Source: Christensenellaceae bacterium (lineage in GTDB: Bacteria > Bacillota > Clostridia > Christensenellales > UBA1242). From it: 64,000 bases of DNA. The position numbers and the translations under genes are program-made. Of this stretch, positions 1-64,000 are shown piece by piece (position 1 is the first letter of the stretch; every line of letters starts with the position of its first letter). The DNA is taken from the NCBI GenBank assembly GCA_031260975.1, contig JAISKJ010000003.1, forward strand, positions 355,758 to 419,757, read 5' to 3'. Below the pieces are notes generated by a model, which was not told where the DNA came from, made no database searches, and saw only the letters and a list, made by a program, of their open reading frames with translations.

Positions 1-1
1 T

Positions 2-742
2 GAAGTTTTTAAGTTTTTAGAAAACGCCAAAGAGGAGTTGAACAAATATCAGAACAGCACGGCACTTATAGATAATCTGGAATATCAGAAGCAGCAGGTT
101 TATAGCAGTCTTTATGATACGGCAAATAAATTATCGGATATCAGGCGTGGCATTGCTGAGGAGTTTTCGAGCAAAGTTATGAAAGAGCTTGGTGACCTTG
201 GAATGAAAAACGCCAAGTTTGCTGTAATGTTTGACCCCAAACCTGACAAAAACACAGCAAATATAACTGCAAACGGATTTGATAATCCAATATTTATGTT
301 CAGTGCTAATTTAGGTCAGCCTATGAAGCCGCTCAGTGAGATAATTTCAGGCGGGGAAATGAGCAGGTTTATGCTTGGTATAAAAAATATTATCGCTGAT
401 ATTGATGATTTACAAACGCTTGTGTTTGACGAGATTGACACGGGTATCAGCGGTGCCATCGGATTTGTTATTGCTTGCAAAATGGCCAATATATCAAAAA
501 AGCATCAGGTTATTTCGGTGTCGCACCTGCCGCAGATTGCTGCCATGGCAGACAATCATTTGTTTATTCAAAAGCAGGTTGAAGCCAACGAGACTATTAC
601 TAAAGTTTTTACATTGGATAAAAAGGGCTCACAGAGTGAGGTGGCAAGGCTTTCGGGAGGTGTTGACGGCAGCGGCGTTGCGCTTGAGCATGCCGATGAG
701 CTGATGGGTAGGTGTGCTGCATATAAAAATTCAATCAAATAA
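2..742 (+). CDS. recN: DNA repair ATPase RecN, C-terminal part (5' end outside window)
   Basis: RecN is an SMC-like ATPase that holds broken DNA ends during recombinational repair. The reading frame is open from base 2, so the gene begins upstream and about 246 C-terminal residues are visible. The visible part carries the ABC signature (ISGGEMSRFMLGIK), the Walker B/D-loop region (LVFDEIDTGISG) and the switch-His segment (VISVSHLPQIAAMADNH), in the order and spacing of the RecN C-terminal head domain. The short helical stretch before it is the end of the coiled coil. An in-frame TTG at 38 is internal and not the start. In Firmicutes recN is commonly followed by spoIVB and spo0A, exactly as here, which supports the assignment. 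Confidence 0.95.
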   Translation, partial: EVFKFLENAKEELNKYQNSTALIDNLEYQKQQVYSSLYDTANKLSDIRRGIAEEFSSKVMKELGDLGMKNAKFAVMFDPKPDKNTANITANGFDNPIFMFSANLGQPMKPLSEIISGGEMSRFMLGIKNIIADIDDLQTLVFDEIDTGISGAIGFVIACKMANISKKHQVISVSHLPQIAAMADNHLFIQKQVEANETITKVFTLDKKGSQSEVARLSGGVDGSGVALEHADELMGRCAAYKNSIK

Positions 743-768
743 AAACTCTTATTTTTGAAGTAATTTTT

Positions 769-798
769 ACATAAAACGGCTGCTGACCCCACACAATA
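769..798 (+). promoter_or_regulatory. Candidate sigma-G-type promoter of spoIVB
   Basis: ACATA at 769-773 and CACAATA at 792-798 are separated by 18 bases. This resembles the known sigma-G pattern (gHATr, 18 bases, CATnHTA) with one mismatch in the -10 element. spoIVB is a forespore gene made under sigma-G in Bacillus, so the position makes sense. The -10 element ends six bases before the ATG and no Shine-Dalgarno sequence lies between them. Assignment by eye, moderate to low certainty. Confidence 0.4.
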
Positions 799-804
799 TA
801 TTAT

Positions 805-2028
805 ATGAAAGCGCGGTTATTTAAAAAACTTGGCATAGCTTTGGGTGCTGTTGCACTCGTTTTTTGTCTGCTTTATTTTGCCGTTTTACCGGCTTCGAGA
901 GTGTTTGCGATGCCCGATAATATGATTATATATTCAAGCGATATAGGATATATCAATCAAAACAGGGTTTTTGGGCAGTTTGTGAACGTTGAGCTTAAAA
1001 AATCCAGCGTGCCGGTGGTAAAGGCTCCTGATGTGGGCGAAGTTGAGTTTAAGCTGTTTAATCTTATTCCCATAAAAACGCATAAGGTTGTTATAGGAGA
1101 AGATGAGGTTTTGGCGGGCGGAATGCCTGTGGGGTTGGTTATTTCGGCCGAAGGTGCGCTGATTGTGGGCAGCAGTGTGATTGAAACTGACGGTAATACT
1201 TTTGATATTACCAAGTCCGGCCTTAAGGTTGGAGATATAATCACGCATATTGAAGATGAAAAAGTGGAGAATACCGGCAGTATTTCTAAGTTTATCAACA
1301 AAAAGGAGAACGGGGGGCGCGAGCTTAAAATAACCGCTATGCGCAAAAATAAGGAATATGAATTTAGAGTAAAACCCGCTTATGATATAAAAAGCGACAG
1401 TTTTAAGCTGGGGGTTTGGGTGAGAGATGATGCTTCGGGGATAGGTACATTGACTTTTATTGATGATAAAAACCGTTTTGGTGCACTTGGCCATCCGATT
1501 TGCGATGGGGACACAGGAGTTATGATGGCTGTCAAAAGCGGGAATTTGTATGGATGCAATATTCTGGGCCTCAACAAGGGAGTAGCCGGTGACCCCGGCG
1601 AAATCAGGGGGTTGTTTTTGCAGGGCAAGAACAGTCAGGGACATATAGATAAAAACAGTGAATTTGGTGTTTTTGGTGAAATTTCACAGAATTCTTTACT
1701 TTTGGACCAAACGCTTAAACTGAAAGTGGGAGGGCGGCTGACGGTAAGCCCAGGAAAGGCCCAGATAAGAAGTGCTGTGGATGGTAACCTGAAGCTCTAT
1801 GACATAGAAATTATCAAAACAAATTATCAGAATTATCAGAATGACCGAAGTATGGTCATTAGAATAATTGACCCTGAGCTTTTAGAAAAAACCGGAGGGA
1901 TTATTCAAGGAATGAGCGGCAGTCCTATAATTCAGAACGGCAAGCTGGTGGGGGCAGTTACACATGTGTTTGTAAACGACCCAACAAAGGGGTTTGGTGT
2001 TTATATGGATTGGATGCTAGGGCAATAG
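805..2028 (+). CDS. spoIVB: SpoIVB signalling serine peptidase (family S55)
   Basis: SpoIVB is secreted from the forespore into the intermembrane space, where its cleavage of SpoIVFA releases the SpoIVFB protease that matures pro-sigma-K. The 407-residue protein begins with a basic N-terminus and one membrane segment (about residues 8-30). A PDZ domain follows (about 100-190, with GLKVGDIITHIEDEKVE), then the S55 peptidase domain. The conserved LGHPICDGDTG segment with the catalytic His and the GMSGSPIIQNGKLVGAVTH segment with the catalytic Ser are both present, and the end (TKGFGVYMDWML) is typical. The gene lies between recN and spo0A as in many spore formers. Its target's product, sigK, is also in this window at 43045. 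No Shine-Dalgarno site precedes the ATG. Confidence 0.93.
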   Translation: MKARLFKKLGIALGAVALVFCLLYFAVLPASRVFAMPDNMIIYSSDIGYINQNRVFGQFVNVELKKSSVPVVKAPDVGEVEFKLFNLIPIKTHKVVIGEDEVLAGGMPVGLVISAEGALIVGSSVIETDGNTFDITKSGLKVGDIITHIEDEKVENTGSISKFINKKENGGRELKITAMRKNKEYEFRVKPAYDIKSDSFKLGVWVRDDASGIGTLTFIDDKNRFGALGHPICDGDTGVMMAVKSGNLYGCNILGLNKGVAGDPGEIRGLFLQGKNSQGHIDKNSEFGVFGEISQNSLLLDQTLKLKVGGRLTVSPGKAQIRSAVDGNLKLYDIEIIKTNYQNYQNDRSMVIRIIDPELLEKTGGIIQGMSGSPIIQNGKLVGAVTHVFVNDPTKGFGVYMDWMLGQ

Positions 2029-2049
2029 ATTTGTAGTGTTTTATACAAA

Positions 2050-2077
2050 ATTGTAATATTATCGAGGTATTATTACA
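2050..2077 (+). terminator. Hairpin after spoIVB, possible terminator
   Basis: An inverted repeat TTGTAATA...TATTACAA with a ~12-base loop follows spoIVB by about 20 bases. The stem is AT-rich and lacks a proper U-tract, so termination is uncertain. It may instead be a dyad in the spo0A upstream region. Confidence 0.3.
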
Positions 2078-2236
2078 AAAGTGTCAAAAAATGATAGACT
2101 AAAATTTTTAAATATGCTATATTAAAAAAGTTAATAGTTTGATAAAGATTTTTTGGGCTGATCAGCGCTAATGTATATATGGCATTATTTTTTTGTCTGT
2201 TTTTTGAAAGTTGCTGAAATTCTTGAGTTAAAAAAT

Positions 2237-2281
2237 CATCCTGAACGGATGTAAAACAGCACCATCCATAGCGGGTGGTGC
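2237..2281 (+). promoter_or_regulatory. Competing hairpins in the spo0A leader
   Basis: CATCC (2237-2241) can pair with GGATG (2247-2251). GCACCATCC (2259-2267) can pair with GGGTGGTGC (2273-2281), forming a strong stem that ends one base before the AAAGGAG ribosome site of spo0A. GGATG can alternatively pair with the CATCC inside the second stem (2263-2267), so the two hairpins can exclude each other. That is the layout of a post-transcriptional switch. No ligand or known class is recognised. Confidence 0.4.
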
Positions 2282-2295
2282 AAAAGGAGTGGGCG

Positions 2296-3003
2296 ATGAC
2301 AAAAGGTAGGGCACCGGCGTTTTTATATTCCGGTGATAACGCGTGCTTGTGGCATAAATTGCAAAAAGAGTGTGAAAAAAACGAAATAAGTATATTTAAA
2401 GTAGCTGATTTAAGCGATTTTTTTATAAAACGCAAATCTTTAGGGCTGGTAATTTTATTTATAGACAAGTCTACAGTGAGCCCAAGTCCGGAGCTTATGG
2501 AGTTTATTCAAAAATGCAACGAGGGCTGGCAAAGCTCGATAGTAGTGTTTTTGGGGGATGCTGAAATAGAGCTTACAAAAAAATATTATAATATAATGAG
2601 TATTCCGATTGGAGCGATTGATGATATTTTTATGAGCAGCATGCTTAGCAAGCTTGAATCTGAGATGATGCGGCTGACAAATATGTGTTCTTGCAAGGTT
2701 TCTGCGTCAAGAATAGGCAAAGTACTTATGGATTTTGGATTTTCGCCTAAATACTTGGGTTCATCATATTTGGTAGAGGCAATAGAATATATAATTTTGA
2801 ACGGTGGCATTGTAGGCAACCTTCAAACAAAATCATATTCGTATGTGGCGGCAAAATTTTTTACTACAACCATGAGCATTGAGCGCGATATCAGAATGGC
2901 AATAGCAAATGCTTATAAAAATGACTGCGACAAGTTTGGAGGGCGTAAGCCGTCTAATAAAGAGTTTATTGCGTTTGTTGTAAATAAGTTGAAATATGAA
3001 TGA
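2296..3003 (+). CDS. spo0A: Spo0A-type sporulation response regulator with degenerate receiver
   Basis: Spo0A is the master regulator for entry into sporulation. The C-terminal ~110 residues match its DNA-binding domain: LMDFGFSPKYLGSSYLVEAI, the recognition-helix region YVAAKFFTTTMSIERDIRMAI, and the terminal NKEFIAFVVNKLKYE. The N-terminal ~120 residues have the size of a receiver domain but are divergent. An Asp that could be the phosphoacceptor is kept (about residue 57, in ILFIDKS). The paired acidic residues near the N-terminus are reduced to GDN, and the conserved Lys before Pro near residue 105 is absent (SIPIGAID). The ATG at 2296 was chosen because AAAGGAG at 2283-2289 is well spaced; an earlier GTG at 2275 has no such site. 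The position after spoIVB is typical for spo0A. Confidence 0.88.
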   Translation: MTKGRAPAFLYSGDNACLWHKLQKECEKNEISIFKVADLSDFFIKRKSLGLVILFIDKSTVSPSPELMEFIQKCNEGWQSSIVVFLGDAEIELTKKYYNIMSIPIGAIDDIFMSSMLSKLESEMMRLTNMCSCKVSASRIGKVLMDFGFSPKYLGSSYLVEAIEYIILNGGIVGNLQTKSYSYVAAKFFTTTMSIERDIRMAIANAYKNDCDKFGGRKPSNKEFIAFVVNKLKYE

Positions 3004-3073
3004 GGTAGAATGTATACATAATCGTTTAGTGATGATACCTACCTGTGAATAGAGGAAAGAAGAAGGAAAAGGA

Positions 3074-3883
3074 TTATGTGCTGTCGGCCGTAAAAATATT
3101 TGTTGAGGATTTTTCCGGCCGCTTAAAGAGGCAGACGGCACTAAGCCCAAAGAGCAGGGTAGACATCAGTACATAATATATGTTATATCGCATAAATAGG
3201 CTACAGAATAATATAATCAGCCCGCTTAGCATATATTGCTTGAATTTTGCCCGTGCAAAACTGTATTCGAATATGTTTTTCGGTGTCATTTTTTTGCGTG
3301 ATAGTGTAATTGTTTTTGGGGGATAGGTGTCATAAACCTTTAGCAGATTAAAATAAACACCTGATTTGTCAAGTATGGTTACGTTTATATTTTGAATATT
3401 CTTGCAAAGCATCAAAATGTCGGCAGGGGCAGACTGCGCACAGATTATTATTTTTTCGGCTCCAATGTTTTGCGCTGAAGAATATGCGTGTGACAGGTCA
3501 TTTATTGTCAGTTTTTCAAGGTGCATAAAACTGAATAGCATAGTTTTATCTATTATAATATAATCCTTTTTTAGAGCTGCGCTATGTTTTTTTTGAAGCA
3601 GTTCACAAAAAAACTGCAGGCATTTTTGCTTATCCGTAAACATAAGGTCGGCGGAATATTGTTCAATTTCAGCTTTTTGGGCCTTGCTGACAGCCTGCCT
3701 GTCCTTATTTTTTTGAAGCAGAAATGAAATGAGGATATATGCTCCCAAAACAATAGTAGAACATAGTAGCAAAACTATATATATGTTTTCTATAAAAAAC
3801 CGCAGCCACACAAATGATATGGCAAAGCCTATGATTATAAGCAAAATTCTATCCAAAATCAAAGATAATTTGAAATTTTTCAT
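3074..3883 (-). CDS. Membrane protein with possible degenerate Mrr-like core
   Basis: A protein of about 269 residues with two N-terminal membrane helices (LILDRILLIIIGFAISFVW and IVLLLCSTIVLGAYILISFLL), a soluble domain of ~140 residues, and two more helices near the C-terminus. The soluble part (KLTINDLSHAYSSAQNIGAEKIIICAQSA ... VTILDKSGVYFNLLK, read in two blocks) has the strand-helix-strand layout of the second half of Mrr-type restriction-nuclease-like domains. No convincing D-(D/E)xK catalytic triad is seen, so any nuclease role is doubtful. The start is unsure: a TTG at 3982 would add 33 residues, and neither start has a clear ribosome site. It is convergent with spo0A. Function unknown. 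Confidence 0.7.
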   Translation of the reverse strand: MKNFKLSLILDRILLIIIGFAISFVWLRFFIENIYIVLLLCSTIVLGAYILISFLLQKNKDRQAVSKAQKAEIEQYSADLMFTDKQKCLQFFCELLQKKHSAALKKDYIIIDKTMLFSFMHLEKLTINDLSHAYSSAQNIGAEKIIICAQSAPADILMLCKNIQNINVTILDKSGVYFNLLKVYDTYPPKTITLSRKKMTPKNIFEYSFARAKFKQYMLSGLIILFCSLFMRYNIYYVLMSTLLFGLSAVCLFKRPEKSSTNIFTADST

Positions 3884-4019
3884 ATAAAGATTATTGCCAA
3901 GTATGCAGTTTTTCAAAACAATATTAATATGTTTTGGCGTTTTTAAGGAAATTTGAAAGCTTAGCCTAAATTTATTTGACAAATCTTGGAGAATATTTGA
4001 TTTTTTTTGGGGCTAAGGG

Positions 4020-4025
4020 TATAAT
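4020..4025 (+). promoter_or_regulatory. -10 box of the rsfS promoter
   Basis: TATAAT lies 16 bases before the rsfS ATG. The leader between them contains GAGGTGAAG (4031-4039), a good ribosome site. No strong -35 element is evident in the T-rich stretch upstream. Confidence 0.45.
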
Positions 4026-4041
4026 GTATGAGAGGTGAAGT

Positions 4042-4653
4042 ATGGAACTATCAAATAAGGTTATGATGGTATGCAAGGCGCTTGATGACAAAAAGGCCAT
4101 GGATATAAGTATTATTAATATCAGCAAAAATTCATCAATTGCCGATGATTTTGTTTTGACTACAGCAAGCAGCATTACACACGCAAGAACGCTCAGTGAT
4201 GTTGTGTGTGAAGTAGCAGACGTAATCGGTGAAAAAGTTTTTGGCATAGATGGTCACGGTCAGGCGAATTGGATTAGTCTTGACCTGGGGGATGTTATTG
4301 TGCATATATTTACAAAAGAGGTGAGAGATCATTATAGCCTTGAAAAAATGTGGGCAGACAGCAAAAATCACAAAAAGTTTACTGACATTAAAAAGGATAT
4401 TGAAAAGAAGGATGCTAAAGCCGCCGAAAAGACGTCTGACGATAAAAAGAAAAAGGAAACTAAAAAAGAAGTAAAGCCGGCTGCTGACAAGAAAAAAACT
4501 AAAGAAGTTAAGGAAAACGCAAAAGCACCTAAAAAAACAGTGAAAGAAACGGTAAAAATCGAAAAAATAAGTAAAAAAGCTGTAAGTAAAGCAAAGCCTA
4601 AAGAAGATAAGAAAGAAACCAAAACAAAAATTGAAAAATCCGCCAAAAAGTGA
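4042..4653 (+). CDS. rsfS: Ribosomal silencing factor RsfS with long Lys-rich tail
   Basis: RsfS (YbeB/Iojap) binds protein uL14 of the large ribosomal subunit and blocks joining with the small subunit when nutrients are scarce. Residues 1 to about 118 form the whole domain, including DDFVLTTASSITHARTLSD, the DGHGQANWISLDLGDVIVHIF stretch (in two parts) and RDHYSLEKMWAD. This is the full normal family length. Residues ~119-203 are an extra tail almost entirely of Lys, Glu, Asp, Ala and Thr, probably disordered and strongly basic, which most RsfS proteins lack. GAGGTGAAG precedes the ATG. The stop codon overlaps or abuts the next gene, so both probably share one transcript. Confidence 0.93.
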   Translation: MELSNKVMMVCKALDDKKAMDISIINISKNSSIADDFVLTTASSITHARTLSDVVCEVADVIGEKVFGIDGHGQANWISLDLGDVIVHIFTKEVRDHYSLEKMWADSKNHKKFTDIKKDIEKKDAKAAEKTSDDKKKKETKKEVKPAADKKKTKEVKENAKAPKKTVKETVKIEKISKKAVSKAKPKEDKKETKTKIEKSAKK

Positions 4654-4667
4654 GTGACGGAGTTTCG

Positions 4668-5588
4668 GTGGAAGTAAGTATAATAAAAGCAATACAGTCT
4701 GTGGCAAACGACTTTTGGGATATCGTTATGATGATATTCTCGTTTTTGGGCACCACGGGCTTTTTTACGGTGATGTTTGTGCTGCTGTTTTGGTGTTATG
4801 ACAAGCGGTTTGCTTTTAGATTTGCCGCGATTTTTGGGGCAAGTTCGGTTATAAATTGGGGACTTAAAGAAGTTTTTATGCGCCCAAGACCCTTTATGGC
4901 GGATAGCGGTATTATAAATTATACAAACACGGTAGGGTATTCTATGCCCAGCGGGCACTCGACAGCTATTGCTTCTGTTGCTGGCACTCTTATATATGAG
5001 GTGCAAAAAACGCGTAAAAAATGGTTTAAAATCACTGCTATTATATCTTTGGTGCTGCTTTGTTTGTGTGTGGGGCTTTCAAGAATGTATTTGGGGCAGC
5101 ATTATCTGAGCGACGTTTTAGCAGGTCTTGCACTTGGATTTACAGTAAGTCTGATTATGTGCAAGTTCATAAAATTTGGTGACAAGGAGCATATTTATGC
5201 ACTGTTTTTGCTGCCGTTTTTAGTTTTGGGATATTTAATGTTTATAGATACGTTGGCTACTGACAATTTTAGGACGGGGGAGTATCCTATTATATTTATG
5301 TTGGGTATAGGAATTATTTTGGGCTACTTTTTTGAAAAGAGGTTTGTAAAGTATAGTTCTGCCAAAATTTTGTGGTTTGAAATAGTTAAGGTGATTGTTT
5401 TTGGTGGTGTTGCTTTAGGGTTATATTTTTTGCTTAATGCGGTTTTGCCAAACTTAGTTTTTTTTAGAAGTCTTATAATGCTTGTTGATATATTGTTTGT
5501 GATGGTTTTGTGTCCATGGTTATTTAAGATTATTGAAGGTATGATTATAAAAAGGCGGAATGATTTCTGTTTGAGAGCGAGGCCTTGA
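4668..5588 (+). CDS. PAP2-family membrane phosphatase
   Basis: An integral membrane acid phosphatase, likely acting on a lipid phosphate such as undecaprenyl pyrophosphate or phosphatidate. The three PAP2 motifs are intact and ordered: KEVFMRPRP (about residue 67), PSGHS (about 92), and SRMYLGQHYLSD (about 135) with the catalytic His. At least seven hydrophobic segments follow the family layout. The C-terminal half (about residues 180-300) adds four more membrane helices beyond the minimal domain. The GTG at 4668 was chosen because GGAG sits five bases upstream; a GTG at 4650 overlapping the rsfS stop is the alternative. The substrate cannot be told from sequence alone. Confidence 0.88.
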   Translation: MEVSIIKAIQSVANDFWDIVMMIFSFLGTTGFFTVMFVLLFWCYDKRFAFRFAAIFGASSVINWGLKEVFMRPRPFMADSGIINYTNTVGYSMPSGHSTAIASVAGTLIYEVQKTRKKWFKITAIISLVLLCLCVGLSRMYLGQHYLSDVLAGLALGFTVSLIMCKFIKFGDKEHIYALFLLPFLVLGYLMFIDTLATDNFRTGEYPIIFMLGIGIILGYFFEKRFVKYSSAKILWFEIVKVIVFGGVALGLYFLLNAVLPNLVFFRSLIMLVDILFVMVLCPWLFKIIEGMIIKRRNDFCLRARP

Positions 5589-5658
5589 GTGCGGTTTTGC
5601 ATGACGAGCACGCTCGCCATGGCCACCCGCCTTTGGCGGGTGGCCTGCAAAACCGCAC
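5589..5658. repeat. Palindromic repeat element, copy A
   Basis: A nested inverted repeat in the gap after the PAP2 gene. The outer arms are GTGCGGTTTTGCA (5589-5601) and TGCAAAACCGCAC (5646-5658). The inner perfect hairpin is GGCCACCCGCC (5621-5631) and GGCGGGTGGCC (5635-5645). GC content is well above the surroundings. The inner hairpin followed by TGCA is shared with copies B (19258-19336) and C (45361-45394). It has no U-tract, so it is not a simple terminator. Confidence 0.6.
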
Positions 5659-5699
5659 CTAACCATGCAAAAATCATTGGAAGAGCTGCCATATTGTGC

Positions 5700-5705
5700 T
5701 AAAAT
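5700..5705 (+). promoter_or_regulatory. -10 box directly before tsaE
   Basis: TGCTAAAAT contains an extended -10 element (TGn then TAAAAT). It ends six bases before the GTG start of tsaE, predicting an mRNA that begins at or next to the start codon. Confidence 0.45.
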
Positions 5706-5711
5706 ATAGGA

Positions 5712-6131
5712 GTGAAGGTTATAATCAAAAAAGAAGATAAGATGCTTAAACTTGGCGCGGGTCTTATAAAAACCCTAAAGAGCGGCGATGTTGTTTTGCT
5801 TGAAGGTGACCTTGGCAGCGGTAAGTCGGTTTTGGCACGGGGTTTTTTGAACGCAGCAGGTGTAGCCGTTGTGCCGAGCCCCACTTTTACTATTGTCAAC
5901 AAATACGACACCAAAGTCGGTATAGTTTATCATATGGATGCTTATAGGCTTGACGGCATTGAAGAGGCGAGGGCTTCGGGTCTGGATGAAATTATTGATG
6001 ATAAAAATTCTATTAAATTTATAGAATGGCCCGGAAGACTCACTGAAATTCTGCCCAAAAAATATACAAAGATAGTCATAAAAAAGATTGACGATATGAC
6101 CCGTGAAGTAACTATTGAGGTGAACAAATGA
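5712..6131 (+). CDS. tsaE: tRNA threonylcarbamoyl-adenosine biosynthesis ATPase TsaE
   Basis: TsaE is the ATPase that works with TsaB and TsaD to make t6A at position 37 of ANN-decoding tRNAs. The 139-residue protein is of normal length. It has the P-loop GDLGSGKSVLARGFL (about residues 34-48), the switch-like SPTFTIVNKY segment, the HMDAYRL motif and the FIEWPGR motif. The GTG at 5712 is needed to give the usual short N-terminus before the P-loop; the next ATG (5742) would cut into it. No separate ribosome site is visible, only a -10-like box six bases upstream. The stop overlaps the tsaB start (ATGA at 6128), so this gene heads an operon running to murF. Confidence 0.93.
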   Translation: MKVIIKKEDKMLKLGAGLIKTLKSGDVVLLEGDLGSGKSVLARGFLNAAGVAVVPSPTFTIVNKYDTKVGIVYHMDAYRLDGIEEARASGLDEIIDDKNSIKFIEWPGRLTEILPKKYTKIVIKKIDDMTREVTIEVNK

Positions 6132-6754
6132 ATATTTTGGTTTTGGACACAAGCAGTGACAAACTGCTTTTGGCTCTTTTAAAGGATAACGAAATAATAA
6201 CTGCACAAAAACAAGATGGAAAATATATGGAAGTACTGCTTCCTATGATAGATGAACTGCTGCAAAGAGCCAAGGTTCGCCTAAAAGAGATTGATGTCAT
6301 TGGTGTAGTTGTAGGCCCCGGCTCTTTTACAGGTGTGCGGATAGGTGTTTCTACTGTAAAAGGGTTTATTCACGTATTTAGAGACATAAAAATTGTGGCT
6401 ATCAACTCACTTGAACTGATAGCATATACTACTATGGCCAAATTAAACAGGACTGATATGACAGTAGTAATACCTAGCACGGCAAACAAGCTTTATGTGG
6501 GCAGGTTTAAATCCGGAAATAAGCCACGGTATAGTTTGGAAGATACTGAAGGGTTTAATGAGTTTAATGCTGTGATAGAGCAACATTATAATCTTGACAT
6601 AAATGCAGAAAGGGTAGAAGTCAGCGAAAAAGACTTGATTGATTTCTGCTGTGCACTTTTTAAGGACGGACGATTTGGCGAGTTTAAGCCATATTATTTG
6701 GCTCTCAGTCAGGCAGAGGAGGAGCTTTTAAAAAAGGAGGGCAGTAATGCTTAA
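6128..6754 (+). CDS. tsaB: tRNA threonylcarbamoyl-adenosine biosynthesis protein TsaB
   Basis: TsaB is the inactive-paralogue scaffold partner of TsaD in t6A synthesis. The N-terminus ILVLDTSSDKLLLALL and the segment IGVVVGPGSFTGVRIGVST are the diagnostic ASKHA-fold signatures of TsaB. At 208 residues the length is near normal, although the C-terminal half is divergent and short. The start overlaps the tsaE stop by four bases (ATGA) and the end overlaps the start of rimI by eight bases, a tight operon that fits translational coupling. The third usual member, tsaD, is not in this window. Confidence 0.92.
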   Translation: MNILVLDTSSDKLLLALLKDNEIITAQKQDGKYMEVLLPMIDELLQRAKVRLKEIDVIGVVVGPGSFTGVRIGVSTVKGFIHVFRDIKIVAINSLELIAYTTMAKLNRTDMTVVIPSTANKLYVGRFKSGNKPRYSLEDTEGFNEFNAVIEQHYNLDINAERVEVSEKDLIDFCCALFKDGRFGEFKPYYLALSQAEEELLKKEGSNA

Positions 6755-7181
6755 GATTTTAAGAGCTCAGGATGAATATTTTGCTCGCATGTATGAAATA
6801 CATAAGGAGTGTTTTGACGAAGCTATGAGCGAGCCGCTGTTTTTAGAAGAAATTACACATGACAGCCGCATGTATTTTGTAATTTTGGTTGAGGGGCAAG
6901 TTGAGGCTTATGCCGGAGCATGGAACACGGGCGAGGATTATTCGGTAATCAGTATTGCAACGTCCAAAGCCCATCAGCGGCAGGGGCTTGCCGGCAAGCT
7001 TCTGGAGCGGCTGATAACGGATGCTGAACGAAAAAAGATAAAGGCGCTTAGTCTTGAAGTTAATACTAAAAACAAGCCTGCTATAGATCTTTATCGTAAG
7101 ATGGGCTTTATTATAACAAACACCCGTAAAAAATATTATAAAAATGGTGATGATGCTTATGTTATGTGGCTATATAAATAG
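6747..7181 (+). CDS. rimI: Ribosomal protein N-acetyltransferase RimI-like (GNAT)
   Basis: A GNAT-fold acetyltransferase of 144 residues. It shows the acetyl-CoA-binding motif A (SIATSKAHQRQGLAGKLLE, about residues 69-87, with the R-Q-G-L-A/G loop) and the LSLEVNTKNKPAIDLYRKMGF motif, read in two parts, typical of RimI. In Firmicutes rimI sits between tsaB and tsaD. The true substrate (S18 or another protein) cannot be read from sequence. A strong AAAGGAGG ribosome site lies inside the end of tsaB just before the ATG. The odd C-terminal YYKNGDDAYVMWL matches the family end. Confidence 0.88.
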   Translation: MLKILRAQDEYFARMYEIHKECFDEAMSEPLFLEEITHDSRMYFVILVEGQVEAYAGAWNTGEDYSVISIATSKAHQRQGLAGKLLERLITDAERKKIKALSLEVNTKNKPAIDLYRKMGFIITNTRKKYYKNGDDAYVMWLYK

Positions 7182-7198
7182 CGAGGAGTGAATTTTAT

Positions 7199-7930
7199 TT
7201 GTTTTTTATTTTTAAAGGTGTTAAAATTAACTATACCATCAAAGGAGACGGTCAAAACTTACTTTTTTTGCATGGCTGGGGCGGCAGCACACAAAGCTTT
7301 TTGGCATTTGAAAACAGACTGCAAACTAACAGGCGCATAAATATAGATTTTCCGCCGTTTGGCTTTTCTGACAAGATGGCTGAGCCGTGGACAGTTGAGA
7401 CGTATGCCGAGATGGTAATGGCATTGCTGAAAGAACTTGGCGTAACTAAAGTTTTTGTAGTTGCTCACTCGTTTGGCGCAAGAGTAGCCATAATGCTGGC
7501 TCAGGATGTGAGTTTGGTGCAGAAATTGGTTTTGACGGGTGCTGCAGGGTTGAAACCTAAAAAAAGCATTAAAAAAAGTCTTAGTATAATGAGATACAAG
7601 CTATGCAAGCGCCTTGTCAAAATAAAGCTTATGAAAAAAGAGCGACTAAGTAAATTTGGCAGCAGTGATTATAGGGCAGCGGACGGTATGACGAAACAGA
7701 CTATTATAAATATTACAAACTTTGACCAGACAGAAATGCTAAAAAATATAACAGCACCTACGCTCTTGCTGTGGGGAAAGGACGACACCGAAACTCCGCT
7801 TTATATGGCGCGTAAGCTTGAAAAGCTTATTAAAGACAGTGCGCTGATAGTTTTGAATGGAGGGCACTTTGCTTATATAGAAAATTTTGAACAGACTTTG
7901 AGGATAATAAACAGTTTTTTAGGAGAATAA
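7199..7930 (+). CDS. Alpha/beta-fold hydrolase
   Basis: A 243-residue cytoplasmic alpha/beta hydrolase. It has the oxyanion-hole motif LHGWGGS (about residue 25), the nucleophile elbow AHSFGA (Ser near 92), the acid in LLWGKDDTETP, and the terminal His in NGGHFAYIE. All catalytic elements are present, so it should be active, but esters, amides or other bonds cannot be told apart. The start is a TTG at 7199 preceded by GAGGAG (7183-7188) with ten bases of spacing; no better start exists before the conserved first strand. It lies 18 bases after rimI and two bases before the Mur ligase gene, so it belongs to the tsaE operon. Confidence 0.85.
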   Translation: MFFIFKGVKINYTIKGDGQNLLFLHGWGGSTQSFLAFENRLQTNRRINIDFPPFGFSDKMAEPWTVETYAEMVMALLKELGVTKVFVVAHSFGARVAIMLAQDVSLVQKLVLTGAAGLKPKKSIKKSLSIMRYKLCKRLVKIKLMKKERLSKFGSSDYRAADGMTKQTIINITNFDQTEMLKNITAPTLLLWGKDDTETPLYMARKLEKLIKDSALIVLNGGHFAYIENFEQTLRIINSFLGE

Positions 7931-7931
7931 T

Positions 7932-9554
7932 ATGGAGTTTTTTGCACCCGACAACGCACATTTATATATTGCGATAGTATTATCTGTTATAAACGGGCTG
8001 ATGCTTTGTTTTGCGTCGTATAAGTTTTTTCAGATGATACAGATTGTGGGTTATAAAATAAAGGGCTATTATTTGTGGGTAAGAGACACCAAAGCCAAAT
8101 ATGTTTCAAGGCTTTTAATGCTTGGGCTTCTCAGCGCCGCGTGCGTGCTGGTTACAAATGCTCTGTTCTGGGAGTATGAGCCCAAAGGTTATTATTCGTA
8201 TCTGGGTTTGGTGTTCTATTTCTATTTTACCATAGTTTTTATCATAAATATTTATTCCGCTCCCAAAAAAATACCTCTTAAACAAACTGCGCGTATGACA
8301 AGGCTCAATATTGCTATGGGTATTGTTATGGCGGGTGTTTCGTTCGGTCTTATGTCAGTGAGCATGGAATGGATACCGTTGCTACGCTATGGGGTGCTGT
8401 GTCTGACACCTATTTTAATTCCTCTTTTGGTGCCGCTTGTTCATATTTTGATGATACCGATTGAGGCCGCCATAACCAAAAAATATCTTATGTCTGCCAA
8501 GAATAAGCTAAAGAAGAGGGGAGACCTCATAAAAATCGGCATAACCGGCAGCTTTGGCAAGACCAGCACAAAATATATGCTAAACACCATATTGTCTCAA
8601 AAATATAATGTCTGCATGAGCCCGCACAGTTTTAATACTACAAAAGGCATAAGTAAGGTTGTTAATGACTTTCTTAAACCCGAAAATGAAATTTTGATTA
8701 CCGAAATGGGTGCCTGCAACAGGGGGGACATTAAAGCTATTGCCAACTTCATAAATCCTAAATACGGCATAATCACCAGCGTAGGTACACAGCATCTTTA
8801 TTCTTTTGGAAGTGTAGAAAATCTCAAGAATACCAAATATGAACTGATTGAAGCTCTTCCGAGTGACGGAATTGCCATATTTAATGGGTTTAACACAGGA
8901 GCAATGGAGCTTTATGAAAGGTGTTCAATCGAAAAATATGCCGTGGGCAAGGATAAAGATTTGACTGTCGGTGACATAAAGGTGGGCAAAGACGGCACGC
9001 AGTTTATGATTAAATATAACAAAAAGAGTATGAAATGCGAAACTCAGCTTTTGGGCAAGCATAACATAGAAAACATTATGCTGTGCGTGAGGATGGCTCT
9101 GCTTTTGGGGCTTGAAACTCAACAGATAAAAGAGGGCATTGCGGCTCTTAAACCCGTTCCGCACAGGCTTGAAGTGAAGAATGAGGGCAATGTTACAATT
9201 CTGGATGATTCATATAACGCAAGTGTGGAAGGCTGCGTAGTTGCGCTTGAAGTGCTGTCTAAGTTTGAAGGCAAAAAGATTGTGGTTACACCCGGACTTG
9301 TTGAGCTTGGCAGTCTTGAAAAAGAAGAGAATGAAAAATTCGGCGAAAAAATAGCGAAAGTTGCCGACAGTGTGATTGTCGTAAACAAAGTTAATCTGGA
9401 AAGCATAAAGCAGGGGCTTATGAATGTGGGGTTTAATATGGAACAGGTTTACGACGCCGAAACCCTTGAAAAAGCAAAACAGCTGCTTAGTGGCATAGTG
9501 GTTGAAGGGGCCGTGGTGCTGCTTGAAAATGACCTGCCGGATAATTATTTATAA
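7932..9554 (+). CDS. murF: MurF-type Mur ligase with polytopic membrane N-terminus
   Basis: An ATP-dependent Mur ligase that probably adds D-Ala-D-Ala to the UDP-MurNAc-tripeptide. Residues 1 to about 180 form roughly five membrane helices instead of the usual soluble UDP-sugar-binding domain. The central domain begins with the P-loop GITGSFGKTSTK (about 201-212), followed by SFNTTKGIS, EMGACNRGDI and SVGTQHLYSFGS. The C-terminal domain has PHRLEV and LDDSYNAS, as in MurF. The match to MurF and the presence of ddl 1.3 kb downstream support the role. The altered N-terminus leaves room for a lipid-linked or other substrate. The ATG lies two bases after the hydrolase stop. Confidence 0.85.
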   Translation: MEFFAPDNAHLYIAIVLSVINGLMLCFASYKFFQMIQIVGYKIKGYYLWVRDTKAKYVSRLLMLGLLSAACVLVTNALFWEYEPKGYYSYLGLVFYFYFTIVFIINIYSAPKKIPLKQTARMTRLNIAMGIVMAGVSFGLMSVSMEWIPLLRYGVLCLTPILIPLLVPLVHILMIPIEAAITKKYLMSAKNKLKKRGDLIKIGITGSFGKTSTKYMLNTILSQKYNVCMSPHSFNTTKGISKVVNDFLKPENEILITEMGACNRGDIKAIANFINPKYGIITSVGTQHLYSFGSVENLKNTKYELIEALPSDGIAIFNGFNTGAMELYERCSIEKYAVGKDKDLTVGDIKVGKDGTQFMIKYNKKSMKCETQLLGKHNIENIMLCVRMALLLGLETQQIKEGIAALKPVPHRLEVKNEGNVTILDDSYNASVEGCVVALEVLSKFEGKKIVVTPGLVELGSLEKEENEKFGEKIAKVADSVIVVNKVNLESIKQGLMNVGFNMEQVYDAETLEKAKQLLSGIVVEGAVVLLENDLPDNYL

Positions 9555-9562
9555 TATTTAAG

Positions 9563-9590
9563 AACACATCTGACAAGGGTGTGTTTTTTG
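9563..9590 (+). terminator. Rho-independent terminator after murF
   Basis: AACACA (9563-9568) pairs with TGTGTT (9580-9585) and runs straight into a T-tract. It ends the tsaE-murF operon. Confidence 0.65.
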
Positions 9591-9595
9591 TGATA

Positions 9596-9624
9596 TTGCT
9601 ATTTTTTATGAGATATGTTATAAT
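9596..9624 (+). promoter_or_regulatory. Promoter before the 9672 gene
   Basis: TTGCTA at 9596-9601 and TATAAT at 9619-9624 are separated by 17 bases, near the sigma-A ideal. The -10 box ends six bases before an ATG at 9631. Confidence 0.6.
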
Positions 9625-9630
9625 ATTAAG

Positions 9631-9663
9631 ATGGAGAGCGTGCGTGATATTGCGCTGCGCTAA
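9631..9663 (+). CDS. Ten-codon upstream ORF, possible leaderless leader peptide
   Basis: Reads MESVRDIALR then TAA. Its ATG is exactly where transcription should start from the promoter at 9596-9624, so it would be translated leaderless. The stop lies eight bases before the ATG of the 371-residue gene, which has no ribosome site of its own. Reinitiation could therefore supply the downstream protein. Short enough to be chance. Confidence 0.3.
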   Translation: MESVRDIALR

Positions 9664-9671
9664 ATAAAAAC

Positions 9672-10787
9672 ATGGAAAAAAAATATCGGCTTGCAGCTGG
9701 AATGAATTTGGGAAATAAGAATAGCAGTTTGATGGATACCGGTAATGTTCATGAACATTATTATTTAGGGGCACTTATGGGTGTTTTTGATGGAGATACT
9801 GCACTAAGGATTGCTGCAAAGAGGAACACGGACTTTGATAAGGTTTTGGAGGCAAGTCAAGAGTATCAAGAATGGTGGGCAGGCTTACTTAAATCTGATG
9901 AAGATCCCGGTTTTGAGGAAATGCAGAGAAAACATGATGAGTTTGTAAAAGGACAATTTGATGAAGAAATTGCAGGATTGCTGGAAAATACAAAACAAAA
10001 ATATTCTAAGATGTTTAAGAAAATGGAAGAATTGTTTTCAAATGCATCAATAAACGGACAAGCAAAAAAACTTGAAATAAAAGATGGAGTTATTGATTTT
10101 GATGGCCGCACATTTTTATTGCACAATATTCCGATAGATTCGGATGAAGAAGCATTGCAGAGCAGAAAGGATTTGGGTTTAATTGCAACTGAATGGTTTG
10201 GAAAACTTGAAAAGTTTTCGGAGTCCAGATTTTGTACTTCTTTTATAAAATCTAATAGCGGAACAAATGGCAAGCCAATAAAGCATGGAAAGTCTATCAC
10301 ATTTGTTGTTGATACATCCTCTCCGGAGATTCGAAAGCTTTTGCATTTGGATTTCTTTGAATATATGAGAAACAAAAGCCAGGGTAAATTGGAAAAATAT
10401 TCACAGGAAGATTTAGAAATTCTAGGTCAACTGGAAGAATGGAGTGACCATGATGCAACCACAGACCCGATTTTAAAACAGTTAAACGGAAATGGCGGAG
10501 CATCCCGACGTGTGGCTGAAGCAAATCCTACATGGGCGGCGATTCCCGCAGGGATACCATCAAAGTATATTGTTGCTGTTAGGATTAATGGATTGGAAGA
10601 TAAAGTTTGTAAAGAAGATGACTTTTTCTTTGAATCAGAAGCAAAAGTTAAAGTATTTAAAAACAAAGAAGAGCAAGAGAAACTTGCTGCTTGTGTGGGT
10701 GAAATTTTTCAAGTTCCTGTTATTAACCCTGAATGTAAGGTTGTATGGCAACCTGCTCCTATAGAAACGGAAATTGCTGAAATGTAA
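9672..10787 (+). CDS. Uncharacterised 371-residue protein
   Basis: I do not recognise this protein. It looks soluble and intracellular, with no signal peptide or membrane helix. A helical, acidic middle (about residues 60-120) is followed by a more globular part. That part includes FDGRTFLLHNIPIDSDEE (about 138-155), LIATEWFGKLE, SRFCTSFI, and a C-terminal IPSKYIVAVRING segment. The alternation of short strands with conserved-looking aromatic and Cys residues suggests an enzyme or effector fold rather than a structural protein. The gene sits alone between murF and ddl, with its own promoter and terminator, like an inserted module. No Shine-Dalgarno site precedes the ATG; a ten-codon ORF does. 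Whether it acts on the cell wall, as its neighbours do, is unknown. Confidence 0.75.
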   Translation: MEKKYRLAAGMNLGNKNSSLMDTGNVHEHYYLGALMGVFDGDTALRIAAKRNTDFDKVLEASQEYQEWWAGLLKSDEDPGFEEMQRKHDEFVKGQFDEEIAGLLENTKQKYSKMFKKMEELFSNASINGQAKKLEIKDGVIDFDGRTFLLHNIPIDSDEEALQSRKDLGLIATEWFGKLEKFSESRFCTSFIKSNSGTNGKPIKHGKSITFVVDTSSPEIRKLLHLDFFEYMRNKSQGKLEKYSQEDLEILGQLEEWSDHDATTDPILKQLNGNGGASRRVAEANPTWAAIPAGIPSKYIVAVRINGLEDKVCKEDDFFFESEAKVKVFKNKEEQEKLAACVGEIFQVPVINPECKVVWQPAPIETEIAEM

Positions 10788-10813
10788 ACATTTATCTTTT
10801 GTTGATATATAAA

Positions 10814-10844
10814 CGGCTCTCTTTCACAAGAGAGTCGCTTTTTT
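10814..10844 (+). terminator. Rho-independent terminator
   Basis: A ten-pair stem (10814-10823 with 10828-10837, one G-U pair) with a four-base loop, followed by CTTTTTT. It ends the 9672 transcript ahead of ddl. Confidence 0.8.
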
Positions 10845-10882
10845 CATATATAAAACTAAGGTTTTTATTTAAAGGAGTTTTT

Positions 10883-12022
10883 ATGAAAAAGAATGTGTTG
10901 GTAATTTTTGGCGGCAGAAGTGTTGAGCATGATATATCTGTTATAACAGGTGTGCAAATAATAAACAGTGTAGATGCCGCAAGGTATAATGTTTATCCTA
11001 TATATACAACGGCCGAGGGAGAGTGGTTTTTCAGTGAAGATTTTTATGATATAAACAAACTGAAAGATTTTGACAAAACGGCCAAAAATGTAATCAGGGT
11101 GGGGCTTGTTTCAGGGCAGAAAGGGCTTTTTAAGCTAAAGCGTAAAACTCTCAAAAAACTATGCGAAATTGATTGCGCCTTGTTTGCCGTTCATGGCGGT
11201 TCGGGCGAAAATGGGGCACTTCAGGGCTTATTTGAGTGCTTGGATATTCCTTATACCAGCCCGGGGGTGCTTTTCAGCGCTGTTTGTATGGATAAAATCA
11301 TCACTAAGAAAGTGCTTATTGCAAGCGGACTGAATACGATTGATTATTCATATATTTTGCCGTCGGATTTGACGACGGGAAGGAAACACTGTATTAAAAA
11401 GGTAAGGGATGTGCTTGAATTTCCCATTATAATAAAGCCATCCAACCTTGGTAGCAGTATTGGGATATCCGTTTGTGAAAATGATAATCAGCTGTGGGAA
11501 GGGATATCTGTTGCCGCAGAATTCGACAGGCGTATTTTGTGTGAAAGGGCGCTGGTTGATATGACTGAGGTTAATATTTCGGTGATGGGAGACGAAGAAA
11601 AGGTCAGGCTGTCAAAGCTTGAAAGCCCTGAACATTATTCAAAGTTTTTGACCTTTGAACAAAAGTACTTAGTTAACAAAAAGTCGCAAAGAAAGCCTGC
11701 TCAGGTGAGTGATGAACAAAAAGAATATATCGAAAGCTCGGCAAGAAAAATCTGGGAGCTACTTGGCGGAAGAGGAGTTATTCGGATAGATTATATGATA
11801 GACAACAGCTCAGGCAAAGTTTTTGTAAATGAGGTTAATACAATTCCGGGGTCTTTGAGCAACTATCTTTGGAAAAAAGACGGCATAAGCGGCTTTGAGC
11901 TGACCGGCAGCCTTATTGAAACGGCAATTTGCTCAAAACAGAAAGATAACGAACTGAACAAAGTGTTTTCATCCAATGTTTTGCAAAATTTCAGGGAAGG
12001 AGCGAAGGCACTTAAAAAATAA
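10883..12022 (+). CDS. ddl: D-alanine--D-alanine ligase
   Basis: Ddl joins two D-alanines using ATP; the dipeptide is the substrate of MurF, encoded upstream. The ATP-grasp protein of 379 residues has the N-terminal VIFGGRSVEHDISVITG motif, the AVHGGSGENGALQG loop, CMDKIITKKVL, the IIKPSNLGSSIGIS nucleotide-binding loop, and the metal-binding end FVNEVNTIPGS. All the usual catalytic elements (Glu in VEHD, the Ser of LGSSIG, Arg and Asn near the C-terminus) are present. The ATG at 10883 was chosen because AAAGGAG lies at 10871-10877. The open frame extends 28 codons further upstream, but that part overlaps the terminator. Confidence 0.95.
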   Translation: MKKNVLVIFGGRSVEHDISVITGVQIINSVDAARYNVYPIYTTAEGEWFFSEDFYDINKLKDFDKTAKNVIRVGLVSGQKGLFKLKRKTLKKLCEIDCALFAVHGGSGENGALQGLFECLDIPYTSPGVLFSAVCMDKIITKKVLIASGLNTIDYSYILPSDLTTGRKHCIKKVRDVLEFPIIIKPSNLGSSIGISVCENDNQLWEGISVAAEFDRRILCERALVDMTEVNISVMGDEEKVRLSKLESPEHYSKFLTFEQKYLVNKKSQRKPAQVSDEQKEYIESSARKIWELLGGRGVIRIDYMIDNSSGKVFVNEVNTIPGSLSNYLWKKDGISGFELTGSLIETAICSKQKDNELNKVFSSNVLQNFREGAKALKK

Positions 12023-12077
12023 CTCTTTTTAATTTACTTTTTTGTCTTAAATGTGATATTATATTATATAAGAGAAA

Positions 12078-12136
12078 GCTTTAGTTGTCACTTAAGTTTT
12101 TTCTTGAGTAAACTAAAGGAAAAACTTTAGTCAACC
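12078..12136 (+). promoter_or_regulatory. CTTTAGT motifs upstream of the glycosidase gene
   Basis: CTTTAGTT, its complement AACTAAAG and a third CTTTAGT lie within 60 bases ahead of the glycosidase gene, forming a spaced inverted repeat. A similar ACTTTAGTTG occurs at about 22811 upstream of pdaB. They could be operator sites; the binding factor is unknown. Confidence 0.25.
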
Positions 12137-12201
12137 GAATTTTCTTGTGTTCTTAAATAATTGCAGGAATTTTTTGGTTTTTGATTTGGGAGGGAAGGAT
12201 T

Positions 12202-14598
12202 ATGTCAAAAAATAGTAATATTTTAAAGTTTAGAAAGCCCGCCGGCCTTTGGGGGGCTTTATGGCGTGAGGGTCTCGTAACAGGTTCGGGCACGGTGGGG
12301 GCCGTTGTTTTGGGCGGAGCTGGACGCGAAAAAATAACACTTAACCACAGCGATTTGTTTGTCGGAGGCTACACAGGCGTGCTGCCGGATGTTTCTGACA
12401 AGGTTAAGGCACTCAAAAACGCCATTGAAGGGGCCAACTATTCGGGAGCCGAAAAGATGCTGACTGAGGCACTTAGTGCAAAAAACTATCATCCCAAGCT
12501 GTCGTCTCCGTTTCCGCTTTGTGATTTTAACATAGACATGCCCATAAAAGAGGGTGTGAGGGAATACTTTAGGAGCATAGACCTTGAAAATGCTGAAGTT
12601 AATGTATCATTTAAGGATGATGGCACCAAGTTTGACAGAAACCTGTTTGTGTCAAGAGTAAATAACATTGTATGCTTTCAAATCACCAAAAGCGGCAGTA
12701 GAGATATTGACTGTACGCTGAGTTTGGGTTTGCATGACATTTTTAACAACCGGACAAAAGCGGGGCTTGTGGCTACTCCTGATTATTTTGAGGTTAAGGC
12801 TGAGCGCGGGAACATAATGTTCAGCGCCCGAAGTGAGGATGGCACTGACTATGGAGCGGTGGCAAGGGTTCAGCATTTTGGCGGTAGCATGGAAAGTGCG
12901 GGTGAAAAGATAGCGATAAGCGGCGCTGACAGGGTGCTTGTTTTTATAAAACTCTTTGTAAACAGCCAGAAAGAGAAGGAATTTGTAGAAATTAAAGAAG
13001 AGCTTGGCGCGATTAAACTTAATTATGACAAGCTGATGAAAGAGCACGCAAACCTACACTATAAGCTATATAGCGCAAGCGAACTGTCATTGCATTACCG
13101 CGAGGACGACGAGTTTGTTGACGATTTGGTTTTAAAGACTGTAAACGGTAATCTGACCGCTGCGCTGGCTCAAAAACTTTATAACTTTGGAAAATATCTG
13201 CTGATTTGTTCAACATCACCTGAGGGTAAGCCTTGTGCGCCTTATGGGTTGTTTAATGGCGACTATAAGGCGGAGGATAGTACGCGCAATAACTACTTAC
13301 AGACCCAAAGACTGTATAACTTGGCGTTTGGGGCGGGAATTTCGCATATGCTGCTTCCGCTGTTTAACTATTATCAGACAAATATGGATGATTATAAAAA
13401 GAATGCCATGAGATTGTTTAACTGTAACGGTGTGTTTATTCCATCGCTTGAGTCTCCTGCATCAGGGCTTCCGGGAGCAACCGACTCAAAGGTTATACTT
13501 AACTTTAATGTGGCGGCGCTGATTTGTCAGATGATTTATGATTATTATATCCGCACTGAAAATAACAAGCTTATCAAAGACTTTGGAGCTGAGTTTATTA
13601 TAGAAACTGCGAAATTTTATGAGGATTTGCTTAAAGTCAACAAAACTACCAATATGTTTGAGTCTCCCATAGGACTCTCGCCTTTTAGTGTTCCGCTTAA
13701 TGTCAGCGGCAAAAACAACGAGCTTATGGTGGCCAGCAACTGTACTATAGATTTTGTATGCGCAAAGCAAGTGTTTGGTATATTGCTTGAACTTAAGAAA
13801 GTTGCAAACCTTAGCGAAGAGGATATCCAAAAATATGAGAACCTTCTTGCGAAGGTGCCGGATATCGCGGTTGACAATGAAGGTATTATAAAAGAGTATA
13901 TTTCAAAAATATTTGAAACCAACAATAATAATCCGCATATTCCGCACTTGTTCCCGTATAATGTAGGTTCACTGTCACTTACTTCTAAGCGTGATTTTGA
14001 AAAGCTGGTTGCGGGCACAGCCAAACTTAGGTTTAATAATTCTAAATCTGACTGCACTGCGGGCACGCTTATCGATATTGCTGTGGCGCTTGCCACTGTA
14101 GGGGATGGCGGCGCAGCTTTTGAGGTGCTGGGTAGCCTCACTCAGAGTTTTGTGACCAACAACCTTGTTTTTGCCGAAACAGACACTCGTGGTATGGGTA
14201 TTGGAAAGGCTGATAATTGGGCAACTTATTCAATTGACAAAAATACTGCCTTTACGCTGTCGCTTCAAAATATGTTTATAACTTCTAACAAATTGGGTAT
14301 ATCGTTGTTCCGAAATCTTCCGCATGAACTTAGCAAGGGCAGTCTTTCGGGGTTTGTTCTGGGGGAAGGTCTCAGGGCTGATATTGACTTTAATGTCAAA
14401 CGCGGAAGCTTGAAACTGAAGTTAAAATCTTTGACAAAGGATGTTGACACGGAGCTGTCGCTGCCAGAGGGGGCAAAAAAGGTTAAGGGTGTGATACCCG
14501 AACAGCTGGATCTTGAGAACAAGCTGGTGAAGAACATTAAGATTGCTGCCGGAAAAACTGTTGCGTTTACCATTAAGTGGGCAAACAAAACAAAATAA
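12202..14598 (+). CDS. GH95-like glycoside hydrolase (alpha-L-fucosidase/galactosidase family)
   Basis: A 798-residue protein with the layout of family GH95: an N-terminal beta-sandwich, a linker and an (alpha/alpha)6 barrel. The first 60 residues (ALWREGLVTGSGTVGAVVLGG ... KITLNHSDLF, in two parts) match the GH95 entry motif. The barrel region has RNNYLQTQRLYNLAFG, aligning with the Asn-rich catalytic strip, and the later DNWATYSIDKNTAF region. Sequence divergence is high, so the exact sugar (fucose, galactose or other) is unknown. There is no signal peptide, so it would act inside the cell on imported sugars. The ATG at 12202 follows GGGAGGGAAGG. It is a single-gene unit with a long leader and its own terminator. 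Confidence 0.72.
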   Translation: MSKNSNILKFRKPAGLWGALWREGLVTGSGTVGAVVLGGAGREKITLNHSDLFVGGYTGVLPDVSDKVKALKNAIEGANYSGAEKMLTEALSAKNYHPKLSSPFPLCDFNIDMPIKEGVREYFRSIDLENAEVNVSFKDDGTKFDRNLFVSRVNNIVCFQITKSGSRDIDCTLSLGLHDIFNNRTKAGLVATPDYFEVKAERGNIMFSARSEDGTDYGAVARVQHFGGSMESAGEKIAISGADRVLVFIKLFVNSQKEKEFVEIKEELGAIKLNYDKLMKEHANLHYKLYSASELSLHYREDDEFVDDLVLKTVNGNLTAALAQKLYNFGKYLLICSTSPEGKPCAPYGLFNGDYKAEDSTRNNYLQTQRLYNLAFGAGISHMLLPLFNYYQTNMDDYKKNAMRLFNCNGVFIPSLESPASGLPGATDSKVILNFNVAALICQMIYDYYIRTENNKLIKDFGAEFIIETAKFYEDLLKVNKTTNMFESPIGLSPFSVPLNVSGKNNELMVASNCTIDFVCAKQVFGILLELKKVANLSEEDIQKYENLLAKVPDIAVDNEGIIKEYISKIFETNNNNPHIPHLFPYNVGSLSLTSKRDFEKLVAGTAKLRFNNSKSDCTAGTLIDIAVALATVGDGGAAFEVLGSLTQSFVTNNLVFAETDTRGMGIGKADNWATYSIDKNTAFTLSLQNMFITSNKLGISLFRNLPHELSKGSLSGFVLGEGLRADIDFNVKRGSLKLKLKSLTKDVDTELSLPEGAKKVKGVIPEQLDLENKLVKNIKIAAGKTVAFTIKWANKTK

Positions 14599-14686
14599 AA
14601 GGCATCATTGCTACCCGTACTATGCACTGACTATGGCATTTTGCGGCTACTAACTTTAAACGCAACTTGTTTGGATATAAAAAAAT

Positions 14687-14716
14687 AAAATACCGCTGTT
14701 TGGCGGTATTTTTTAT
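14687..14716. terminator. Bidirectional terminator
   Basis: AAAATACCGC (14687-14696) pairs with GCGGTATTTT (14703-14712) around a six-base loop, with A and T tracts on either side. It can end both the forward glycosidase gene and the reverse gene at 14782. Confidence 0.85.
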
Positions 14717-14781
14717 TGAGTGTACTTCATTTGAGTGTTTATTTTATGCCACAGTCATATCAAGCACAGGGGGCTCCTCTT

Positions 14782-15957
14782 TTATAATTTAAGTGAAAAT
14801 ATAAATATATCACTCTCACCCTGTGACTTTACAAAGTCCAGGGTATTGCTATGGGTCTGAACAAACAAGATGTTGTCTGTGAGAAGAACCTTTTGTGGGA
14901 CAGTGTCGCCAAATATGCTGGCAGTGGGAACAAGTGTATAAATATCCTGCAAAGTCACCATCGAAATAATACCTGAAAGGCTGATGAAGCGGTTTTGATA
15001 TTCATCGGCCGTAATAATTGTCTGGGTTTTTGATATAATATCGCCATGTAAGCACAAAAAATAAAGATAATTTACAGTATCCTTTGTCAAAACGGCATAG
15101 CCTGTATCCGAACGCATTATTTCGATGTTGTTGTTTGCGGCGGGGATTATCGTTACAAAATCTATAGTGTTTGCGTTTATTTTTGTAATTACAAGCTCAA
15201 CTGAGTTTCGTGTAATTAAAATTTCACCGTTAAGCGCAATTTTGACGAGGGTAGTGTCAAGAAACTGTAAGTCTAGAGTGAGCATACCGTTTATTAGAGT
15301 ATATTTTGATATATCCTTGTTTTGTTTTGTAAAGAATACAACTTCGCCGCTGCACTCAAAGATATTAACAATATCTCCTTCAAATGTATATGTTTTTGTT
15401 GCGGGATAGGTGGTTATGTTGCGCTCGTCAAACAGATATAGCGTGTCGCTTGCAATGATATGTTTTATAGAATGCACAGGGTTTGTTGTTATGTTGAGGC
15501 TGACATCTATCAAAATAAGAAAACTGTCTCCGTTTGCGCTTGCTACCACTGCAATATTGCCTCCGGAAACTGTGCTGTCTGCATAAGTATAATTACCCAG
15601 ATTTTTTATGTCGGTGATAATACCGGTTTTGCTGAGTCGGGCTATTATTAGTCCGTTTGTGTTGAGGTATTCAAAATCACCGTCTAGTGAAGTGGTTTTA
15701 AAAAGCACAAAATAATAAGTCCCAAGCGTATGGGCGGCAAGCAACGTTTCACTGCCGGTTGAACCTAGACTGTTTATAAAATTTATGTCGGGATTGCTTG
15801 TGTGCCATGGGGACTTGGGTTCAAAAACAGGTTCGCCCTGCTGAGAATCGGCAATGATGCTGTCTTGTTTAGTGAAGTTTATATATAAAAACGATAAAAA
15901 TACCAGCACAAAAACAAAACCCATAAACAAACCGATTTTAAGAATTTGGTTTGGCAT
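14782..15957 (-). CDS. Membrane-anchored extracellular protein, beta-propeller-like
   Basis: A 391-residue protein with one N-terminal membrane helix (IGLFMGFVFVLVFLSFLYINF, about residues 7-27, one residue trimmed at either end) and an otherwise extracellular body. The body is made of repeated short beta strands (for example GIITDIKNL, DSFLILIDVSL, GEVVFFTKQ, GYAVLTKDT), spaced about 40-45 residues apart, as in a beta-propeller. No lipobox or catalytic motif is seen. A strong GGAGGTG site precedes the ATG on the reverse strand (complement of 15963-15969). It lies downstream of murG on the same strand, 79 bases away, but probably has its own start region. Function unknown; sensing or cell-surface binding is a guess. 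Confidence 0.7.
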   Translation of the reverse strand: MPNQILKIGLFMGFVFVLVFLSFLYINFTKQDSIIADSQQGEPVFEPKSPWHTSNPDINFINSLGSTGSETLLAAHTLGTYYFVLFKTTSLDGDFEYLNTNGLIIARLSKTGIITDIKNLGNYTYADSTVSGGNIAVVASANGDSFLILIDVSLNITTNPVHSIKHIIASDTLYLFDERNITTYPATKTYTFEGDIVNIFECSGEVVFFTKQNKDISKYTLINGMLTLDLQFLDTTLVKIALNGEILITRNSVELVITKINANTIDFVTIIPAANNNIEIMRSDTGYAVLTKDTVNYLYFLCLHGDIISKTQTIITADEYQNRFISLSGIISMVTLQDIYTLVPTASIFGDTVPQKVLLTDNILFVQTHSNTLDFVKSQGESDIFIFSLKL

Positions 15958-16036
15958 TCTAACACCTCCAAAGGGTAGAGGTATTATAGCACTGCTTAAA
16001 GCGTTTGTGAGTGGGTTTTCAAAACTAGTGAAAAAC

Positions 16037-17074
16037 TTAGTTTTTTGTGCATTTTATTATCTCTTGGTATATCTTTTTACATGCGTCCTCATATTCCGGC
16101 ATATTTTTGATGAGCTTGTCACGGTTCTTAACCAGATTATCTATTTCCACAAAAAATGTTTTTGGGGTAAGTTCCTGCTGCGGCAAAACATGGGCTACGC
16201 CCATCTGCTCACATCTTTTGGCGTTTTCAATTTGGTCGCCTCTTGAGGCATTTTTGCCAAGTGGGATAAGTAGCATTGGTTTTTTTAGAGCCAGAAACTC
16301 GGAAATAGCTCCGGCACCGGCACGGCTTATGACACATGAACTTATAGCAAAAAGGTCTTGAATATTCTGCACATACTCAAACTGAGTGTAGTTTTTGTGC
16401 GTTTTCTCTTCGTTCTTCTCTTTGCCGGTTATGTGGATTATATTATACTTTTCACAAAGAGTGTCAAGGGTCTGATATACTACGTCATTTAGACTTTTTG
16501 CTCCCATTGAGCCGCCTATAATAAGCAGGATAGGAAGACCTTTTTGAATATTACACATTTTATATCCCACCTCAGCACTGCCGCACAATATTTGAGCACG
16601 TATAGGCTGACCTGTGTAAACACACTTCTTTTTTGTGTGGCCTTCAAAGCTTAGACACATAGTCTTGCAATATCTGTATATTATTTTATTTCCAAGCCCC
16701 ATAGTTATATCAGACTCATGACTTATGACGGGGATTTTAAGATGATGGGCTGCAATACATACAGGGACTGCCACAAAACCGCCCTTACTAAAAACTATAT
16801 TAGGCTTTATTTGTTTGAGTATTTTTTTGGATACAGAAATGGCTTTTATGAGACCAAACGGCAGACAGAGATTTTTGAGAAGATTGCCTCTGTCAAGCTT
16901 GGGTGCATGGACAGTAAAGAACTCAACCTCAGGGTAATTTTTTAGAATATCCCGTTCAATTCCGCTGCCGCCGATATAATAAATTTTGGAAAATGCTTTT
17001 TTAATATATGGCAACAGACTTATGCTGGGTATTACGTGCCCGCCGCTTCCGCCGCCGGTCAAAACTATTTTCAT
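16037..17074 (-). CDS. murG: Peptidoglycan glycosyltransferase MurG
   Basis: MurG adds GlcNAc from UDP-GlcNAc to lipid I, giving lipid II, on the inner face of the membrane. The 345-residue GT28 protein has the N-terminal VLTGGGSGGHVIPSI loop, the FSKGGFVAVPVCIAA segment, ISHESD (the usual HEQN position), IIGGSMGAKSLN in the C-terminal nucleotide domain, and SRAGAGAISEFLALKKPMLL (in two parts) with ASRGDQIENA. All are standard MurG landmarks. AAAAAGGAG precedes the ATG. It stands apart from a dcw cluster here, next to gyrB on the opposite strand. Confidence 0.95.
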   Translation of the reverse strand: MKIVLTGGGSGGHVIPSISLLPYIKKAFSKIYYIGGSGIERDILKNYPEVEFFTVHAPKLDRGNLLKNLCLPFGLIKAISVSKKILKQIKPNIVFSKGGFVAVPVCIAAHHLKIPVISHESDITMGLGNKIIYRYCKTMCLSFEGHTKKKCVYTGQPIRAQILCGSAEVGYKMCNIQKGLPILLIIGGSMGAKSLNDVVYQTLDTLCEKYNIIHITGKEKNEEKTHKNYTQFEYVQNIQDLFAISSCVISRAGAGAISEFLALKKPMLLIPLGKNASRGDQIENAKRCEQMGVAHVLPQQELTPKTFFVEIDNLVKNRDKLIKNMPEYEDACKKIYQEIIKCTKN

Positions 17075-17299
17075 AAATGCTCCTTTTTGAGTTAGTATAT
17101 GCCCAATTTACTTAAGTTAAGCATGAGTTTTGGGTGTTATGGCTGCATATTAATGCGCATATATGCATACTTATACAATCATTTTTTATTATACGTCGTT
17201 TGAGCCCGAAAATACGCAGTTTTTATGCATAAAATTATTAGGAAAAATCTTTGAAATGTGCTAAAATAGATGTATAGAGAATAGTTTTGGAGGTGTGTC

Positions 17300-19252
17300 T
17301 TGGGTAAATCTTATGACGCTAAGGATATAGTGGTTTTGGAGGGTTTGGCAGCAGTGCGGCTGCGACCCGGAATGTATATAGGAGGCACGGGCAGCAAAGG
17401 GGTGCACCATATTCTGTGGGAAATCGTTGACAACAGTATGGATGAAATTGCCAACGGACACGGAAACCAAATATCTGTGACACTGCACAAAGATGGCAGT
17501 GCCACCGTTGAAGATGATGGGCGGGGTATCCCCGTTGACCCTCATCCCACGCTTAAAATTTCTGGTGCGGAGGTTGTATTTACGCAGCTTCATGCAGGCG
17601 GAAAGTTTGACAGTTCAAACTATAGTTATTCGGGCGGGCTTCACGGTGTGGGCGCATCTGTTACCAATGCACTTAGCTCATGGCTTAAGGCTACTGTATA
17701 TCGCAACAAAAAGATTTATGAAATAGATTTTGCGTCAGTTGCTGATGCCAACGGTAATGTCAAGGGTGGAGTTGTTCAAAATCCTCTTCATGAGGTTGGC
17801 GTGTGTCCGGCAAACAAAACGGGCACAAGGGTTACGTTTATGCCTGACCCCACAATTTTTATGAACAGCGTTTTAAACTCGGACACAATAAGAAGAAGGC
17901 TTAGGGAGCTTGCCTTTTTAAACAAGGGTGTTGAAATAAACTTTATAGACGAAAAAGAAGGTCAGACTCACAACTACAAATTTGATGGTGGACTTGCTGA
18001 CTTTGTTGAGTATTTAAATGAATCAAAGACCACGCTGTTTAGGCCTGCTGTGAGCATAGAGGGCGAGGCTCAGGGAATTAAGCTTTCCGCCGCTCTTCAA
18101 TATACCGACAGTTATGCCGAAACGGTGATTTCGTATGTAAATAATATTCCTACAAGCGAGGGCGGAACTCACGAGGTGGGCTTTAAGACAGCTCTTACTA
18201 AGGTTATGAACGACTGCGCCCGAAAGTTGGGATTTTTGAAGGATAAAGAGCTTAACCTTATGGGTGAGGACTTCCGTGAGGGTATTACTCTCATTTTTGC
18301 AATAAAGATGCAGAATATTCAATTTGAAGGCCAGACAAAAACAAAGCTCGGCAACCCCGAGGTTAAGGCCAAGGTTGAAGTTATTGTAAATAACGAATTA
18401 CCTAAAGCCTTTGAAAGCAAAGAAGGGCAGAAGATTTTTGAACAGATTATCGAAAAAGCCAAGGGTGCTGCCCGCGTGAGACTTGCCGCTAAAAAAGCTA
18501 AGGAAGTGGCCAGACAGAAGAACAGCATTGAAAGCTCCAGCCTTATAGGCAAGCTTGCAAACTGCTCCAGCCGAAAGCCTGAACAAAACGAATTATTTAT
18601 TGTTGAGGGTGACAGTGCAGGCGGCAGCGCAAAACAGGCACGCGACCGAAGCTTTCAGGCGATACTTCCGCTTAAAGGAAAGCCGCTGAATGCTGAAAAG
18701 AAGCGTCTTGACCAAGTGCTTGCTAATGAGGAAATCCGAACAATTATAGCGGCCCTCGGCACCGGTGTGGGTGAGGATTTTGACATTGATTATCTGAAAT
18801 ATCATAAAATTATCATTTTGTCAGATGCCGACCAAGACGGCGCGCACATACGCGCTATTCTTCTTACCTTCTTTTATAGATATATGAAGGAGCTTTTATA
18901 TAACGGAAATATATATATAGGCCTGCCTCCGCTTTATAAGGTCAGCAAGAAGGATACTATTGAATATGTTTATTCCGACAAGGAATTGCCCGAAGCTACC
19001 GAGAGAGTAGGTCGAGGATATGCTATTCAGCGGTATAAAGGGCTTGGTGAAATGAACCCCGATCAGTTGTGGGAAACGACTATGGACCCGAGCAGGCGTA
19101 CGCTTGTGCGTGTAGGTGTTGATGACGCCGCTAATGCTGAGGAAATGGTAACCGTTCTTATGGGCGATGATATTGAAAGCCGAAAGGAATATATAAGTAC
19201 ATACGTAAACTTTAATAAGGTGGATATGCTTTCTAAGATTGTTGAAAAGTAA
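17300..19252 (+). CDS. gyrB: DNA gyrase subunit B
   Basis: GyrB is the ATPase subunit of the gyrase that introduces negative supercoils. The 650 residues show the GHKL ATPase (DNSMDEIANG, DDGRGIPV, GGLHGVGASVTNALS), the transducer, the TOPRIM domain (VEGDSAGGSAKQARDR, ILSDADQDGAHI), and the C-terminal QRYKGLGEMNPDQLWETTMDP tail, read in two parts. This is the compact Gram-positive form without an insert. The start is a TTG at 17300, set by GGAGGT at 17289-17294. An extended -10-like TGCTAAAAT lies about 40 bases upstream. gyrA follows after a palindromic repeat. No dnaA, recF or origin motif is in the window, so the usual oriC neighbourhood is not kept here. Confidence 0.96.
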   Translation: MGKSYDAKDIVVLEGLAAVRLRPGMYIGGTGSKGVHHILWEIVDNSMDEIANGHGNQISVTLHKDGSATVEDDGRGIPVDPHPTLKISGAEVVFTQLHAGGKFDSSNYSYSGGLHGVGASVTNALSSWLKATVYRNKKIYEIDFASVADANGNVKGGVVQNPLHEVGVCPANKTGTRVTFMPDPTIFMNSVLNSDTIRRRLRELAFLNKGVEINFIDEKEGQTHNYKFDGGLADFVEYLNESKTTLFRPAVSIEGEAQGIKLSAALQYTDSYAETVISYVNNIPTSEGGTHEVGFKTALTKVMNDCARKLGFLKDKELNLMGEDFREGITLIFAIKMQNIQFEGQTKTKLGNPEVKAKVEVIVNNELPKAFESKEGQKIFEQIIEKAKGAARVRLAAKKAKEVARQKNSIESSSLIGKLANCSSRKPEQNELFIVEGDSAGGSAKQARDRSFQAILPLKGKPLNAEKKRLDQVLANEEIRTIIAALGTGVGEDFDIDYLKYHKIIILSDADQDGAHIRAILLTFFYRYMKELLYNGNIYIGLPPLYKVSKKDTIEYVYSDKELPEATERVGRGYAIQRYKGLGEMNPDQLWETTMDPSRRTLVRVGVDDAANAEEMVTVLMGDDIESRKEYISTYVNFNKVDMLSKIVEK

Positions 19253-19257
19253 GTTGA

Positions 19258-19336
19258 CGATTGAATAAATACCCGTTCACTAGGGCTTCGGCCACTGTGT
19301 GGCCTGCAGACTTGTTCACGGATATTTATTCAATCG
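19258..19336. repeat. Palindromic repeat element, copy B (between gyrB and gyrA)
   Basis: Perfect 14-base outer arms CGATTGAATAAATA (19258-19271) and TATTTATTCAATCG (19323-19336) enclose the hairpin GGCCAC-TGT-GTGGCC (19290-19304), followed by TGCAGA. The core from CTAGGGCTTCG to TGCAGA is closely matched by copy C near 45365. Transcribed, it would fold into a long cruciform between gyrB and gyrA and could uncouple their expression. Confidence 0.65.
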
Positions 19337-19379
19337 CCTTGAAGAGAAAAAGGCGAGTATTTAATGTTGTAGGAGATAT

Positions 19380-22300
19380 ATGTCGGACGAAGAACTGCCA
19401 AAAAATAATGACCCGATTGACGGTCAGATAGGAATAGAAGAGATGGCCTTGCCCCCTTTAGATGAGGACGAGACCGGCTTTATGGAGCCTATCAGCGGAC
19501 AGATAGGGTTGGAGGAGCTAACATATGCCGAGTTTGTGGACGACAAGGATGAGCAGCGGCAGATTGAAGAGGGGGCTTTTGAACAGGAAATAGAACAGAC
19601 GCAAGAAGAGGAAGAGCTGGTTGAGGATATGCTTGAACAGCAGCAGGATAGAACTGATAGGGCAGAGGCAGAAGAGGCCGCCCAACAGCAAGAGATTTTG
19701 GAAGAAGAGGAGCCTTTTGAGGAAGAGCCCGCAGCAGAGTACATAGAACAAGTTACGAGGCAAGATGCTGATATCAAAGAAGAAACTGCTGTGGAACAGG
19801 AAAATATAGAAGAAACAGAAGAGCCTGAGCAGATGGCTAAACTTGAAGATGAGACAAGGGAAGAAACGGCTGAGAAAGCGGATGAACCTGAAAAGGTTAT
19901 AGAAAAAGAAAAAATAGTAAGAAAAACGCAAATAAGTATATCGAAAGCAGTGAATACAATAAAAATAAGCGCACAAAAGCAAGAAGCTATAAACAAACCT
20001 ATAGAACAGGGGGTTAGTGAGTTGACAGAAAAAGACGAAATTGAGATGAATAACGCCGAAGAAGGGGACAAAGTTTCACAGATGGAAGAGCTTGTTGGGG
20101 CTGACGAAGAAACAGCCGCAAATAACGAAGAAGTTGAACATCAGAGCTTTGACTTTGCCGAGGATGAGCCAACCGAAATCGCTGAAAAGATAGTAAGTGA
20201 TCAGTCCGGCGAGGATGTGGTTGACGGTATGCTTTATCGAAGTCTAGACCAGGTTTTGCATGACTCTATGATACCATATTCGGAGCATGTTATACTTGAT
20301 AGGGCCCTGCCCCGAGTTGAGGACGGACTTAAGCCCGTACAGAGACGCATACTTTATTCGATGCTGGAGCTTGGCGTCACCCCTGATAAGGCTTTTAGAA
20401 AATCTGCTCGTATAGTGGGGGACTGTATGGGTAAGTATCACCCTCACGGAGACTCTTCGGTTTATGATGCGATGGTGCGTATGGCTCAGCCTTATAATAC
20501 CAATGGGCTTTTGATTGAAGGGCACGGAAATTTTGGAAGCATTGACGGTGACAGTGCTGCCGCCATGCGTTATACCGAAGCGCGTATGGCACCTCTTGCC
20601 ATGGAACTTTTGCGTGACCTTGAAAAAGATACGGTAAAGTGGAATTTTAACTTTGACGATACTCTAAAAGAGCCGGATGTTTTGCCCGGAAGATTTCCTA
20701 ATATATTGGTGAACGGCACTACGGGTATTGCGGTAGGGCTTGCAACAAACATACCTCCGCACAATTTGGCCGAAGTTATTGACGGTGTTTGTGCTTATAT
20801 TGACCATCCTAAAATTACACTTAAAGAAATGATGAAAATCATAAAAGCGCCCGATTTTCCGACAGGCGGATATATTTTAAGCAACTCCGAAATTGAACAG
20901 GCTTATGCTACAGGAAGAGGCAGAATTATAATGCGGGCTAAAATTCATATTGAAACCGATGGCGCCGACAAGCGTAATATTGTAATAACTGAAATTCCTT
21001 ATCAGACCAATAAGGCAGCAATCCTTCAAAAAATTGCAGTCTTGCGTGAGGACGGCAAAAATGTGCTGAGCGGCGTTGCTGACATAAGGGATGAATCGGA
21101 CCGCAAGGGTATCAGAGCTGTGGTAAAAGTCAAAAAAGATGCCGATATCAAAGCGATTTGCGACTTTTTGTTTAAATACACCAACCTGCAAACCACCTTT
21201 GGCGTGAACATGGTGGCCATTGCCGGCGGGAAACCTAAGCAGATGAGCTTGCTTGAAATTTTGGAATATTACGTGGACTATCAGCGTGAGGTGGTGCTGA
21301 GGCGCAGCAAGTATGAGCTTGAAGAAGCCAAAGAGCGCGAGCATATTTTAAGCGGACTCTTGATTGCAATACGTAACATTGATGCTGTAATAAAGATTAT
21401 AAAGACCTCGCCAAACACCACAACTGCAAGGCAGCGCCTCAGAGAAAAGTTTAATCTGAGTGAGCGTCAGGCTCAGGCGATTTTGGATATGAGGCTTGCT
21501 CGTCTTACCAGTCTTGAAGTATTTAAGCTTGAAGAAGAGATAAAGCAGCTTCAGGAGCTTATAAAAAAGCTTACGGCTATTGTGAATTCAAAGAAACTAC
21601 AGTTCGATTTGGTAAAATCCGAAATGCTTGCAATAAAGAAGCAATATAAAAAAGAACGTCAGACGGTTGTCATGAAAAACGCCGAGGTGGCTATCCCCAG
21701 CGACCAGGACAAAAAAGCTACACAAGAGGTATATATTGCGGTAAACGCCATGGGCAACATAAAAATTATCAACCGAAAATTCTTTTTGACGTCAATCAGG
21801 GAGTTTAGAGAAACCTCAACGCTTGCTGAGGCGCACAATATTCTGGTGCCTTCTGACACCGACAAGTTTGCACTTGTGTTCACAAACCTTGGTAACTGTT
21901 ATAAAATTCCTGTGCGCTCCATTCCTGAGAGCAGGTTTAAAGACAAGGGCACTCCGCCCAGCAAAGTGATTAAGGATATGAGCGAAAACGAGCGCGTTAT
22001 ATATATTTTAAGCACCGATGAAGAAACTTTGCCTAAGGGGAACTTGCTGTTTTTCACCAAGAGCGGGATGGTAAAACGCACTGATATAAAGGAATACGGA
22101 CTGCTTAAATCGTCATTTGCTGCAGCAAAATTAAAAGATGATGATGAGATTATCGGTATGGATGTAGAGCGCGACGGAACTACACTGCTGTTTGTGACAA
22201 AAGATGGAATGGTGCTTAACGCAGGCAGAGATGATGTGCCGCTGCAGGGCCGAATTTCGGGTGGAGTCAAAGGTATAAATCTGGGAAGCGGCGACTACTG

Positions 22301-22625
22301 CGTATTTGCCGGGCAAACCTCTGACGAAGGTGAGGTTGTTATGCTTACCGACAAAGCATATGCCAAGCGGGTAGTGGTCAGCAGTATTGATGTCATGGCA
22401 AGATACCGCAAGGGTCTGAGGCTCATGCCTTTTGGTCCCAACGGCAGCAAGCTTGTGTTTGCTGACACCGTAACTGCGCCATATTATATTGTAGGTGAAG
22501 CTGAAAGCACACTTTATGGCAGAAACACTGACCTTGTTGTAATAGAAAGCCGCACGGGCAAGGGTAAGATTATTGAAAAAGGCGCCGGTGAAATTATAAA
22601 TGGACATAAATATCTGATAGAGTAA
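19380..22625 (+). CDS. gyrA: DNA gyrase subunit A with ~276-residue acidic N-terminal extension
   Basis: GyrA cuts and rejoins DNA in the gyrase tetramer. Homology to GyrA starts near residue 281 ([16 protein letters not shown]) and is complete from there. It includes the winged helix ([20 protein letters not shown]), the active-site Tyr in RYTEARM (residue 398), [11 protein letters not shown], the coiled-coil tower, and the C-terminal pinwheel with the GyrA-box-like [11 protein letters not shown]. Residues 1-280 are extra: very rich in Glu, Asp, Gln and Ala, with two copies of a GQIG(I/L)EE motif near residues 14 and 41. This makes 1081 residues against the usual 800-870. The ATG has AGGAG at 19371-19375, and the extension has no stop or frameshift, so it appears to be really translated. 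Confidence 0.95.
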
Positions 22626-22652
22626 TGCATAATTAAAATCAGGAGGTTTTAA

Positions 22653-22775
22653 ATGAAAGCAAAAACTATTATATTACCAGAAAGCAATTGTTTCCTCAGA
22701 TTCAAGAAATGACTAAAGACAACTCTTTCTGAAAAGAAAATAGTATTAAAGCGAATAGACGTAAAGAAGCAAGGT
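22653..22775 (+). pseudogene. Decayed or recoded small ORF
   Basis: An excellent AGGAGG site (22641-22646) leads into an ATG at 22653, but the frame stops after 19 codons. Another frame over the same stretch reads as protein-like sequence (KQLFPQIQEMTKDNSF, then TGA, then KENSIKANRRKEAR, stop). This suggests a small gene of about 40 codons broken by one frameshift and one TGA. If TGA were read as Trp the second part would be continuous. The family is not recognised. Confidence 0.3.
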
Positions 22776-22800
22776 GATATTGCTTCTTTTTGTTTTTTTC
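22763..22800 (+). terminator. Rho-independent terminator
   Basis: AAAGAAGCAA (22763-22772) pairs with TTGCTTCTTT (22780-22789) around a seven-base loop, followed by TTGTTTTTTT. It ends the gyrA / small-ORF transcript. Confidence 0.85.
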
Positions 22801-23001
22801 AAAACTAAAAGACTTTAGTTGGTAAACTGATTTGAAAAAGTCAGATTATTTTTTTATCATAGAAATAGCTGTAAAAACATATTTATATACAAAAGCTTAA
22901 AACAACATAACTAGTTATTAAACTCAAAATTTCGACAAGATACTACCATGGCTCCATTTTGTAAAAACCTTTAAAAAATATATCATAATAGCGAGGATAA
23001 A

Positions 23002-23763
23002 ATGCATTTTCATGTTTTAAAATCAAATAACCTCAAACTTATTGCTGTGATGATTGTGGTCATAGCTCTTCTTAGCGTAAACTTTGGCGGCAAGACGCTG
23101 GCTTCGGCCTATTTTGGGCAAGAACGGAAAATTCCGGTTTATTCGGTGCAGACGGACGAAAAAAAGATAGCCATAAGCTTTGACGCAGCATGGGGTGCCG
23201 ACAAAACCGAGAAGATTATGGATATACTTGACCGCCACAATGTTACGGCAACCTTCTTTTTGGTGGGCTTTTGGGTAGATAAGTATCCCGAAATGGTTGA
23301 GCTTATTGACGCAAGAGGCTTTGAGATTGGCACACATAGCAACACTCATCCGGATTTGGTAAAGCTTGACTCCAACCAAATTTTTCTTGAACTTAAAACT
23401 TCGATGGAGAAAATAACTGCTCGCACCAACAAGCCTGTAAAGCTTTTTAGGGCACCGTTTGGAAGTTATAGCAATCAAGTTTTGACCGAAGCCGAAAAGT
23501 TGGGGCTTATTACAATTCAGTGGGATGTAGATTCTCTCGATTGGCAGGGGATTGATGGAAACAGAATTACTTCAAATATAATTACCAAAGTAAAAAACGG
23601 CTCAATAATTCTGTGTCACAACAATTCTGACCACATACTTGAAGCTCTTGACGGTGTGATAGGAGCTTTGAAAGGGCGCGGGTATCAGTTTGTAAGCATA
23701 GGTGAACTGATTTATACACAAAATTATAGCATCAATTCTCAGGGAGTACAAATACAAAATTAA
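23002..23763 (+). CDS. pdaB: Sporulation polysaccharide deacetylase, PdaB-like
   Basis: A 253-residue exported NodB-type deacetylase. One N-terminal membrane/signal segment (about residues 12-30) is followed by the catalytic domain. Motif 1 is ISFDAAWGADKT, the PdaB version in which the second Asp of the usual TFDDGP is replaced. Motif 2 is THSNTHPDL with the metal-binding His pair, motif 3 is LFRAPFGSYS, and later come WDVDSLDW and ILCHNN. PdaB is needed to keep spore integrity in Bacillus. The start is supported by GCGAGGA ten bases upstream. The gene is followed 21 bases later by an SSB-like gene, perhaps on the same transcript. Confidence 0.88.
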   Translation: MHFHVLKSNNLKLIAVMIVVIALLSVNFGGKTLASAYFGQERKIPVYSVQTDEKKIAISFDAAWGADKTEKIMDILDRHNVTATFFLVGFWVDKYPEMVELIDARGFEIGTHSNTHPDLVKLDSNQIFLELKTSMEKITARTNKPVKLFRAPFGSYSNQVLTEAEKLGLITIQWDVDSLDWQGIDGNRITSNIITKVKNGSIILCHNNSDHILEALDGVIGALKGRGYQFVSIGELIYTQNYSINSQGVQIQN

Positions 23764-23784
23764 CAAAAAACATAGGAGGTTTTT

Positions 23785-24459
23785 ATGTACGAGCTAATGG
23801 AAAACAATAAAGTATTTTTGATGGGTAAAGTGGTGAGTGAGCCCAAATTCAGCCACGATGTTTATGGTGAAGGGTTTTATGAGCTTAATCTGGAAGTCCC
23901 GAGGCTGAGTGACCACAGTGATATAATCCCGATAACTGTGTCTGAGCGGTTGCTTGAAAATCAGTTTAAGCTGGGGAGTATGGTGGGAGTACGTGGACAG
24001 TTTAGGAGTTATAACAAAGTTGCTGACGACAAAAGCAAACTGATGCTTACTGTTTTTGTAAGAGAACTTGCAGAGTATGATGACAGTATCAATCCAAACA
24101 TTATAGAACTAAGCGGATATCTGTGTAAAGCGCCTATATATCGCACAACACCTTTTAAACGGGAGATTTGTGATATGCTTCTTGCTGTTAACCGTGCCTA
24201 TAACAAGTCGGACTATCTGCCTTGCATTGCATGGGGAAGAAATGCCAGATTTGCAAAGGCCATTGAAGTTGGAAGCCGAGTGTTTCTGGTGGGCAGAATT
24301 CAGAGCCGTGAATATCAAAAACGCCTAAATGATGATATGATGCTCACAAAAACCGCCTACGAAATATCAGTCAATAAGCTGTCAGTTGACGGAGGAGCGC
24401 AAAAACTTAGTGACACTTTTGATGGCTTTGATATAAAAACCGAGGCTAGCGGAAGTTGA
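23785..24459 (+). CDS. Single-stranded DNA-binding protein with two OB folds
   Basis: A 224-residue protein built of two consecutive OB-fold domains. The first (about residues 8-100) has NKVFLMGKVVSEPKF and GSMVGVRGQFRSY; the second (about 108-205) has IIELSGYLCKAPIYRTTPFKREICDMLLAVNR (in two parts) and GSRVFLVGRIQSREY. The repeated pattern matches the SSB/PriB strand layout. It lacks the acidic SSB C-terminal tip (DDDIPF-like), so it is not a standard housekeeping SSB; single-strand binding during sporulation or replication restart is inferred. AGGAGG precedes the ATG. Confidence 0.75.
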   Translation: MYELMENNKVFLMGKVVSEPKFSHDVYGEGFYELNLEVPRLSDHSDIIPITVSERLLENQFKLGSMVGVRGQFRSYNKVADDKSKLMLTVFVRELAEYDDSINPNIIELSGYLCKAPIYRTTPFKREICDMLLAVNRAYNKSDYLPCIAWGRNARFAKAIEVGSRVFLVGRIQSREYQKRLNDDMMLTKTAYEISVNKLSVDGGAQKLSDTFDGFDIKTEASGS

Positions 24460-24478
24460 AAATAATAAATTACAACAT

Positions 24479-24505
24479 AAAACCTCTCACATGAGAGGTT
24501 TTATC
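24479..24505. terminator. Terminator after the SSB-like gene
   Basis: AAAACCTCTCA pairs with TGAGAGGTTTT around a two-base loop (24479-24502). A weak T-run follows. It separates two convergent genes and may act on both strands. Confidence 0.8.
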
Positions 24506-24578
24506 ATTTATTTCCGCCTTCTTTTTTTAGATGCGGTATATTATTACTGAATAACCCTGCAGACTGTAAATACACCTT

Positions 24579-26468
24579 TTATTTATTATTCTTTTTAGAG
24601 ACTGCTATTAAAACTACAGCTAGTATGGCTGCTGCAATGGCGAGAATGATTGCAATGATGATTTCGGTTTTGATACCGTCCATCTCTATGTATTTGGTTT
24701 TGATATATCCCTGTGCCACATTATCGGTTTGGTCAAGGTATTCAATCAGGGTATATTCCTGATTTCGGTCAATGTTACCCACAACTTTTATGCGCGTGCC
24801 GTGCTGCAGAGAATATATTACTGTGCCTCCCGCCGCATCATATATTGCCGCTATGGCACTGCCGTCGGTTATGTTGACTGCGGCGTTTGAGCGGATGAAT
24901 TCGGCAGTTGCATCCTTGTTATATGAGGTCAAAACCAAGGTGTTTACATAATAATATTTATGGTCGATAGTTTCAATTTCATAAAAAGATGCATTTAAAA
25001 AATCTTTGTAATCTTCAAGCAGACGCACAGCCTTAATTTTTGTGTTTGACGGAATATCGCCAAGCATCAGCGGTGAAATAATTGTTTCTCTTGTTTTTAG
25101 ACTGCTTGGAAATTTGTATCTTTTTGCATTTATAAAAGTTATCATATTGGGGTTTGAAATTGTCTGCGTAGCTGCTGCGGTGAGATTGTTTTTGTGAATA
25201 TAAGTGGTGAAGTTATAATTTTCTTGATTTGTGACAAGACAATACTTGAAATTGTTTTCTTCACCCAGCACAAAAACGAAGTCGTTTGTGTCAAAGTTCT
25301 GTTCAGGTGAAATTGCATAAGGATAGGCATAGCTTGTGGCAGTGTTTTTCAGCTTCATAATTTCTATGGGGCTATCCAGCATAACCTGCTGAGTATAGTC
25401 GGGCTTTTCAAAATTCCGAAGGTTGTCAACGATATCACTCAGGTCTATTGTGGCAATATTGCTGGCCATAAGAAAGTATCCGTCTGCCGTAACCTTGTCA
25501 AATGTAAAGCCATGCATTTGAATATTGTTGTCTATTTTATCGTTTGGAATTGTCGCATTACTTGAGCCTATATCAAAAACTTCAGGTAAGTTGTAGTTTG
25601 GGGCGGAAAGTTTGGTGAGAGTGTGAGTATAAGTGCCGCCGTACTCATAGAAGTATAAATTATCTTTATAATCGGTGTTTATGTCATCGAAAGGTATGTT
25701 GATGTCTATTTTATCTACAACTTCGCCTAGTGTTGTATCAATTGTTATTACCGTAGTATCTGTCACCACAATCAGATTGTTTGTGTCACTTGATGGAAAT
25801 AGCCTGCTGTTTGATTGAATTAGTGGGACAGCACTAAGCAACGTTGTGTCTATATTTACCATTTCAAAACCAGCTAAGGTTTTCTTTATCAGTGCTCCAT
25901 AGTCTGTCGCATTTTTGTTCCATGACATTGCGGCATAAATATTGCCGAAGCTGTCCACAGTCATATCGCTTATTGTCTTAAGGTTGTTATTGTCAATTTC
26001 AGTGCTGTTAAAATATTGGTTAAGGTTGTTCACTTCAGTGAAGCTTGTTGAGGTTGGGCTAGGTTTTATAACATTTCCCGCCATATCAAATTGTTTTATG
26101 TGATGAGGTCCTGCTGTTGTGTTGGTATAGTTGTAATATACATAAATGCTGTTGCTGTCGGTTAATGAGATAAGGGGATTAACAAGTCCATTATCAGCTG
26201 CTCCAAATACGCCTATATTATAAGCGCAATCAGATTGCTCAAGTTTGGTTTTGTCAATGATTTGAATTTGATTTGGTGTGGTTATATCGGTGCTTCCTCC
26301 ATCAGTTACTACCAGAGTATCTCCATATATAGTTATGCGTTTTGCCGATGTAAATTCGCCCGCGGCAAAATTGCCCCCATAAGCCAAAGCAGTCAAACTT
26401 GGCGTGCTTTGAGAAGTAAATAGCAGGGCAGATATTAAAAATATGAAGAGTGTTTTGACAAATTTCAT
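24579..26468 (-). CDS. Exported beta-propeller / SH3-like protein with C-terminal membrane anchor
   Basis: A 629-residue surface protein. A signal peptide (about residues 1-30, ending near SLTALAYG) is followed by a long beta-rich region with repeating motifs such as SAKRITIYGDTLVVTDGG, DSFGNIYAAMSW, TDYKDNLYFYEYG, as in NHL-like propellers. A bacterial SH3-like domain follows (about 525-600: NITDGSAIAAIYDAAGG ... LQHGTRIKVVGNIDRN, in two parts). Last comes one membrane helix (IIIAIILAIAAAILAVVLIA) and a basic tail. The ATG at 26468 was chosen for its GGAG site; the frame extends 11 codons further. The architecture is shared with the shorter protein at 27256-28080, suggesting they work together at the cell surface. 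Role unknown. Confidence 0.75.
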   Translation of the reverse strand: MKFVKTLFIFLISALLFTSQSTPSLTALAYGGNFAAGEFTSAKRITIYGDTLVVTDGGSTDITTPNQIQIIDKTKLEQSDCAYNIGVFGAADNGLVNPLISLTDSNSIYVYYNYTNTTAGPHHIKQFDMAGNVIKPSPTSTSFTEVNNLNQYFNSTEIDNNNLKTISDMTVDSFGNIYAAMSWNKNATDYGALIKKTLAGFEMVNIDTTLLSAVPLIQSNSRLFPSSDTNNLIVVTDTTVITIDTTLGEVVDKIDINIPFDDINTDYKDNLYFYEYGGTYTHTLTKLSAPNYNLPEVFDIGSSNATIPNDKIDNNIQMHGFTFDKVTADGYFLMASNIATIDLSDIVDNLRNFEKPDYTQQVMLDSPIEIMKLKNTATSYAYPYAISPEQNFDTNDFVFVLGEENNFKYCLVTNQENYNFTTYIHKNNLTAAATQTISNPNMITFINAKRYKFPSSLKTRETIISPLMLGDIPSNTKIKAVRLLEDYKDFLNASFYEIETIDHKYYYVNTLVLTSYNKDATAEFIRSNAAVNITDGSAIAAIYDAAGGTVIYSLQHGTRIKVVGNIDRNQEYTLIEYLDQTDNVAQGYIKTKYIEMDGIKTEIIIAIILAIAAAILAVVLIAVSKKNNK

Positions 26469-26668
26469 AATTATCTCCGTTAAAACTTGCTTAACACTCA
26501 AATTATATCACAAAAGACATTAAAAGTAAACTGCTGAAGATAAAGCCCTTAACAAAAACAATATGAAACATATGTTTTAATCATTGGCGGAAAATGTCGA
26601 ATTTTGCGCATAAATAAGGCACCCGATAAAGATATTTACAAAATTATTCAAAAATATGTCACTAAAAA

Positions 26669-26698
26669 TTGACTTTTGAAATATTTGTCATATATAAT
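26669..26698 (+). promoter_or_regulatory. Promoter of the sigma-region-4-like gene
   Basis: TTGACT (26669-26674) and TATAAT (26693-26698) with an 18-base spacer. GTCAT...ATGAC forms a small dyad over the -10 box, a possible operator. Confidence 0.65.
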
Positions 26699-26748
26699 GA
26701 CGAGGACAACACGACAAGTAAAGAATAAAAAACAAAGAGGAGGGAAAT

Positions 26749-27255
26749 ATGAATTATAGAGTATGGTGCAGAACAATGTTGACAGTGTATAAGTTTCTTG
26801 GAGTAATCACGGCCTCACTTGACAAATGTATAAACCGTATGGCCTGTAGTGCTGCTGCAGAATCGGGAAATCAAGCCGAAAAAATAATTGGTTATACCGA
26901 AAATAAGATTGATTTAATAAACTTGAAAGTAATAATAGAACAAATTTTTCTTAAAATACCCAAAGAGCATTCCGAACTTCTGATGCTGCGCTATGTAGAC
27001 AATATGCAGAATAAGGATATTGCCGAGCTTAAGAATTGGGGTATGCGTACGTATTTTAGAAAGCTGAGCCGGGCTTTGACTGCGTTTGAAAACGAAGTTG
27101 AAACGGTAGCCTGTGAGCATAAAGATATTTTTGACAAGCTACTTGGGCAAAAGTGGATTGAAATGGCCTTTGACGAGCATCTGAAGAAAGTTGACAGCAT
27201 GGTGTGTGGAGACAGTAGCTCTCTTGAAAAACTTGTAAGGTGCCCTATATTTTAA
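26749..27255 (+). CDS. Sigma-70 region 4-like regulatory protein
   Basis: A 168-residue protein whose middle (about residues 64-125: LKVIIEQIFLKIPKEHSELL, MLRYVDNMQNKDIAELKNWG, MRTYFRKLSRALTAFE) matches the helix-turn-helix region 4 of sigma factors. No region 2 is visible, so it cannot be a normal sigma factor. Phage late-gene activators of Firmicutes (ArpU/RinA-like) have a similar build, and this gene sits 0.9 kb before a phage head cluster, so a role in switching that cluster on is plausible. GAGGAGGG precedes the ATG and a strong promoter lies upstream. Its stop abuts that of the reverse gene at 27256. Confidence 0.65.
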   Translation: MNYRVWCRTMLTVYKFLGVITASLDKCINRMACSAAAESGNQAEKIIGYTENKIDLINLKVIIEQIFLKIPKEHSELLMLRYVDNMQNKDIAELKNWGMRTYFRKLSRALTAFENEVETVACEHKDIFDKLLGQKWIEMAFDEHLKKVDSMVCGDSSSLEKLVRCPIF

Positions 27256-28080
27256 TTATAGTTCATGGTCATCATATAAATATTGCGGTTTTATTGTTTT
27301 GACCTCTTTGAATTTTTGTGTGTTGCGTGTTTTGTTTTTTGGAGTGATTTTCATATATAACAGATAAAATATTGCAAAAGAAGGCAGCAAAACCGCAACT
27401 ATTACAACAAATTTTACGTTGCTTGTTTTGAGATATTCAATATATGAAAGCACCGGAGTTATAAATGGATTCGGCGCATTTTCAAATATTTCCGTGTTTG
27501 GCAGAATTTCGCTGAGCATATCACTTAGCCCGCCATATACATAGCCTGAGGAGTTTCCGAATTTGCAGAAGTACCACACATTTCCTCGCCCAATAATCGC
27601 TTCTTCACCGCTTATTCTGCCTATGTATTGCAGAATATTTTGATTTTGGGGCAGAGCGGCCACGGCATTTGAAGCGTAGAAAGGCGCGTCTTTGAGCATT
27701 GCTCCGTCACTGCTAAAAACTCTGAATGTGGCAGAAACATATGGGTGTAGCGGGATACCGCTTATTGGCTGTACCTCTAGTTTTTTGACGTATCCGATTT
27801 GTTCCATATATTGTGCACGATAAAAATAGTCGTTTGCATCGCTGAGCAGTTTTACAAAATAGGTGTTAGGTATTTCAAAATACATATTTATATAACTTTC
27901 GTTTAGTGTGGGTGTTTTATATAAATAAACTCCTGCAAATTTTATTCTTGCAAATTGTTCGCCGTCACCTGTTGCAAAAACAGTTTTGTTTTGCGGAGCC
28001 AACAAAAGTGCATGAGAATAAATAAGCACTATAATTAGTGTCACCGGCACAAAAAACAATAATGAAAAAAGTTTTTTCAT
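27256..28080 (-). CDS. Exported SH3-like protein with C-terminal membrane anchor
   Basis: A 274-residue protein with a signal peptide (LFSLLFFVPVTLIIVLIYSH), an extracellular part and a C-terminal membrane helix (VKFVVIVAVLLPSFAIFYLLY minus its first residue), then a basic cytoplasmic tail. The outside part has two SH3-like stretches (ARIKFAGVYLYKTP and VFSSDGAMLKDAPFYAS ... GYVYGG). The build repeats that of the 24579 gene in short form. The ATG at 28080 follows GAGGGAAACT; the open frame extends 16 codons upstream into the terminase promoter region. It is inserted, reversed, between the region-4 gene and the terminase gene. Function unknown. Confidence 0.7.
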   Translation of the reverse strand: MKKLFSLLFFVPVTLIIVLIYSHALLLAPQNKTVFATGDGEQFARIKFAGVYLYKTPTLNESYINMYFEIPNTYFVKLLSDANDYFYRAQYMEQIGYVKKLEVQPISGIPLHPYVSATFRVFSSDGAMLKDAPFYASNAVAALPQNQNILQYIGRISGEEAIIGRGNVWYFCKFGNSSGYVYGGLSDMLSEILPNTEIFENAPNPFITPVLSYIEYLKTSNVKFVVIVAVLLPSFAIFYLLYMKITPKNKTRNTQKFKEVKTIKPQYLYDDHEL

Positions 28081-28156
28081 AGTTTCCCTCATCTTCATTC
28101 TAAAACAAAATCTGAACATAAAAAACACAAAAATTGTAAAAAATTGAGGAGTTTTG

Positions 28157-29575
28157 ATGAATGAAATTATTTACAGACTTAGGCAGATTTATAATGAAAC
28201 CCGGCGCAGATTTGAAAACAATAAAATTTTTAGATATAACACGGGTGAAATTGTTCACAAAAAACAGCTGGAGTTTCATAAATCCCCTGCGCGCAACCGT
28301 TGGGTGTTTGGCGGCAACAGAAGCGGAAAGACCGAATGCGGCGCAGTTGAAGCAATTTTTTTGGCGCGGGGTATTCATCCGTATAGGAAAAATAAGCCCT
28401 CAGTCAGCGGTTGGGTGGTGTCGCTCTCAACGCAGGTTCAGAGGGATGTTGCGCAAAAGAAAATTCTTGAATATCTCAATCCCGATTGGATAGAAGATAT
28501 TGCTATGTTAAGCGGAAAAAAGGATAACCCTGAAGGAGGTGTAATAGATTATATAACCATAAAAAATATTTTTGGGAGTGTCAGCCGCATAGGGTTTAAG
28601 AGCTGTGATCAGGGCAGGGAAAAGTTTCAGGGGATGAGCCTTGACTTTGTGTGGTTTGATGAAGAGCCGCCTCAGGATGTTTATGTTGAATGCCGCATGC
28701 GTGTTATGGATAAATGTGGCGATATTTTTGCCACCATGACGCCGCTTAAGGGGCTGACATTTGTATATAACGAAATTTATATGAACACTCATGACCCCGA
28801 AATTTGGTGCATGTTTATGGAGTGGAATGATAATCCATACCTCGATAAAAACGAAATAATGCTGATGGAAAATGCACTCGGCGCTGATGAACTTGACACA
28901 CGAAGAAGCGGCAAATTTAGCACCGCTCTTGGTCTCGTGTATAATGACTTTTCGCCCCTTGTGCACGTTGTGGAGCCTTTTGCGGTTCCACACGAGTGGT
29001 ATGATAATATTTCTATCGACCCGGGGCTTAAAAATCCTCTGTCTTGTCACTTTTATGCAGTGGATTTTGATGATAATATTTATGTGATATATGAGCATTA
29101 TGAGGCAGGCCGTGATGTAGCCTTTCATGCCGAAAAGATAAAACAAATTGCCGACAAACTGAATTGGCCGCGTCTTAGTAACGGCAGTCTTTCTGCGCTT
29201 ATTGACAGTGCAGCAAATCAGCGTACTCTTGCTTCAACCAAAAGTGTGGTGGAGTTATTTTTAGAATACGGCATAACCGTCAATCCGAATGTCAACAAGG
29301 ATTTGTTTAGCGGCATCAATCGTGTAAAGAGTTATCTTAAAACCGAAAATGGACCTAGACTTTTTATATTTAATAATTGTGTAAATCTAATAAGGGAATT
29401 TAAGGGCTATTTTTGGGGGTTGGGCGACAGTCCTGTTAAAAAGGATGACCATGCGCTTGATGAGCTTAGATATTATATAATGTCGCGACCTGAAAACAGA
29501 AAACAAAATATGAAAACCATGGTGCAAAAACATAAGGAGCAGTTGTATAGGAAAATAAAACGACAAAAATTGTGA
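28157..29575 (+). CDS. terL: Phage terminase large subunit
   Basis: TerL is the motor that cuts and packages DNA into a capsid. The 472-residue protein has an intact ATPase: Walker A GGNRSGKTE (about residues 52-60), Walker B VWFDEEP (about 165-171) and the coupling motif ATMTPLKG. The RNase H-like nuclease is also intact, with Asp in SIDPGLKNP (about 288), LIDSAANQ (about 350) and KDDHALDELRYY (about 430-441). All catalytic residues are kept, so decay is not evident. The ATG at 28157 follows GAGGAG at 28146-28151. It heads a run of same-strand genes with short gaps up to the capsid. Confidence 0.95.
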   Translation: MNEIIYRLRQIYNETRRRFENNKIFRYNTGEIVHKKQLEFHKSPARNRWVFGGNRSGKTECGAVEAIFLARGIHPYRKNKPSVSGWVVSLSTQVQRDVAQKKILEYLNPDWIEDIAMLSGKKDNPEGGVIDYITIKNIFGSVSRIGFKSCDQGREKFQGMSLDFVWFDEEPPQDVYVECRMRVMDKCGDIFATMTPLKGLTFVYNEIYMNTHDPEIWCMFMEWNDNPYLDKNEIMLMENALGADELDTRRSGKFSTALGLVYNDFSPLVHVVEPFAVPHEWYDNISIDPGLKNPLSCHFYAVDFDDNIYVIYEHYEAGRDVAFHAEKIKQIADKLNWPRLSNGSLSALIDSAANQRTLASTKSVVELFLEYGITVNPNVNKDLFSGINRVKSYLKTENGPRLFIFNNCVNLIREFKGYFWGLGDSPVKKDDHALDELRYYIMSRPENRKQNMKTMVQKHKEQLYRKIKRQKL

Positions 29576-29581
29576 GGCCAT

Positions 29582-29959
29582 ATGAAAGAAGAAGAATATG
29601 AGCAACTTAACATGGGTTTTGAAAAATTAGAGTCGCAAACAGAAGTTGTGATGACGGCAAATAGGCTTGATTTAAAGGAGGCATTGCTTAAGCGTGCGGT
29701 TGGGTATGTAAGTGAAGAGCAGGTGGATGAGTATGCCTTAGATGCTCTTGGCGGCAAACTTAAGCTCATTAAGCGTAAAGTTATTCATAAGGAAGTGCCT
29801 CCTGATGTGATGGCGGCAAAGGTTTTGATGGATGTGTATAACATAGATGCAATCAGGCGGATGAGTGACGAGGAGCTTGAACAGGAAAAAAATAGACTGC
29901 TTATACTTTTAAAACAGGAAGAGGAGATTAAAGGAGGGGAAAATGTTGATAGAGAATAA
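29582..29959 (+). CDS. Small-terminase-like protein
   Basis: A 125-residue protein. The core LKEALLKRAVGYVSEEQVDEY ... KLIKRKVIHKEVPPDVMAAK (in two or more parts) resembles the C-terminal region of many Firmicute phage small terminases, where a similar ALLK.A.GY then KKxVPPDxxAxxF pattern occurs. The usual N-terminal DNA-binding helix-turn-helix is not apparent; the first 30 residues are acidic. It may be a trimmed TerS or a packaging accessory. It sits seven bases after terL and overlaps the next gene, so expression is coupled. Confidence 0.55.
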   Translation: MKEEEYEQLNMGFEKLESQTEVVMTANRLDLKEALLKRAVGYVSEEQVDEYALDALGGKLKLIKRKVIHKEVPPDVMAAKVLMDVYNIDAIRRMSDEELEQEKNRLLILLKQEEEIKGGENVDRE

Positions 29960-30179
29960 TGTTAAGATAGTACGCTGCATGGGCAAGGAGTGCAATAAAA
30001 TCGCTGCATATAAAATAACACTGAATAAGAAAAACATTTGTGTGTGCAAAAGCTGCTTAAATAATTTATATGACCGCATCGGAAAAGTGCTTATACCCAA
30101 AAGCCCATGCAACTTTTTAAATGATGAAAAAATGAAAAAAGCTGATTTTGACCATCCGCATACCTCCAAAAACGTTTAG
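29943..30179 (+). CDS. Small Cys-rich zinc-binding phage protein
   Basis: A 78-residue protein with two CxxxC/CxxC pairs (CMGKEC and CVCKSC, about residues 10-15 and 33-38), the pattern of a small zinc ribbon. The order C-x4-C, then C-x2-C, then NNLYDRIGK is seen in many short phage or plasmid proteins near terminase genes. Whether it binds DNA or another protein is unknown. TAAAGGAGGGGAAA gives a strong ribosome site inside the end of the preceding gene. It overlaps that gene by 17 bases. Confidence 0.7.
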   Translation: MLIENNVKIVRCMGKECNKIAAYKITLNKKNICVCKSCLNNLYDRIGKVLIPKSPCNFLNDEKMKKADFDHPHTSKNV

Positions 30180-30213
30180 TTGTAATTATATAACAAAAAG
30201 GAGAAGATAAAAA

Positions 30214-32103
30214 ATGCAAGAGAGAATTAAGAAACATGAAGAAGAAGTCATCAAAAAGTTAGTAGAGGATATCTATACTGACTTCAAAAAAAGAAGGACT
30301 GAGCGCAAGCCTTTTGAGGCTCAGTGGCAGCTTAACAACAATTTTGTTATGGGTAATCAATACTGCTCAATTGTGGCAGGCCATGAAGTGGAGGATTATT
30401 CAAAACAATACTTTTGGCAGGAGCGTGAAGTTTTTAATCACATAGCACCTTTGATTGAAGCAAGACTTTCAAAGCTTGCTCGCATTAAACCTGCGCTCAC
30501 AGTGCTTCCTGCAAGTGCTGAGGAAGGGGACATTAAAGTGGCCAAGCTTAGCCGTGATATAATAAATGCCACAAGTGAACGTATAAATATCTACGGCAAA
30601 ATTCTTGATGCCACCAAATGGAGCGAAATTTGCGGCACAAGTTTTTATAAAATTATTTGGAACGCCGGTGCCGGAAAGAGTATAGCAACAGATGAAGCAA
30701 GAATTCCCATTCATGAAGGCGACGTTGAGGTTGCGGTAATTCCGCCATATGAAATCTTTCCTGAATCGTCATGCAGCGGCAGCATTGAGGAGTGCAGCAG
30801 TATAATTCACGCCAAGGCCTATAATGTTCAGGCAATAAAAAACATTTGGGGCGTTGACATTGAAGGAGGTTCGGTTGATGTCTTTGCTCTTGACAAGGTT
30901 CAGGTTTTGGGAGGCCTTGGTTATAGGGCCGCTGCAAGCGGTGTCATAAACAGTGTAAAGAATGACCATGCTATAGTTCTTGAAAAATATGAAGCGCCTA
31001 CAGTAAAGTATCCAAACGGCAGGCTGATTATCGTATGTGAGGACAAGCTTCTTTATATGGGAGAGCTGCCTTATATAAATGCTACTGAACACAAAAGAGG
31101 ATATCCTTTTATTCGTCAGGTTTCGGTGGGTCTTGCCGGTTGTTTTTGGGGAAGTAGCGTAATTGAGCGTACGATACCGGTTCAGCGGGCATATAACGCC
31201 GTAAAAAATCGCAAGCATGAATTTTTAAACAGGCTTTCTATGGGCGTGCTTATGGTTGAGGATGGCAGTGTAGATATAGAAAATCTTGAAGAAGAGGGGC
31301 TTAGTCCCGGTAAGGTATTGATATACAGGCAAGGCAGCACGCCGCCAAGCATTATGAGCGACAGAAGTCTTCCTATAGATTTTTCGGCCGAGGAAGAGCG
31401 GTTGATAGATGAGTTTACTGAAATCAGTGGTATAAGCTATTATACCCGTAACACCAACAGTTTGTTTAGCGGAAACATTAGCGGTGTAACGCTGCAATTA
31501 CTTTTGGAGCAGGACGACGCAAGACTTAATGCCACCGTTGACAGCATAAAGGATGCTGTCAAAGATATTGCCAAGCAAATTCTCAGACTTTATAAGCAAT
31601 ATGCCAACACGCCGAGGCTTCTGCGACTCAATAATGACCGCGGAGAGGTTGAGGTTTTTTATTGGAGCCGAAGCGATATTAATAGTGAGGATGTTGTAAT
31701 AGACAACAGCAGCGTAGCTTTCCAGACCCTCGCTCAGCGTCAGAGCAGAATTCTTGAACTGCTGCAGACGGGCTTGCTTAAGGATGATGAAGGAAAAATG
31801 TCTCCGTTTATGCGTGCAAAGGCTCTGGATATTTTGGGCCTTGGTGTTTGGGAAAACGGAGTTGATTTGAGCGCACTTCATATGAGACATGCCGAAAAAG
31901 AAAATCTTCTGTTTTTGACAAATCCCAGAGTGGTTGACATAAGCGAGATTGACGACCATCAAATTCATATAGATAAGCATATTGCCTTTTCACTCAGCCG
32001 TGAATTTGAACAAAAGCTTGCCCAAAACCCCAACCTTAAGGATAAGCTCATAGCACATATAAATTTACATAAAGAGTATTTAAAAGAGGGGACAAAAAAG
32101 TAA
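30214..32103 (+). CDS. Phage portal protein (short-tailed phage type)
   Basis: The portal forms the twelve-fold ring through which DNA enters and leaves the capsid. At 629 residues this matches the long portals of P22-like podoviruses. The helical N-terminus with FKKRRTERKPFEAQW, WSEICGTSFYKIIWN, IPPYEIFPESS, RGYPFIRQVSVG and the region ISGVTLQLLLEQDD (about residues 423-436) match this family's pattern. The C-terminal helical domain continues to the end without truncation. AAAAGGAGAAG precedes the ATG. Its position between terminase and scaffold/capsid genes is the standard order. No mutation suggestive of decay was seen. Confidence 0.88.
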   Translation: MQERIKKHEEEVIKKLVEDIYTDFKKRRTERKPFEAQWQLNNNFVMGNQYCSIVAGHEVEDYSKQYFWQEREVFNHIAPLIEARLSKLARIKPALTVLPASAEEGDIKVAKLSRDIINATSERINIYGKILDATKWSEICGTSFYKIIWNAGAGKSIATDEARIPIHEGDVEVAVIPPYEIFPESSCSGSIEECSSIIHAKAYNVQAIKNIWGVDIEGGSVDVFALDKVQVLGGLGYRAAASGVINSVKNDHAIVLEKYEAPTVKYPNGRLIIVCEDKLLYMGELPYINATEHKRGYPFIRQVSVGLAGCFWGSSVIERTIPVQRAYNAVKNRKHEFLNRLSMGVLMVEDGSVDIENLEEEGLSPGKVLIYRQGSTPPSIMSDRSLPIDFSAEEERLIDEFTEISGISYYTRNTNSLFSGNISGVTLQLLLEQDDARLNATVDSIKDAVKDIAKQILRLYKQYANTPRLLRLNNDRGEVEVFYWSRSDINSEDVVIDNSSVAFQTLAQRQSRILELLQTGLLKDDEGKMSPFMRAKALDILGLGVWENGVDLSALHMRHAEKENLLFLTNPRVVDISEIDDHQIHIDKHIAFSLSREFEQKLAQNPNLKDKLIAHINLHKEYLKEGTKK

Positions 32104-32119
32104 TAGATGCGTCCGGTAT

Positions 32120-32200
32120 ATATATGGAAGCAGGTAATCACTCGTTAGGGCTTTGAAACGCATTGTGCAGTTGCACAGATATTGTGCACAAAACGTGAAT
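32120..32200. promoter_or_regulatory. Dyad-rich gap between portal and scaffold genes
   Basis: The 160-base gap holds TGTGCA-GT-TGCACA (32164-32177) and the palindrome TTGTGCACAA (32182-32191), two copies of one half-site (TGTGCA) in tandem dyads. The stretch CGTTAGGGCTTTG...GTGCAG before them weakly resembles the core of palindromic repeat copies B and C. A binding site that controls scaffold/capsid expression is a reasonable guess. Confidence 0.35.
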
Positions 32201-32263
32201 TTGAATGTTTGAATATAATAAAAATCAACAAATAGCATATCAAAAAATTAGAAGGAGTAAAAA

Positions 32264-32869
32264 ATGGAAGAAGAACAAATTATGGAACAACCTGAGGCAC
32301 GCAGTCATAGTGCAGCGGCACAAAGTGAAGATGTTGGACAGGATGCCGGCGGCTCCATAGGAAAATTTAAGGATAGTGCAGCACTTTTTGATGCTTACAA
32401 CAATCTGCAGAGTGAGTTTACCAAAAAGTGTCAGACACTAGCCGACCTCAAAAAGAAGAGTGAAGAAAGCTTGCAGACCGATACATTAAATCAAAAGTTG
32501 CAAGACTTTTTACAGACTCATCCTGAGGCGGATGATTTCAAGGATATGATTTTGCAGCAATTTTCAGATGACAAATCAGAAGAAAATTCTAATCCGTTTG
32601 AAATTGCGTGGAGTAAAATCGCTATGCAAAACTTTAAACTTCCTCAAAATTTAGTCAAAGATACAGGTTTTTTAGAGCAATTTATCTTTAACAACAACGA
32701 AATCAAGGATAAAATTCTGAATGATTATTTTAGTCAGTTGAATTTTGCCTCTTCGCCTACGCTCATTAGCAGTCACGCGGGCTCTGCTCCGAGTGTTACG
32801 CCAAGGGCGTCTGCCAAAAATATTGTTGAAGCGGGCAAAATGGCAAAGGCAATTTTTGACGGTAAATAA
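32264..32869 (+). CDS. Phage scaffolding-type protein
   Basis: A 201-residue acidic, mostly helical protein with low-complexity ends. KFKDSAALFDAYNNLQSEFTKK (two parts, about residues 35-56) and the coiled-coil stretch after it match the scaffold proteins found just before capsid genes in Firmicute podovirus- and siphovirus-type clusters. The basic C-terminal tail (KNIVEAGKMAKAIFDGK) fits a coat-binding helix. AAGAAGGAG precedes the ATG, and the capsid gene follows 23 bases later. No protease domain is seen, so it is probably not self-cleaved. Confidence 0.75.
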   Translation: MEEEQIMEQPEARSHSAAAQSEDVGQDAGGSIGKFKDSAALFDAYNNLQSEFTKKCQTLADLKKKSEESLQTDTLNQKLQDFLQTHPEADDFKDMILQQFSDDKSEENSNPFEIAWSKIAMQNFKLPQNLVKDTGFLEQFIFNNNEIKDKILNDYFSQLNFASSPTLISSHAGSAPSVTPRASAKNIVEAGKMAKAIFDGK

Positions 32870-32892
32870 ACATAAGACAAAAGGAGAAAAAT

Positions 32893-34074
32893 ATGGTAAC
32901 GATAACTAGTGCACAAAATGCATTAAAAACAGTTTATTTGGATGTTGTGTCAAATCAGCTGAATGTTGGGGCAAACCCTCTTCTTGCAAAGATTAAACAT
33001 ACTTCCAGTGACATTTTGGGCAAAGAAATCAGAAAAATGACCACAGTCGGCCTTAACGGCGGAATTGGCGCCGGAAGTGAAGATGGGGCACTGCCTGCCT
33101 CTGCCGGCAATAACTATGTTCAATTTGTAACAACATTAAAGAATCTTTACGGCACCATTGAAATCAGCGACAAGGCGCTCAGGGCTTCGGCAAATGATGC
33201 CAGTGCTTTTGTAAACCTGCTTAATGATGAAATGGAAGGCCTGATTAAGGCAAGCACTTTCAACATTTCGCGTATGCTTTATGGTGACGGAACGGGCAAG
33301 CTTGCTGCGCTGACCGCATATAACAACACTACTAAAGCTTTGACTTTAGATAGTATTAAGAATGTTATGGAGGGTATGGTAGTTGACATTTATAACAATG
33401 ACACTTTGGTTCAGGGCGGACTTAGAATTGCTAGCGTTCTGAGAGGCACTAAGCAGATTGTTTTGTCTCCGACTCCGACTACGGCTCCGGTTGCAGGCTA
33501 CCATTTGTACGTTCAGAAGTCAAAAGGACAGGAATTAACCGGTCTTGGCACTTTGTTTAGAGAAATCGGGTCTATTTATGGCATAGACAAAGTTACGGCA
33601 TATTGGATGACCCCATATGTTGCAAACTCTGTGGGTGAAATAAGTGACAATAAGATTCAGACTGCGATTGACTATCTTGAAGAAATCAGTGGCGGCCAGG
33701 TTGACTTTATAACCTGTTCATCAACAGTAAAAAGAGCATACCAGCAGTATTTATCTTTCTATAAGAGAAATTTTGATATTGTAGAGCTTGCAGGCGGTGT
33801 TAAAGCGCTTTCATTTGCGGGTATCCCTGTTGTGTCTGACCGTTTTGCACCGGATGACAGCATGTATTTGCTTGACACAAAAGAATTTGCTATGCACCAG
33901 CTGGGCGATTGGAATTGGCTTGAAGATGACAGCGGAAAGATTATCCGACAGGTTCCGGGTTTTGCCACATACAGTGCAACTTTGGTGAAGTATGCAGACC
34001 TTATCTGCAACAGACCTAATGCACAGGCAAAGCTTGCCGGAATTTCGGCTAGTGTCACCAACCCGTTTGCATAA
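32893..34074 (+). CDS. Phage major capsid protein, HK97 fold
   Basis: A 393-residue coat protein. The N-terminal LKTVYLDVVSNQLNVGANPL, the GTIEISDKALRAS segment, the A-domain-like KIQTAIDYLEEISGGQVDFI, and the end FDIVELAGGVKALSFAGIPV ... DLICNRPNAQAKLAGI (in parts) match the family often found beside P22-like portals in Firmicutes. The residues flow from E-loop to P-domain to A-domain in the usual order with no gap. AAAGGAG precedes the ATG. It directly follows the scaffold gene, the typical arrangement for co-assembly. Confidence 0.88.
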   Translation: MVTITSAQNALKTVYLDVVSNQLNVGANPLLAKIKHTSSDILGKEIRKMTTVGLNGGIGAGSEDGALPASAGNNYVQFVTTLKNLYGTIEISDKALRASANDASAFVNLLNDEMEGLIKASTFNISRMLYGDGTGKLAALTAYNNTTKALTLDSIKNVMEGMVVDIYNNDTLVQGGLRIASVLRGTKQIVLSPTPTTAPVAGYHLYVQKSKGQELTGLGTLFREIGSIYGIDKVTAYWMTPYVANSVGEISDNKIQTAIDYLEEISGGQVDFITCSSTVKRAYQQYLSFYKRNFDIVELAGGVKALSFAGIPVVSDRFAPDDSMYLLDTKEFAMHQLGDWNWLEDDSGKIIRQVPGFATYSATLVKYADLICNRPNAQAKLAGISASVTNPFA

Positions 34075-34100
34075 ATTTAAGCAAAATTTAGGAGAAAGGT

Positions 34101-34451
34101 ATGTATATAAGGGTCATAAATGATATTTTTGATATATCACACAGGATAAAAGATATAGACGACGGTTATTTTGTGCTCTATAACACCGCCGCAAGAATAT
34201 TTGAAGTGCACAACAGCAAGCAAAAAGATACTTTTTGTATAAGCTGCCAGTACCTTGATGCGAGGGTGCTAAATAAGCTGCACAAAACCAAAACCGTGAA
34301 TCTTAACAAGATTTTGGGTGAAATTGAAGAAAATAATCAAAAAATCGCTAAAAAATCATATAGAAACAGCATGGATGCAGCAAAAGAGAAATTTGATGAA
34401 ATTATGCAGTATTTGGACAGCGGCAAAAACTATGACCCAAAATATACATAA
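34101..34451 (+). CDS. Conserved phage head-region protein
   Basis: A 116-residue protein with a beta-rich first half (MYIRVINDIFDISHRI, YFVLYNTAARIFEVHNSK) and a helical, charged second half. Similar short proteins follow the coat gene in many Firmicute phage clusters, but I know of no assigned function. It is placed where head-completion or decoration proteins are encoded. TTAGGAGAAAGGT precedes the ATG and it lies 26 bases after the capsid gene. Confidence 0.65.
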   Translation: MYIRVINDIFDISHRIKDIDDGYFVLYNTAARIFEVHNSKQKDTFCISCQYLDARVLNKLHKTKTVNLNKILGEIEENNQKIAKKSYRNSMDAAKEKFDEIMQYLDSGKNYDPKYT

Positions 34452-34469
34452 TCAAATGGAGGTGATGAT

Positions 34470-35027
34470 ATGCTGGTTTCAAATGTTTTAAAAACAGCAT
34501 CACTTATGCTGGGGCTGGAAGAAGAATTTGCGCCGATTTTTGTCTCAAGCGCGGTAAGTGCTGAAACTCAGAAGAAATTTAATAAACTGCTTGACAGTTT
34601 CAATCTGTGTCTTAGCGAAATTAGTACTGATTATATTCCGCTTCTTACTTCTCAAACTTTGACGCCGGTTGGCGGAAAGCTGTATTCAAACAGCACTGAT
34701 ATGAAGCGGATATATGAAATTCGCACAAAAAGCGGCAAAAAATTAAAATACAAGCTGTTTGAAGGGTTTGTTTCTATAGATTTTGCAGGTCCTGTTGAAG
34801 TCACGAGCTTTGTTGCCCCGCAGATATTAACGCTTAATAGTACATTCAGCAGCTTTGGTGGCAAAGTCAGCGAAAAATGTCTTGCTATGGGAACATCGGC
34901 AGAGTATTGCTTTTTAGCTGCGCTGTATAATGACGCTGAAATTTGGGACAATCGCTTTAGGCAGGCGCTGAACCGCGCGTGCTCAAAAAAGGATAGCTTA
35001 ATTTTGCCTGAAAGAAGGTGGCTGTAA
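34470..35027 (+). CDS. Head-completion / tail-adaptor protein (gp4-like)
   Basis: A 185-residue protein placed like the first head-closure protein below the portal. The N-terminal helices (SNVLKTASLMLGLEEEFAP, KKFNKLLDSFNLCLSEIST) and the later FLAALYNDAEIWDNRFRQA (with YNDAEIWD) resemble the P22 gp4 / adaptor pattern of helical bundle plus beta part. The match is by layout and short motifs only. GGAGGTGATGAT before the ATG is a very strong ribosome site. Its stop overlaps the next start (TAATG), so the two are translationally coupled. Confidence 0.6.
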   Translation: MLVSNVLKTASLMLGLEEEFAPIFVSSAVSAETQKKFNKLLDSFNLCLSEISTDYIPLLTSQTLTPVGGKLYSNSTDMKRIYEIRTKSGKKLKYKLFEGFVSIDFAGPVEVTSFVAPQILTLNSTFSSFGGKVSEKCLAMGTSAEYCFLAALYNDAEIWDNRFRQALNRACSKKDSLILPERRWL

Positions 35028-36460
35028 TGTTTTATGAGAAGAAATTTTTGGGTAAGTCGATGAAATATCAAAAAATATGCTTTAATTTTGCCGGGAACTC
35101 AAATAAACTGCCTTTAAAAACACAGGGATATAATTTTATGATGGGCGATGGATTGTGTTCGGGGCTGGGACTGCATGAAATTGCCATTCCTGATGCTATC
35201 CCAATTACTTTTCCGGCTAACACAACAGTCATAAAAGCATGGAGTTATAAGTTTTTTAGTTATCTGGCTCAAGAAGAGCTGCACCTTCTTATATGTTATT
35301 GCAGTAACAATAAGCTTTATCGCATCAGCCTCAGCTCGTTAGACTTGTATGCTTTGGATTTAACAAACATTCAGCTGAGCAGTACTCCTGAAATGCTGGC
35401 TTATAGGATAGGCGGATTTGACAGAGCGATATTTTATAGTAAAGACGATATATTGTTCTGGACTTCAGCCGCTCCGCCGTATATTCCGTCAGTTGATTAT
35501 AAAATAAAGTCGGCCGCAGTTTTTGGGAATAAAATTCTTGCAGCCCTATGGGAAGATGAATATAAGCTGCACTATTGCGACATTATGAGTGAGCCCGACT
35601 TTATTATAACCACTGCCCCTGATGAGGATGCAGGAGAGATTGGTATAAGAAAGGAGTTTGGACCTATAACGCGGTTGCTAAACTTTTTTGACTGCCTTGT
35701 GGTTATTACTGAATTTGGTGTGCTGAGGCTGGACTTAAACGAAAACGGTAAGTTTGTTTTAACGGAATGCTTTTTAAGTGATGCCAAAATTTATGCCGAT
35801 ACGGCAGCTGTCTGTGGCAGCAAAATTTTTATGCTGACCACTCTTGGGATATATATATTTGACGGACGCAGGGCAAAAAAGAGTGATGTGTTGGAGGTTC
35901 CTTCTTATGAAAGCCTTGGTCAGCCGGTTGCAGCTTTCTTTGATGGAAAATATTATCTAGCTCTCAAAGTGCATTTTGACAGCAATATTGTAGGTGATGA
36001 GGCGATATTGGGCTTTGTAAATAACGCACTTATCGTAATTAATGCTGACACCATGCACAAAGACACTATGCGCGGTTTTGATATATGTTCGTTTGCCACC
36101 GTTGTAGAAGATAGGTTTGCTAAGTTATTTGTCGGCACCAGAGGAAGCAGAAGTGATATCATGGGCGAATTTTGCGCCGATGGCACAAACTTTGGCATGC
36201 CTCTTAAAAAAGCATTTAAACTTTTGAGGTTTGGTGCTGATAGTGCCGAGAAAAAAACTATAAGAAGTATATGCATAAGAGGAACGCTTGACTGTATTCT
36301 TACTGTTAAGGATGAAGCGGACAAGCGAAATTTTTGTGTGGTAGGCGGCAGGATAAATAGGTTTATGGTGAACATGGTATCCGAGACCTTTGATATTGAG
36401 TTGACGGCTCAGACAAGCGGCAAAATTGATATATTAGAGATTGAATTTGCAAATATTTAG
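35027..36460 (+). CDS. Phage tail-hub / plug-like protein (gp10-like), beta-propeller rich
   Basis: A 477-residue beta-rich protein. Repeated blocks of about 40-50 residues end in short strands (LHLLICYCSNNKLYRIS, DRAIFYSKDDILFWTS, NKILAALWEDEYKLHYC, DCLVVITEFGVLRLD, SKIFMLTTLGIYIFDG, KYYLALKVHF), the pattern of a beta-propeller. In P22-like phages the product after gp4 (gp10) caps the portal and holds the DNA in. Both position and size agree, but sequence identity is not evident. No needle (gp26) or tailspike gene follows. The ATG at 35027 follows AGAAGG; an in-frame GTG at 35018 is a weaker choice. Confidence 0.55.
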   Translation: MFYEKKFLGKSMKYQKICFNFAGNSNKLPLKTQGYNFMMGDGLCSGLGLHEIAIPDAIPITFPANTTVIKAWSYKFFSYLAQEELHLLICYCSNNKLYRISLSSLDLYALDLTNIQLSSTPEMLAYRIGGFDRAIFYSKDDILFWTSAAPPYIPSVDYKIKSAAVFGNKILAALWEDEYKLHYCDIMSEPDFIITTAPDEDAGEIGIRKEFGPITRLLNFFDCLVVITEFGVLRLDLNENGKFVLTECFLSDAKIYADTAAVCGSKIFMLTTLGIYIFDGRRAKKSDVLEVPSYESLGQPVAAFFDGKYYLALKVHFDSNIVGDEAILGFVNNALIVINADTMHKDTMRGFDICSFATVVEDRFAKLFVGTRGSRSDIMGEFCADGTNFGMPLKKAFKLLRFGADSAEKKTIRSICIRGTLDCILTVKDEADKRNFCVVGGRINRFMVNMVSETFDIELTAQTSGKIDILEIEFANI

Positions 36461-36522
36461 CATTTTTAACTATCAAAACACCATCAGAAACGGAAATATA
36501 ATGCTCATTTTTTAAAATTTAC

Positions 36523-36556
36523 AAGAAGCGGGCGTTTGGCGCCCTGTTTCTTTTTC
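36523..36556 (+). terminator. Terminator after the plug-like gene
   Basis: AGAAGCGGGCG pairs with CGCCCTGTTTCT across a TTTGG loop, with a GC-rich GGGCG/CGCCC core, then TTTTT. It ends the capsid operon ahead of the holin-like gene. Confidence 0.7.
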
Positions 36557-36617
36557 CTCTTATCCTATGATTTTTGAAATTTAAGGAAGTGCAAAAGCAC
36601 TTAAAGGAGGGTAGAAA

Positions 36618-36917
36618 ATGAAAAGCACTTTAAAGTATGGTGTAACTATAACTATTGCCGCAATGGCTGTGAGTATAGTCCAGTTTGTTTGTGGTTTTTT
36701 GGGATTTGACATTGATGTCAATATTCTGATAGACATAGCATCAGTTATTATGGCGGTTTTAGTGGTGCTGGGCGTGGTGAAACGCGCCGAGACCATTGAC
36801 ACCGATGAACTTAAGGGTCAGATTAAAGATGACCTGAAAGACAAGCTGGATGGGTTCACTAAAGATGAGACGGGGGAAAAGGCTTCTGAGAAGAATCAAG
36901 ACCATGACGAACAATAA
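36618..36917 (+). CDS. Holin-like small membrane protein
   Basis: A 99-residue protein with two membrane helices (GVTITIAAMAVSIVQFVCGF and IDIASVIMAVLVVLGVVKRA, about residues 9-28 and 39-58) and a highly charged, Lys/Asp/Glu-rich C-terminus. This is the usual build of Firmicute phage holins. A holin would open the membrane for an endolysin, but no endolysin gene is found nearby. AAAGGAGGG precedes the ATG. It has a terminator on each side, so it is expressed as a separate unit next to the capsid operon. Confidence 0.6.
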   Translation: MKSTLKYGVTITIAAMAVSIVQFVCGFLGFDIDVNILIDIASVIMAVLVVLGVVKRAETIDTDELKGQIKDDLKDKLDGFTKDETGEKASEKNQDHDEQ

Positions 36918-36964
36918 AAAACATAACCGCTCTCCAAAAAAACAGTCAACCTTATAACTTCTTT

Positions 36965-36995
36965 AAAAAGCACTCCGTTTGGAGTGCTTTTTGTT
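36965..36995. terminator. Perfect hairpin terminator
   Basis: AAAAAGCACTCC pairs perfectly with GGAGTGCTTTTT around GTTT. It closes the phage-derived region on its right side. Confidence 0.9.
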
Positions 36996-37079
36996 TGCCA
37001 AAATATTGCAATTGTAGTATTATATATAAAGGAACCTCTTTAAAAAATGCTTTAAAATGCTTGGGTTCCGGGAGTATTC

Positions 37080-38021
37080 ATGACGTTTTTAAACACAGTC
37101 AAAATAGTTATGGCAAACTTTTCGGCAGTATGGAAATTACTGCTTTATTATATTATTTGTGCTGCGGTGCTGTTTACGGTGCTTTATTTTGCTGTGTCCC
37201 CGGTCTTTGACGCACTTAAAAGTGCAGGTGTGTTTCAGGACCTGCTCAATATGATAAACTCAGTGTTTACGGGCTCGTCAGTGGCCACGCAGACCGACAA
37301 CGCTTTTTCAAAGGCCTTTAGTGTGCTCAGCTCCAATGTTGACATGTTTGCTTTTCATTATGTTTTAATTATGCTCATGCTGTTTATTATCATACCGTTT
37401 TGCTTTGGCCTTGCCGAGCTTGCTATAGGTGAAGTGTTATATGGATATATGTCCAGCCAGACAAAATACGGCTTTACGCGCAGTTTTATAGGAAAGGTAG
37501 GTAAGTCCTGCCTGTTGCAGCTGACAAAACTTCTGCTTTTGCTGCCTGTTAATATAATAGTAATCCTCGAAGTATACGGCATATTACATTTGTTGGCTAT
37601 AGGCGGAATAGGTCTCATTTTTGCGGCTTTCCTTATTATACTCATGACCATTGTTACGCTGGCTCTTAAAGATACGCTGTTCAGCTGTTGGATGCCTGCA
37701 ATGCTAATTTTGGATATCGGGCCCTTTAAGGCACTTAGAAAAAGTATGGGGACTGTGTCAAGACGGTTTCTTAAAATCTTTTCAACCAATCTGGTGTTGG
37801 TACTTATTATGTTTTCGATAAACCTGTTTTTTGGTTTGTTTACTTTACTTATTGCAATGGTCATAACAATACCTCTGACTACATTTGTGTTTACTGTGTC
37901 TAATATGGTAGAATACTTTACGGGTCAGGGTATGAAGTTTTATGTTACCCAAGGGATTGTATGTGAGCCCAAACGTATGGAAGAGCAGGACGGAATTGTT
38001 CGGCTTAAAAAGATTGTCTAA
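37080..38021 (+). CDS. Polytopic membrane protein, unknown function
   Basis: A 313-residue integral membrane protein with about six helices (near residues 15-38, 88-112, 145-165, 170-200, 240-262, 265-285). The motif CWMPAMLILDIGPFKALRKS followed by hydrophobic segments resembles a group of uncharacterised Firmicute membrane proteins with a repeated ...P.L..d....A...S pattern. No transport or enzyme motif is seen. GGGAG lies six bases before the ATG. The AT-rich upstream region has a TATATA-type box near 37021. Topology, not function, is what the sequence supports. Confidence 0.65.
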   Translation: MTFLNTVKIVMANFSAVWKLLLYYIICAAVLFTVLYFAVSPVFDALKSAGVFQDLLNMINSVFTGSSVATQTDNAFSKAFSVLSSNVDMFAFHYVLIMLMLFIIIPFCFGLAELAIGEVLYGYMSSQTKYGFTRSFIGKVGKSCLLQLTKLLLLLPVNIIVILEVYGILHLLAIGGIGLIFAAFLIILMTIVTLALKDTLFSCWMPAMLILDIGPFKALRKSMGTVSRRFLKIFSTNLVLVLIMFSINLFFGLFTLLIAMVITIPLTTFVFTVSNMVEYFTGQGMKFYVTQGIVCEPKRMEEQDGIVRLKKIV

Positions 38022-38137
38022 GTGCTTGACTTTTTTGTAATTTGTGTTAAACTAAGTTAAATTGATTTTAACAACCATGAGGTTTTTTGTGGTTTTAAGA
38101 TATATGATTTTATAAAAATCAGAAGATTCAAAAGATA

Positions 38138-38175
38138 AAAACGCCTCTTTAGGTGTTTTAGTGTCTTTTTGATGT
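38138..38175 (+). terminator. Terminator in the rnj upstream region
   Basis: AAAACGCCT (38138-38146) pairs with AGGTGTTTT (38151-38159, one G-U), with T-runs a few bases later. The 353-base gap also holds AACCA...TGGTT (about 38072-38096) and two longer dyads at 38240-38360. Confidence 0.6.
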
Positions 38176-38245
38176 TTTGGGATTATTGGCCTCAAGTAGC
38201 GTATTTTCGCTTTTTGAGCTCAAATTCCTATTATTATAATTTTAA

Positions 38246-38360
38246 ATGGATATTTAATTGAGACAATCTTTTTTGACAATTAAATGGCCATGAAAATAAT
38301 CTATGGCTGGCTATAAAAAATTTTGTTTATTGATTTAGTAAATAGGATAGCCATATAATT
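38246..38360 (+). promoter_or_regulatory. Structured leader region of rnj
   Basis: ATATTTAATT and AATTAAAT form one dyad (about 38249-38285), and ATGGCT...ATAGCCAT forms a second (about 38302-38356). Both lie just before the RNase J ribosome site. RNase genes are often self-regulated through leader structure; that is inferred, not shown. Confidence 0.3.
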
Positions 38361-38374
38361 TTTAAGGAGAAAAT

Positions 38375-40138
38375 ATGACAAATGAACAAAGTGAGGGCAT
38401 AATCACTCAAAACAATATGCTAAATAATGCTGTCGGCAGAAGAGGACAAAATAGAGGGCAGGATAATTTTAAAAGAAACGAACCCGCAAAGGATAATCTT
38501 AAGGTAATATTTCTGGGCGGTGTCGGCGAAGTGGGCAAGAACATGACTGCGCTGGAATATGGCGACGATATCATAATTATTGACAGCGGAATGGGCTTTC
38601 CTGACAATGATATGTTGGGTATAGACTGCGTTGTGCAGGATATATCCTACTTGGTTGAGCGTAAATCAAAGGTAAGAGGTATATTTATTACACACGGGCA
38701 CGAGGACCACATCGGTTCACTGCCGTATATTTTGCCGCAGTTAAATGTACCGATTTACGGAAGCAGGCTAACTATGGGTCTTGCTGAAAGAAAGCTTAGG
38801 GAGCACCCCATAAAATATACCGCAAAAAGCGTTGAAGCGGGCTCGGTTATTGCCGCTGGCAAATTTAAGGTGGAGTTTATTCAAGTTACCCATTCAATTC
38901 CGGGTTCAATGATGTTGGCTGTTTTCACCCCGGTGGGCACAGTTATTCACTCGGGTGATTTTAAGATTGACCTGACCCCTGTGGGGCAGGAGCGCATGGA
39001 TCTTGCGAGACTTGCTGAGCTAGGAAAGAAGGGAGTATTGCTGCTTTTGTGTGAAAGCACCAATGTTGAACGCGACGGATTTTCGATGAGCGAGCGCGAG
39101 ATTGGCAAGACGTTTGAAACACTGTTTATGAAGCATAAGGACAAGCGTATTTTTATCACAGCATTTGCTTCAAATGTGCACCGAATGCAGCAGGCTATTG
39201 ACCTTGCCACCAAAACCGGCCGAAAGATTTTTGTGCTGGGCCGAAGTATGATTGATACTCTGGATATTGCCACTAAAATCGGTGAAATGAAATATGATAA
39301 AAAACTTATCTGCGAAATAGAAAATATAGATAAGTATAAGGATAGCGAAGTGTTGGTTATTCTAACAGGCAGTCAGGGGCAGGAAACCAGTGCGCTTTAT
39401 AGACTTTCGGTTGACAACTTCCCCAAAGCTAAGCTCGGCAGCGGAGACACTATTATAATTTCGGCGAGTGCTGTTCCGGGCAACGAAAAAGCTATAAATG
39501 ATGTCATTAATAATCTTGTTATGATGGGCTGTGATGTAGTATATAATGAAATTGCCGATGTACATGTGTCGGGGCATGCCTATAGGGATGAGTTAAAGCT
39601 TATTCATGCCCTGACCAAACCCAAATTTTTTATGCCCGTGCATGGTGAACATAAGCATCTCAAGGTGCACAAAGAAATGGCCATAGAGCTTGGTATGCAA
39701 GAGCGCAACATTATTGTTCCTACAATCGGAGCATGTGTTGAGGTTAATCAAAATCTCTTGAAATTTGCAGGTCAAGTTCGTGCCGGTGAGCGTCTTGTTG
39801 ACGGTTTTGGCTTAGGCGACACTGAAAGTGTGGTGTTACGCGACCGTAAGGTGCTCAGTGAAGAGGGTATTTGTGTGGTGTTTATGAGTATAGCCAGCCG
39901 TACGGGTGAAATTGAGAACGGACCTGAGATAATCTCGAGAGGGTTTATTTATCAGGAAGAAGCAGGTGAGCTTATAAGCGAAGCCAAGGAAGCACTGCGC
40001 AGTCAGCTTGAGAAAATGGAACTGAAAGGCTTAGACGTGGCAGAAGTTAAGGCGGCGGTGCGTAAAGTAGCGTCAGGGTATTTCTTTAAAAAGACAAAAC
40101 GCCGTCCTATGATAATAACTATTGTGAATTATGTTTAA
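38375..40138 (+). CDS. rnj: Ribonuclease J
   Basis: RNase J is a metallo-beta-lactamase / beta-CASP nuclease with 5'-3' exo- and endonuclease activity in mRNA turnover and rRNA maturation. The 587-residue protein has the start GGVGEVGKNMTALEY, the metal-binding THGHEDHIG motif, the VTHSIPGS and HSGDFKID metal ligands, the beta-CASP CESTNVERDG region, GSQGQETSALYRLS, and PVHGEHKHLKVH, followed by the usual C-terminal domain. An extra ~40 basic, Asn/Gln-rich residues precede the catalytic core. AAGGAGAAA precedes the ATG. It has a long structured leader. Confidence 0.96.
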   Translation: MTNEQSEGIITQNNMLNNAVGRRGQNRGQDNFKRNEPAKDNLKVIFLGGVGEVGKNMTALEYGDDIIIIDSGMGFPDNDMLGIDCVVQDISYLVERKSKVRGIFITHGHEDHIGSLPYILPQLNVPIYGSRLTMGLAERKLREHPIKYTAKSVEAGSVIAAGKFKVEFIQVTHSIPGSMMLAVFTPVGTVIHSGDFKIDLTPVGQERMDLARLAELGKKGVLLLLCESTNVERDGFSMSEREIGKTFETLFMKHKDKRIFITAFASNVHRMQQAIDLATKTGRKIFVLGRSMIDTLDIATKIGEMKYDKKLICEIENIDKYKDSEVLVILTGSQGQETSALYRLSVDNFPKAKLGSGDTIIISASAVPGNEKAINDVINNLVMMGCDVVYNEIADVHVSGHAYRDELKLIHALTKPKFFMPVHGEHKHLKVHKEMAIELGMQERNIIVPTIGACVEVNQNLLKFAGQVRAGERLVDGFGLGDTESVVLRDRKVLSEEGICVVFMSIASRTGEIENGPEIISRGFIYQEEAGELISEAKEALRSQLEKMELKGLDVAEVKAAVRKVASGYFFKKTKRRPMIITIVNYV

Positions 40139-40285
40139 ATGTGGTTTGGCTGCGATAGTATTTTAGATTGTTGCTCAGAAAGGGTCAAGTTAGTGTGAAG
40201 TTAATTAATTCTATTGTTCTGAGAGAAAAACATGAATTGTGCAGTGCTTGCATTTCACAAAAAACAAATATAGCTGTGGGCAGAA

Positions 40286-40313
40286 TTGATTGACTAACTG
40301 ATTGGTTTATAAT
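40286..40313 (+). promoter_or_regulatory. Promoter of trmR
   Basis: TTGATT (40286-40291) and TATAAT (40308-40313) with a 16-base spacer. The -10 box ends 11 bases before the ATG and no ribosome site intervenes, so the leader would be only a few bases. Confidence 0.5.
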
Positions 40314-40324
40314 AAAATATACGT

Positions 40325-40972
40325 ATGACAAATGCTGAAGAGTATCTGAATAGTGTAAATAAGCGCGCGGAGGAGTTGAGGCCCCTGCGCCTTTTTGCCG
40401 CAGAGAATTATATTCCAATTATAAAGCAGTCGACTGAAAAGCTGCTTTTTGCTGTGACTGCTATGACAAAACCTAAGAAAATTTTGGAAATTGGCACAGC
40501 AATCGGATATTCGGGTCTGATTATGCTGAGAGCACATAAAGACGCTGAGCTTGTCACTATAGAAAAAGAAGAAGATTTCTATGAAATGGCCTATGATAAT
40601 TTTGAGAAATTCGCAGGGGGGGGGGTACGGAGTATTATTCAGAAGATGGGTGATGCTATTGAAATATTGCCGACACTCAAAGATAAGTTTGATTTGATAT
40701 TTTTAGACGGCCCCAAAGCGCAGTATATTAAGTTTTTGCCTTATTTGGTTGACCTTTTGACGGTGGGCGGAGTTCTGTTTGCTGATGACGTACTTTTTAT
40801 GGGTATGGTACAGGGCAAGATTGAAACTCCTGTCAAGAAACGAAGTATCGTAAAAAACCTGCAAAGGTTTAATGAAGCGGTTGCGCAGCATCCACAGCTT
40901 GAAAGTGTCATGCTTGATATTGAGGACGGTATAAGTCTAAGCGTAAAAATGTTTGGTGGTGAAAATGTTTAA
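40325..40972 (+). CDS. trmR: tRNA 5-hydroxyuridine methyltransferase TrmR (YrrM-type O-methyltransferase)
   Basis: A 215-residue SAM-dependent O-methyltransferase. The SAM motif ILEIGTAIGYSGLIML (about residues 53-68), the acidic TIEKEE, GDAIEILPTL and LIFLDGPKAQY segments match YrrM of Bacillus, which makes 5-methoxyuridine at wobble U34. The trhP-like gene 84 bases downstream supplies the 5-hydroxyuridine it would methylate, as in Bacillus yrrMNO. A run of ten G (40616-40625) codes for three Gly in the middle of the domain, where a one-base slip would cut the protein short. The ATG lies just after a -10 box and has no ribosome site. Confidence 0.88.
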   Translation: MTNAEEYLNSVNKRAEELRPLRLFAAENYIPIIKQSTEKLLFAVTAMTKPKKILEIGTAIGYSGLIMLRAHKDAELVTIEKEEDFYEMAYDNFEKFAGGGVRSIIQKMGDAIEILPTLKDKFDLIFLDGPKAQYIKFLPYLVDLLTVGGVLFADDVLFMGMVQGKIETPVKKRSIVKNLQRFNEAVAQHPQLESVMLDIEDGISLSVKMFGGENV

Positions 40973-41056
40973 TTTGTTCGTTTTCACTGTCAGGGTTCAC
41001 AAAATAGCCCATAGGTGAAATGCGAATATTTAAGTTATAAAGGAGAAAGAGAGTAA

Positions 41057-42286
41057 ATGTTGGAGCTTTTAAGTCCTGCTGGGAATGCTGAGAAATTGAA
41101 GACGGCCGTATATTTTGGAGCGGATGCCGTATATTTTGCCGGCAAAAAATATGGTTTGAGGGCCTCTTGTGATAATTTTGAGGCGGATGAGATTGAAGAA
41201 TATATAAAATATTGTCACCGGCACGGGGTGAAGGCTTATATAACAATCAATATTATTGCTCACAATGATGATTTAAACGGGCTTGACGAATATATTAAAT
41301 ATCTTGAAAAAATCGGTGCCGATGCTGTGATTGCGGCTGATATCGGTGTTATTTGTCGCATTCGTGAGGCGGCGCCCGGTCTTGCTATTCATGTGAGTAC
41401 TCAGGCCAACATAACCAATAAGTATGCGGCCAAGTTTTTTGCCGACCTTGGGGTTAAGCGTCTAATTTTGGCCAGAGAGCTCAGTATTACCGAAATTAAA
41501 GAGATTAGGGAGTATATTCCTAACGAGGTTGAACTCGAAGCCTTTGTTCATGGGGCTATGTGTATAAGTTATTCGGGCAGGTGTTTACTCAGCAATTATC
41601 TTTCGGGCAGAGACAGCAACCGAGGGCAGTGTGTGCAGGCGTGCAGATGGGAGTATAGTATATCCGAAAAATCACGCAGGGGCAGTTTTTATGATGTAAT
41701 AGAGGATGAGCGGGGTACGTATATCCTCAATAGTAAAGACCTTAATATGCTTGAGCATTTGAGGGCTCTGATTGATGTGGGAGTGACCTCATTTAAGATT
41801 GAAGGCAGAATGAAGTCCCCTTATTATGTGGCTACGGTAACAAATGCCTACAGGCGGGTGCTTGATAAAATGAAAGAAGATATCAATTATAAACCCATAA
41901 AAACACTGAAAGATGAGTTATATAAAGCTAGTCACAGACAGTATACTACGGGATTTAATTTTAAAGACAGATTTAAAGAAGAAAGAGAATGTCTTGAAAG
42001 TTCTATGCCTGTTCAGACGCATGAGTTTATGGCGCTTGTTTTAGAGGACCGAAAAGACGGATTTGTTTTGGTTCAGCAACGCAACCGCTTTGAGGTTGGT
42101 GAAGAATTAGAAATACTCAGCCCTAATGATACTTTCAATAAAAAGTTTAAAGTGACAAAAATTAAAAATCTAAATGGCAAAGAAGTTGAAATGGCCAAAC
42201 TTGTGCAAGAAAAACTGATGCTAAAAACCAAATTATCGCTTAAGGCAGGGGATATTTTGAGAAAAAGGGTAGCGGGAGGGGGTTGA
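41057..42286 (+). CDS. trhP: tRNA hydroxylation protein TrhP-like (peptidase U32 family)
   Basis: A 409-residue U32-family protein. The N-terminal ELLSPAGNAEKLKTAVYFGAD, the AFVHGAMCISYSGRCLLSNY segment and the Cys-containing NRGQCVQACRWEY match the TrhP/RlhA family, which hydroxylates RNA uridines or cytidines with prephenate and an iron-sulphur cluster. Four conserved Cys (in CISYSGRC and CVQAC) would bind the cluster. In Bacillus, TrhP1-TrhP2 hydroxylate U34 for TrmR; here a single U32 gene follows trmR. AAAGGAGAAAGAG precedes the ATG. The stop codon lies inside the -35 box of the next promoter. Confidence 0.88.
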   Translation: MLELLSPAGNAEKLKTAVYFGADAVYFAGKKYGLRASCDNFEADEIEEYIKYCHRHGVKAYITINIIAHNDDLNGLDEYIKYLEKIGADAVIAADIGVICRIREAAPGLAIHVSTQANITNKYAAKFFADLGVKRLILARELSITEIKEIREYIPNEVELEAFVHGAMCISYSGRCLLSNYLSGRDSNRGQCVQACRWEYSISEKSRRGSFYDVIEDERGTYILNSKDLNMLEHLRALIDVGVTSFKIEGRMKSPYYVATVTNAYRRVLDKMKEDINYKPIKTLKDELYKASHRQYTTGFNFKDRFKEERECLESSMPVQTHEFMALVLEDRKDGFVLVQQRNRFEVGEELEILSPNDTFNKKFKVTKIKNLNGKEVEMAKLVQEKLMLKTKLSLKAGDILRKRVAGGG

Positions 42287-42311
42287 CAATTAGTCAATTT
42301 ACGATTATACT
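42283..42311 (+). promoter_or_regulatory. Consensus sigma-A promoter
   Basis: TTGACA (42283-42288), a 17-base spacer and TATACT (42306-42311). The -35 box includes the stop codon of the preceding trhP gene. It drives the 42335 gene. Confidence 0.8.
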
Positions 42312-42334
42312 CAATATAATGGGAGGGAAAAAAC

Positions 42335-42835
42335 ATGTATAGAACTACAAAACTTGAAAGACTTGACGAAAAAAATATAAAACCAATGCCGCTTGCATCT
42401 GAGGTTAAGGAGCGTATGGAAATAGAACTGCTGCTGAGAGAAGCATTTACTAATGCGGCTTATGATAACATTTCAAAAACCGCAAAAGAATTGGTTGAGA
42501 GCGGCGTGACTGTTGCTCAAATTGAAGCTCAGACAGAAAGGTTTGCAAAACAGCATGAGGGGTTTTATGAGCCGGAACGTTTTATGCATAAAGATAATCT
42601 TTCAGATGCTTTTCTTAGTTTGAGAATAAATTTATCTGATGTGTCAGGGATGTATCCCACTGCAGAACAGATAATTGAGGACGCACATTACCGTGACCTT
42701 TTTGGGAAAACTGACGATGTAATAGAAAGAGAAGAACCTGGATTCAAATGGGTTAATCCTGTAGAAGGGTATGGTTCAAATGTAAGCTCTCCCAAAGCTG
42801 CAATAGAAGAAAGCAAAAATATAGGCGGTCAATAA
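42335..42835 (+). CDS. Uncharacterised 166-residue protein
   Basis: Not recognised. A soluble, mostly helical, acidic protein with no signal peptide and no membrane segment. The central helices (KERMEIELLLREAFTNAAY, KELVESGVTVAQIEAQTERF) may form a coiled coil or bundle. The C-terminal 40 residues (from about GFKWVNPVEGYG) look disordered. It has its own near-consensus promoter, a GGGAGGG ribosome site and a terminator, so it is expressed as a single gene at a good level. Confidence 0.7.
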   Translation: MYRTTKLERLDEKNIKPMPLASEVKERMEIELLLREAFTNAAYDNISKTAKELVESGVTVAQIEAQTERFAKQHEGFYEPERFMHKDNLSDAFLSLRINLSDVSGMYPTAEQIIEDAHYRDLFGKTDDVIEREEPGFKWVNPVEGYGSNVSSPKAAIEESKNIGGQ

Positions 42836-42882
42836 AAGCTTGGTAAGGTTTTTTAGTAAGCCCAAAACCCATATTTACAGAT

Positions 42883-42913
42883 AAAAAAACACTCATAATT
42901 ACGGGTGTTTTTT
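42883..42913 (+). terminator. Rho-independent terminator
   Basis: AAAAAACAC pairs with GTGTTTTTT, with a loop of about ten bases and a long T-run. Confidence 0.75.
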
Positions 42914-43044
42914 TGTGGTGATGTGTCAACATTTTAATGATAGAAGACGGAGTTTCTGATTTATTATCTCTGGACATGCAACAAGGAATGAATTTTGTCA
43001 TATACATTCTGTATGCTTTTGAAAGGGCATATTTGGGGGTGTAT

Positions 43045-43746
43045 ATGATAGTTGAAAGTTTTATGACGTTCATGAACAGAATTATGCTTTTTTCGGCGTT
43101 TGTCAATAATGTATCATGTTTTCCAAAGCCTTTGAATCCCGAAGCAGAAAAGGAGAACTTTGAAAAGTTTTGGGCGGGCGACAAAAAGGCAAAAGAAATT
43201 TTGATAAGCCATAACTTGAGACTTGTAGCGCATATAGTAAAAAAATATAATACAGCGGGAGAGGCCGATGATTTGATATCGGTGGGCTCCATAGGTCTTA
43301 TTAAGGCTATCAACAGTTTTCAATATGGAAAGAACACACAGTTCAGCACTTATGCTGCCAGATGTATTGAAAATGAAATCCTTATGCTCTTGAGGGTAAA
43401 CAAAAAACATCAATCAACTTTGGCGCTTAATGAAGTGCTCAGCCGCGACAAAGAGGGAAATGAGGTGTGTCTTATGGATATCGTTCCCGACATTGAGCAT
43501 GATGTTATTGAGGAGGTGGAAAATAACATTCTGACCGTTAAGCTCCTCGGCATCATAAAAGAAAGCTTAAGTGAACGGGAATATCAGATTATGGAGCTGC
43601 GCTTTGGTATTGGCGGCAAGCCTACATATACTCAACGCGAGGTTGCTGACCGGCTTGGTATATCAAGGTCATATATAAGCAGACTTGAAAAAAAGGCGCT
43701 TGCCACCATACGCGCTCAAATAAAGAAACAAGAGTTGTTTTTCTAA
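43045..43746 (+). CDS. sigK: Sporulation sigma factor SigK (pro-sigma-K)
   Basis: Sigma-K directs late mother-cell transcription in sporulation. The protein has the pro-sequence-like hydrophobic start (MNRIMLFSAFVNNVSC), FPKPLNPEAEK, region 2 (NLRLVAHIVKKY, DDLISVGSIGLIKAINSF) and region 4 (LSEREYQIMELRFGI, YTQREVADRLGISRSYISRLEKKAL, in parts). The length of about 233 residues fits. SpoIVB, which triggers pro-sequence removal, is encoded at 805. The ATG at 43045 was chosen because GGGGGTG precedes it; ATG 43063 is an alternative, and a longer frame from 42937 has no support. The gene is continuous, with no skin-like insertion. Confidence 0.92.
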   Translation: MIVESFMTFMNRIMLFSAFVNNVSCFPKPLNPEAEKENFEKFWAGDKKAKEILISHNLRLVAHIVKKYNTAGEADDLISVGSIGLIKAINSFQYGKNTQFSTYAARCIENEILMLLRVNKKHQSTLALNEVLSRDKEGNEVCLMDIVPDIEHDVIEEVENNILTVKLLGIIKESLSEREYQIMELRFGIGGKPTYTQREVADRLGISRSYISRLEKKALATIRAQIKKQELFF

Positions 43747-43854
43747 AAAACTGTCACATACTAACTTCGCCACAAAATTGGCGGAGTTTTTTAAGCCGCG
43801 TTTTACTTGCCAAAAACCGACAATTTGTGCTAATATATGGCTGAGGGATGAAAT

Positions 43855-44223
43855 ATGGCGATTTTCCTGTTTCTGGCCGCCGCAAGCATATGTCTAATCG
43901 GTATTATATACCTATTTAATCTTGGGTTTATGAAAGTAGTCAGAGAAGACCAGATTGACCGGATTGAAATGGAAAAGTTTGAGCATGACTATAATGTCAA
44001 AGCTCTAAGAGTCTGGTATGGCATAAATCTTATTGCGGCCGGCATTTATATGTTTATAATTGCGTTTGCAATCATATACAACATTTCCTTGCTGTTCTGG
44101 ATTCCTACGGCAGTGGCTTTGGTTTTCTTTGCCGCATCGTTTTTGTTCCGATATCTTAGCACAAGTTTTAAAGGAGGCAGGAGTCATGGAAGTGATAGAG
44201 GCCATAAAACAGAGAAAGAGTGA
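43855..44223 (+). CDS. Small membrane protein (DUF3784-like)
   Basis: A 122-residue protein with three membrane helices (FLFLAAASICLIGIIYLFNL, LIAAGIYMFIIAFAIIYNI, LFWIPTAVALVFFAASFLF) and a basic, polar C-terminal tail. Topology and size resemble the DUF3784 group, whose role is unknown. The start is preceded by TGAGGGATGAA, and an extended -10-like TGTGCTAATAT lies about 25 bases upstream. The last 13 codons overlap the start of the nitroreductase gene. Confidence 0.65.
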   Translation: MAIFLFLAAASICLIGIIYLFNLGFMKVVREDQIDRIEMEKFEHDYNVKALRVWYGINLIAAGIYMFIIAFAIIYNISLLFWIPTAVALVFFAASFLFRYLSTSFKGGRSHGSDRGHKTEKE

Positions 44224-44686
44224 ACGTAAATATCTGTCAAAAAAGATAACAAAAGAAGTTTTGAACGATATTATTGATTGTGCCAGGCTTGCTCCGAGTG
44301 CGTGTAACACGCAGCCATGGCGCTTTATTGTAGTTACAGATAAAGCAATTAAAAATAAAATTGCCGAATTTAGCTCGTGGGGGAAGTTTCTTTCGCATTG
44401 CTCCGCAGCGGTTTTGGTTTTTGGAAAGACTTATCAATTTGTGGTGGAGGACTGTAGTGCCGCCACTCAAAATATTCTGCTGGCGGCAACAGGTCATGGA
44501 ATAGGCTCCTGTTGGATAGCGGGATACAGATGTCCTTATTCGGCGGATATTGCTGAAATATTCAGCGTTCCCAAGGAGTATGAGCTTATGAGTATTATAT
44601 CTCTGGGATATGCCGACACGTACTTGGAGCGTTCCAGAGCCCCCAAAAAATCACTTGAAGAAGTTTTGAGTTTTAATAAATTTTAA
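44186..44686 (+). CDS. Nitroreductase-family flavoprotein
   Basis: A 166-residue FMN-dependent oxidoreductase of the nitroreductase fold. The N-terminus VIEAIKQRKSERKYLSKKIT (with RKSERKY, the FMN phosphate contact), CARLAPSACNTQPWRFIVV and the later GIGSCWIAGYRCP are family signatures. It is on the short side, as in the simplest members. The ATG at 44186 was chosen because AAAGGAGGCAGGAG precedes it; the open frame continues 42 codons upstream but only as an overlap with the preceding membrane-protein gene. The electron acceptor is unknown. Confidence 0.85.
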   Translation: MEVIEAIKQRKSERKYLSKKITKEVLNDIIDCARLAPSACNTQPWRFIVVTDKAIKNKIAEFSSWGKFLSHCSAAVLVFGKTYQFVVEDCSAATQNILLAATGHGIGSCWIAGYRCPYSADIAEIFSVPKEYELMSIISLGYADTYLERSRAPKKSLEEVLSFNKF

Positions 44687-44742
44687 AAAACAAACCACCT
44701 GCGGAAGGCGGTTTGTTTTAACAACCAACGTATGTTGGTTGT
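44687..44742. terminator. Double hairpin between nitroreductase and rnpB
   Basis: AAAACAAACC (44687-44696) pairs with GGTTTGTTTT (44710-44719), ending the forward gene. ACAACCAAC pairs with GTTGGTTGT (44721-44742), placed to end the reverse rnpB transcript. Confidence 0.75.
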
Positions 44743-44760
44743 TATTTATTTTTTATATTA

Positions 44761-45302
44761 GATTAGTCTATAAGCCGGGTTCTGTATTAAACGGTCATCT
44801 ATCTAAGCCGTACGTTGCCATATGGCTTTAGCGATACTTTTAAGCACCAAGACGAACAGCCTTATGCGATGCTTTTAATCTTGCTTTAGGTGGGGTTTAC
44901 AGAGCACCGATTGTCACCAACCGGCCGGTGGTCTCTTACACCGCCTTTCCATCCTTACCACGTTGCAACTCTACAACTTTGCTTATTTTGCTGTCGCAAA
45001 AGTTTCGCTTTTGTTGTCGACTGCTCCTTTTTCCCAAAAAGTTTCCGGCAGATACTTTTGGGGAACCACGCAGTGTGCTTTGCTGGCACTTTGTGGGAGC
45101 CCTGAGTTTTTTACTCTTACAGCTGAATTTCTTCTTCTCAAAAACTCTTGTATTTTTGAAAAACATATTCGTGGCGGTTTATTTCTGTTGCACTTTCCTT
45201 AAGGTCGCCCTCACTGGGAGTTACCCAGCACCCTGTTCTATAAAGCCCGGACTTTCCTCGTGATGGGCATCACACCCGCCACGCGACCGTCTGACTAACT
45301 AA
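44761..45302 (-). ncRNA. rnpB: RNase P RNA
   Basis: The catalytic RNA that removes 5' leaders from pre-tRNAs. Read on the reverse strand, it has the 5' core GAGGAAAGTCCGGGC, the CAGTGAGGGCGACC and AAGTGCAACAGAAA blocks, the GGTAAGGATGGAAAGGCGG (P10/P11) region, the AGAGACCACCGG block and the 3' CAGAACCCGGCTTATAGAC. P1 forms from TTAGTC and GACTAA at the ends. It looks like type A. At about 540 bases it is much longer than the usual 350-400: the P12 arm (CCACG/CGTGG at 45170-45174 and 44958-44962) carries a 207-base insertion. A consensus promoter lies just upstream on the same strand. Confidence 0.93.
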
Positions 45303-45309
45303 TGAATAT

Positions 45310-45338
45310 ATTATATACAAAAATGAGCAGTTTGTCAA
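45310..45338 (-). promoter_or_regulatory. Promoter of rnpB
   Basis: On the reverse strand TTGACA (complement of 45333-45338), a 17-base spacer and TATAAT (complement of 45310-45315) form a perfect sigma-A promoter, placing the RNA start near 45302. Confidence 0.9.
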
Positions 45339-45360
45339 TGGGGAGAGGATATATATTGTT

Positions 45361-45415
45361 TTACTAAGGCTTCGACCACTTTGTGGTATGCAGAATCGTT
45401 TAGCAACGTACGTTG
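45361..45415. repeat. Palindromic repeat element, copy C
   Basis: The core CTAAGGCTTCG-ACCAC-TTT-GTGGT-ATGCAGA matches copy B (CTAGGGCTTCG-GCCAC-TGT-GTGGC-CTGCAGA) with compensating changes in both stem arms. The perfect palindrome GCAACGTACGTTGC (45402-45415) follows. Outer arms are weaker than in A and B. Confidence 0.55.
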
Positions 45416-45486
45416 CCCAAAAGTGAAAAATGTGTATTTTTAATTGGTTTTGGTTTAAAAAAGCAGACTTTAGCAATAATTGGGTT

Positions 45487-47067
45487 ATGATATATTTAAT
45501 TTTAATAATTTCTGCCTGCTTTTATATAGCTTTGCTGGTATGGGTGTTTAGGCCGGAATATGTTTTGTGTGGGATAGTGAAAGAGGATAAAAGGTGTAGC
45601 AGGGGGAAGAGTGTCCCTAAGCTATTTAACGCCAGCGAGCTTTGTGTGCTTAATAAAATAATTTATAACATGCCGGTTTTGGGTGACGACACGCCTGCTC
45701 ATATGGAGGCTCTGGCGAACGCCGGATTTAACATGATGCTGCCTGTTTATAAAATAGATATAGGGGGACATAAAAATCTGAAGGCGTTGTGCGGTGAGCT
45801 TAAAATTTTAAAGCGTCTGGAGGAATCGGGGTATTCTGCGAATATTGTGATAAATTTTGACGGACGAAGAAAGAGCGGTTCTAATATTATAAGGGAGAAC
45901 TCCATTCATCAAAACTTTGGGCGGATTGTGTCGCGAACAAGGAATTTTTTCTATAATGATATATTAATTTTGGCGGCAAGCATGAACTTTGAAAAATGTG
46001 TGGTCAAAATTCATCAGGCGGAGTTTCTGAGCTCGGCGATTATGTTTGCCGTCAATGCATTTAATATAAATAAAATATATACCTCAGCAGCTGCCAATAA
46101 AAGAGAGGGCATCTGGTTTGAAATCGGCTCAAAGACTTTGGACTGCGACCGGGAGTATTATGACGACTTTATATATAAGGGGTCAGTGTCATCAGGGGAT
46201 ATAACTATAATCCGCAAGCGAACTGCGAGTTTTAAAAAGGGTTATATGATAGAACGGCTTGCAATATCTAATCTTGGCAAGGATAGTAAAGAGGTGACCT
46301 TTAATATATTTTTGGGGCTGGGCACAGGTGAAGATGAGGCGTGTTATACTAAAGTTGTGCCCCATAAGGGTGGCATAAAAGTTGTTGACTATAAAAATAA
46401 AGTGGAGTGCTATTATAGCACAAGCTGCGGGCTGCTCAGAAACCTGAATATCACCAAGCTTGGCATTGAGGGGCAAATGAAGGCCAAAATCAGGGGCGGC
46501 AGTGTTTTTTATGTCTATATTGTGAGCTCAAAGGAGTTTATGACCGTTCAAAATCTGGAGCGTGGAGAGGAGTTGTTTTTTGAAGCTAGGAACGAATATA
46601 AAAACCTCAAACCGCTAAGTGTGCAAAGTAATAATATAAGCTTTGACAGGCTGATAAATTTGCTGCTGCCACAACGGATTATCAGCAAATTTATTGATGA
46701 CCCAAAGCTTGTGTCAGACTTTGACGGATTTAGAAATCTGGTTTATGTGGCAAAGTTTGAATATATAAATTCACTAAAAGGATTGTATGTTAAAAATAAT
46801 AATTTGGTAGGCTCTTATTTTGATTTGCTTTGGCAATTTGCCGGAGTGTCGTTTTTGGAGCATGGTATAAAAATAAATTTGCAGCGTAGATGGTTGCTTG
46901 ATGATTTAACCATCCGGTTTGAGGCCGAGGGAAACCCCATAACGCTGAAGATAAAAAAGCAGGGGATTGAGCAGGGATTTATTTATAATGGTGTGGAATA
47001 TTATAATATAGGTTTTTTGCCTTATAAGCTGCTGGCCCAAAACAGCAATGCGGTTATAGATATGTAG
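45487..47067 (+). CDS. Membrane-anchored protein, unknown function
   Basis: About 526 residues with one N-terminal membrane helix (MIYLILIISACFYIALLVWV) and a large soluble part. The middle (GYMIERLAISNLGKDSKEVT, then FNIFLGLGTGEDEACYTKV) resembles the beta-sandwich of GH94/cyclic-glucan-synthase-type proteins, where 'E-R-hydrophobic-I-x-N' strands are common. No glycosidase catalytic motif is found, so this is only a structural hint. The frame opens at ATG 45430, 19 codons earlier; the ATG at 45487 puts the membrane helix first and was preferred, but neither start has a good ribosome site. It is a single gene after rnpB. Confidence 0.65.
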   Translation: MIYLILIISACFYIALLVWVFRPEYVLCGIVKEDKRCSRGKSVPKLFNASELCVLNKIIYNMPVLGDDTPAHMEALANAGFNMMLPVYKIDIGGHKNLKALCGELKILKRLEESGYSANIVINFDGRRKSGSNIIRENSIHQNFGRIVSRTRNFFYNDILILAASMNFEKCVVKIHQAEFLSSAIMFAVNAFNINKIYTSAAANKREGIWFEIGSKTLDCDREYYDDFIYKGSVSSGDITIIRKRTASFKKGYMIERLAISNLGKDSKEVTFNIFLGLGTGEDEACYTKVVPHKGGIKVVDYKNKVECYYSTSCGLLRNLNITKLGIEGQMKAKIRGGSVFYVYIVSSKEFMTVQNLERGEELFFEARNEYKNLKPLSVQSNNISFDRLINLLLPQRIISKFIDDPKLVSDFDGFRNLVYVAKFEYINSLKGLYVKNNNLVGSYFDLLWQFAGVSFLEHGIKINLQRRWLLDDLTIRFEAEGNPITLKIKKQGIEQGFIYNGVEYYNIGFLPYKLLAQNSNAVIDM

Positions 47068-47333
47068 TGATATGCATAAATATAAATAATTATTAATGAT
47101 TATTTAAACAATATATATTTTTATTGTTCTATAAATTTAGAACAAAATAATTATAAGTATATAATTTTTACTATCCGCGTTCAATGAAAGTCAAATATAA
47201 TATGTTGAAAAACCATAATTTGGTGTAATTTTGTTCGAAAAAGAATTAGGTCGTGTAGTCTCTATCTGTGTATATTTATGCTATAATAAGCATAAATATT
47301 TATCGTATAAAATTGATGATGACGGCAAACAGT
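47068..47333. other. AT-rich intergenic gap
   Basis: About 265 bases with no convincing gene. It contains the inverted repeats GTTCTA-TAAATT-TAGAAC (about 47130-47148) and ATTTATGCT...AGCATAAAT (47274-47297), with a TATAAT inside the loop of the latter. These may be operators or an extra promoter for rarA. Confidence 0.4.
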
Positions 47334-47361
47334 TTGTTTTTTGCTTGAGTTGTGATATAAT
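47334..47361 (+). promoter_or_regulatory. Promoter of rarA
   Basis: TTGTTT (47334-47339), 16 bases, TATAAT (47356-47361). The -10 box ends six bases before the ATG, predicting a leaderless transcript. Confidence 0.55.
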
Positions 47362-47367
47362 TATCAT

Positions 47368-48696
47368 ATGGAAATGACTACAGATTTCTTTGCGCGCCCC
47401 CCTTTGGCTGAACGTATGAGGCCCGACAGTCTTGAGGATTTTATTGGTCAACAGCATATTGTGGGCAAGAATAATTTATTGGATAGGGCTATCAGAGCGG
47501 GAGTTTTGGGCAGCTGTATTTTTTACGGCCCTCCCGGCACAGGCAAGACTACACTTGCTCATATTATTGCATCCACCTGCAAAGGGGAGTTTAGAAAACT
47601 CAATGCAGTATCATCAGGTGTTGCTGACGCCAAGGCCGTTATTGACAAGGCTAAGCATGATTTTAATCTTTATGGCAAGCAAACATATCTTTTGCTTGAT
47701 GAGTGTCACCGCTGGAGCAAAGCACAGAGTGATTCGGTTTTGCAGGCGATTGAAGAGGGCAGTATAATTTTTATAGGCTCCACTACCGAAAATCCTTATA
47801 CTTCAATGACAAGGGCTATTGTTTCAAGATGTCGCGTGTTTGAATTTAAGCCGCTGAGTGAGGCAGATTTGATAATCTCAATGCAGCGTGCGATAAGCGA
47901 TAAAAAAAACGGGCTTGGAAATTTGCCGGTTGAGGTGGAGGACAATGCGCTCAGACATTTTGCGTGGGCAGCTGCGGGCGATGTGAGACAGGCGCTTAAT
48001 GCGCTGGAGCTGGCGGTTAATACAACCAACATAAATAAACAAAAAAATATTGTAATAACCCGCGAAATTGCCGAGCAAAGCATACAAAAAAAGGCATTAT
48101 CTCTGGATGAAACAGGATATTTTGATATTTTGAGCGCTTTTTGCAAAAGTATCAGAGGCAGTGACACTGAAGCAGCTCTATATTATAGTCAGCGGCTAAT
48201 TAAAGCCGGCTGTGACGAACGTATAATTGCAAGGCGGTTGATTGCTCATTGCAGCGAGGATATAGGAATGGCTGACAGTAACGCGCTGCTTTTAGCGTGT
48301 GCAGCTCTTCAATCTTGTGAAAAATTGGGGCAGCCGGAGTGCTTGCTAAATCTTAGTCATGCAATAATTTATGCGTGCGAGGCCGAAAAATCCAATTCGG
48401 TTTATCTTGCTATGCACGCAGCGGCTGATGACGCTGTAAATGTCAAAGATGACAGCGTTTTAAATAACCTCAAAAATCATCCTTCAACCAACGATGACGG
48501 CACTGATTTTGTAAAATGGCCACCGAGCGACAAGACGAGCGCTGACAGAGGTAAGAGTTATAAATATCCGCACGACTTTGGCGGATATGTCAAACAGCAA
48601 TATATGCCCAACAGCTTGAAAGACAGAGTATATTATAAGCCCAGCAACAACGGTAAAGAAAAGGGACTTGTCAGAAAGAAAGAAAGGAATAAATAA
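47368..48696 (+). CDS. rarA: Replication-associated recombination ATPase RarA/MgsA
   Basis: An AAA+ ATPase related to clamp loaders that acts at stalled replication forks. The 442-residue protein has the N-terminal RPPLAERMRPDSLEDFIGQQ, Walker A GPPGTGKTT, Walker B LLLDECHRW, sensor 1 STTENPY, arginine-finger region SRCRVFEF, and the C-terminal tetramerisation domain ending in YKYPHDFGGYVKQQYMP. All motifs are normal. There is no ribosome site before the ATG; only a -10 box six bases upstream. A terminator follows. Confidence 0.95.
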   Translation: MEMTTDFFARPPLAERMRPDSLEDFIGQQHIVGKNNLLDRAIRAGVLGSCIFYGPPGTGKTTLAHIIASTCKGEFRKLNAVSSGVADAKAVIDKAKHDFNLYGKQTYLLLDECHRWSKAQSDSVLQAIEEGSIIFIGSTTENPYTSMTRAIVSRCRVFEFKPLSEADLIISMQRAISDKKNGLGNLPVEVEDNALRHFAWAAAGDVRQALNALELAVNTTNINKQKNIVITREIAEQSIQKKALSLDETGYFDILSAFCKSIRGSDTEAALYYSQRLIKAGCDERIIARRLIAHCSEDIGMADSNALLLACAALQSCEKLGQPECLLNLSHAIIYACEAEKSNSVYLAMHAAADDAVNVKDDSVLNNLKNHPSTNDDGTDFVKWPPSDKTSADRGKSYKYPHDFGGYVKQQYMPNSLKDRVYYKPSNNGKEKGLVRKKERNK

Positions 48697-48714
48697 TATT
48701 TTTTATCTTTTAAC

Positions 48715-48746
48715 AAAAACACTATTCAAACGATAGTGTTTTTTAT
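48715..48746 (+). terminator. Rho-independent terminator
   Basis: AAAAACACTAT (48715-48725) pairs with ATAGTGTTTTT (48733-48743) around a seven-base loop. Confidence 0.9.
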
Positions 48747-48805
48747 TTAATTTTTAAATAGTGTAAGTTTTCCAAACCCTTTTTAATAGATTTTTAAATA
48801 GTCTA

Positions 48806-48834
48806 TTGACAAAGCGGCAGGAGTTATATAAAAT
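48806..48834 (+). promoter_or_regulatory. Promoter of the histidine phosphatase gene
   Basis: TTGACA (48806-48811), 17 bases, TAAAAT (48829-48834). The start codon at 48851 follows with a GAGGTGG ribosome site between. Confidence 0.65.
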
Positions 48835-48850
48835 GGGCTGTGAGGTGGCT

Positions 48851-49396
48851 ATGAATAAACTTATATTGGTGCGGCACGGACAGACTGCATGGAATGTGCT
48901 CGGTAAAAAGCAGGGGCAATCGGATATAGAATTGAATGCAGTAGGTGAAGAACAGGCAAAGGAACTTGGTATAAAGCTTCAAAACGCAAAATTTGATTTA
49001 GTTTATACAAGTCCTCTTAAGCGTACCAAGCGAACTGCGGAAATAATTTTGCAGTATAACGGTTTTGGAGGATGCGTGACGGAAGATGTACGTATTATTG
49101 AGCGGGACTTTGGTGAATTTGAGGGGCTTACGGATGGAGAATTTGACTTTGGTGCCTTTTATGATATAAACGCACTGCAAAAATTTGAGCGAGCGGAAAG
49201 TGCTTTTGAGGTTGAGGACAGAGTTTTTGAATTTTTGGATGAACTGAAGCTAAATCAACACAATAAAATCATCTTAATTGTAGGGCATGGTGCTGCAAAC
49301 TGTGCTGTATGTGCTTACTTTTGGGGCAGACCCAAAAGCGGCAAATATATTGATTATATGCAGGATAACGCCGGCATACTTGAATTTGAATTGTGA
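48851..49396 (+). CDS. Histidine phosphatase family protein (phosphoglycerate-mutase-like)
   Basis: A 181-residue member of the histidine phosphatase clan. It has the catalytic LVRHGQTAWN motif (His near residue 8), the SPLKRTKRTAEII segment, the ERDFGEFEG Glu and the second catalytic His in LIVGHGAANCA. Its length is closer to small-molecule phosphatases such as CobC or GpmB types than to glycolytic mutase, so the substrate is open. The ATG at 48851 follows GAGGTGG; an earlier in-frame start at 48806 would overlap the promoter. Confidence 0.85.
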   Translation: MNKLILVRHGQTAWNVLGKKQGQSDIELNAVGEEQAKELGIKLQNAKFDLVYTSPLKRTKRTAEIILQYNGFGGCVTEDVRIIERDFGEFEGLTDGEFDFGAFYDINALQKFERAESAFEVEDRVFEFLDELKLNQHNKIILIVGHGAANCAVCAYFWGRPKSGKYIDYMQDNAGILEFEL

Positions 49397-49411
49397 AAAA
49401 CGATAAAAATT

Positions 49412-49446
49412 AACAGTCCTTCACAGAGTGTGTGAGGGATTTTTTA
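49412..49446 (+). terminator. Rho-independent terminator
   Basis: TCCTTCACA pairs with TGTGAGGGA (one G-U) around GAGTG and runs into TTTTTTATT. Confidence 0.8.
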
Positions 49447-49552
49447 TTGTTAAACATTTTGAAAAAACACATGAATATGTTATTATATCGATAAGACAAC
49501 GGGGGCATCCCGTTGCGCCGTTAAAATGGCTTTGCAAAAAGGAGAAACTAAA

Positions 49553-50092
49553 ATGGCAAAGGAATTAAAAGGAACACAGACAGAAAAGAATTTGATGACT
49601 GCTTTTGCAGGTGAAAGTGAGGCCCGCAATAAGTATACTTATTTTGCAAGCGTGGCAAAAAAGCAGGGGTATGAGCAGATTGCGGGATATTTTCAGGAGA
49701 CTGCCGACAACGAAAAAGAGCACGCTGAGCTTTGGTTTAAGCTTTTGGGCGGCATTGGCGACACTGCGACAAACCTAAGAGCTGCAGCCGATGGCGAAAA
49801 CTATGAATGGACAGATATGTATGCAAAGTTTGCAAAAATTGCGCGTGAAGAGGGTTTTGAAGATATTGCCAAAACCTTTGAAGGAGTGGGAACAATTGAA
49901 AAACGTCATCAGGAGCGTTTTGAAGCATTGCTCAAAAATCTTAAGGACGGAACGGTATTTAAACGTCCTCAAGAAACTTTGTGGCAGTGCCGCAACTGCG
50001 GACACGTTCTTGAGGGAACTGAAGCTCCGGATGTTTGTCCGGTTTGCGCTCATGCAAAGAGTTATTTTCAGCTTTATGTCAAAAATTATTAA
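49553..50092 (+). CDS. rbr: Rubrerythrin
   Basis: A peroxide-reducing diiron protein that protects anaerobes from oxidative stress. The 179 residues consist of an N-terminal four-helix ferritin-like domain with the metal-binding Glu/His motifs ([38 protein letters not shown] segment near residue 120) and a C-terminal rubredoxin-like domain with CRNCGH and CPVCAH (about residues 145-166), both Cys pairs intact. AAAAAGGAG precedes the ATG at 49553; nine upstream codons in frame are not needed. It fits a strict anaerobe. Confidence 0.94.
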
Positions 50093-50149
50093 TTAGGTTT
50101 GTAACATAGAAATATAATGAACAGGATATCTTAAATATAGGAGGAATTT

Positions 50150-50674
50150 ATGACAAAAGCGGCGGTTTTTAAAAGCGGCGTAGTTATGATTTTACTTGTA
50201 ATGTTTGCAGGAGTCCTGCTGTCGGGTTGTATTTTCGACGCCCCTAAAAAGGTTGTGGAGGTAGATTTTGGTTCGGTCACAAAAATTACTATAAAAACAG
50301 GAGCCGAAGCTAGTGAGACCACCGAATATACATTAACTAACGAGCAAAAAGCGGATTTTTTAGATAACTATGGAATCCTCGGAATGGAGCAGGAAACAGG
50401 AGTGAACAATTTGTTTGGGAATTGGGTCACAGCATATACTTTTACGGTGTATTATAATGATAAAATTCTTTGGTTATTTAATCGCGGCGAAAGCTTTACT
50501 ATAACTGTGGGCGGATATCCCACTAACAGCGGAAATACTGTTTGGTGGCTTAAACGCCAAAATGGGTTTAAGACAAGCAGAGTTCAAATTGAGGCCGCGG
50601 ATAAAGCTAAATTCACTGCTTGGTTTGACGGGCATTTTGCCGAAGGTGAGCCGTCAGGAGGAATTGAAGGATAA
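50150..50674 (+). CDS. Small lipoprotein
   Basis: A 174-residue exported lipoprotein. The signal peptide ends in the lipobox LLSGC (Cys near residue 27), so it should be lipid-anchored outside the membrane. The mature part is beta-rich (EVDFGSVTKITIKTG, YTFTVYYNDKILWLFNRGE, SFTITVGGYPTN) without a recognised domain, and ends in an acidic Gly-rich tail. TAGGAGGAA precedes the ATG. A clear terminator follows. Function unknown. Confidence 0.8.
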   Translation: MTKAAVFKSGVVMILLVMFAGVLLSGCIFDAPKKVVEVDFGSVTKITIKTGAEASETTEYTLTNEQKADFLDNYGILGMEQETGVNNLFGNWVTAYTFTVYYNDKILWLFNRGESFTITVGGYPTNSGNTVWWLKRQNGFKTSRVQIEAADKAKFTAWFDGHFAEGEPSGGIEG

Positions 50675-50680
50675 AAATTA

Positions 50681-50713
50681 AAAACAACCCGAACATAATC
50701 GGGTTGTTTTTTA
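50681..50713. terminator. Strong terminator
   Basis: AAAACAACCCGA (50681-50692) pairs perfectly with TCGGGTTGTTTT (50699-50710), followed by TT. It separates convergent genes. Confidence 0.9.
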
Positions 50714-50730
50714 ATAAATTTTAATCTGAA

Positions 50731-51459
50731 TTAGATGTGTGGGTTGAAGCCTTCAAATATAATGTTATCACAAAACTTCACTTTTTTCATATATTCCTGC
50801 TGATTTTTTATGCCTAATGCCAATGTCGGAAGAACCCGATTTTTTCTTACAGCTCTGTTTGGCAGATGCTGCGCCTCATATATAATAAAGTTGGGCTCGG
50901 ATATTTTATTAAATTTCAGTTTCTTTAACATTCTTCGCTTGCGCCTTTTCATGGTCTGCAGCAGCTCATCTTGCTTTAGCTTTCCTCCTATTTGACCCCT
51001 TAAAATTTCTGGAACATGGTTTTTGAACCATTCAAGAGAGTAGGGATTAAGCGAGCTTATGGCAAGGTCGCCTTTATATTCCTTTATGATTTTAAGCAAT
51101 TCCTCTTCAAAACTGCCTATCTTATTAAAATGCTTTATATTTAAAATTACCGGAACTTTTCCATTGGCGGCCTTCAAGACTTGCTCGAGGGGCGTTATTG
51201 TTTCGTCACTGCCTTGCAGTTTATATTGTTTCAGCGCGTCTTTGCTTTCAATATTGTTGACGTAGCCATCCTTGCCTGTGGCATGTTTTAAGGTTTCATT
51301 TTCAAACACAATAATAGTGCCGTCTGCAATTTGATGCAGAGGTAGAAATATCCCGAATTCTTCCTTTACGGCATTTTTTATGGCACCAAGCGAACAACCG
51401 ACGCTTTCTTTGCTGGTTTTTCCCTGATTGGCTATATATTTATTTATTAAAAATTCCAT
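50731..51459 (-). CDS. GDPD-fold protein with catalytic residues replaced
   Basis: A 242-residue homologue of glycerophosphodiester phosphodiesterases. The fold landmarks are visible: SLGAIKNAVKEEFGIFLPL, ADGTIIVFENETLKHATG, GYVNNIES, TPLEQVLKAANGKVPVILNIK (split), and LAISSLNPYSLEWFK. At the catalytic positions the usual HRG, E-x-D and HD residues read NQG, F-x-P and EN, so metal binding and catalysis should be lost. It may bind a phosphodiester or protein without cutting. The ATG at 51459 follows AGGATC weakly; TTG 51471 is an alternative. It is a single reverse gene. Confidence 0.75.
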   Translation of the reverse strand: MEFLINKYIANQGKTSKESVGCSLGAIKNAVKEEFGIFLPLHQIADGTIIVFENETLKHATGKDGYVNNIESKDALKQYKLQGSDETITPLEQVLKAANGKVPVILNIKHFNKIGSFEEELLKIIKEYKGDLAISSLNPYSLEWFKNHVPEILRGQIGGKLKQDELLQTMKRRKRRMLKKLKFNKISEPNFIIYEAQHLPNRAVRKNRVLPTLALGIKNQQEYMKKVKFCDNIIFEGFNPHI

Positions 51460-51616
51460 GATCCTATCCAACTTTTTGATAGTTTATTTGTTTTTATTTT
51501 CGAAAAACTTTGTTACCTAGTAGGATATTATAGCATAAATTGTTAAGTTTTTCCAGCAATTTTGTGGGATTTTTAGTTTTTTTAAATTTGCTGTATTGTT
51601 TTGAGGAGGTTTCTGT

Positions 51617-51667
51617 GTGAATTTAATTAAATCGGCAATTTTCGCTTTGAAAACTGAGGGGTTTTAG
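51617..51667 (+). CDS. 16-codon upstream ORF before lepA
   Basis: GTG at 51617 with a near-perfect GAGGAGG site (51603-51609) reads MNLIKSAIFALKTEGF and stops 14 bases before the lepA ATG, which has no ribosome site. It may bring ribosomes to lepA by reinitiation. Unproven, and chance is possible for this length. Confidence 0.35.
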   Translation: MNLIKSAIFALKTEGF

Positions 51668-51681
51668 TGTAATATATTGAT

Positions 51682-53478
51682 ATGACAGAACTAAATAAGA
51701 TACGAAATTTTTGTATAATAGCGCATATCGACCACGGCAAAAGTACGCTTGCTGACAGGCTTATTGAAAAAACCGGTACGCTGAGTAGCCGGGACTTAAC
51801 CGAGCAGGTTCTTGACAGCATGGATTTGGAGCGTGAGCGGGGAATTACCATAAAGCTTACTCCCACGCGCATGGTTCACAATGAAAACGGAGAGGAATAT
51901 ATACTTAATCTGATAGACACCCCCGGACATGTGGATTTTACTTATGAGGTCAGCCGTTCGCTTGCTGCCTGTGAGGGTGCTATTTTGGTGGTGGATGCTA
52001 CTCAAGGCGTTGAAGCCCAGACTGTGGCCAATGTTTATCTTGCACTTGAAAACGACCTTGAGATAATTCCTGTAATTAATAAAGTGGATTTGCCCAGTGC
52101 CAACATAGAAGAAACTAGGCGCCAGATAGAGGAGATAATCGGTATCTCCGCTTTTGATGCGCCTCTCATCAGTGCCAAAGAAGGCTTAAATATTGACAAG
52201 GTTTTGAGTGCCGTAATAAAGAAGATTCCTCCGCCAAAGGGGAAGTGTGATGCTCCCCTTAAAGCACTTATATTTGATAGCTATTATGACAACTTTAAGG
52301 GTGCTATAAGCATGGTGCGCATTTTTGAAGGAAGCGTGAAGACCGGCACAAAAATAAAGATGATGAAAACCGGCAAGATTTTTGATGTGACTGAAGTGGG
52401 CTATTTTTGCCCCGCCCCAAAGGTTGTGAGCAAGCTCGAAGCGGGCTCGGTGGGATATATTGCTGCCAGCATCAAAAATGTGGGCGACACAAAAGTGGGA
52501 GATACTATAACTGATGCCGAAAACGGTGCAAAAGAGGCGTTGCCTGGTTATAAAGACGTGAAATCAGTGGTTTTTTGCGGGATTTTTCCTGTTGACGGCT
52601 CAAAATATAATGATTTGAAGGATGCCTTAGAAAAACTTAAACTGAATGATGCTGCTATTCAATATGCGCCCGAAGTGAGCCAAGCTCTGGGTTTTGGATT
52701 TAGGTGTGGCTTTTTAGGGCTTTTGCATATGGAGATTATCACCGAGCGCATTGAGCGCGAATTTAATATAGATATCATAACAACGGCACCTGGCGTAAGC
52801 TATAAAGTAATGAAGCTTAGCGGCGACGAAATTGAAGTGAGCAATCCCGCTAATCTTCCGTTGCCTGCAGAAATTAAGGAATTTAAGGAGCCGATTGCGT
52901 CCGTGAGTGTATATACTCCCCCCAACTATGTAGGTGCTATTATGGAATTGTGTCAGAACAAGCGCGGAGTATATATTGACCTTCAATATCTTGACAAAAA
53001 CAGGGTTGTGCTCAAGTATGATATTCCTCTAAATGAAATTATCTATGACTTTTTTGACGGATTAAAGTCGCGCACTAAAGGATATGCCAGCCTTGATTAT
53101 GAGCTTAAGGGGTATGAAATTAGCAATCTTGTAAAGATGGATATCTTGCTTAACGGCGAAAAGTGTGACGCGCTCAGTCTTATTGTTCACGCCGAAAAAG
53201 CTTATGCCCGCGGCAAGATTATTGCCGAAAAGCTCAAAGAAATAATTCCCAGACAGATGTTTGAAATTCCCATTCAGGCCAGTATTGGTGGCAAGATTAT
53301 TGCTCGCGAAACCGTTAAGGCTATGAGAAAGGATGTGCTTGCAAAATGTTACGGCGGTGACATAAGCCGAAAACGTAAGCTTTTGGAGAAGCAAAAAGAA
53401 GGCAAAAAACGTATGAGGCAGGTGGGCTCGGTGGAGCTTCCGAGCGAAGCGTTTATGAGTATTTTGAAAATTGATTGA
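51682..53478 (+). CDS. lepA: Elongation factor 4 (LepA)
   Basis: LepA is a ribosome-bound GTPase that helps in initiation/elongation under stress. The 598-residue protein has the G1 motif [14 protein letters not shown], the G2 region RERGITIK, G3 DTPGHVDF, G4 NKVDLP and G5 SAKEG, followed by domains II-V. The C-terminal LepA-specific domain ([20 protein letters not shown] in part, and [26 protein letters not shown]) is present and full length. The ATG has no Shine-Dalgarno site; a small ORF and a TAATAT box six bases upstream precede it. Confidence 0.97.
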
Positions 53479-53532
53479 AGGAAGCAACAACGAAGTTTTA
53501 AAATTGTTTGTTTGAAAAATTTGCCAGCGTCT

Positions 53533-53544
53533 TGTAAGCTTACA
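53533..53544. promoter_or_regulatory. Perfect 12-base palindrome upstream of hemW
   Basis: TGTAAGCTTACA is its own reverse complement and lies in the 222-base gap before hemW, upstream of a TATAAT-type box near 53601. It has the size of a dimeric repressor site. No match to a known regulon was recognised. Confidence 0.25.
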
Positions 53545-53700
53545 TAAGTGTAGAATGTAAATCAAAGTGGTACTTGTCCAATAGTTCTTCAGTTATTTGT
53601 TATAATCTAACTAATGTCAAAATTTTCTGCATTCACAATTTTATAACTTCATTGTTGCTGTGGAGATGGAGTTCTTTGGTATTTTAATTGGGTACTAAAA

Positions 53701-54891
53701 ATGAAAAAATTATCGTTGTATATTCATATTCCGTTTTGTTGCAGTAAATGTAAGTATTGCGATTTTGTGTCGTTTGTATGTCCCGAAAAAATGGAGGGGT
53801 TTGTAGACGCTCTTATAAAGGAAATAGAAATTTATAGTGAGCGCGCAAAAGGATATAAAATAAAAACCATATATATAGGCGGCGGCACGCCGTCTGTTTT
53901 GCCGTGCGGTTTTATAAGTAAAGTAATGGACGCCGTCAGAACCAATTTTGCGCTTGATGAGGATTGTGAAATAAGCATTGAAATAAATCCTAATTCTATA
54001 GCTGAAGATAAACTAATGGAGTATAGGATGTGCGGCATCAACAGGATAAGCATTGGGGCTCAGAGTATGAATGACAAACTGCTGAAGCTTGTGGGCAGGG
54101 CGCACACAACCCAACAGTTTAAACAGGCGCTTGAACTTACTCAGAAGTATTTTGATAACATAAATGTCGATATGATGATAGGGCTTCCCGGTCAAACTAA
54201 GAAAGACATAGGTGATATGCTGGATTATTTATTTTCAAAAAATATGGGTCATATTTCTATGTATAGTTTGATTTTGGAAGAAGGTACGTCGTTGTTTGAA
54301 ATGGTTAAAGCGGGCAGTGTGAAACTGCCGTCCGAAAATTTTGTGGTGTCGCAGTATGATTTTGGTGTGTCGCGGATAGTCAAAAACGGGTTTTTGCGAT
54401 ATGAAGTGTCAAACTTTTCAAAACCGGGGTTGGAATGCAGGCACAATCTCAGGTATTGGAATATGGGTGAATACCTAGGGTTTGGGCCTTCAGCACATTC
54501 ATTTTTTGAAGGCGTGAGGTTTTATAATACTTCAAACTTAGATGAATATTTAGAAAGCCTCACTGAAATTTCAAAGCGCGCCCTTTGTCATTCTAAAGTA
54601 AAATATAACGAAATGATAAAATCTTTTCTTCATAAACTGCCTATCATTTCAAGTGAAAAGCTAACAGCCCGGCAACGCAAGGAAGAAACTCTGATGCTAG
54701 GCCTTCGAACAAGTAGGGGGATTGATATATCAAAATTCAATAAAGAATTTGCTTGTGATTTATTGAAAGAAAAAGAGGAGATAACCAACCGGCTTTTAAA
54801 ACAAAATCTTGTTGAAATTAAAGACGGCAGGCTTGCCCTTAGTGACAATGCTTTATATATTATGGATAGCATCGTTTTAAAGCTTATTTAA
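53701..54891 (+). CDS. hemW: Radical SAM protein HemW
   Basis: A 396-residue radical SAM enzyme of the HemN/HemW family. The N-terminus has the cluster motif CCSKCKYC (CxxxCxxC with C at about 13, 17 and 20), then IYIGGGTPSVLP, ISIEINPNS, RISIGAQSMNDKLL and NVDMMIGLPGQT. The HemN-specific extra N-terminal residues are missing, so HemW (haem-binding chaperone) is more likely than coproporphyrinogen oxidase. The C-terminal wing domain is complete (MLGLRTSRGI). A radical SAM role fits the anaerobic setting. Confidence 0.9.
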   Translation: MKKLSLYIHIPFCCSKCKYCDFVSFVCPEKMEGFVDALIKEIEIYSERAKGYKIKTIYIGGGTPSVLPCGFISKVMDAVRTNFALDEDCEISIEINPNSIAEDKLMEYRMCGINRISIGAQSMNDKLLKLVGRAHTTQQFKQALELTQKYFDNINVDMMIGLPGQTKKDIGDMLDYLFSKNMGHISMYSLILEEGTSLFEMVKAGSVKLPSENFVVSQYDFGVSRIVKNGFLRYEVSNFSKPGLECRHNLRYWNMGEYLGFGPSAHSFFEGVRFYNTSNLDEYLESLTEISKRALCHSKVKYNEMIKSFLHKLPIISSEKLTARQRKEETLMLGLRTSRGIDISKFNKEFACDLLKEKEEITNRLLKQNLVEIKDGRLALSDNALYIMDSIVLKLI

Positions 54892-55000
54892 AATTGTTTT
54901 TGTGTTATTTTTTATTAACGCTCGGCTAAAGTTGTGTTTTGCTTCTGTTCTGAACAAATAATCATGCTTGCATGAAATATTTGTGAGCGAAGTTAAGTTT

Positions 55001-55042
55001 CAACACAAAGTGTTGTGATATATCAACACTTTGTGTTATAAT
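55001..55042 (+). promoter_or_regulatory. Tandem dyad operator over the rsmE promoter
   Basis: CAACAC-AAA-GTGTTG (55001-55015) and CAACAC-TTT-GTGTTA (55024-55038) are two dyads of one half-site, and together form a perfect 14-base inverted repeat (55002-55015 with 55024-55037). They overlap a TTGTGA (55013-55018) / TATAAT (55037-55042) promoter with an 18-base spacer. The -10 box ends six bases before the rsmE ATG. Confidence 0.55.
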
Positions 55043-55048
55043 TGCCTT

Positions 55049-55753
55049 ATGGAAAAGAGATTTTTTGCAGATAACATTGATGGCGATATTATAGTGCTTA
55101 AAGGTGAGGAATTTGAACATCTGTCGCGTGTGCTGAGACTTAAGGCTGGTGATACGGCGGAGTGTTTTTGTGACGACAGTGATATATATGCTTGTAAAAT
55201 CGGTGAAGTCACCAAAAACGCAGTTTTTTTGCATATTGAAAATAAATATCCTTGTGACTGTAACCCCAAAACGAGGGTGGCGGTTTTTCAGGCATTGCCC
55301 AAAGGAGATAAGCTGGAACTCATCACTCAAAAGCTAAGTGAGCTTGGGGTGAGCGAGCTTGTTTTGTTCCGGTCGCGTTTTACAAATCTTAAGCCTAATA
55401 TAGTGAGGACTGACAGGCTTCATAAAATAGCCGTGGGTGCTGCCAAACAATGCGGCCGAACCTCTATTATGAAAATCAGCGGTCCGCTTAAGTTTGAGCA
55501 GGTGATATCGCAGCTTAAAAATTACGATACCGTCATTTTTGCCAACGAAACTGAAAAAAACACGCAAAAAATGCAGTTAAAAGGCAATATTGCCATTGTT
55601 ATTGGCAGCGAAGGCGGTTTTGAGGCAAGTGAAATTAAAGGTATTGTTGAAGCAGGCGGGGTGTCAACCAGTTTGGGTAAACGGATTTTGAGAACGGAAA
55701 CCGCAGCTATTGCGCTCACTGCCATTGTGATGCACGAGGTGGACGAGCTATGA
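55049..55753 (+). CDS. rsmE: 16S rRNA m3U1498 methyltransferase RsmE
   Basis: RsmE methylates N3 of U1498 of 16S rRNA using SAM. The 234-residue SPOUT protein has the N-terminal PUA-like part (RFFADNIDGDI, EEFEHLSRVLRLKAGD), and the knot: ALPKGDKLELITQKLSELGV, AAKQCGRTSIMKI, IAIVIGSEGGFEASEIKGI and LGKRILRTETAAIALTAIV (each within family pattern). The ATG at 55049 was chosen since an earlier start would overlap the operator; no ribosome site is present. The stop overlaps the mtaB start (ATGA). Confidence 0.95.
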   Translation: MEKRFFADNIDGDIIVLKGEEFEHLSRVLRLKAGDTAECFCDDSDIYACKIGEVTKNAVFLHIENKYPCDCNPKTRVAVFQALPKGDKLELITQKLSELGVSELVLFRSRFTNLKPNIVRTDRLHKIAVGAAKQCGRTSIMKISGPLKFEQVISQLKNYDTVIFANETEKNTQKMQLKGNIAIVIGSEGGFEASEIKGIVEAGGVSTSLGKRILRTETAAIALTAIVMHEVDEL

Positions 55754-57138
55754 AAATTTGTGTGCTTAACCTTGGCTGCAAGGTAAATCAATATGAAATC
55801 GATGCCATTTCAGCAGCTCTAGACGGGGAACATGAAGTTGTGGGTGAACTGACGAGTGCTGATATTTATATCCTTAACACCTGCGCTGTTACCGCTGAGG
55901 CTGAAAAAAAGAGCAGGCAGCATATTGCCAAAATAAATAAAATGAATCCAAATGCAAAAATTGTTGTGTGCGGTTGTGCTAGTGAACATAACCCAGAGCA
56001 ATTTATTGATAAGCCTAATGTTGCAACGGTCATCGGCACTGCCGGCAAGGGTGGGATTAAAGAGATTATAAGGCACATATCTTTTCAAACCAATTGTCAT
56101 TTGGGAGAGAGCTCCCTTTCTGTCATTCCTGAGAGAGCGCAGCGGCTTGACGCGGTTACTTGTTGGGTGACAGAATCTCCGCAATCTGTCTTGAAAGAAA
56201 TTCCGTGTATATATGAGGATGATTTGTTTAGTAAACAGACACGCACAAGAGGGTATCTTAAAGTTCAGGACGGCTGTGACAGCTTTTGCAGCTATTGTCT
56301 TATACCTTATATACGTGGCCGCAGCCGTAGCCGGCCGCTTGAAAGCATCAAAAAAGAGGCGGAGTTTTTAAGTAAATCCTGCCTTGAAATTGTCATCACC
56401 GGAATTAACCTTAGTGATTATAAAGTAGACCAAAAACCGGCACTTGCCGAGCTTATGATGTCGTTGGGGGGTCTAAATTGCCGTTTGCGCCTCAGTTCTC
56501 TTGAAAACGGGATTATTACAGATAAGTTTTTGAGCGTATTGCAGGCTTTAAAAAATTTTTGCCCGCACTTTCATTTATCTCTTCAAAGCGGCAGCAATAA
56601 TGTGCTTAAAGGTATGAATCGAAAATATACCCGCGAGCAGTTTCTTGACAAGGTCCGTCTTATATATAAATATTTCCCTGATGCGGCAGTCACCACCGAT
56701 ATTATCGTGGGATATCCTACCGAAACCGAGGAGGACTTTAATCAATCGCTTGATTTGGTGCGTGAAGCCGGATTCAGCGCCGTTCACTTCTTTGCTTATT
56801 CAAACCGCGAGGGAACCGCTGCAGCAGGGCTCCCTCAAATTAATGGCACTATTATAAAGCAGCGCGAAAATGTTTTGCGCGAGGTTGTCAGAGAATTTGA
56901 ACAGAAATATAACGCCGGATTTATCGGTAAGCCCCTTGGAGTTTTAATTGAAGAAAAGGTTGGTGGCTATTTTGTGGGTTATTCACAAAACTACATCAGG
57001 TGTTTTATAAAAGTTGACGATGCTATTATGTCATTGCAAGAAGCACAGCAACGAAGCAATCCCATGGATATTTTGAATACAATAGTGAAAGCAGCAGGGG
57101 TGGAATTGTTTAAAGATGGATTACTGTGCAAGGTTTAA
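55750..57138 (+). CDS. mtaB: tRNA t6A37 methylthiotransferase MtaB
   Basis: A radical SAM methylthiotransferase that converts t6A37 to ms2t6A37. It thus acts on the product of the tsaE/tsaB genes at 5.7 kb. The 462 residues have the N-terminal cluster Cys (LGCKVNQYE, NTCAVT, CGCASE), the radical SAM motif CDSFCSYCLIPYIRGRSRS (CxxxCxxC), LSLQSGSNNVLKGMNRKYT, TDIIVGYPTETEEDF and a C-terminal TRAM-like region. Length is normal. The start overlaps the rsmE stop by four bases, so both are made from one regulated transcript. Confidence 0.94.
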   Translation: MKICVLNLGCKVNQYEIDAISAALDGEHEVVGELTSADIYILNTCAVTAEAEKKSRQHIAKINKMNPNAKIVVCGCASEHNPEQFIDKPNVATVIGTAGKGGIKEIIRHISFQTNCHLGESSLSVIPERAQRLDAVTCWVTESPQSVLKEIPCIYEDDLFSKQTRTRGYLKVQDGCDSFCSYCLIPYIRGRSRSRPLESIKKEAEFLSKSCLEIVITGINLSDYKVDQKPALAELMMSLGGLNCRLRLSSLENGIITDKFLSVLQALKNFCPHFHLSLQSGSNNVLKGMNRKYTREQFLDKVRLIYKYFPDAAVTTDIIVGYPTETEEDFNQSLDLVREAGFSAVHFFAYSNREGTAAAGLPQINGTIIKQRENVLREVVREFEQKYNAGFIGKPLGVLIEEKVGGYFVGYSQNYIRCFIKVDDAIMSLQEAQQRSNPMDILNTIVKAAGVELFKDGLLCKV

Positions 57139-57215
57139 AATTGTTACTTAAAGCCTATAAAATCAGCGTGTAAATGTATTTATAGAGTGGTAACCAAAAA
57201 TTTACAAACTTCCTG

Positions 57216-57245
57216 TTGACAAATGCTGTCTTTTTATTATATAAT
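57216..57245 (+). promoter_or_regulatory. Promoter of rpsU
   Basis: TTGACA (57216-57221), 18 bases, TATAAT (57240-57245). A leader of about 105 bases follows before the rpsU ATG. Confidence 0.75.
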
Positions 57246-57356
57246 AAGCGCACGCACTTGAAATGAGCATTTTTTTGTTTTTTCAAAGTTAAGAGAATTT
57301 TTACTTTTGTCAAAAAATGTTCTTAGTCAAAAACGGCAGTGAAGGGAGGTGAAACT

Positions 57357-57533
57357 ATGAGTACCGTTAAGGTTGGTGACAACGAAAGTCTTGAAAGCGC
57401 AATGAAGAGATTTAAACGCAAATGTCAAAAAGACGGCATTATAGGCGACCTCCGCAAACGTGAAGCATATGAAAAACCCAGCGTAAAGCGTAAGAAGAAG
57501 GCAGAAGCTGCGCGTAAAAGACGTAATAAGTAA
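57357..57533 (+). CDS. rpsU: 30S ribosomal protein S21
   Basis: A 58-residue basic ribosomal protein. [20 protein letters not shown] and the end [14 protein letters not shown] are typical of S21, including the conserved [20 protein letters not shown] region (split). The ATG at 57357 follows GGGAGGTGAAAC, a near-perfect ribosome site. It has a strong promoter and a terminator and forms a single-gene transcript. Confidence 0.97.
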
Positions 57534-57578
57534 AAAACTATATTACACCACCACAGAGAAAGGTAAATATGTTTTAAG

Positions 57579-57604
57579 AAACGGCATAAACATGCCGTTT
57601 TTTG
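57579..57604 (+). terminator. Rho-independent terminator after rpsU
   Basis: AAACGGCAT (57579-57587) pairs with ATGCCGTTT (57592-57600) around a four-base loop, followed by TTTT. Confidence 0.9.
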
Positions 57605-57695
57605 TTGCAATTTTGCTTAATTTTATGATAAAATTAGTATACTAAAGTTATTATGTTCTGACATTTGTTTTGGCTTAGACAAAGGAGGGTGTTAT

Positions 57696-60600
57696 ATGAA
57701 AGTTTTGAGGAGCAGTTTAGGGCTTTTTATTGGCATTCTGGCGGCTGTGACCATGCTTGTTGTGGGCGCCGGCTTTTTGTGGCAAAATACCGCTGCAAAA
57801 ACTGTTGCCGCAGACCCTGGCCAAGAGGAAATGAATATCAACGAAGAAATTGTGATAGACCTTGGTGAAGATATTTCCGGTGAGGATAATGTGTTTATGG
57901 CTATAAGCGGAACGGGTTATTCGGGAAGTGTCAGTGCATCTGCTAACTTTCCTGGTGGTAGCGAAGTTCCTTTTACTGTAACTTGGAGTGTTACGGTAAC
58001 ATACACTGCCGGTTATTCCGGTACTATAACGGTAAGTGTTTCGGGAGAGGCTTATTATGGCAGTACTGGATGGCCGTGGGAGCAAAGATCGAAGACAGTA
58101 ACTTCTTCTGTTTCGTTTACAGGTTCTGCAACAAAAACTACATCAGCAAGTAGTTCATTGGGTAGTAGTTCATTATATGGAACCAGCCCCTCATCTGGCG
58201 TAAGAAATGTTACGGGCAACAGCAGCGGTACGCTTACTATTGCAACTTACACCATTACATGGAGCTATAAAAACTCTTCAGGTGGAAATGCTTCTACCAC
58301 TACAACCGTATCCCATGGCACAACTCCATCGGCACCTACGGTGTCGCCCAGTTCATATTCCACTTCTTCTACTACTTACTATAATGCCACTAGCAATAAA
58401 ACAACAACAACTACTTATACCGCATCAGGATGGTCTCCCGCAATAACCGCAGCGACAGGTCCTACAACATATACCAGAACGTACACAAACAGTTCATCAA
58501 CAACATATCCAACCAAATATTATAGCATAGCGCTTTATGCGAATACGGCTACTGCGTCTAATGGAGGAACAGTCACTCGAACGATATCCTCATTACAATA
58601 CAATGCTTCTCTAACAACTGACATATCGTCAAATCCCAGCACCACACTTAGCGGGTGGAATTTTGATGGATACTTTACATCATATAACGGAACGGGAACG
58701 CAATATGTGGGTTCAAATAAGCAATGGCTTGTTTCAGTTGTTTCGGGCCTGGGGTGGACCTCAACTCAGCTTAACAGTGAAACTGCATCCACCTATGCCT
58801 TATACGCTTCATATAAAGTTAATATAACATTGAATGTTAATGGCGGCACGGGCGGATCCGGCAGTGTAGATTTTTATCGCAAAAAAACATCGGCTAATCA
58901 AACTCAGATTACCTCTCTGCCCACACGGTTTGGATATGATTTTGATGGATATTTTAGTGCAACTTCGGGCGGTATCAAATATTATAATTCAGATGGAACT
59001 CTTGCTGTTATCAATAATACATCACATTATTACAAAACAACTACAGCCATCTCAACAGATGCCCCGGCAACCACGCTTTATGCTCAGTGGACACCAAAGG
59101 CTAATCTAAATCTCACGTTTGACCCGCTGGGCGGGGAGTTTAACCCATCAACTTTCAGCACCAAAACCATAACATATTATAACTCAACAATAGGCACGTT
59201 GCCCGCAGAAACGGGTGCAGCGCCTACGGTTAGCAAAAGTGCATTCTTGCTTTTGGGATGGTTTAGCAAAAACGGAACCGGCACAAATGATTGGGGCACT
59301 CAGATAACAAGCGCTACGCTTTATAACGAAACCAATCTTGTTCTTGACAGCAATGTAAACGGCACGATATATGCAAAGTGGGAAAGCATCATAAAAACGC
59401 TTTATCTAAACCTTAACTTTGGGGCGTCGCCGGCTAATCTTGGAACTACATATCAGGCTATGAGCGGGTATACATATGCTTCTCAAAACGACAACTTGTC
59501 GGCTTTTGTTACACCTGAAACCGGCTTGCCTGCCGGTACTTTTGCTCGTTCGGGTTATAAATTTATTGGTTGGTTTATGGATACTGCCGGAACAGGCAGC
59601 GAAATTACTCCGGAAAGTTCGCACCCTTTAGGGAACCAAGACCGCACACTCTATGCTAAATGGCAGGAAAAACTCACCGACACCATTGGTGTAACAATGG
59701 GGAATTATGAATATCTTGGAGCGGTGCCCTCGCCGCAGTTTACGGCTTTGCTGAGGCCAACGAATTCAATTACATATAGTTTTGCCAGCAGCGGCATTGA
59801 CAGCCTGGGGCAGAACTATAGCAGCGGAAATATTTCGCAAAACGGAAATACACCGCAAAATGCAGGAAATTATATTATAACAGCCTACTTTCCCGAAACC
59901 ATTGATTACAAGGCTCAAACTACAACGGGCACATTTACGGTAAGTCCGACTACACCTTCGGTGTTAGTGAGCATCTCAAACTATATATATGGAGGAACAG
60001 CCGGCCCTAAACTTACTAAGACTTCAGGTTGGTCTCAGCAGAGATTTGATGGGTTGACTTCAGAGCTAAACAGCCGCGCCAGCGGTGCTTATGTCGGCTC
60101 AAGCTTTAACGGCGGCGCCGGATTTAGTATCGAAAGTGTTGTATATTATTACTCGGGCACTGCAAACAATGGCACAGTAATCACAAACAGCACAAGTGCT
60201 CCGCTTTTGGCCGGAAACTACACTGTTTATGCAGTGTTGCCGCAGACTCCTAACTTTAATTTATATAGCACTTCTTCGGCTCCTACTTCATTTACGGTCA
60301 CGAGGCAGGACCTTGGAAACACCGGTCAGCTTAGCGTAACTACGCCGCAGAGTGATGCTTTGGTGATAATTTATGGAAACACTGTGGGCACGCTTGACAT
60401 AAACTCCATAATGGATGTAGCCGGCACCTTATATGAATGGGATGAGCCAACGGTTATTCCGGATGTTTTAAAAAGCGTAGGAGTTGTCGTAAGACAGTCG
60501 TTTAGAGTTAAGTTAACTGATGCAAACACTGTTCAGTATAAGTATGCAAGTGTTTTGGTCAACCCCGCTCAAGCAGTTTGGGTAGGGTATTCCGGTAACT

Positions 60601-63600
60601 TTATTCCGGTAAATTGGGGATATGCATATTTTGACAAACATAATTTCAGCACATATAACGGTGTATATGATATGCCTCTTAGCAGCCTCAATCTTAACAC
60701 CGCCATCACCATAATAAGCGGCAACCCCGGCACTGTTGTAGGCGGAATAACTGTCAGCACCAACCGCGGAGCCATTAACGCCACAAAATGGTGGGGCTGG
60801 ACTGATGTTACTATAAACGATGTAGGAACGGTTTCGATAAACGCTGAATATAATCCCGACAAGTATTATAACAACGGCTGGAACTATTTGCCGGCCTCAG
60901 GCACAATAACTATTGCGGTAGACCAGGCTTATAGATTTGAATTGCCTTCAACCATAACGGGTACATATATTGACGGCATGACGCTTGCTGATTTGAGTGT
61001 GCCCAGCGCAAAATATACATGGGGTGCTAATTCGGTTGAAGCTATTGACTATTCAACCGTCAATGCTTATATATTCTATGACCATGACGAGTTTGGTGAT
61101 GACTTCTATTATCAAACCGAGGGTCAGGTGAGTGTTTCAGTGGCAAAAGCAACGCTTGCTTCCTTTCCGCCGCATCCTGCAATAACCAATATTGTATACG
61201 GAACACTACTTAGTTCTGTGCCACTTACTTCAGGATATCAGTGGGTGACCCCGACCGATGCCGCAGGAAATGTGGGCATCAATATGCATTGGGCAAGTTA
61301 CACCAAAGACAGCAACTATAACTCCATAAACGGCGAAATTTCAGTATCGGTTATTCCGGCAAACACGGGTGCGTTTGTGCCCTATGGCGATGAGTTTAGT
61401 GCGCCTTATAACAGTACGCTCAGCAGCATCATATCAGCCATAAACGCACAGGGATATTATTTGGTTAACTCCGGCGATTTGACTATAGTGTTTAACAACG
61501 CTCTCGGAACGCTGGTAGATATTGATGTGGTATATTATACCAACAATGACACCCTAAATTACAATCCTTCTGCCGCCGGCACCGTTGGTGTCAGAGTAGT
61601 TATAGCAGACGGTATCTGGGTTTCTCCCGGAGCGCTTACTGCTACATACGGTGACACTCTTGCTAGTGTTTTGGCAGGCGGGGCGTCACTTCCTGTTACG
61701 TACACCTGGGTGACAAGCTTGGTGGATGACACTCCGGTGTTGTTAAGCACTTTGGTAGGAAACGCCGGAACACAAACGAAATTTCTTAAATATAGCATAT
61801 ACGGTTACACCGACGTTACCAGTCAGGTGAGTGTAGCTGTAGCCAAAAAGCAATCGGTTTGGGCGGCTCCCAACAGCGGCAATCCATATGGCATAGAAAG
61901 CGGCGCAAAACTCAGCACCGTCAGTCTTGACACGGGTTATAGCTGGATGGCTCCCAACACCGACGGACCTATTGGGGCAATCGGCACAACTCAGAGCTAT
62001 GCTGCGACATATTATGAGGGAGGCGACACATCGAATTATCTTGCCGCAAATGGTAATATTACCGTTGAAATAACTTCTTATCCTAACACTGCAGCTTTTG
62101 CTGAAGTGGGCCCCTATAACACTCCGTATGACTTGACCAATGCAGTTACACTTGCTAACCTTGTCAGCGGCGGACTTGCAGGCTGGAACACAAGCTTATA
62201 TGAATTTGTTACTCCGTCAACTTTGGTTAATGACTTGTGCGGAACAATGGGCTCTGTCAGAGTGGGAACTTTTGATGTTCCGGCTCAATATAGAGAAACG
62301 ATATATCACAATTGGAAGCAGGGTACGGTCAGCATAACCGTTACACCTCTTACGGGCAGCTGGACAAGTCCCGGAACGCTTACTGCTGTTTATTTAGACA
62401 CACTTGCTGAGGTTTTGGCAAATGGGTCAGCGCTTTCGTCAGCATACACATGGGTAACCGACATCACAGGTGCCGCTGAGCTTTCTTTGAGCACATTGGT
62501 TGGCGGTGCCGGAACGCAAAACTTCTATCTTAAATATAGTGTACCCAACTATACTGACTTTGTGCAGCAGGTTGGTATAACTGTTGACAAAAAGATGAGT
62601 GAATGGCCCGGATATTCCGAAATATACTTGCCTGATGTTTATACTCTTGACTCAATCACCCTAAATTTTGAAAACCAACTCAGTGCATGGACATGGGTTT
62701 GGTCGGGTGACGACGGAGTAGGAGATGGCACACCGGCGCTTGTCGGAAACCCGTCGGTGCTTTATGGTGCCGAGGGTATATATATCGCCGTTGTTTCATA
62801 CCTTGAAAACAATGACGGTAGCAACTATTATGTAAACTATGGAAATATTACTGTTTATGTGGTGCAATTGCCGGAAGCAACGCCCACATGGCCTGACGGT
62901 GACAATTCAAGTGTTACTTATACTATTGCCTACAGCGCAACTGCGACCTTGGCGGATGTGTTTACTAATGGTGAAATACAAAACAGTCAGTCAGACCCGG
63001 GACTGTGGTATTGGGTTGACCCTTCGACCAGACTTATTTCAAGCTTTGGAAATGTGGGTACGCACTCTGTTCAGATTTGGTATGCCCCCGACGGTTTTGG
63101 TCCATTCACTACTGGTGATGAACTTCCCGTAAAAATTACGGTGAGCCTTGTTGTAACCAAGGGTTCGAGCACATTTGTGGGACAGACAACATTTAACGCA
63201 ACCTATCTTGACACGCTGCTGGATGTTCTGTCAGCTTATGGAATGTCAACCTATAACTATACGTGGTATGACACCGATACACTGCAGGATGTTTCAGGCC
63301 CGTCACTTGTTGAGCTTAACTTTACGGGCAGCACAAACCGATATAGCCTAAAATATAGAATTAGCTCAAACTATAACTATTCAGCGATTGAACCGACTTC
63401 AATAACCATTGCAAACGGAACACTGAATGACACCGACCCGATTGTGACTGCTGAAATAAGCGCACTTGACCCTATGAGCGTAGATTATATGACCAAAGTT
63501 AGGGATATTCCGTTTGAGGTTGGCGGTGTTGCCGCAACTGAATGGGCATGGCACGCAAGCATAGGCTCACAGCAATTGGTAGGTGACGTAGGAAACCGTC

Positions 63601-64000
63601 AGTTTAAGGCAGTGCTGACACTGCCCAATTATGACCCTGTTGATGTTCTTCTTACTGTGACGGTAAACCAAATCAATGCGCCGACAAACAATCTTACTTA
63701 TGACAAAAACGAAGAGGACGAAGATAGAATTATATATTCGTCAACTCTTACGCTTGCTGACCTGAATGATATTCTGGGTACAAATTACGCATGGGCAGTC
63801 ATCGATACAACTCCTGTTGGGAATGTGGTGTTTGACATTTTGGGAGAAGTGGACTACAAAACCTTTGCCGGAACTTATAACCCCGAGGGCATCGGTTCGG
63901 GCAACTTTATAGCGTCAAATGTAACAATTAAGTTTAAGGTTTATAAGGCGGCAGGTGTTTGGTCTGCTCCAAGTCTCATACCTGACAATCAGCTTACATA
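57696..64000 (+). CDS. Giant secreted repeat protein (InlB-type and MBG-like repeats), 3' end outside window
   Basis: The frame is open from the ATG at 57696 (after AAAGGAGGG) to the window edge, giving more than 2100 residues. A signal peptide (LGLFIGILAAVTMLVVGAGF) comes first. A Ser/Thr/Tyr-rich low-complexity stretch (about residues 110-275) is followed by three to four InlB-type repeats of ~95 residues, each ending in GxF...LYAxW or IYAKW (about 277-660). From about residue 665 on there are many MBG/YGD-like beta repeats of 75-95 residues with recurring elements such as W-[ST]-x-P-G-x-L-T-A-x-Y-x-D-T-L, YTWV and NY-xxxxxx-V-x-V. This is the build of Clostridia surface adhesins. A cell-wall anchor would lie beyond the edge. 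Ligand unknown. Confidence 0.9.
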   Translation, partial: MKVLRSSLGLFIGILAAVTMLVVGAGFLWQNTAAKTVAADPGQEEMNINEEIVIDLGEDISGEDNVFMAISGTGYSGSVSASANFPGGSEVPFTVTWSVTVTYTAGYSGTITVSVSGEAYYGSTGWPWEQRSKTVTSSVSFTGSATKTTSASSSLGSSSLYGTSPSSGVRNVTGNSSGTLTIATYTITWSYKNSSGGNASTTTTVSHGTTPSAPTVSPSSYSTSSTTYYNATSNKTTTTTYTASGWSPAITAATGPTTYTRTYTNSSSTTYPTKYYSIALYANTATASNGGTVTRTISSLQYNASLTTDISSNPSTTLSGWNFDGYFTSYNGTGTQYVGSNKQWLVSVVSGLGWTSTQLNSETASTYALYASYKVNITLNVNGGTGGSGSVDFYRKKTSANQTQITSLPTRFGYDFDGYFSATSGGIKYYNSDGTLAVINNTSHYYKTTTAISTDAPATTLYAQWTPKANLNLTFDPLGGEFNPSTFSTKTITYYNSTIGTLPAETGAAPTVSKSAFLLLGWFSKNGTGTNDWGTQITSATLYNETNLVLDSNVNGTIYAKWESIIKTLYLNLNFGASPANLGTTYQAMSGYTYASQNDNLSAFVTPETGLPAGTFARSGYKFIGWFMDTAGTGSEITPESSHPLGNQDRTLYAKWQEKLTDTIGVTMGNYEYLGAVPSPQFTALLRPTNSITYSFASSGIDSLGQNYSSGNISQNGNTPQNAGNYIITAYFPETIDYKAQTTTGTFTVSPTTPSVLVSISNYIYGGTAGPKLTKTSGWSQQRFDGLTSELNSRASGAYVGSSFNGGAGFSIESVVYYYSGTANNGTVITNSTSAPLLAGNYTVYAVLPQTPNFNLYSTSSAPTSFTVTRQDLGNTGQLSVTTPQSDALVIIYGNTVGTLDINSIMDVAGTLYEWDEPTVIPDVLKSVGVVVRQSFRVKLTDANTVQYKYASVLVNPAQAVWVGYSGNFIPVNWGYAYFDKHNFSTYNGVYDMPLSSLNLNTAITIISGNPGTVVGGITVSTNRGAINATKWWGWTDVTINDVGTVSINAEYNPDKYYNNGWNYLPASGTITIAVDQAYRFELPSTITGTYIDGMTLADLSVPSAKYTWGANSVEAIDYSTVNAYIFYDHDEFGDDFYYQTEGQVSVSVAKATLASFPPHPAITNIVYGTLLSSVPLTSGYQWVTPTDAAGNVGINMHWASYTKDSNYNSINGEISVSVIPANTGAFVPYGDEFSAPYNSTLSSIISAINAQGYYLVNSGDLTIVFNNALGTLVDIDVVYYTNNDTLNYNPSAAGTVGVRVVIADGIWVSPGALTATYGDTLASVLAGGASLPVTYTWVTSLVDDTPVLLSTLVGNAGTQTKFLKYSIYGYTDVTSQVSVAVAKKQSVWAAPNSGNPYGIESGAKLSTVSLDTGYSWMAPNTDGPIGAIGTTQSYAATYYEGGDTSNYLAANGNITVEITSYPNTAAFAEVGPYNTPYDLTNAVTLANLVSGGLAGWNTSLYEFVTPSTLVNDLCGTMGSVRVGTFDVPAQYRETIYHNWKQGTVSITVTPLTGSWTSPGTLTAVYLDTLAEVLANGSALSSAYTWVTDITGAAELSLSTLVGGAGTQNFYLKYSVPNYTDFVQQVGITVDKKMSEWPGYSEIYLPDVYTLDSITLNFENQLSAWTWVWSGDDGVGDGTPALVGNPSVLYGAEGIYIAVVSYLENNDGSNYYVNYGNITVYVVQLPEATPTWPDGDNSSVTYTIAYSATATLADVFTNGEIQNSQSDPGLWYWVDPSTRLISSFGNVGTHSVQIWYAPDGFGPFTTGDELPVKITVSLVVTKGSSTFVGQTTFNATYLDTLLDVLSAYGMSTYNYTWYDTDTLQDVSGPSLVELNFTGSTNRYSLKYRISSNYNYSAIEPTSITIANGTLNDTDPIVTAEISALDPMSVDYMTKVRDIPFEVGGVAATEWAWHASIGSQQLVGDVGNRQFKAVLTLPNYDPVDVLLTVTVNQINAPTNNLTYDKNEEDEDRIIYSSTLTLADLNDILGTNYAWAVIDTTPVGNVVFDILGEVDYKTFAGTYNPEGIGSGNFIASNVTIKFKVYKAAGVWSAPSLIPDNQLT

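Follow-up and report, generated by a model that had tools for sequence, protein, structure and literature searches.

The window analysed here, a stretch of 64,000 nucleotides from the chromosome of a Christensenellaceae bacterium, holds a compact set of phage capsid and packaging genes within the core chromosome, and the question is what such a set is kept for. For a gene transfer agent (GTA), one would expect capsid and packaging genes that have become fixed in the host lineage, a small terminase devoid of its N-terminal DNA-binding domain, no replication or integration genes of its own, and vertical inheritance under purifying selection. The results point to an inherited, phage-derived capsid and packaging set that is probably GTA-like; its particles would be short-tailed and are predicted to take in fragments of the host chromosome without specificity.

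The genome carrying the locus comprises 1,186,791 bases in 7 contigs and is 97% complete. The cluster consists of ten same-strand genes between 28154 and 36917 (Table 1). The likely start of TerL is the ATG at 28157, one codon within a TTG-led ORF. The unit probably extends leftward to 26749, taking in a gene for a sigma-region-4 protein and a divergent membrane-protein gene.

Table 1. Coordinates in the window of the ten cluster genes and of the two genes to their left, with the basis of each assignment
Feature	Position	Strand	Basis
Small protein with sigma-70 region 4 (HTH)	26749..27255	+	Pfam Sigma70_r4_2 exactly at cut-off
Membrane protein: TM helix, two SH3-like domains, TM helix (predicted)	27256..28128	-	AlphaFold; PDB matches weak
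Large terminase TerL	28157..29575	+	Pfam and PHROG
Small terminase TerS without N-terminal HTH part	29582..29959	+	phrog_309 positions 199-241 only, E 2e-4
Zinc-finger-like (CxxxxC...CxxC) protein of packaging module	29943..30179	+	Sequence by eye; orthologues in relatives
P22-type portal	30214..32103	+	Pfam P22_portal 66 bits; phrog_156 E 1e-31
Scaffold-like protein	32264..32869	+	Place between portal and coat; syntenic orthologues
Major capsid protein (SU10/HK97 type)	32893..34074	+	phrog_14242 E 3e-50; Pfam SU10_MCP
Probable head-completion or connector protein, small	34101..34451	+	Position after coat; syntenic orthologues
Probable head-tail adaptor, P22 gp4 position	34470..35027	+	Position; profile match in phage-like contig L213
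Podovirus tail hub / DNA plug, P22 gp10 type (gene 9)	35018..36460	+	Predicted fold and Foldseek
Holin-like membrane protein	36618..36917	+	phrog_3428 E 7e-4; profile of relatives' C1 family E 1e-10

The Pfam matches Terminase_6N/6C, P22_portal and SU10_MCP were above the cut-offs, and the PHROG match for the terminase large subunit had an E value of 1e-26. No match to Pfam or PHROG was found for the zinc-finger-like protein, and nothing informative was obtained from these families for the scaffold-like protein. The ORFs, strands and coordinates agreed with those of the first-pass annotation, and the HK97-fold coat and the holin-like protein that it had named were both recovered by family matches. 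All ten ORFs were unbroken, in keeping with its statement that decay is not visible. The good ribosome sites that it had assigned to every gene were read by eye as AGGAG-like at most of them, those of gene 9 (GTG 35018) and TerS being weaker. The housekeeping genes described on both sides were likewise found to be chromosomal by Pfam and NCBIfam, and include gyrB, gyrA, a PdaB-like deacetylase, SSB, RNase J, a U32/TrhP-like protein, a SigK-like factor, LepA and HemW. Part of the window ORFs was scanned, 30 proteins against NCBIfam and 8 against Pfam, with 4 in both sets; these belonged to chromosomal families or gave no match (8 of 30 for NCBIfam). No integrase, replication initiator or lysin was found among the proteins scanned, as had been noted before and as is expected of a GTA.

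The cluster had initially been described as head-only, with a plug-like protein near its end. The head genes were confirmed, and the plug-like protein (gene 9) appears to belong to the tail. Its AlphaFold model (pLDDT 88) was compared with the PDB by Foldseek, where the best matches were podovirus tail hubs, led by the tail protein of phage Pa223 (TM 0.73) and VP1 (0.67) and followed by P22 gp10 (0.59) and the SU10 tail protein (0.54). By its predicted fold, gene 9 is thus a podovirus-type tail hub, and the head-only reading was dropped. With gene 9 matching podovirus tail hubs, the cluster would encode both head and hub of a short-tailed phage, and the set would yield a closed short-tailed head instead of a bare shell. 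The adaptor profile matched the gene preceding the hub in the phage-like contig L213 (E 2e-10). Against PDB sequences, the adaptor and coat profiles gave nothing useful, the adaptor being without a match.

The small terminase was found to be short. In the window and in 6 of 6 relatives, phrog_309 was matched only from about position 190, a match that is weak for the window protein by itself (E 2e-4), whereas in homologues bearing a helix-turn-helix (HTH) the match begins earlier, from 123 in locus L213, 131 in L216 and 132 in L079. Weak matches to HTH families (E about 0.005) were detected in the first part of the L216 and L079 proteins, and the HTH of L213 was read by eye. The cluster TerS profile aligned to residues 79-144 of the 173-aa HTH-bearing homologue of L079 with 96% probability and to residues 63-113 of L216 with 90% probability; no alignment was obtained with the L213 small terminase (6% probability). 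Over 88 ORFs, TerS length ranged from 65 to 173 aa with a median of 99, and three loci (L079, L124 and L151) had a TerS of 140 aa or more. TerS was downstream of TerL in 59 of the 59 loci where both ORFs were labelled. A small terminase gene precedes TerL in L079, L213 and L216, and in the phage-like L264 and L267 the upstream gene has a small-terminase match that is clear and weak, respectively. The cluster TerS therefore appears to keep the part that follows the HTH, and it sits downstream of TerL. Sherlock et al. (2019, PMC6854486) proposed that GTA-type small terminases can be told by the loss of the HTH domain. As judged by profile matches, the N-terminal DNA-binding domain is lacking here too, which points to the GTA-like version of the domesticated-capsid idea.

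The selection acting on the genes was estimated from pairs of relatives retained by a word-similarity filter, with pS < 0.70 and dS > 0.1. The median dN/dS (NG86) was 0.092 for TerL (42 pairs), 0.10 for the portal (72), 0.112 for the coat (378), 0.12 for the hub (25) and 0.20 for the scaffold (85), values that are rough, many pairs having dS near 1.5. The comparison genes gave 0.15 (SSB, 7 pairs), 0.15 (deacetylase, 15 pairs) and 0.11 (RNase J, 1 pair). The first-pass annotation had taken a ratio near 1 for TerL, portal and coat as the sign of ordinary decay; the ratios obtained were about 0.1. The coat was intact in 122 of 123 loci, the remaining one being cut by a contig end. For TerL, 70 of 83 loci were intact, 7 were cut and 6 were flagged, with stops at the alignment end or within the first ten residues. 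For the portal, 104 of 116 were intact, 7 were cut and 5 were flagged: an internal stop in L051, a split in L081, two terminal cases, and an ambiguous stop 29 residues in (L170). A second script flagged the coat of L087 at residue 390 of 419, which is the usual coat end.

To our knowledge, few GTAs have been found outside Alphaproteobacteria. RcGTA of Rhodobacter capsulatus has a long, siphovirus-like tail, whereas the present cluster encodes a hub of podovirus type by predicted fold. What both share are phage genes kept by the host and a small terminase from which the N-terminal DNA-binding domain is missing (PMC6854486). Among published systems, FpGTA of Faecalibacterium prausnitzii comes nearest, a likeness drawn from the description in the paper. 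FpGTA is a ten-ORF podovirus-like operon whose 40 nm particles carry about 9 kb of host DNA (Borodovich et al. 2026, PMC12946183), and it is by its authors' account the first podovirus-like GTA, reported in 2026 in one genus. Both systems comprise ten ORFs, among them TerS, TerL, portal, scaffold and coat, with products resembling the proteins of short-tailed phages, and they share a TerS without an obvious DNA-binding domain, the lack of replication genes and a clostridial gut host. They differ in that the FpGTA small terminase is upstream of TerL according to the methods section of that paper, and in distribution, FpGTA being described from twelve Faecalibacterium genomes and not from Gemmiger or Subdoligranulum, in contrast to a coat present in 18 families of the host's order. 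GTA-like packaging is also described there for Christensenellaceae, which account for 3 of 25 events, and the available text of the paper names genes for Faecalibacterium only and none for the Christensenellaceae packaging. The cluster is a candidate for the genes behind that packaging. A search joining "gene transfer agent" with "Christensenellales" in the literature outside subscription journals and bioRxiv returned nothing beyond this paper.

P22/SU10-like podoviruses have the same portal, coat and hub families, but their spike, needle, lysin, repressor, integrase and replication genes were not found with the cluster. Among the annotated phage records listed, identity did not exceed about 30% for TerL and 28% for the coat, and a tblastn search of INPHARED retrieved only distant phages. 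None of the genes identified codes for a tail spike, needle, receptor-binding protein or endolysin, lysins having been sought by the general family scans. In 77 loci of relatives with enough sequence beyond the hub, a holin was found in 55, a small membrane protein (C0), which we take to be BhlA-like, in 43, a coiled-coil protein (C2) in 35 and another large ORF in 19. Of these post-hub genes the window genome has only the holin; profiles of the relatives' extra genes (C0, C2, C24, C38 and C42) gave nothing significant in the full 1,186,791 bases. Another weak holin-family match, on contig C2 of the genome, was read and judged unrelated. FpGTA in some strains has a second operon with tail fibre, receptor-binding protein, holin and endolysin, and some Faecalibacterium strains lack it (PMC12946183). 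In the present cluster, unlike FpGTA, the holin lies within the first cluster, and a second operon for fibre, receptor binding and lysis was not found in the genome by the relatives' profiles, which divergent versions would escape. Delivery is probably the weakest step of the GTA-like reading because no spike, needle or endolysin was found, and a particle without spike, needle, receptor-binding or lysin genes might fail to deliver its DNA. ComEC- and DprA-type domains are present in the genome and lend weak support, since most control genomes have them too.

The lack of a receptor-binding or spike gene by the relatives' profiles would also suit a capsid domesticated for another use, packaging host DNA without transferring it and serving as a killing particle similar to PBSX or in DNA release. 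Some relatives encode, beyond the hub, proteins that are large, variable or similar to adhesins, which agrees with such a use. PBSX has a long tail, whereas only a short hub is encoded in the cluster. Moreover, the portal, TerL and the DNA-closing hub are under purifying selection, which argues that the DNA cargo has been retained. We consider this alternative, which the FpGTA authors raised for their own system in the form of PBSX (PMC12946183), unlikely.

The distribution of the set among relatives favours the GTA-like reading. TerL was detected in 181 of the 197 family genomes sampled (124 of the 132 with good quality; 41 of 42 genera) and the coat in 182 of 197 (125 of 132; 42 of 42 genera). 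One or the other was present in 187 genomes, and both were missing in 10. RNase J, a core neighbour, was missing in 4 of these 10, so part of the absence is due to assembly gaps. A hand count from the lists gave a single TerL match in 170 of 181 genomes and a single coat match in 150 of 182, multiple matches being tandem duplicates, contig-split pieces or further copies, taken together. In the order, which is taken to be the Christensenellales of GTDB, the coat was found in 173 of 297 genomes from 18 families, with one match in 166 of 173, and none was found in 124. More of the cluster than the coat was read in nine families besides the host's (L073-L080, L273 and L274). In the class sample, the coat was detected in 26 of 391 genomes, of which 12 lie outside the order and represent 6 families, one genus contributing 5 of the 12; no Faecalibacterium genome was identified among the 391 by a 16S probe. 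A protein-database search gave at least 5979 coat relatives, most of them unnamed. Among the best 80 of at least 584 relatives, the named records with the cluster were mostly uncultured Clostridia and included Christensenella sp. UBA1242 and UBA5489, Candidatus Borkfalkia and Candidatus Onthoplasma. The capsid and packaging genes are thus fixed in the family, as for a GTA, and partly so in the order.

The position and order of the genes were also conserved, a comparison that the first-pass annotation had proposed. In most of 40 regions (38 relatives) the order was TerL, TerS, zinc protein, portal, scaffold, coat, 116, 185 and hub, some regions having cluster pieces missing or unrecognised, and a similar order was observed in named contigs. 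In many regions the neighbours were shared as well, namely the deacetylase, SSB, a large membrane protein, the sigma-region-4 gene and the divergent membrane gene, and then a 313-aa membrane protein, RNase J, a methyltransferase and U32. A gap of 21-103 kb between TerL and coat was read from the listings of nine genomes (G082, G103, G123, G141, G154, G165 and G216, of one genus, G059 and G016). In such genomes the divergent membrane gene stays beside TerL in 4 of 4 read (L060, L085, L086 and G103), and the block from TerS to hub lies elsewhere in the 4 read (L270-L272 and L277). The window's own genome has a single known locus. After duplicates and near-identical pairs were dropped, Mantel tests showed that the distances of TerL, portal, coat and hub track those of ssb and deacetylase (r 0.55-0.88, 0 of 2000 permutations, 21-29 loci). 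Portal, coat and hub also correlated with RNase J (r 0.67-0.74, 9-10 loci), and no correlation was found between RNase J and TerL (n = 8, r 0.24, 368 of 2000 permutations). This signal was measured against flanking genes only, thus leaving out loci with moved clusters. Synteny, the Mantel tests except RNase J-TerL, and dN/dS together indicate the vertical inheritance and purifying selection expected of a GTA.

Real proviruses or satellites that favour one chromosomal site and are exchanged slowly could produce some of these patterns. Phage-like contigs (L213, L216, L219 and L224) carry head proteins 24-55% identical, some order-level copies are phage-like (L079, for instance, has an HTH-bearing TerS upstream and no divergent membrane gene), and up to 4 coat matches were seen in a few family genomes. 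Against such exchange, most genomes have a single match, distances track host genes, no integrase or replication gene was found in the scanned neighbours, and the cluster is split into blocks in some genera. We regard this explanation as quite improbable, and the satellite version of the original idea is unlikely as well, because the pattern is inherited and the scanned neighbours hold no mobility genes. An ordinary decaying prophage remnant, which would explain why tail tip, lysin, replication and integration genes were not found, is highly improbable, being contradicted by a dN/dS of about 0.1, mostly intact ORFs and the presence of TerL or coat in nearly the whole family, results that agree with the kept particle first proposed.

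The likeliest reading is a domesticated, podovirus-like, GTA-like cluster, on the grounds of gene set, small terminase, heredity and selection, with a putative function in packaging, release and delivery of DNA. A regulator, perhaps the adjacent sigma-region-4 protein, would turn the genes on in some cells, and coat and scaffold would assemble on the portal. TerL and the HTH-less small terminase would package any DNA end that they meet until the head is full; it is proposed that no pac site is read because the small terminase lacks the HTH. Adaptor and hub would close the filled head, the holin and a postulated endolysin would lyse the producer cell, and the DNA would be delivered to related cells capable of its uptake and recombination. 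A wider joint reading, for which the chances seem to us about even, is that a capsid was domesticated once, before some 18 families of this clostridial order diverged, and persists as a machine with which cells share DNA. It would have its own paired SH3-like surface protein, encoded divergently from TerL, and a sigma-region-4 switch; its motor gene would have parted from the shell genes in some genera with neither lost, and it would supply the missing genes for host-DNA packaging in Christensenellaceae faecal particles. A GTA-like set that is family-wide and partly order-wide in uncultured, small-genome clostridia would turn capsid-borne DNA exchange into a heritable feature of many gut bacteria. 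The cluster offers candidate genes for the faecal-particle signal in Christensenellaceae, to which none had been assigned, and a signature consisting of an HTH-less TerS placed downstream of TerL and a divergent SH3-like gene; it would also explain the presence of such host contigs in a viral collection.

The two genes beside TerL look like new partners of the cluster. The divergent membrane protein (AlphaFold pLDDT 81) gave weak PDB matches (best E 7e-5, TM 0.23) that included SH3-like repeats of endolysins and autolysins, and is a candidate surface partner. By profiles, TerL had this gene no more than 1.5 kb away in 33 of 36 genome regions, in 34 of 36 named contigs and in 11 of 15 contigs from the viral collection; the neighbour profiles were built partly from the loci scored, and the genome-region and named-contig sets overlap. 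It was missed at L079, L081, L275, L155, L168, L200, L212, L213 and L224; three of these loci (L213, L224 and L275) resemble phages. The gene was present in 14 of 14 chosen genomes with the cluster and absent in 9 of the 10 without TerL and coat. This co-loss was dropped as proof of partnership, since RNase J is gone too in 4 of the 10 (a weak 28% match in G174 being discounted) and missing assembly segments confound the count. The sigma-region-4 protein is a candidate regulator. Its gene was co-directional with TerL and no more than 2.8 kb upstream of it in 28 of 35 genome regions, 26 of 31 named contigs and 8 of 10 viral-collection contigs with enough sequence. In the 10 cluster-less genomes, where the same caveat of assembly gaps applies, the sigma-like gene had weak matches in 7 and none in 3; in 13 of the 14 cluster genomes it was matched with E 2e-21 or better, and in the remaining one (G021) with E 2e-5.

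Host neighbours of the capsid and packaging cluster, namely the SSB gene, the sigma-like gene and the divergent membrane gene adjoining TerL, were found on many of the 58 IMG/VR matches (L171-L228). Because they carry these genes, many of the contigs look like host chromosome that was classed as viral owing to the cluster itself.

A surface-type protein of 745-1126 aa, with a transmembrane segment at its C-terminal end, occupied the gap between TerL and TerS in nine loci (L052, L054, L056, L064, L092 and L099-L102), and a profile search with it revealed matching proteins elsewhere in the window's source genome. Two large proteins, of about 340-840 and 665-670 aa, were encoded 3' of the tail hub gene in L067, L140, L146, L151 and L276. 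These look like adhesins, and inspection by eye suggested a possible C-type-lectin-like variable domain at the C-terminus of those measuring 821-838 aa. A Pfam search with the two proteins of L140 gave no matches.

The coat gene was present as a tandem duplicate in L069, L070, L087, L207 and L209, the duplicated coats being 39-53% identical to that of the window; both copies were open in the first three. In four genomes, all of genus g123 and from an order other than the host's (L259-L262), the coat gene was followed by a small gene and by an ORF at the hub position, in an arrangement alike in all four; the listed lengths of this ORF, for L259 and L261, are about 600 aa. No recognisable portal or TerL was found adjoining these coats, and the hub and adaptor profiles did not match the four loci, which possibly represent a second, split system. 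Among the protein-database matches listed, one coat relative (P0012, 62% identical) bears the source label Spirochaetales, perhaps through binning error or transfer.

Genes of sporulation type were present in the window, which belongs to a 1.19-Mb genome.

Intervals holding the sporulation-type genes (SpoIVB, Spo0A-like, PdaB-like, SigK-like)
Interval	Position in window
First	805-3000
Second	23002-23763
Third	42937-43746
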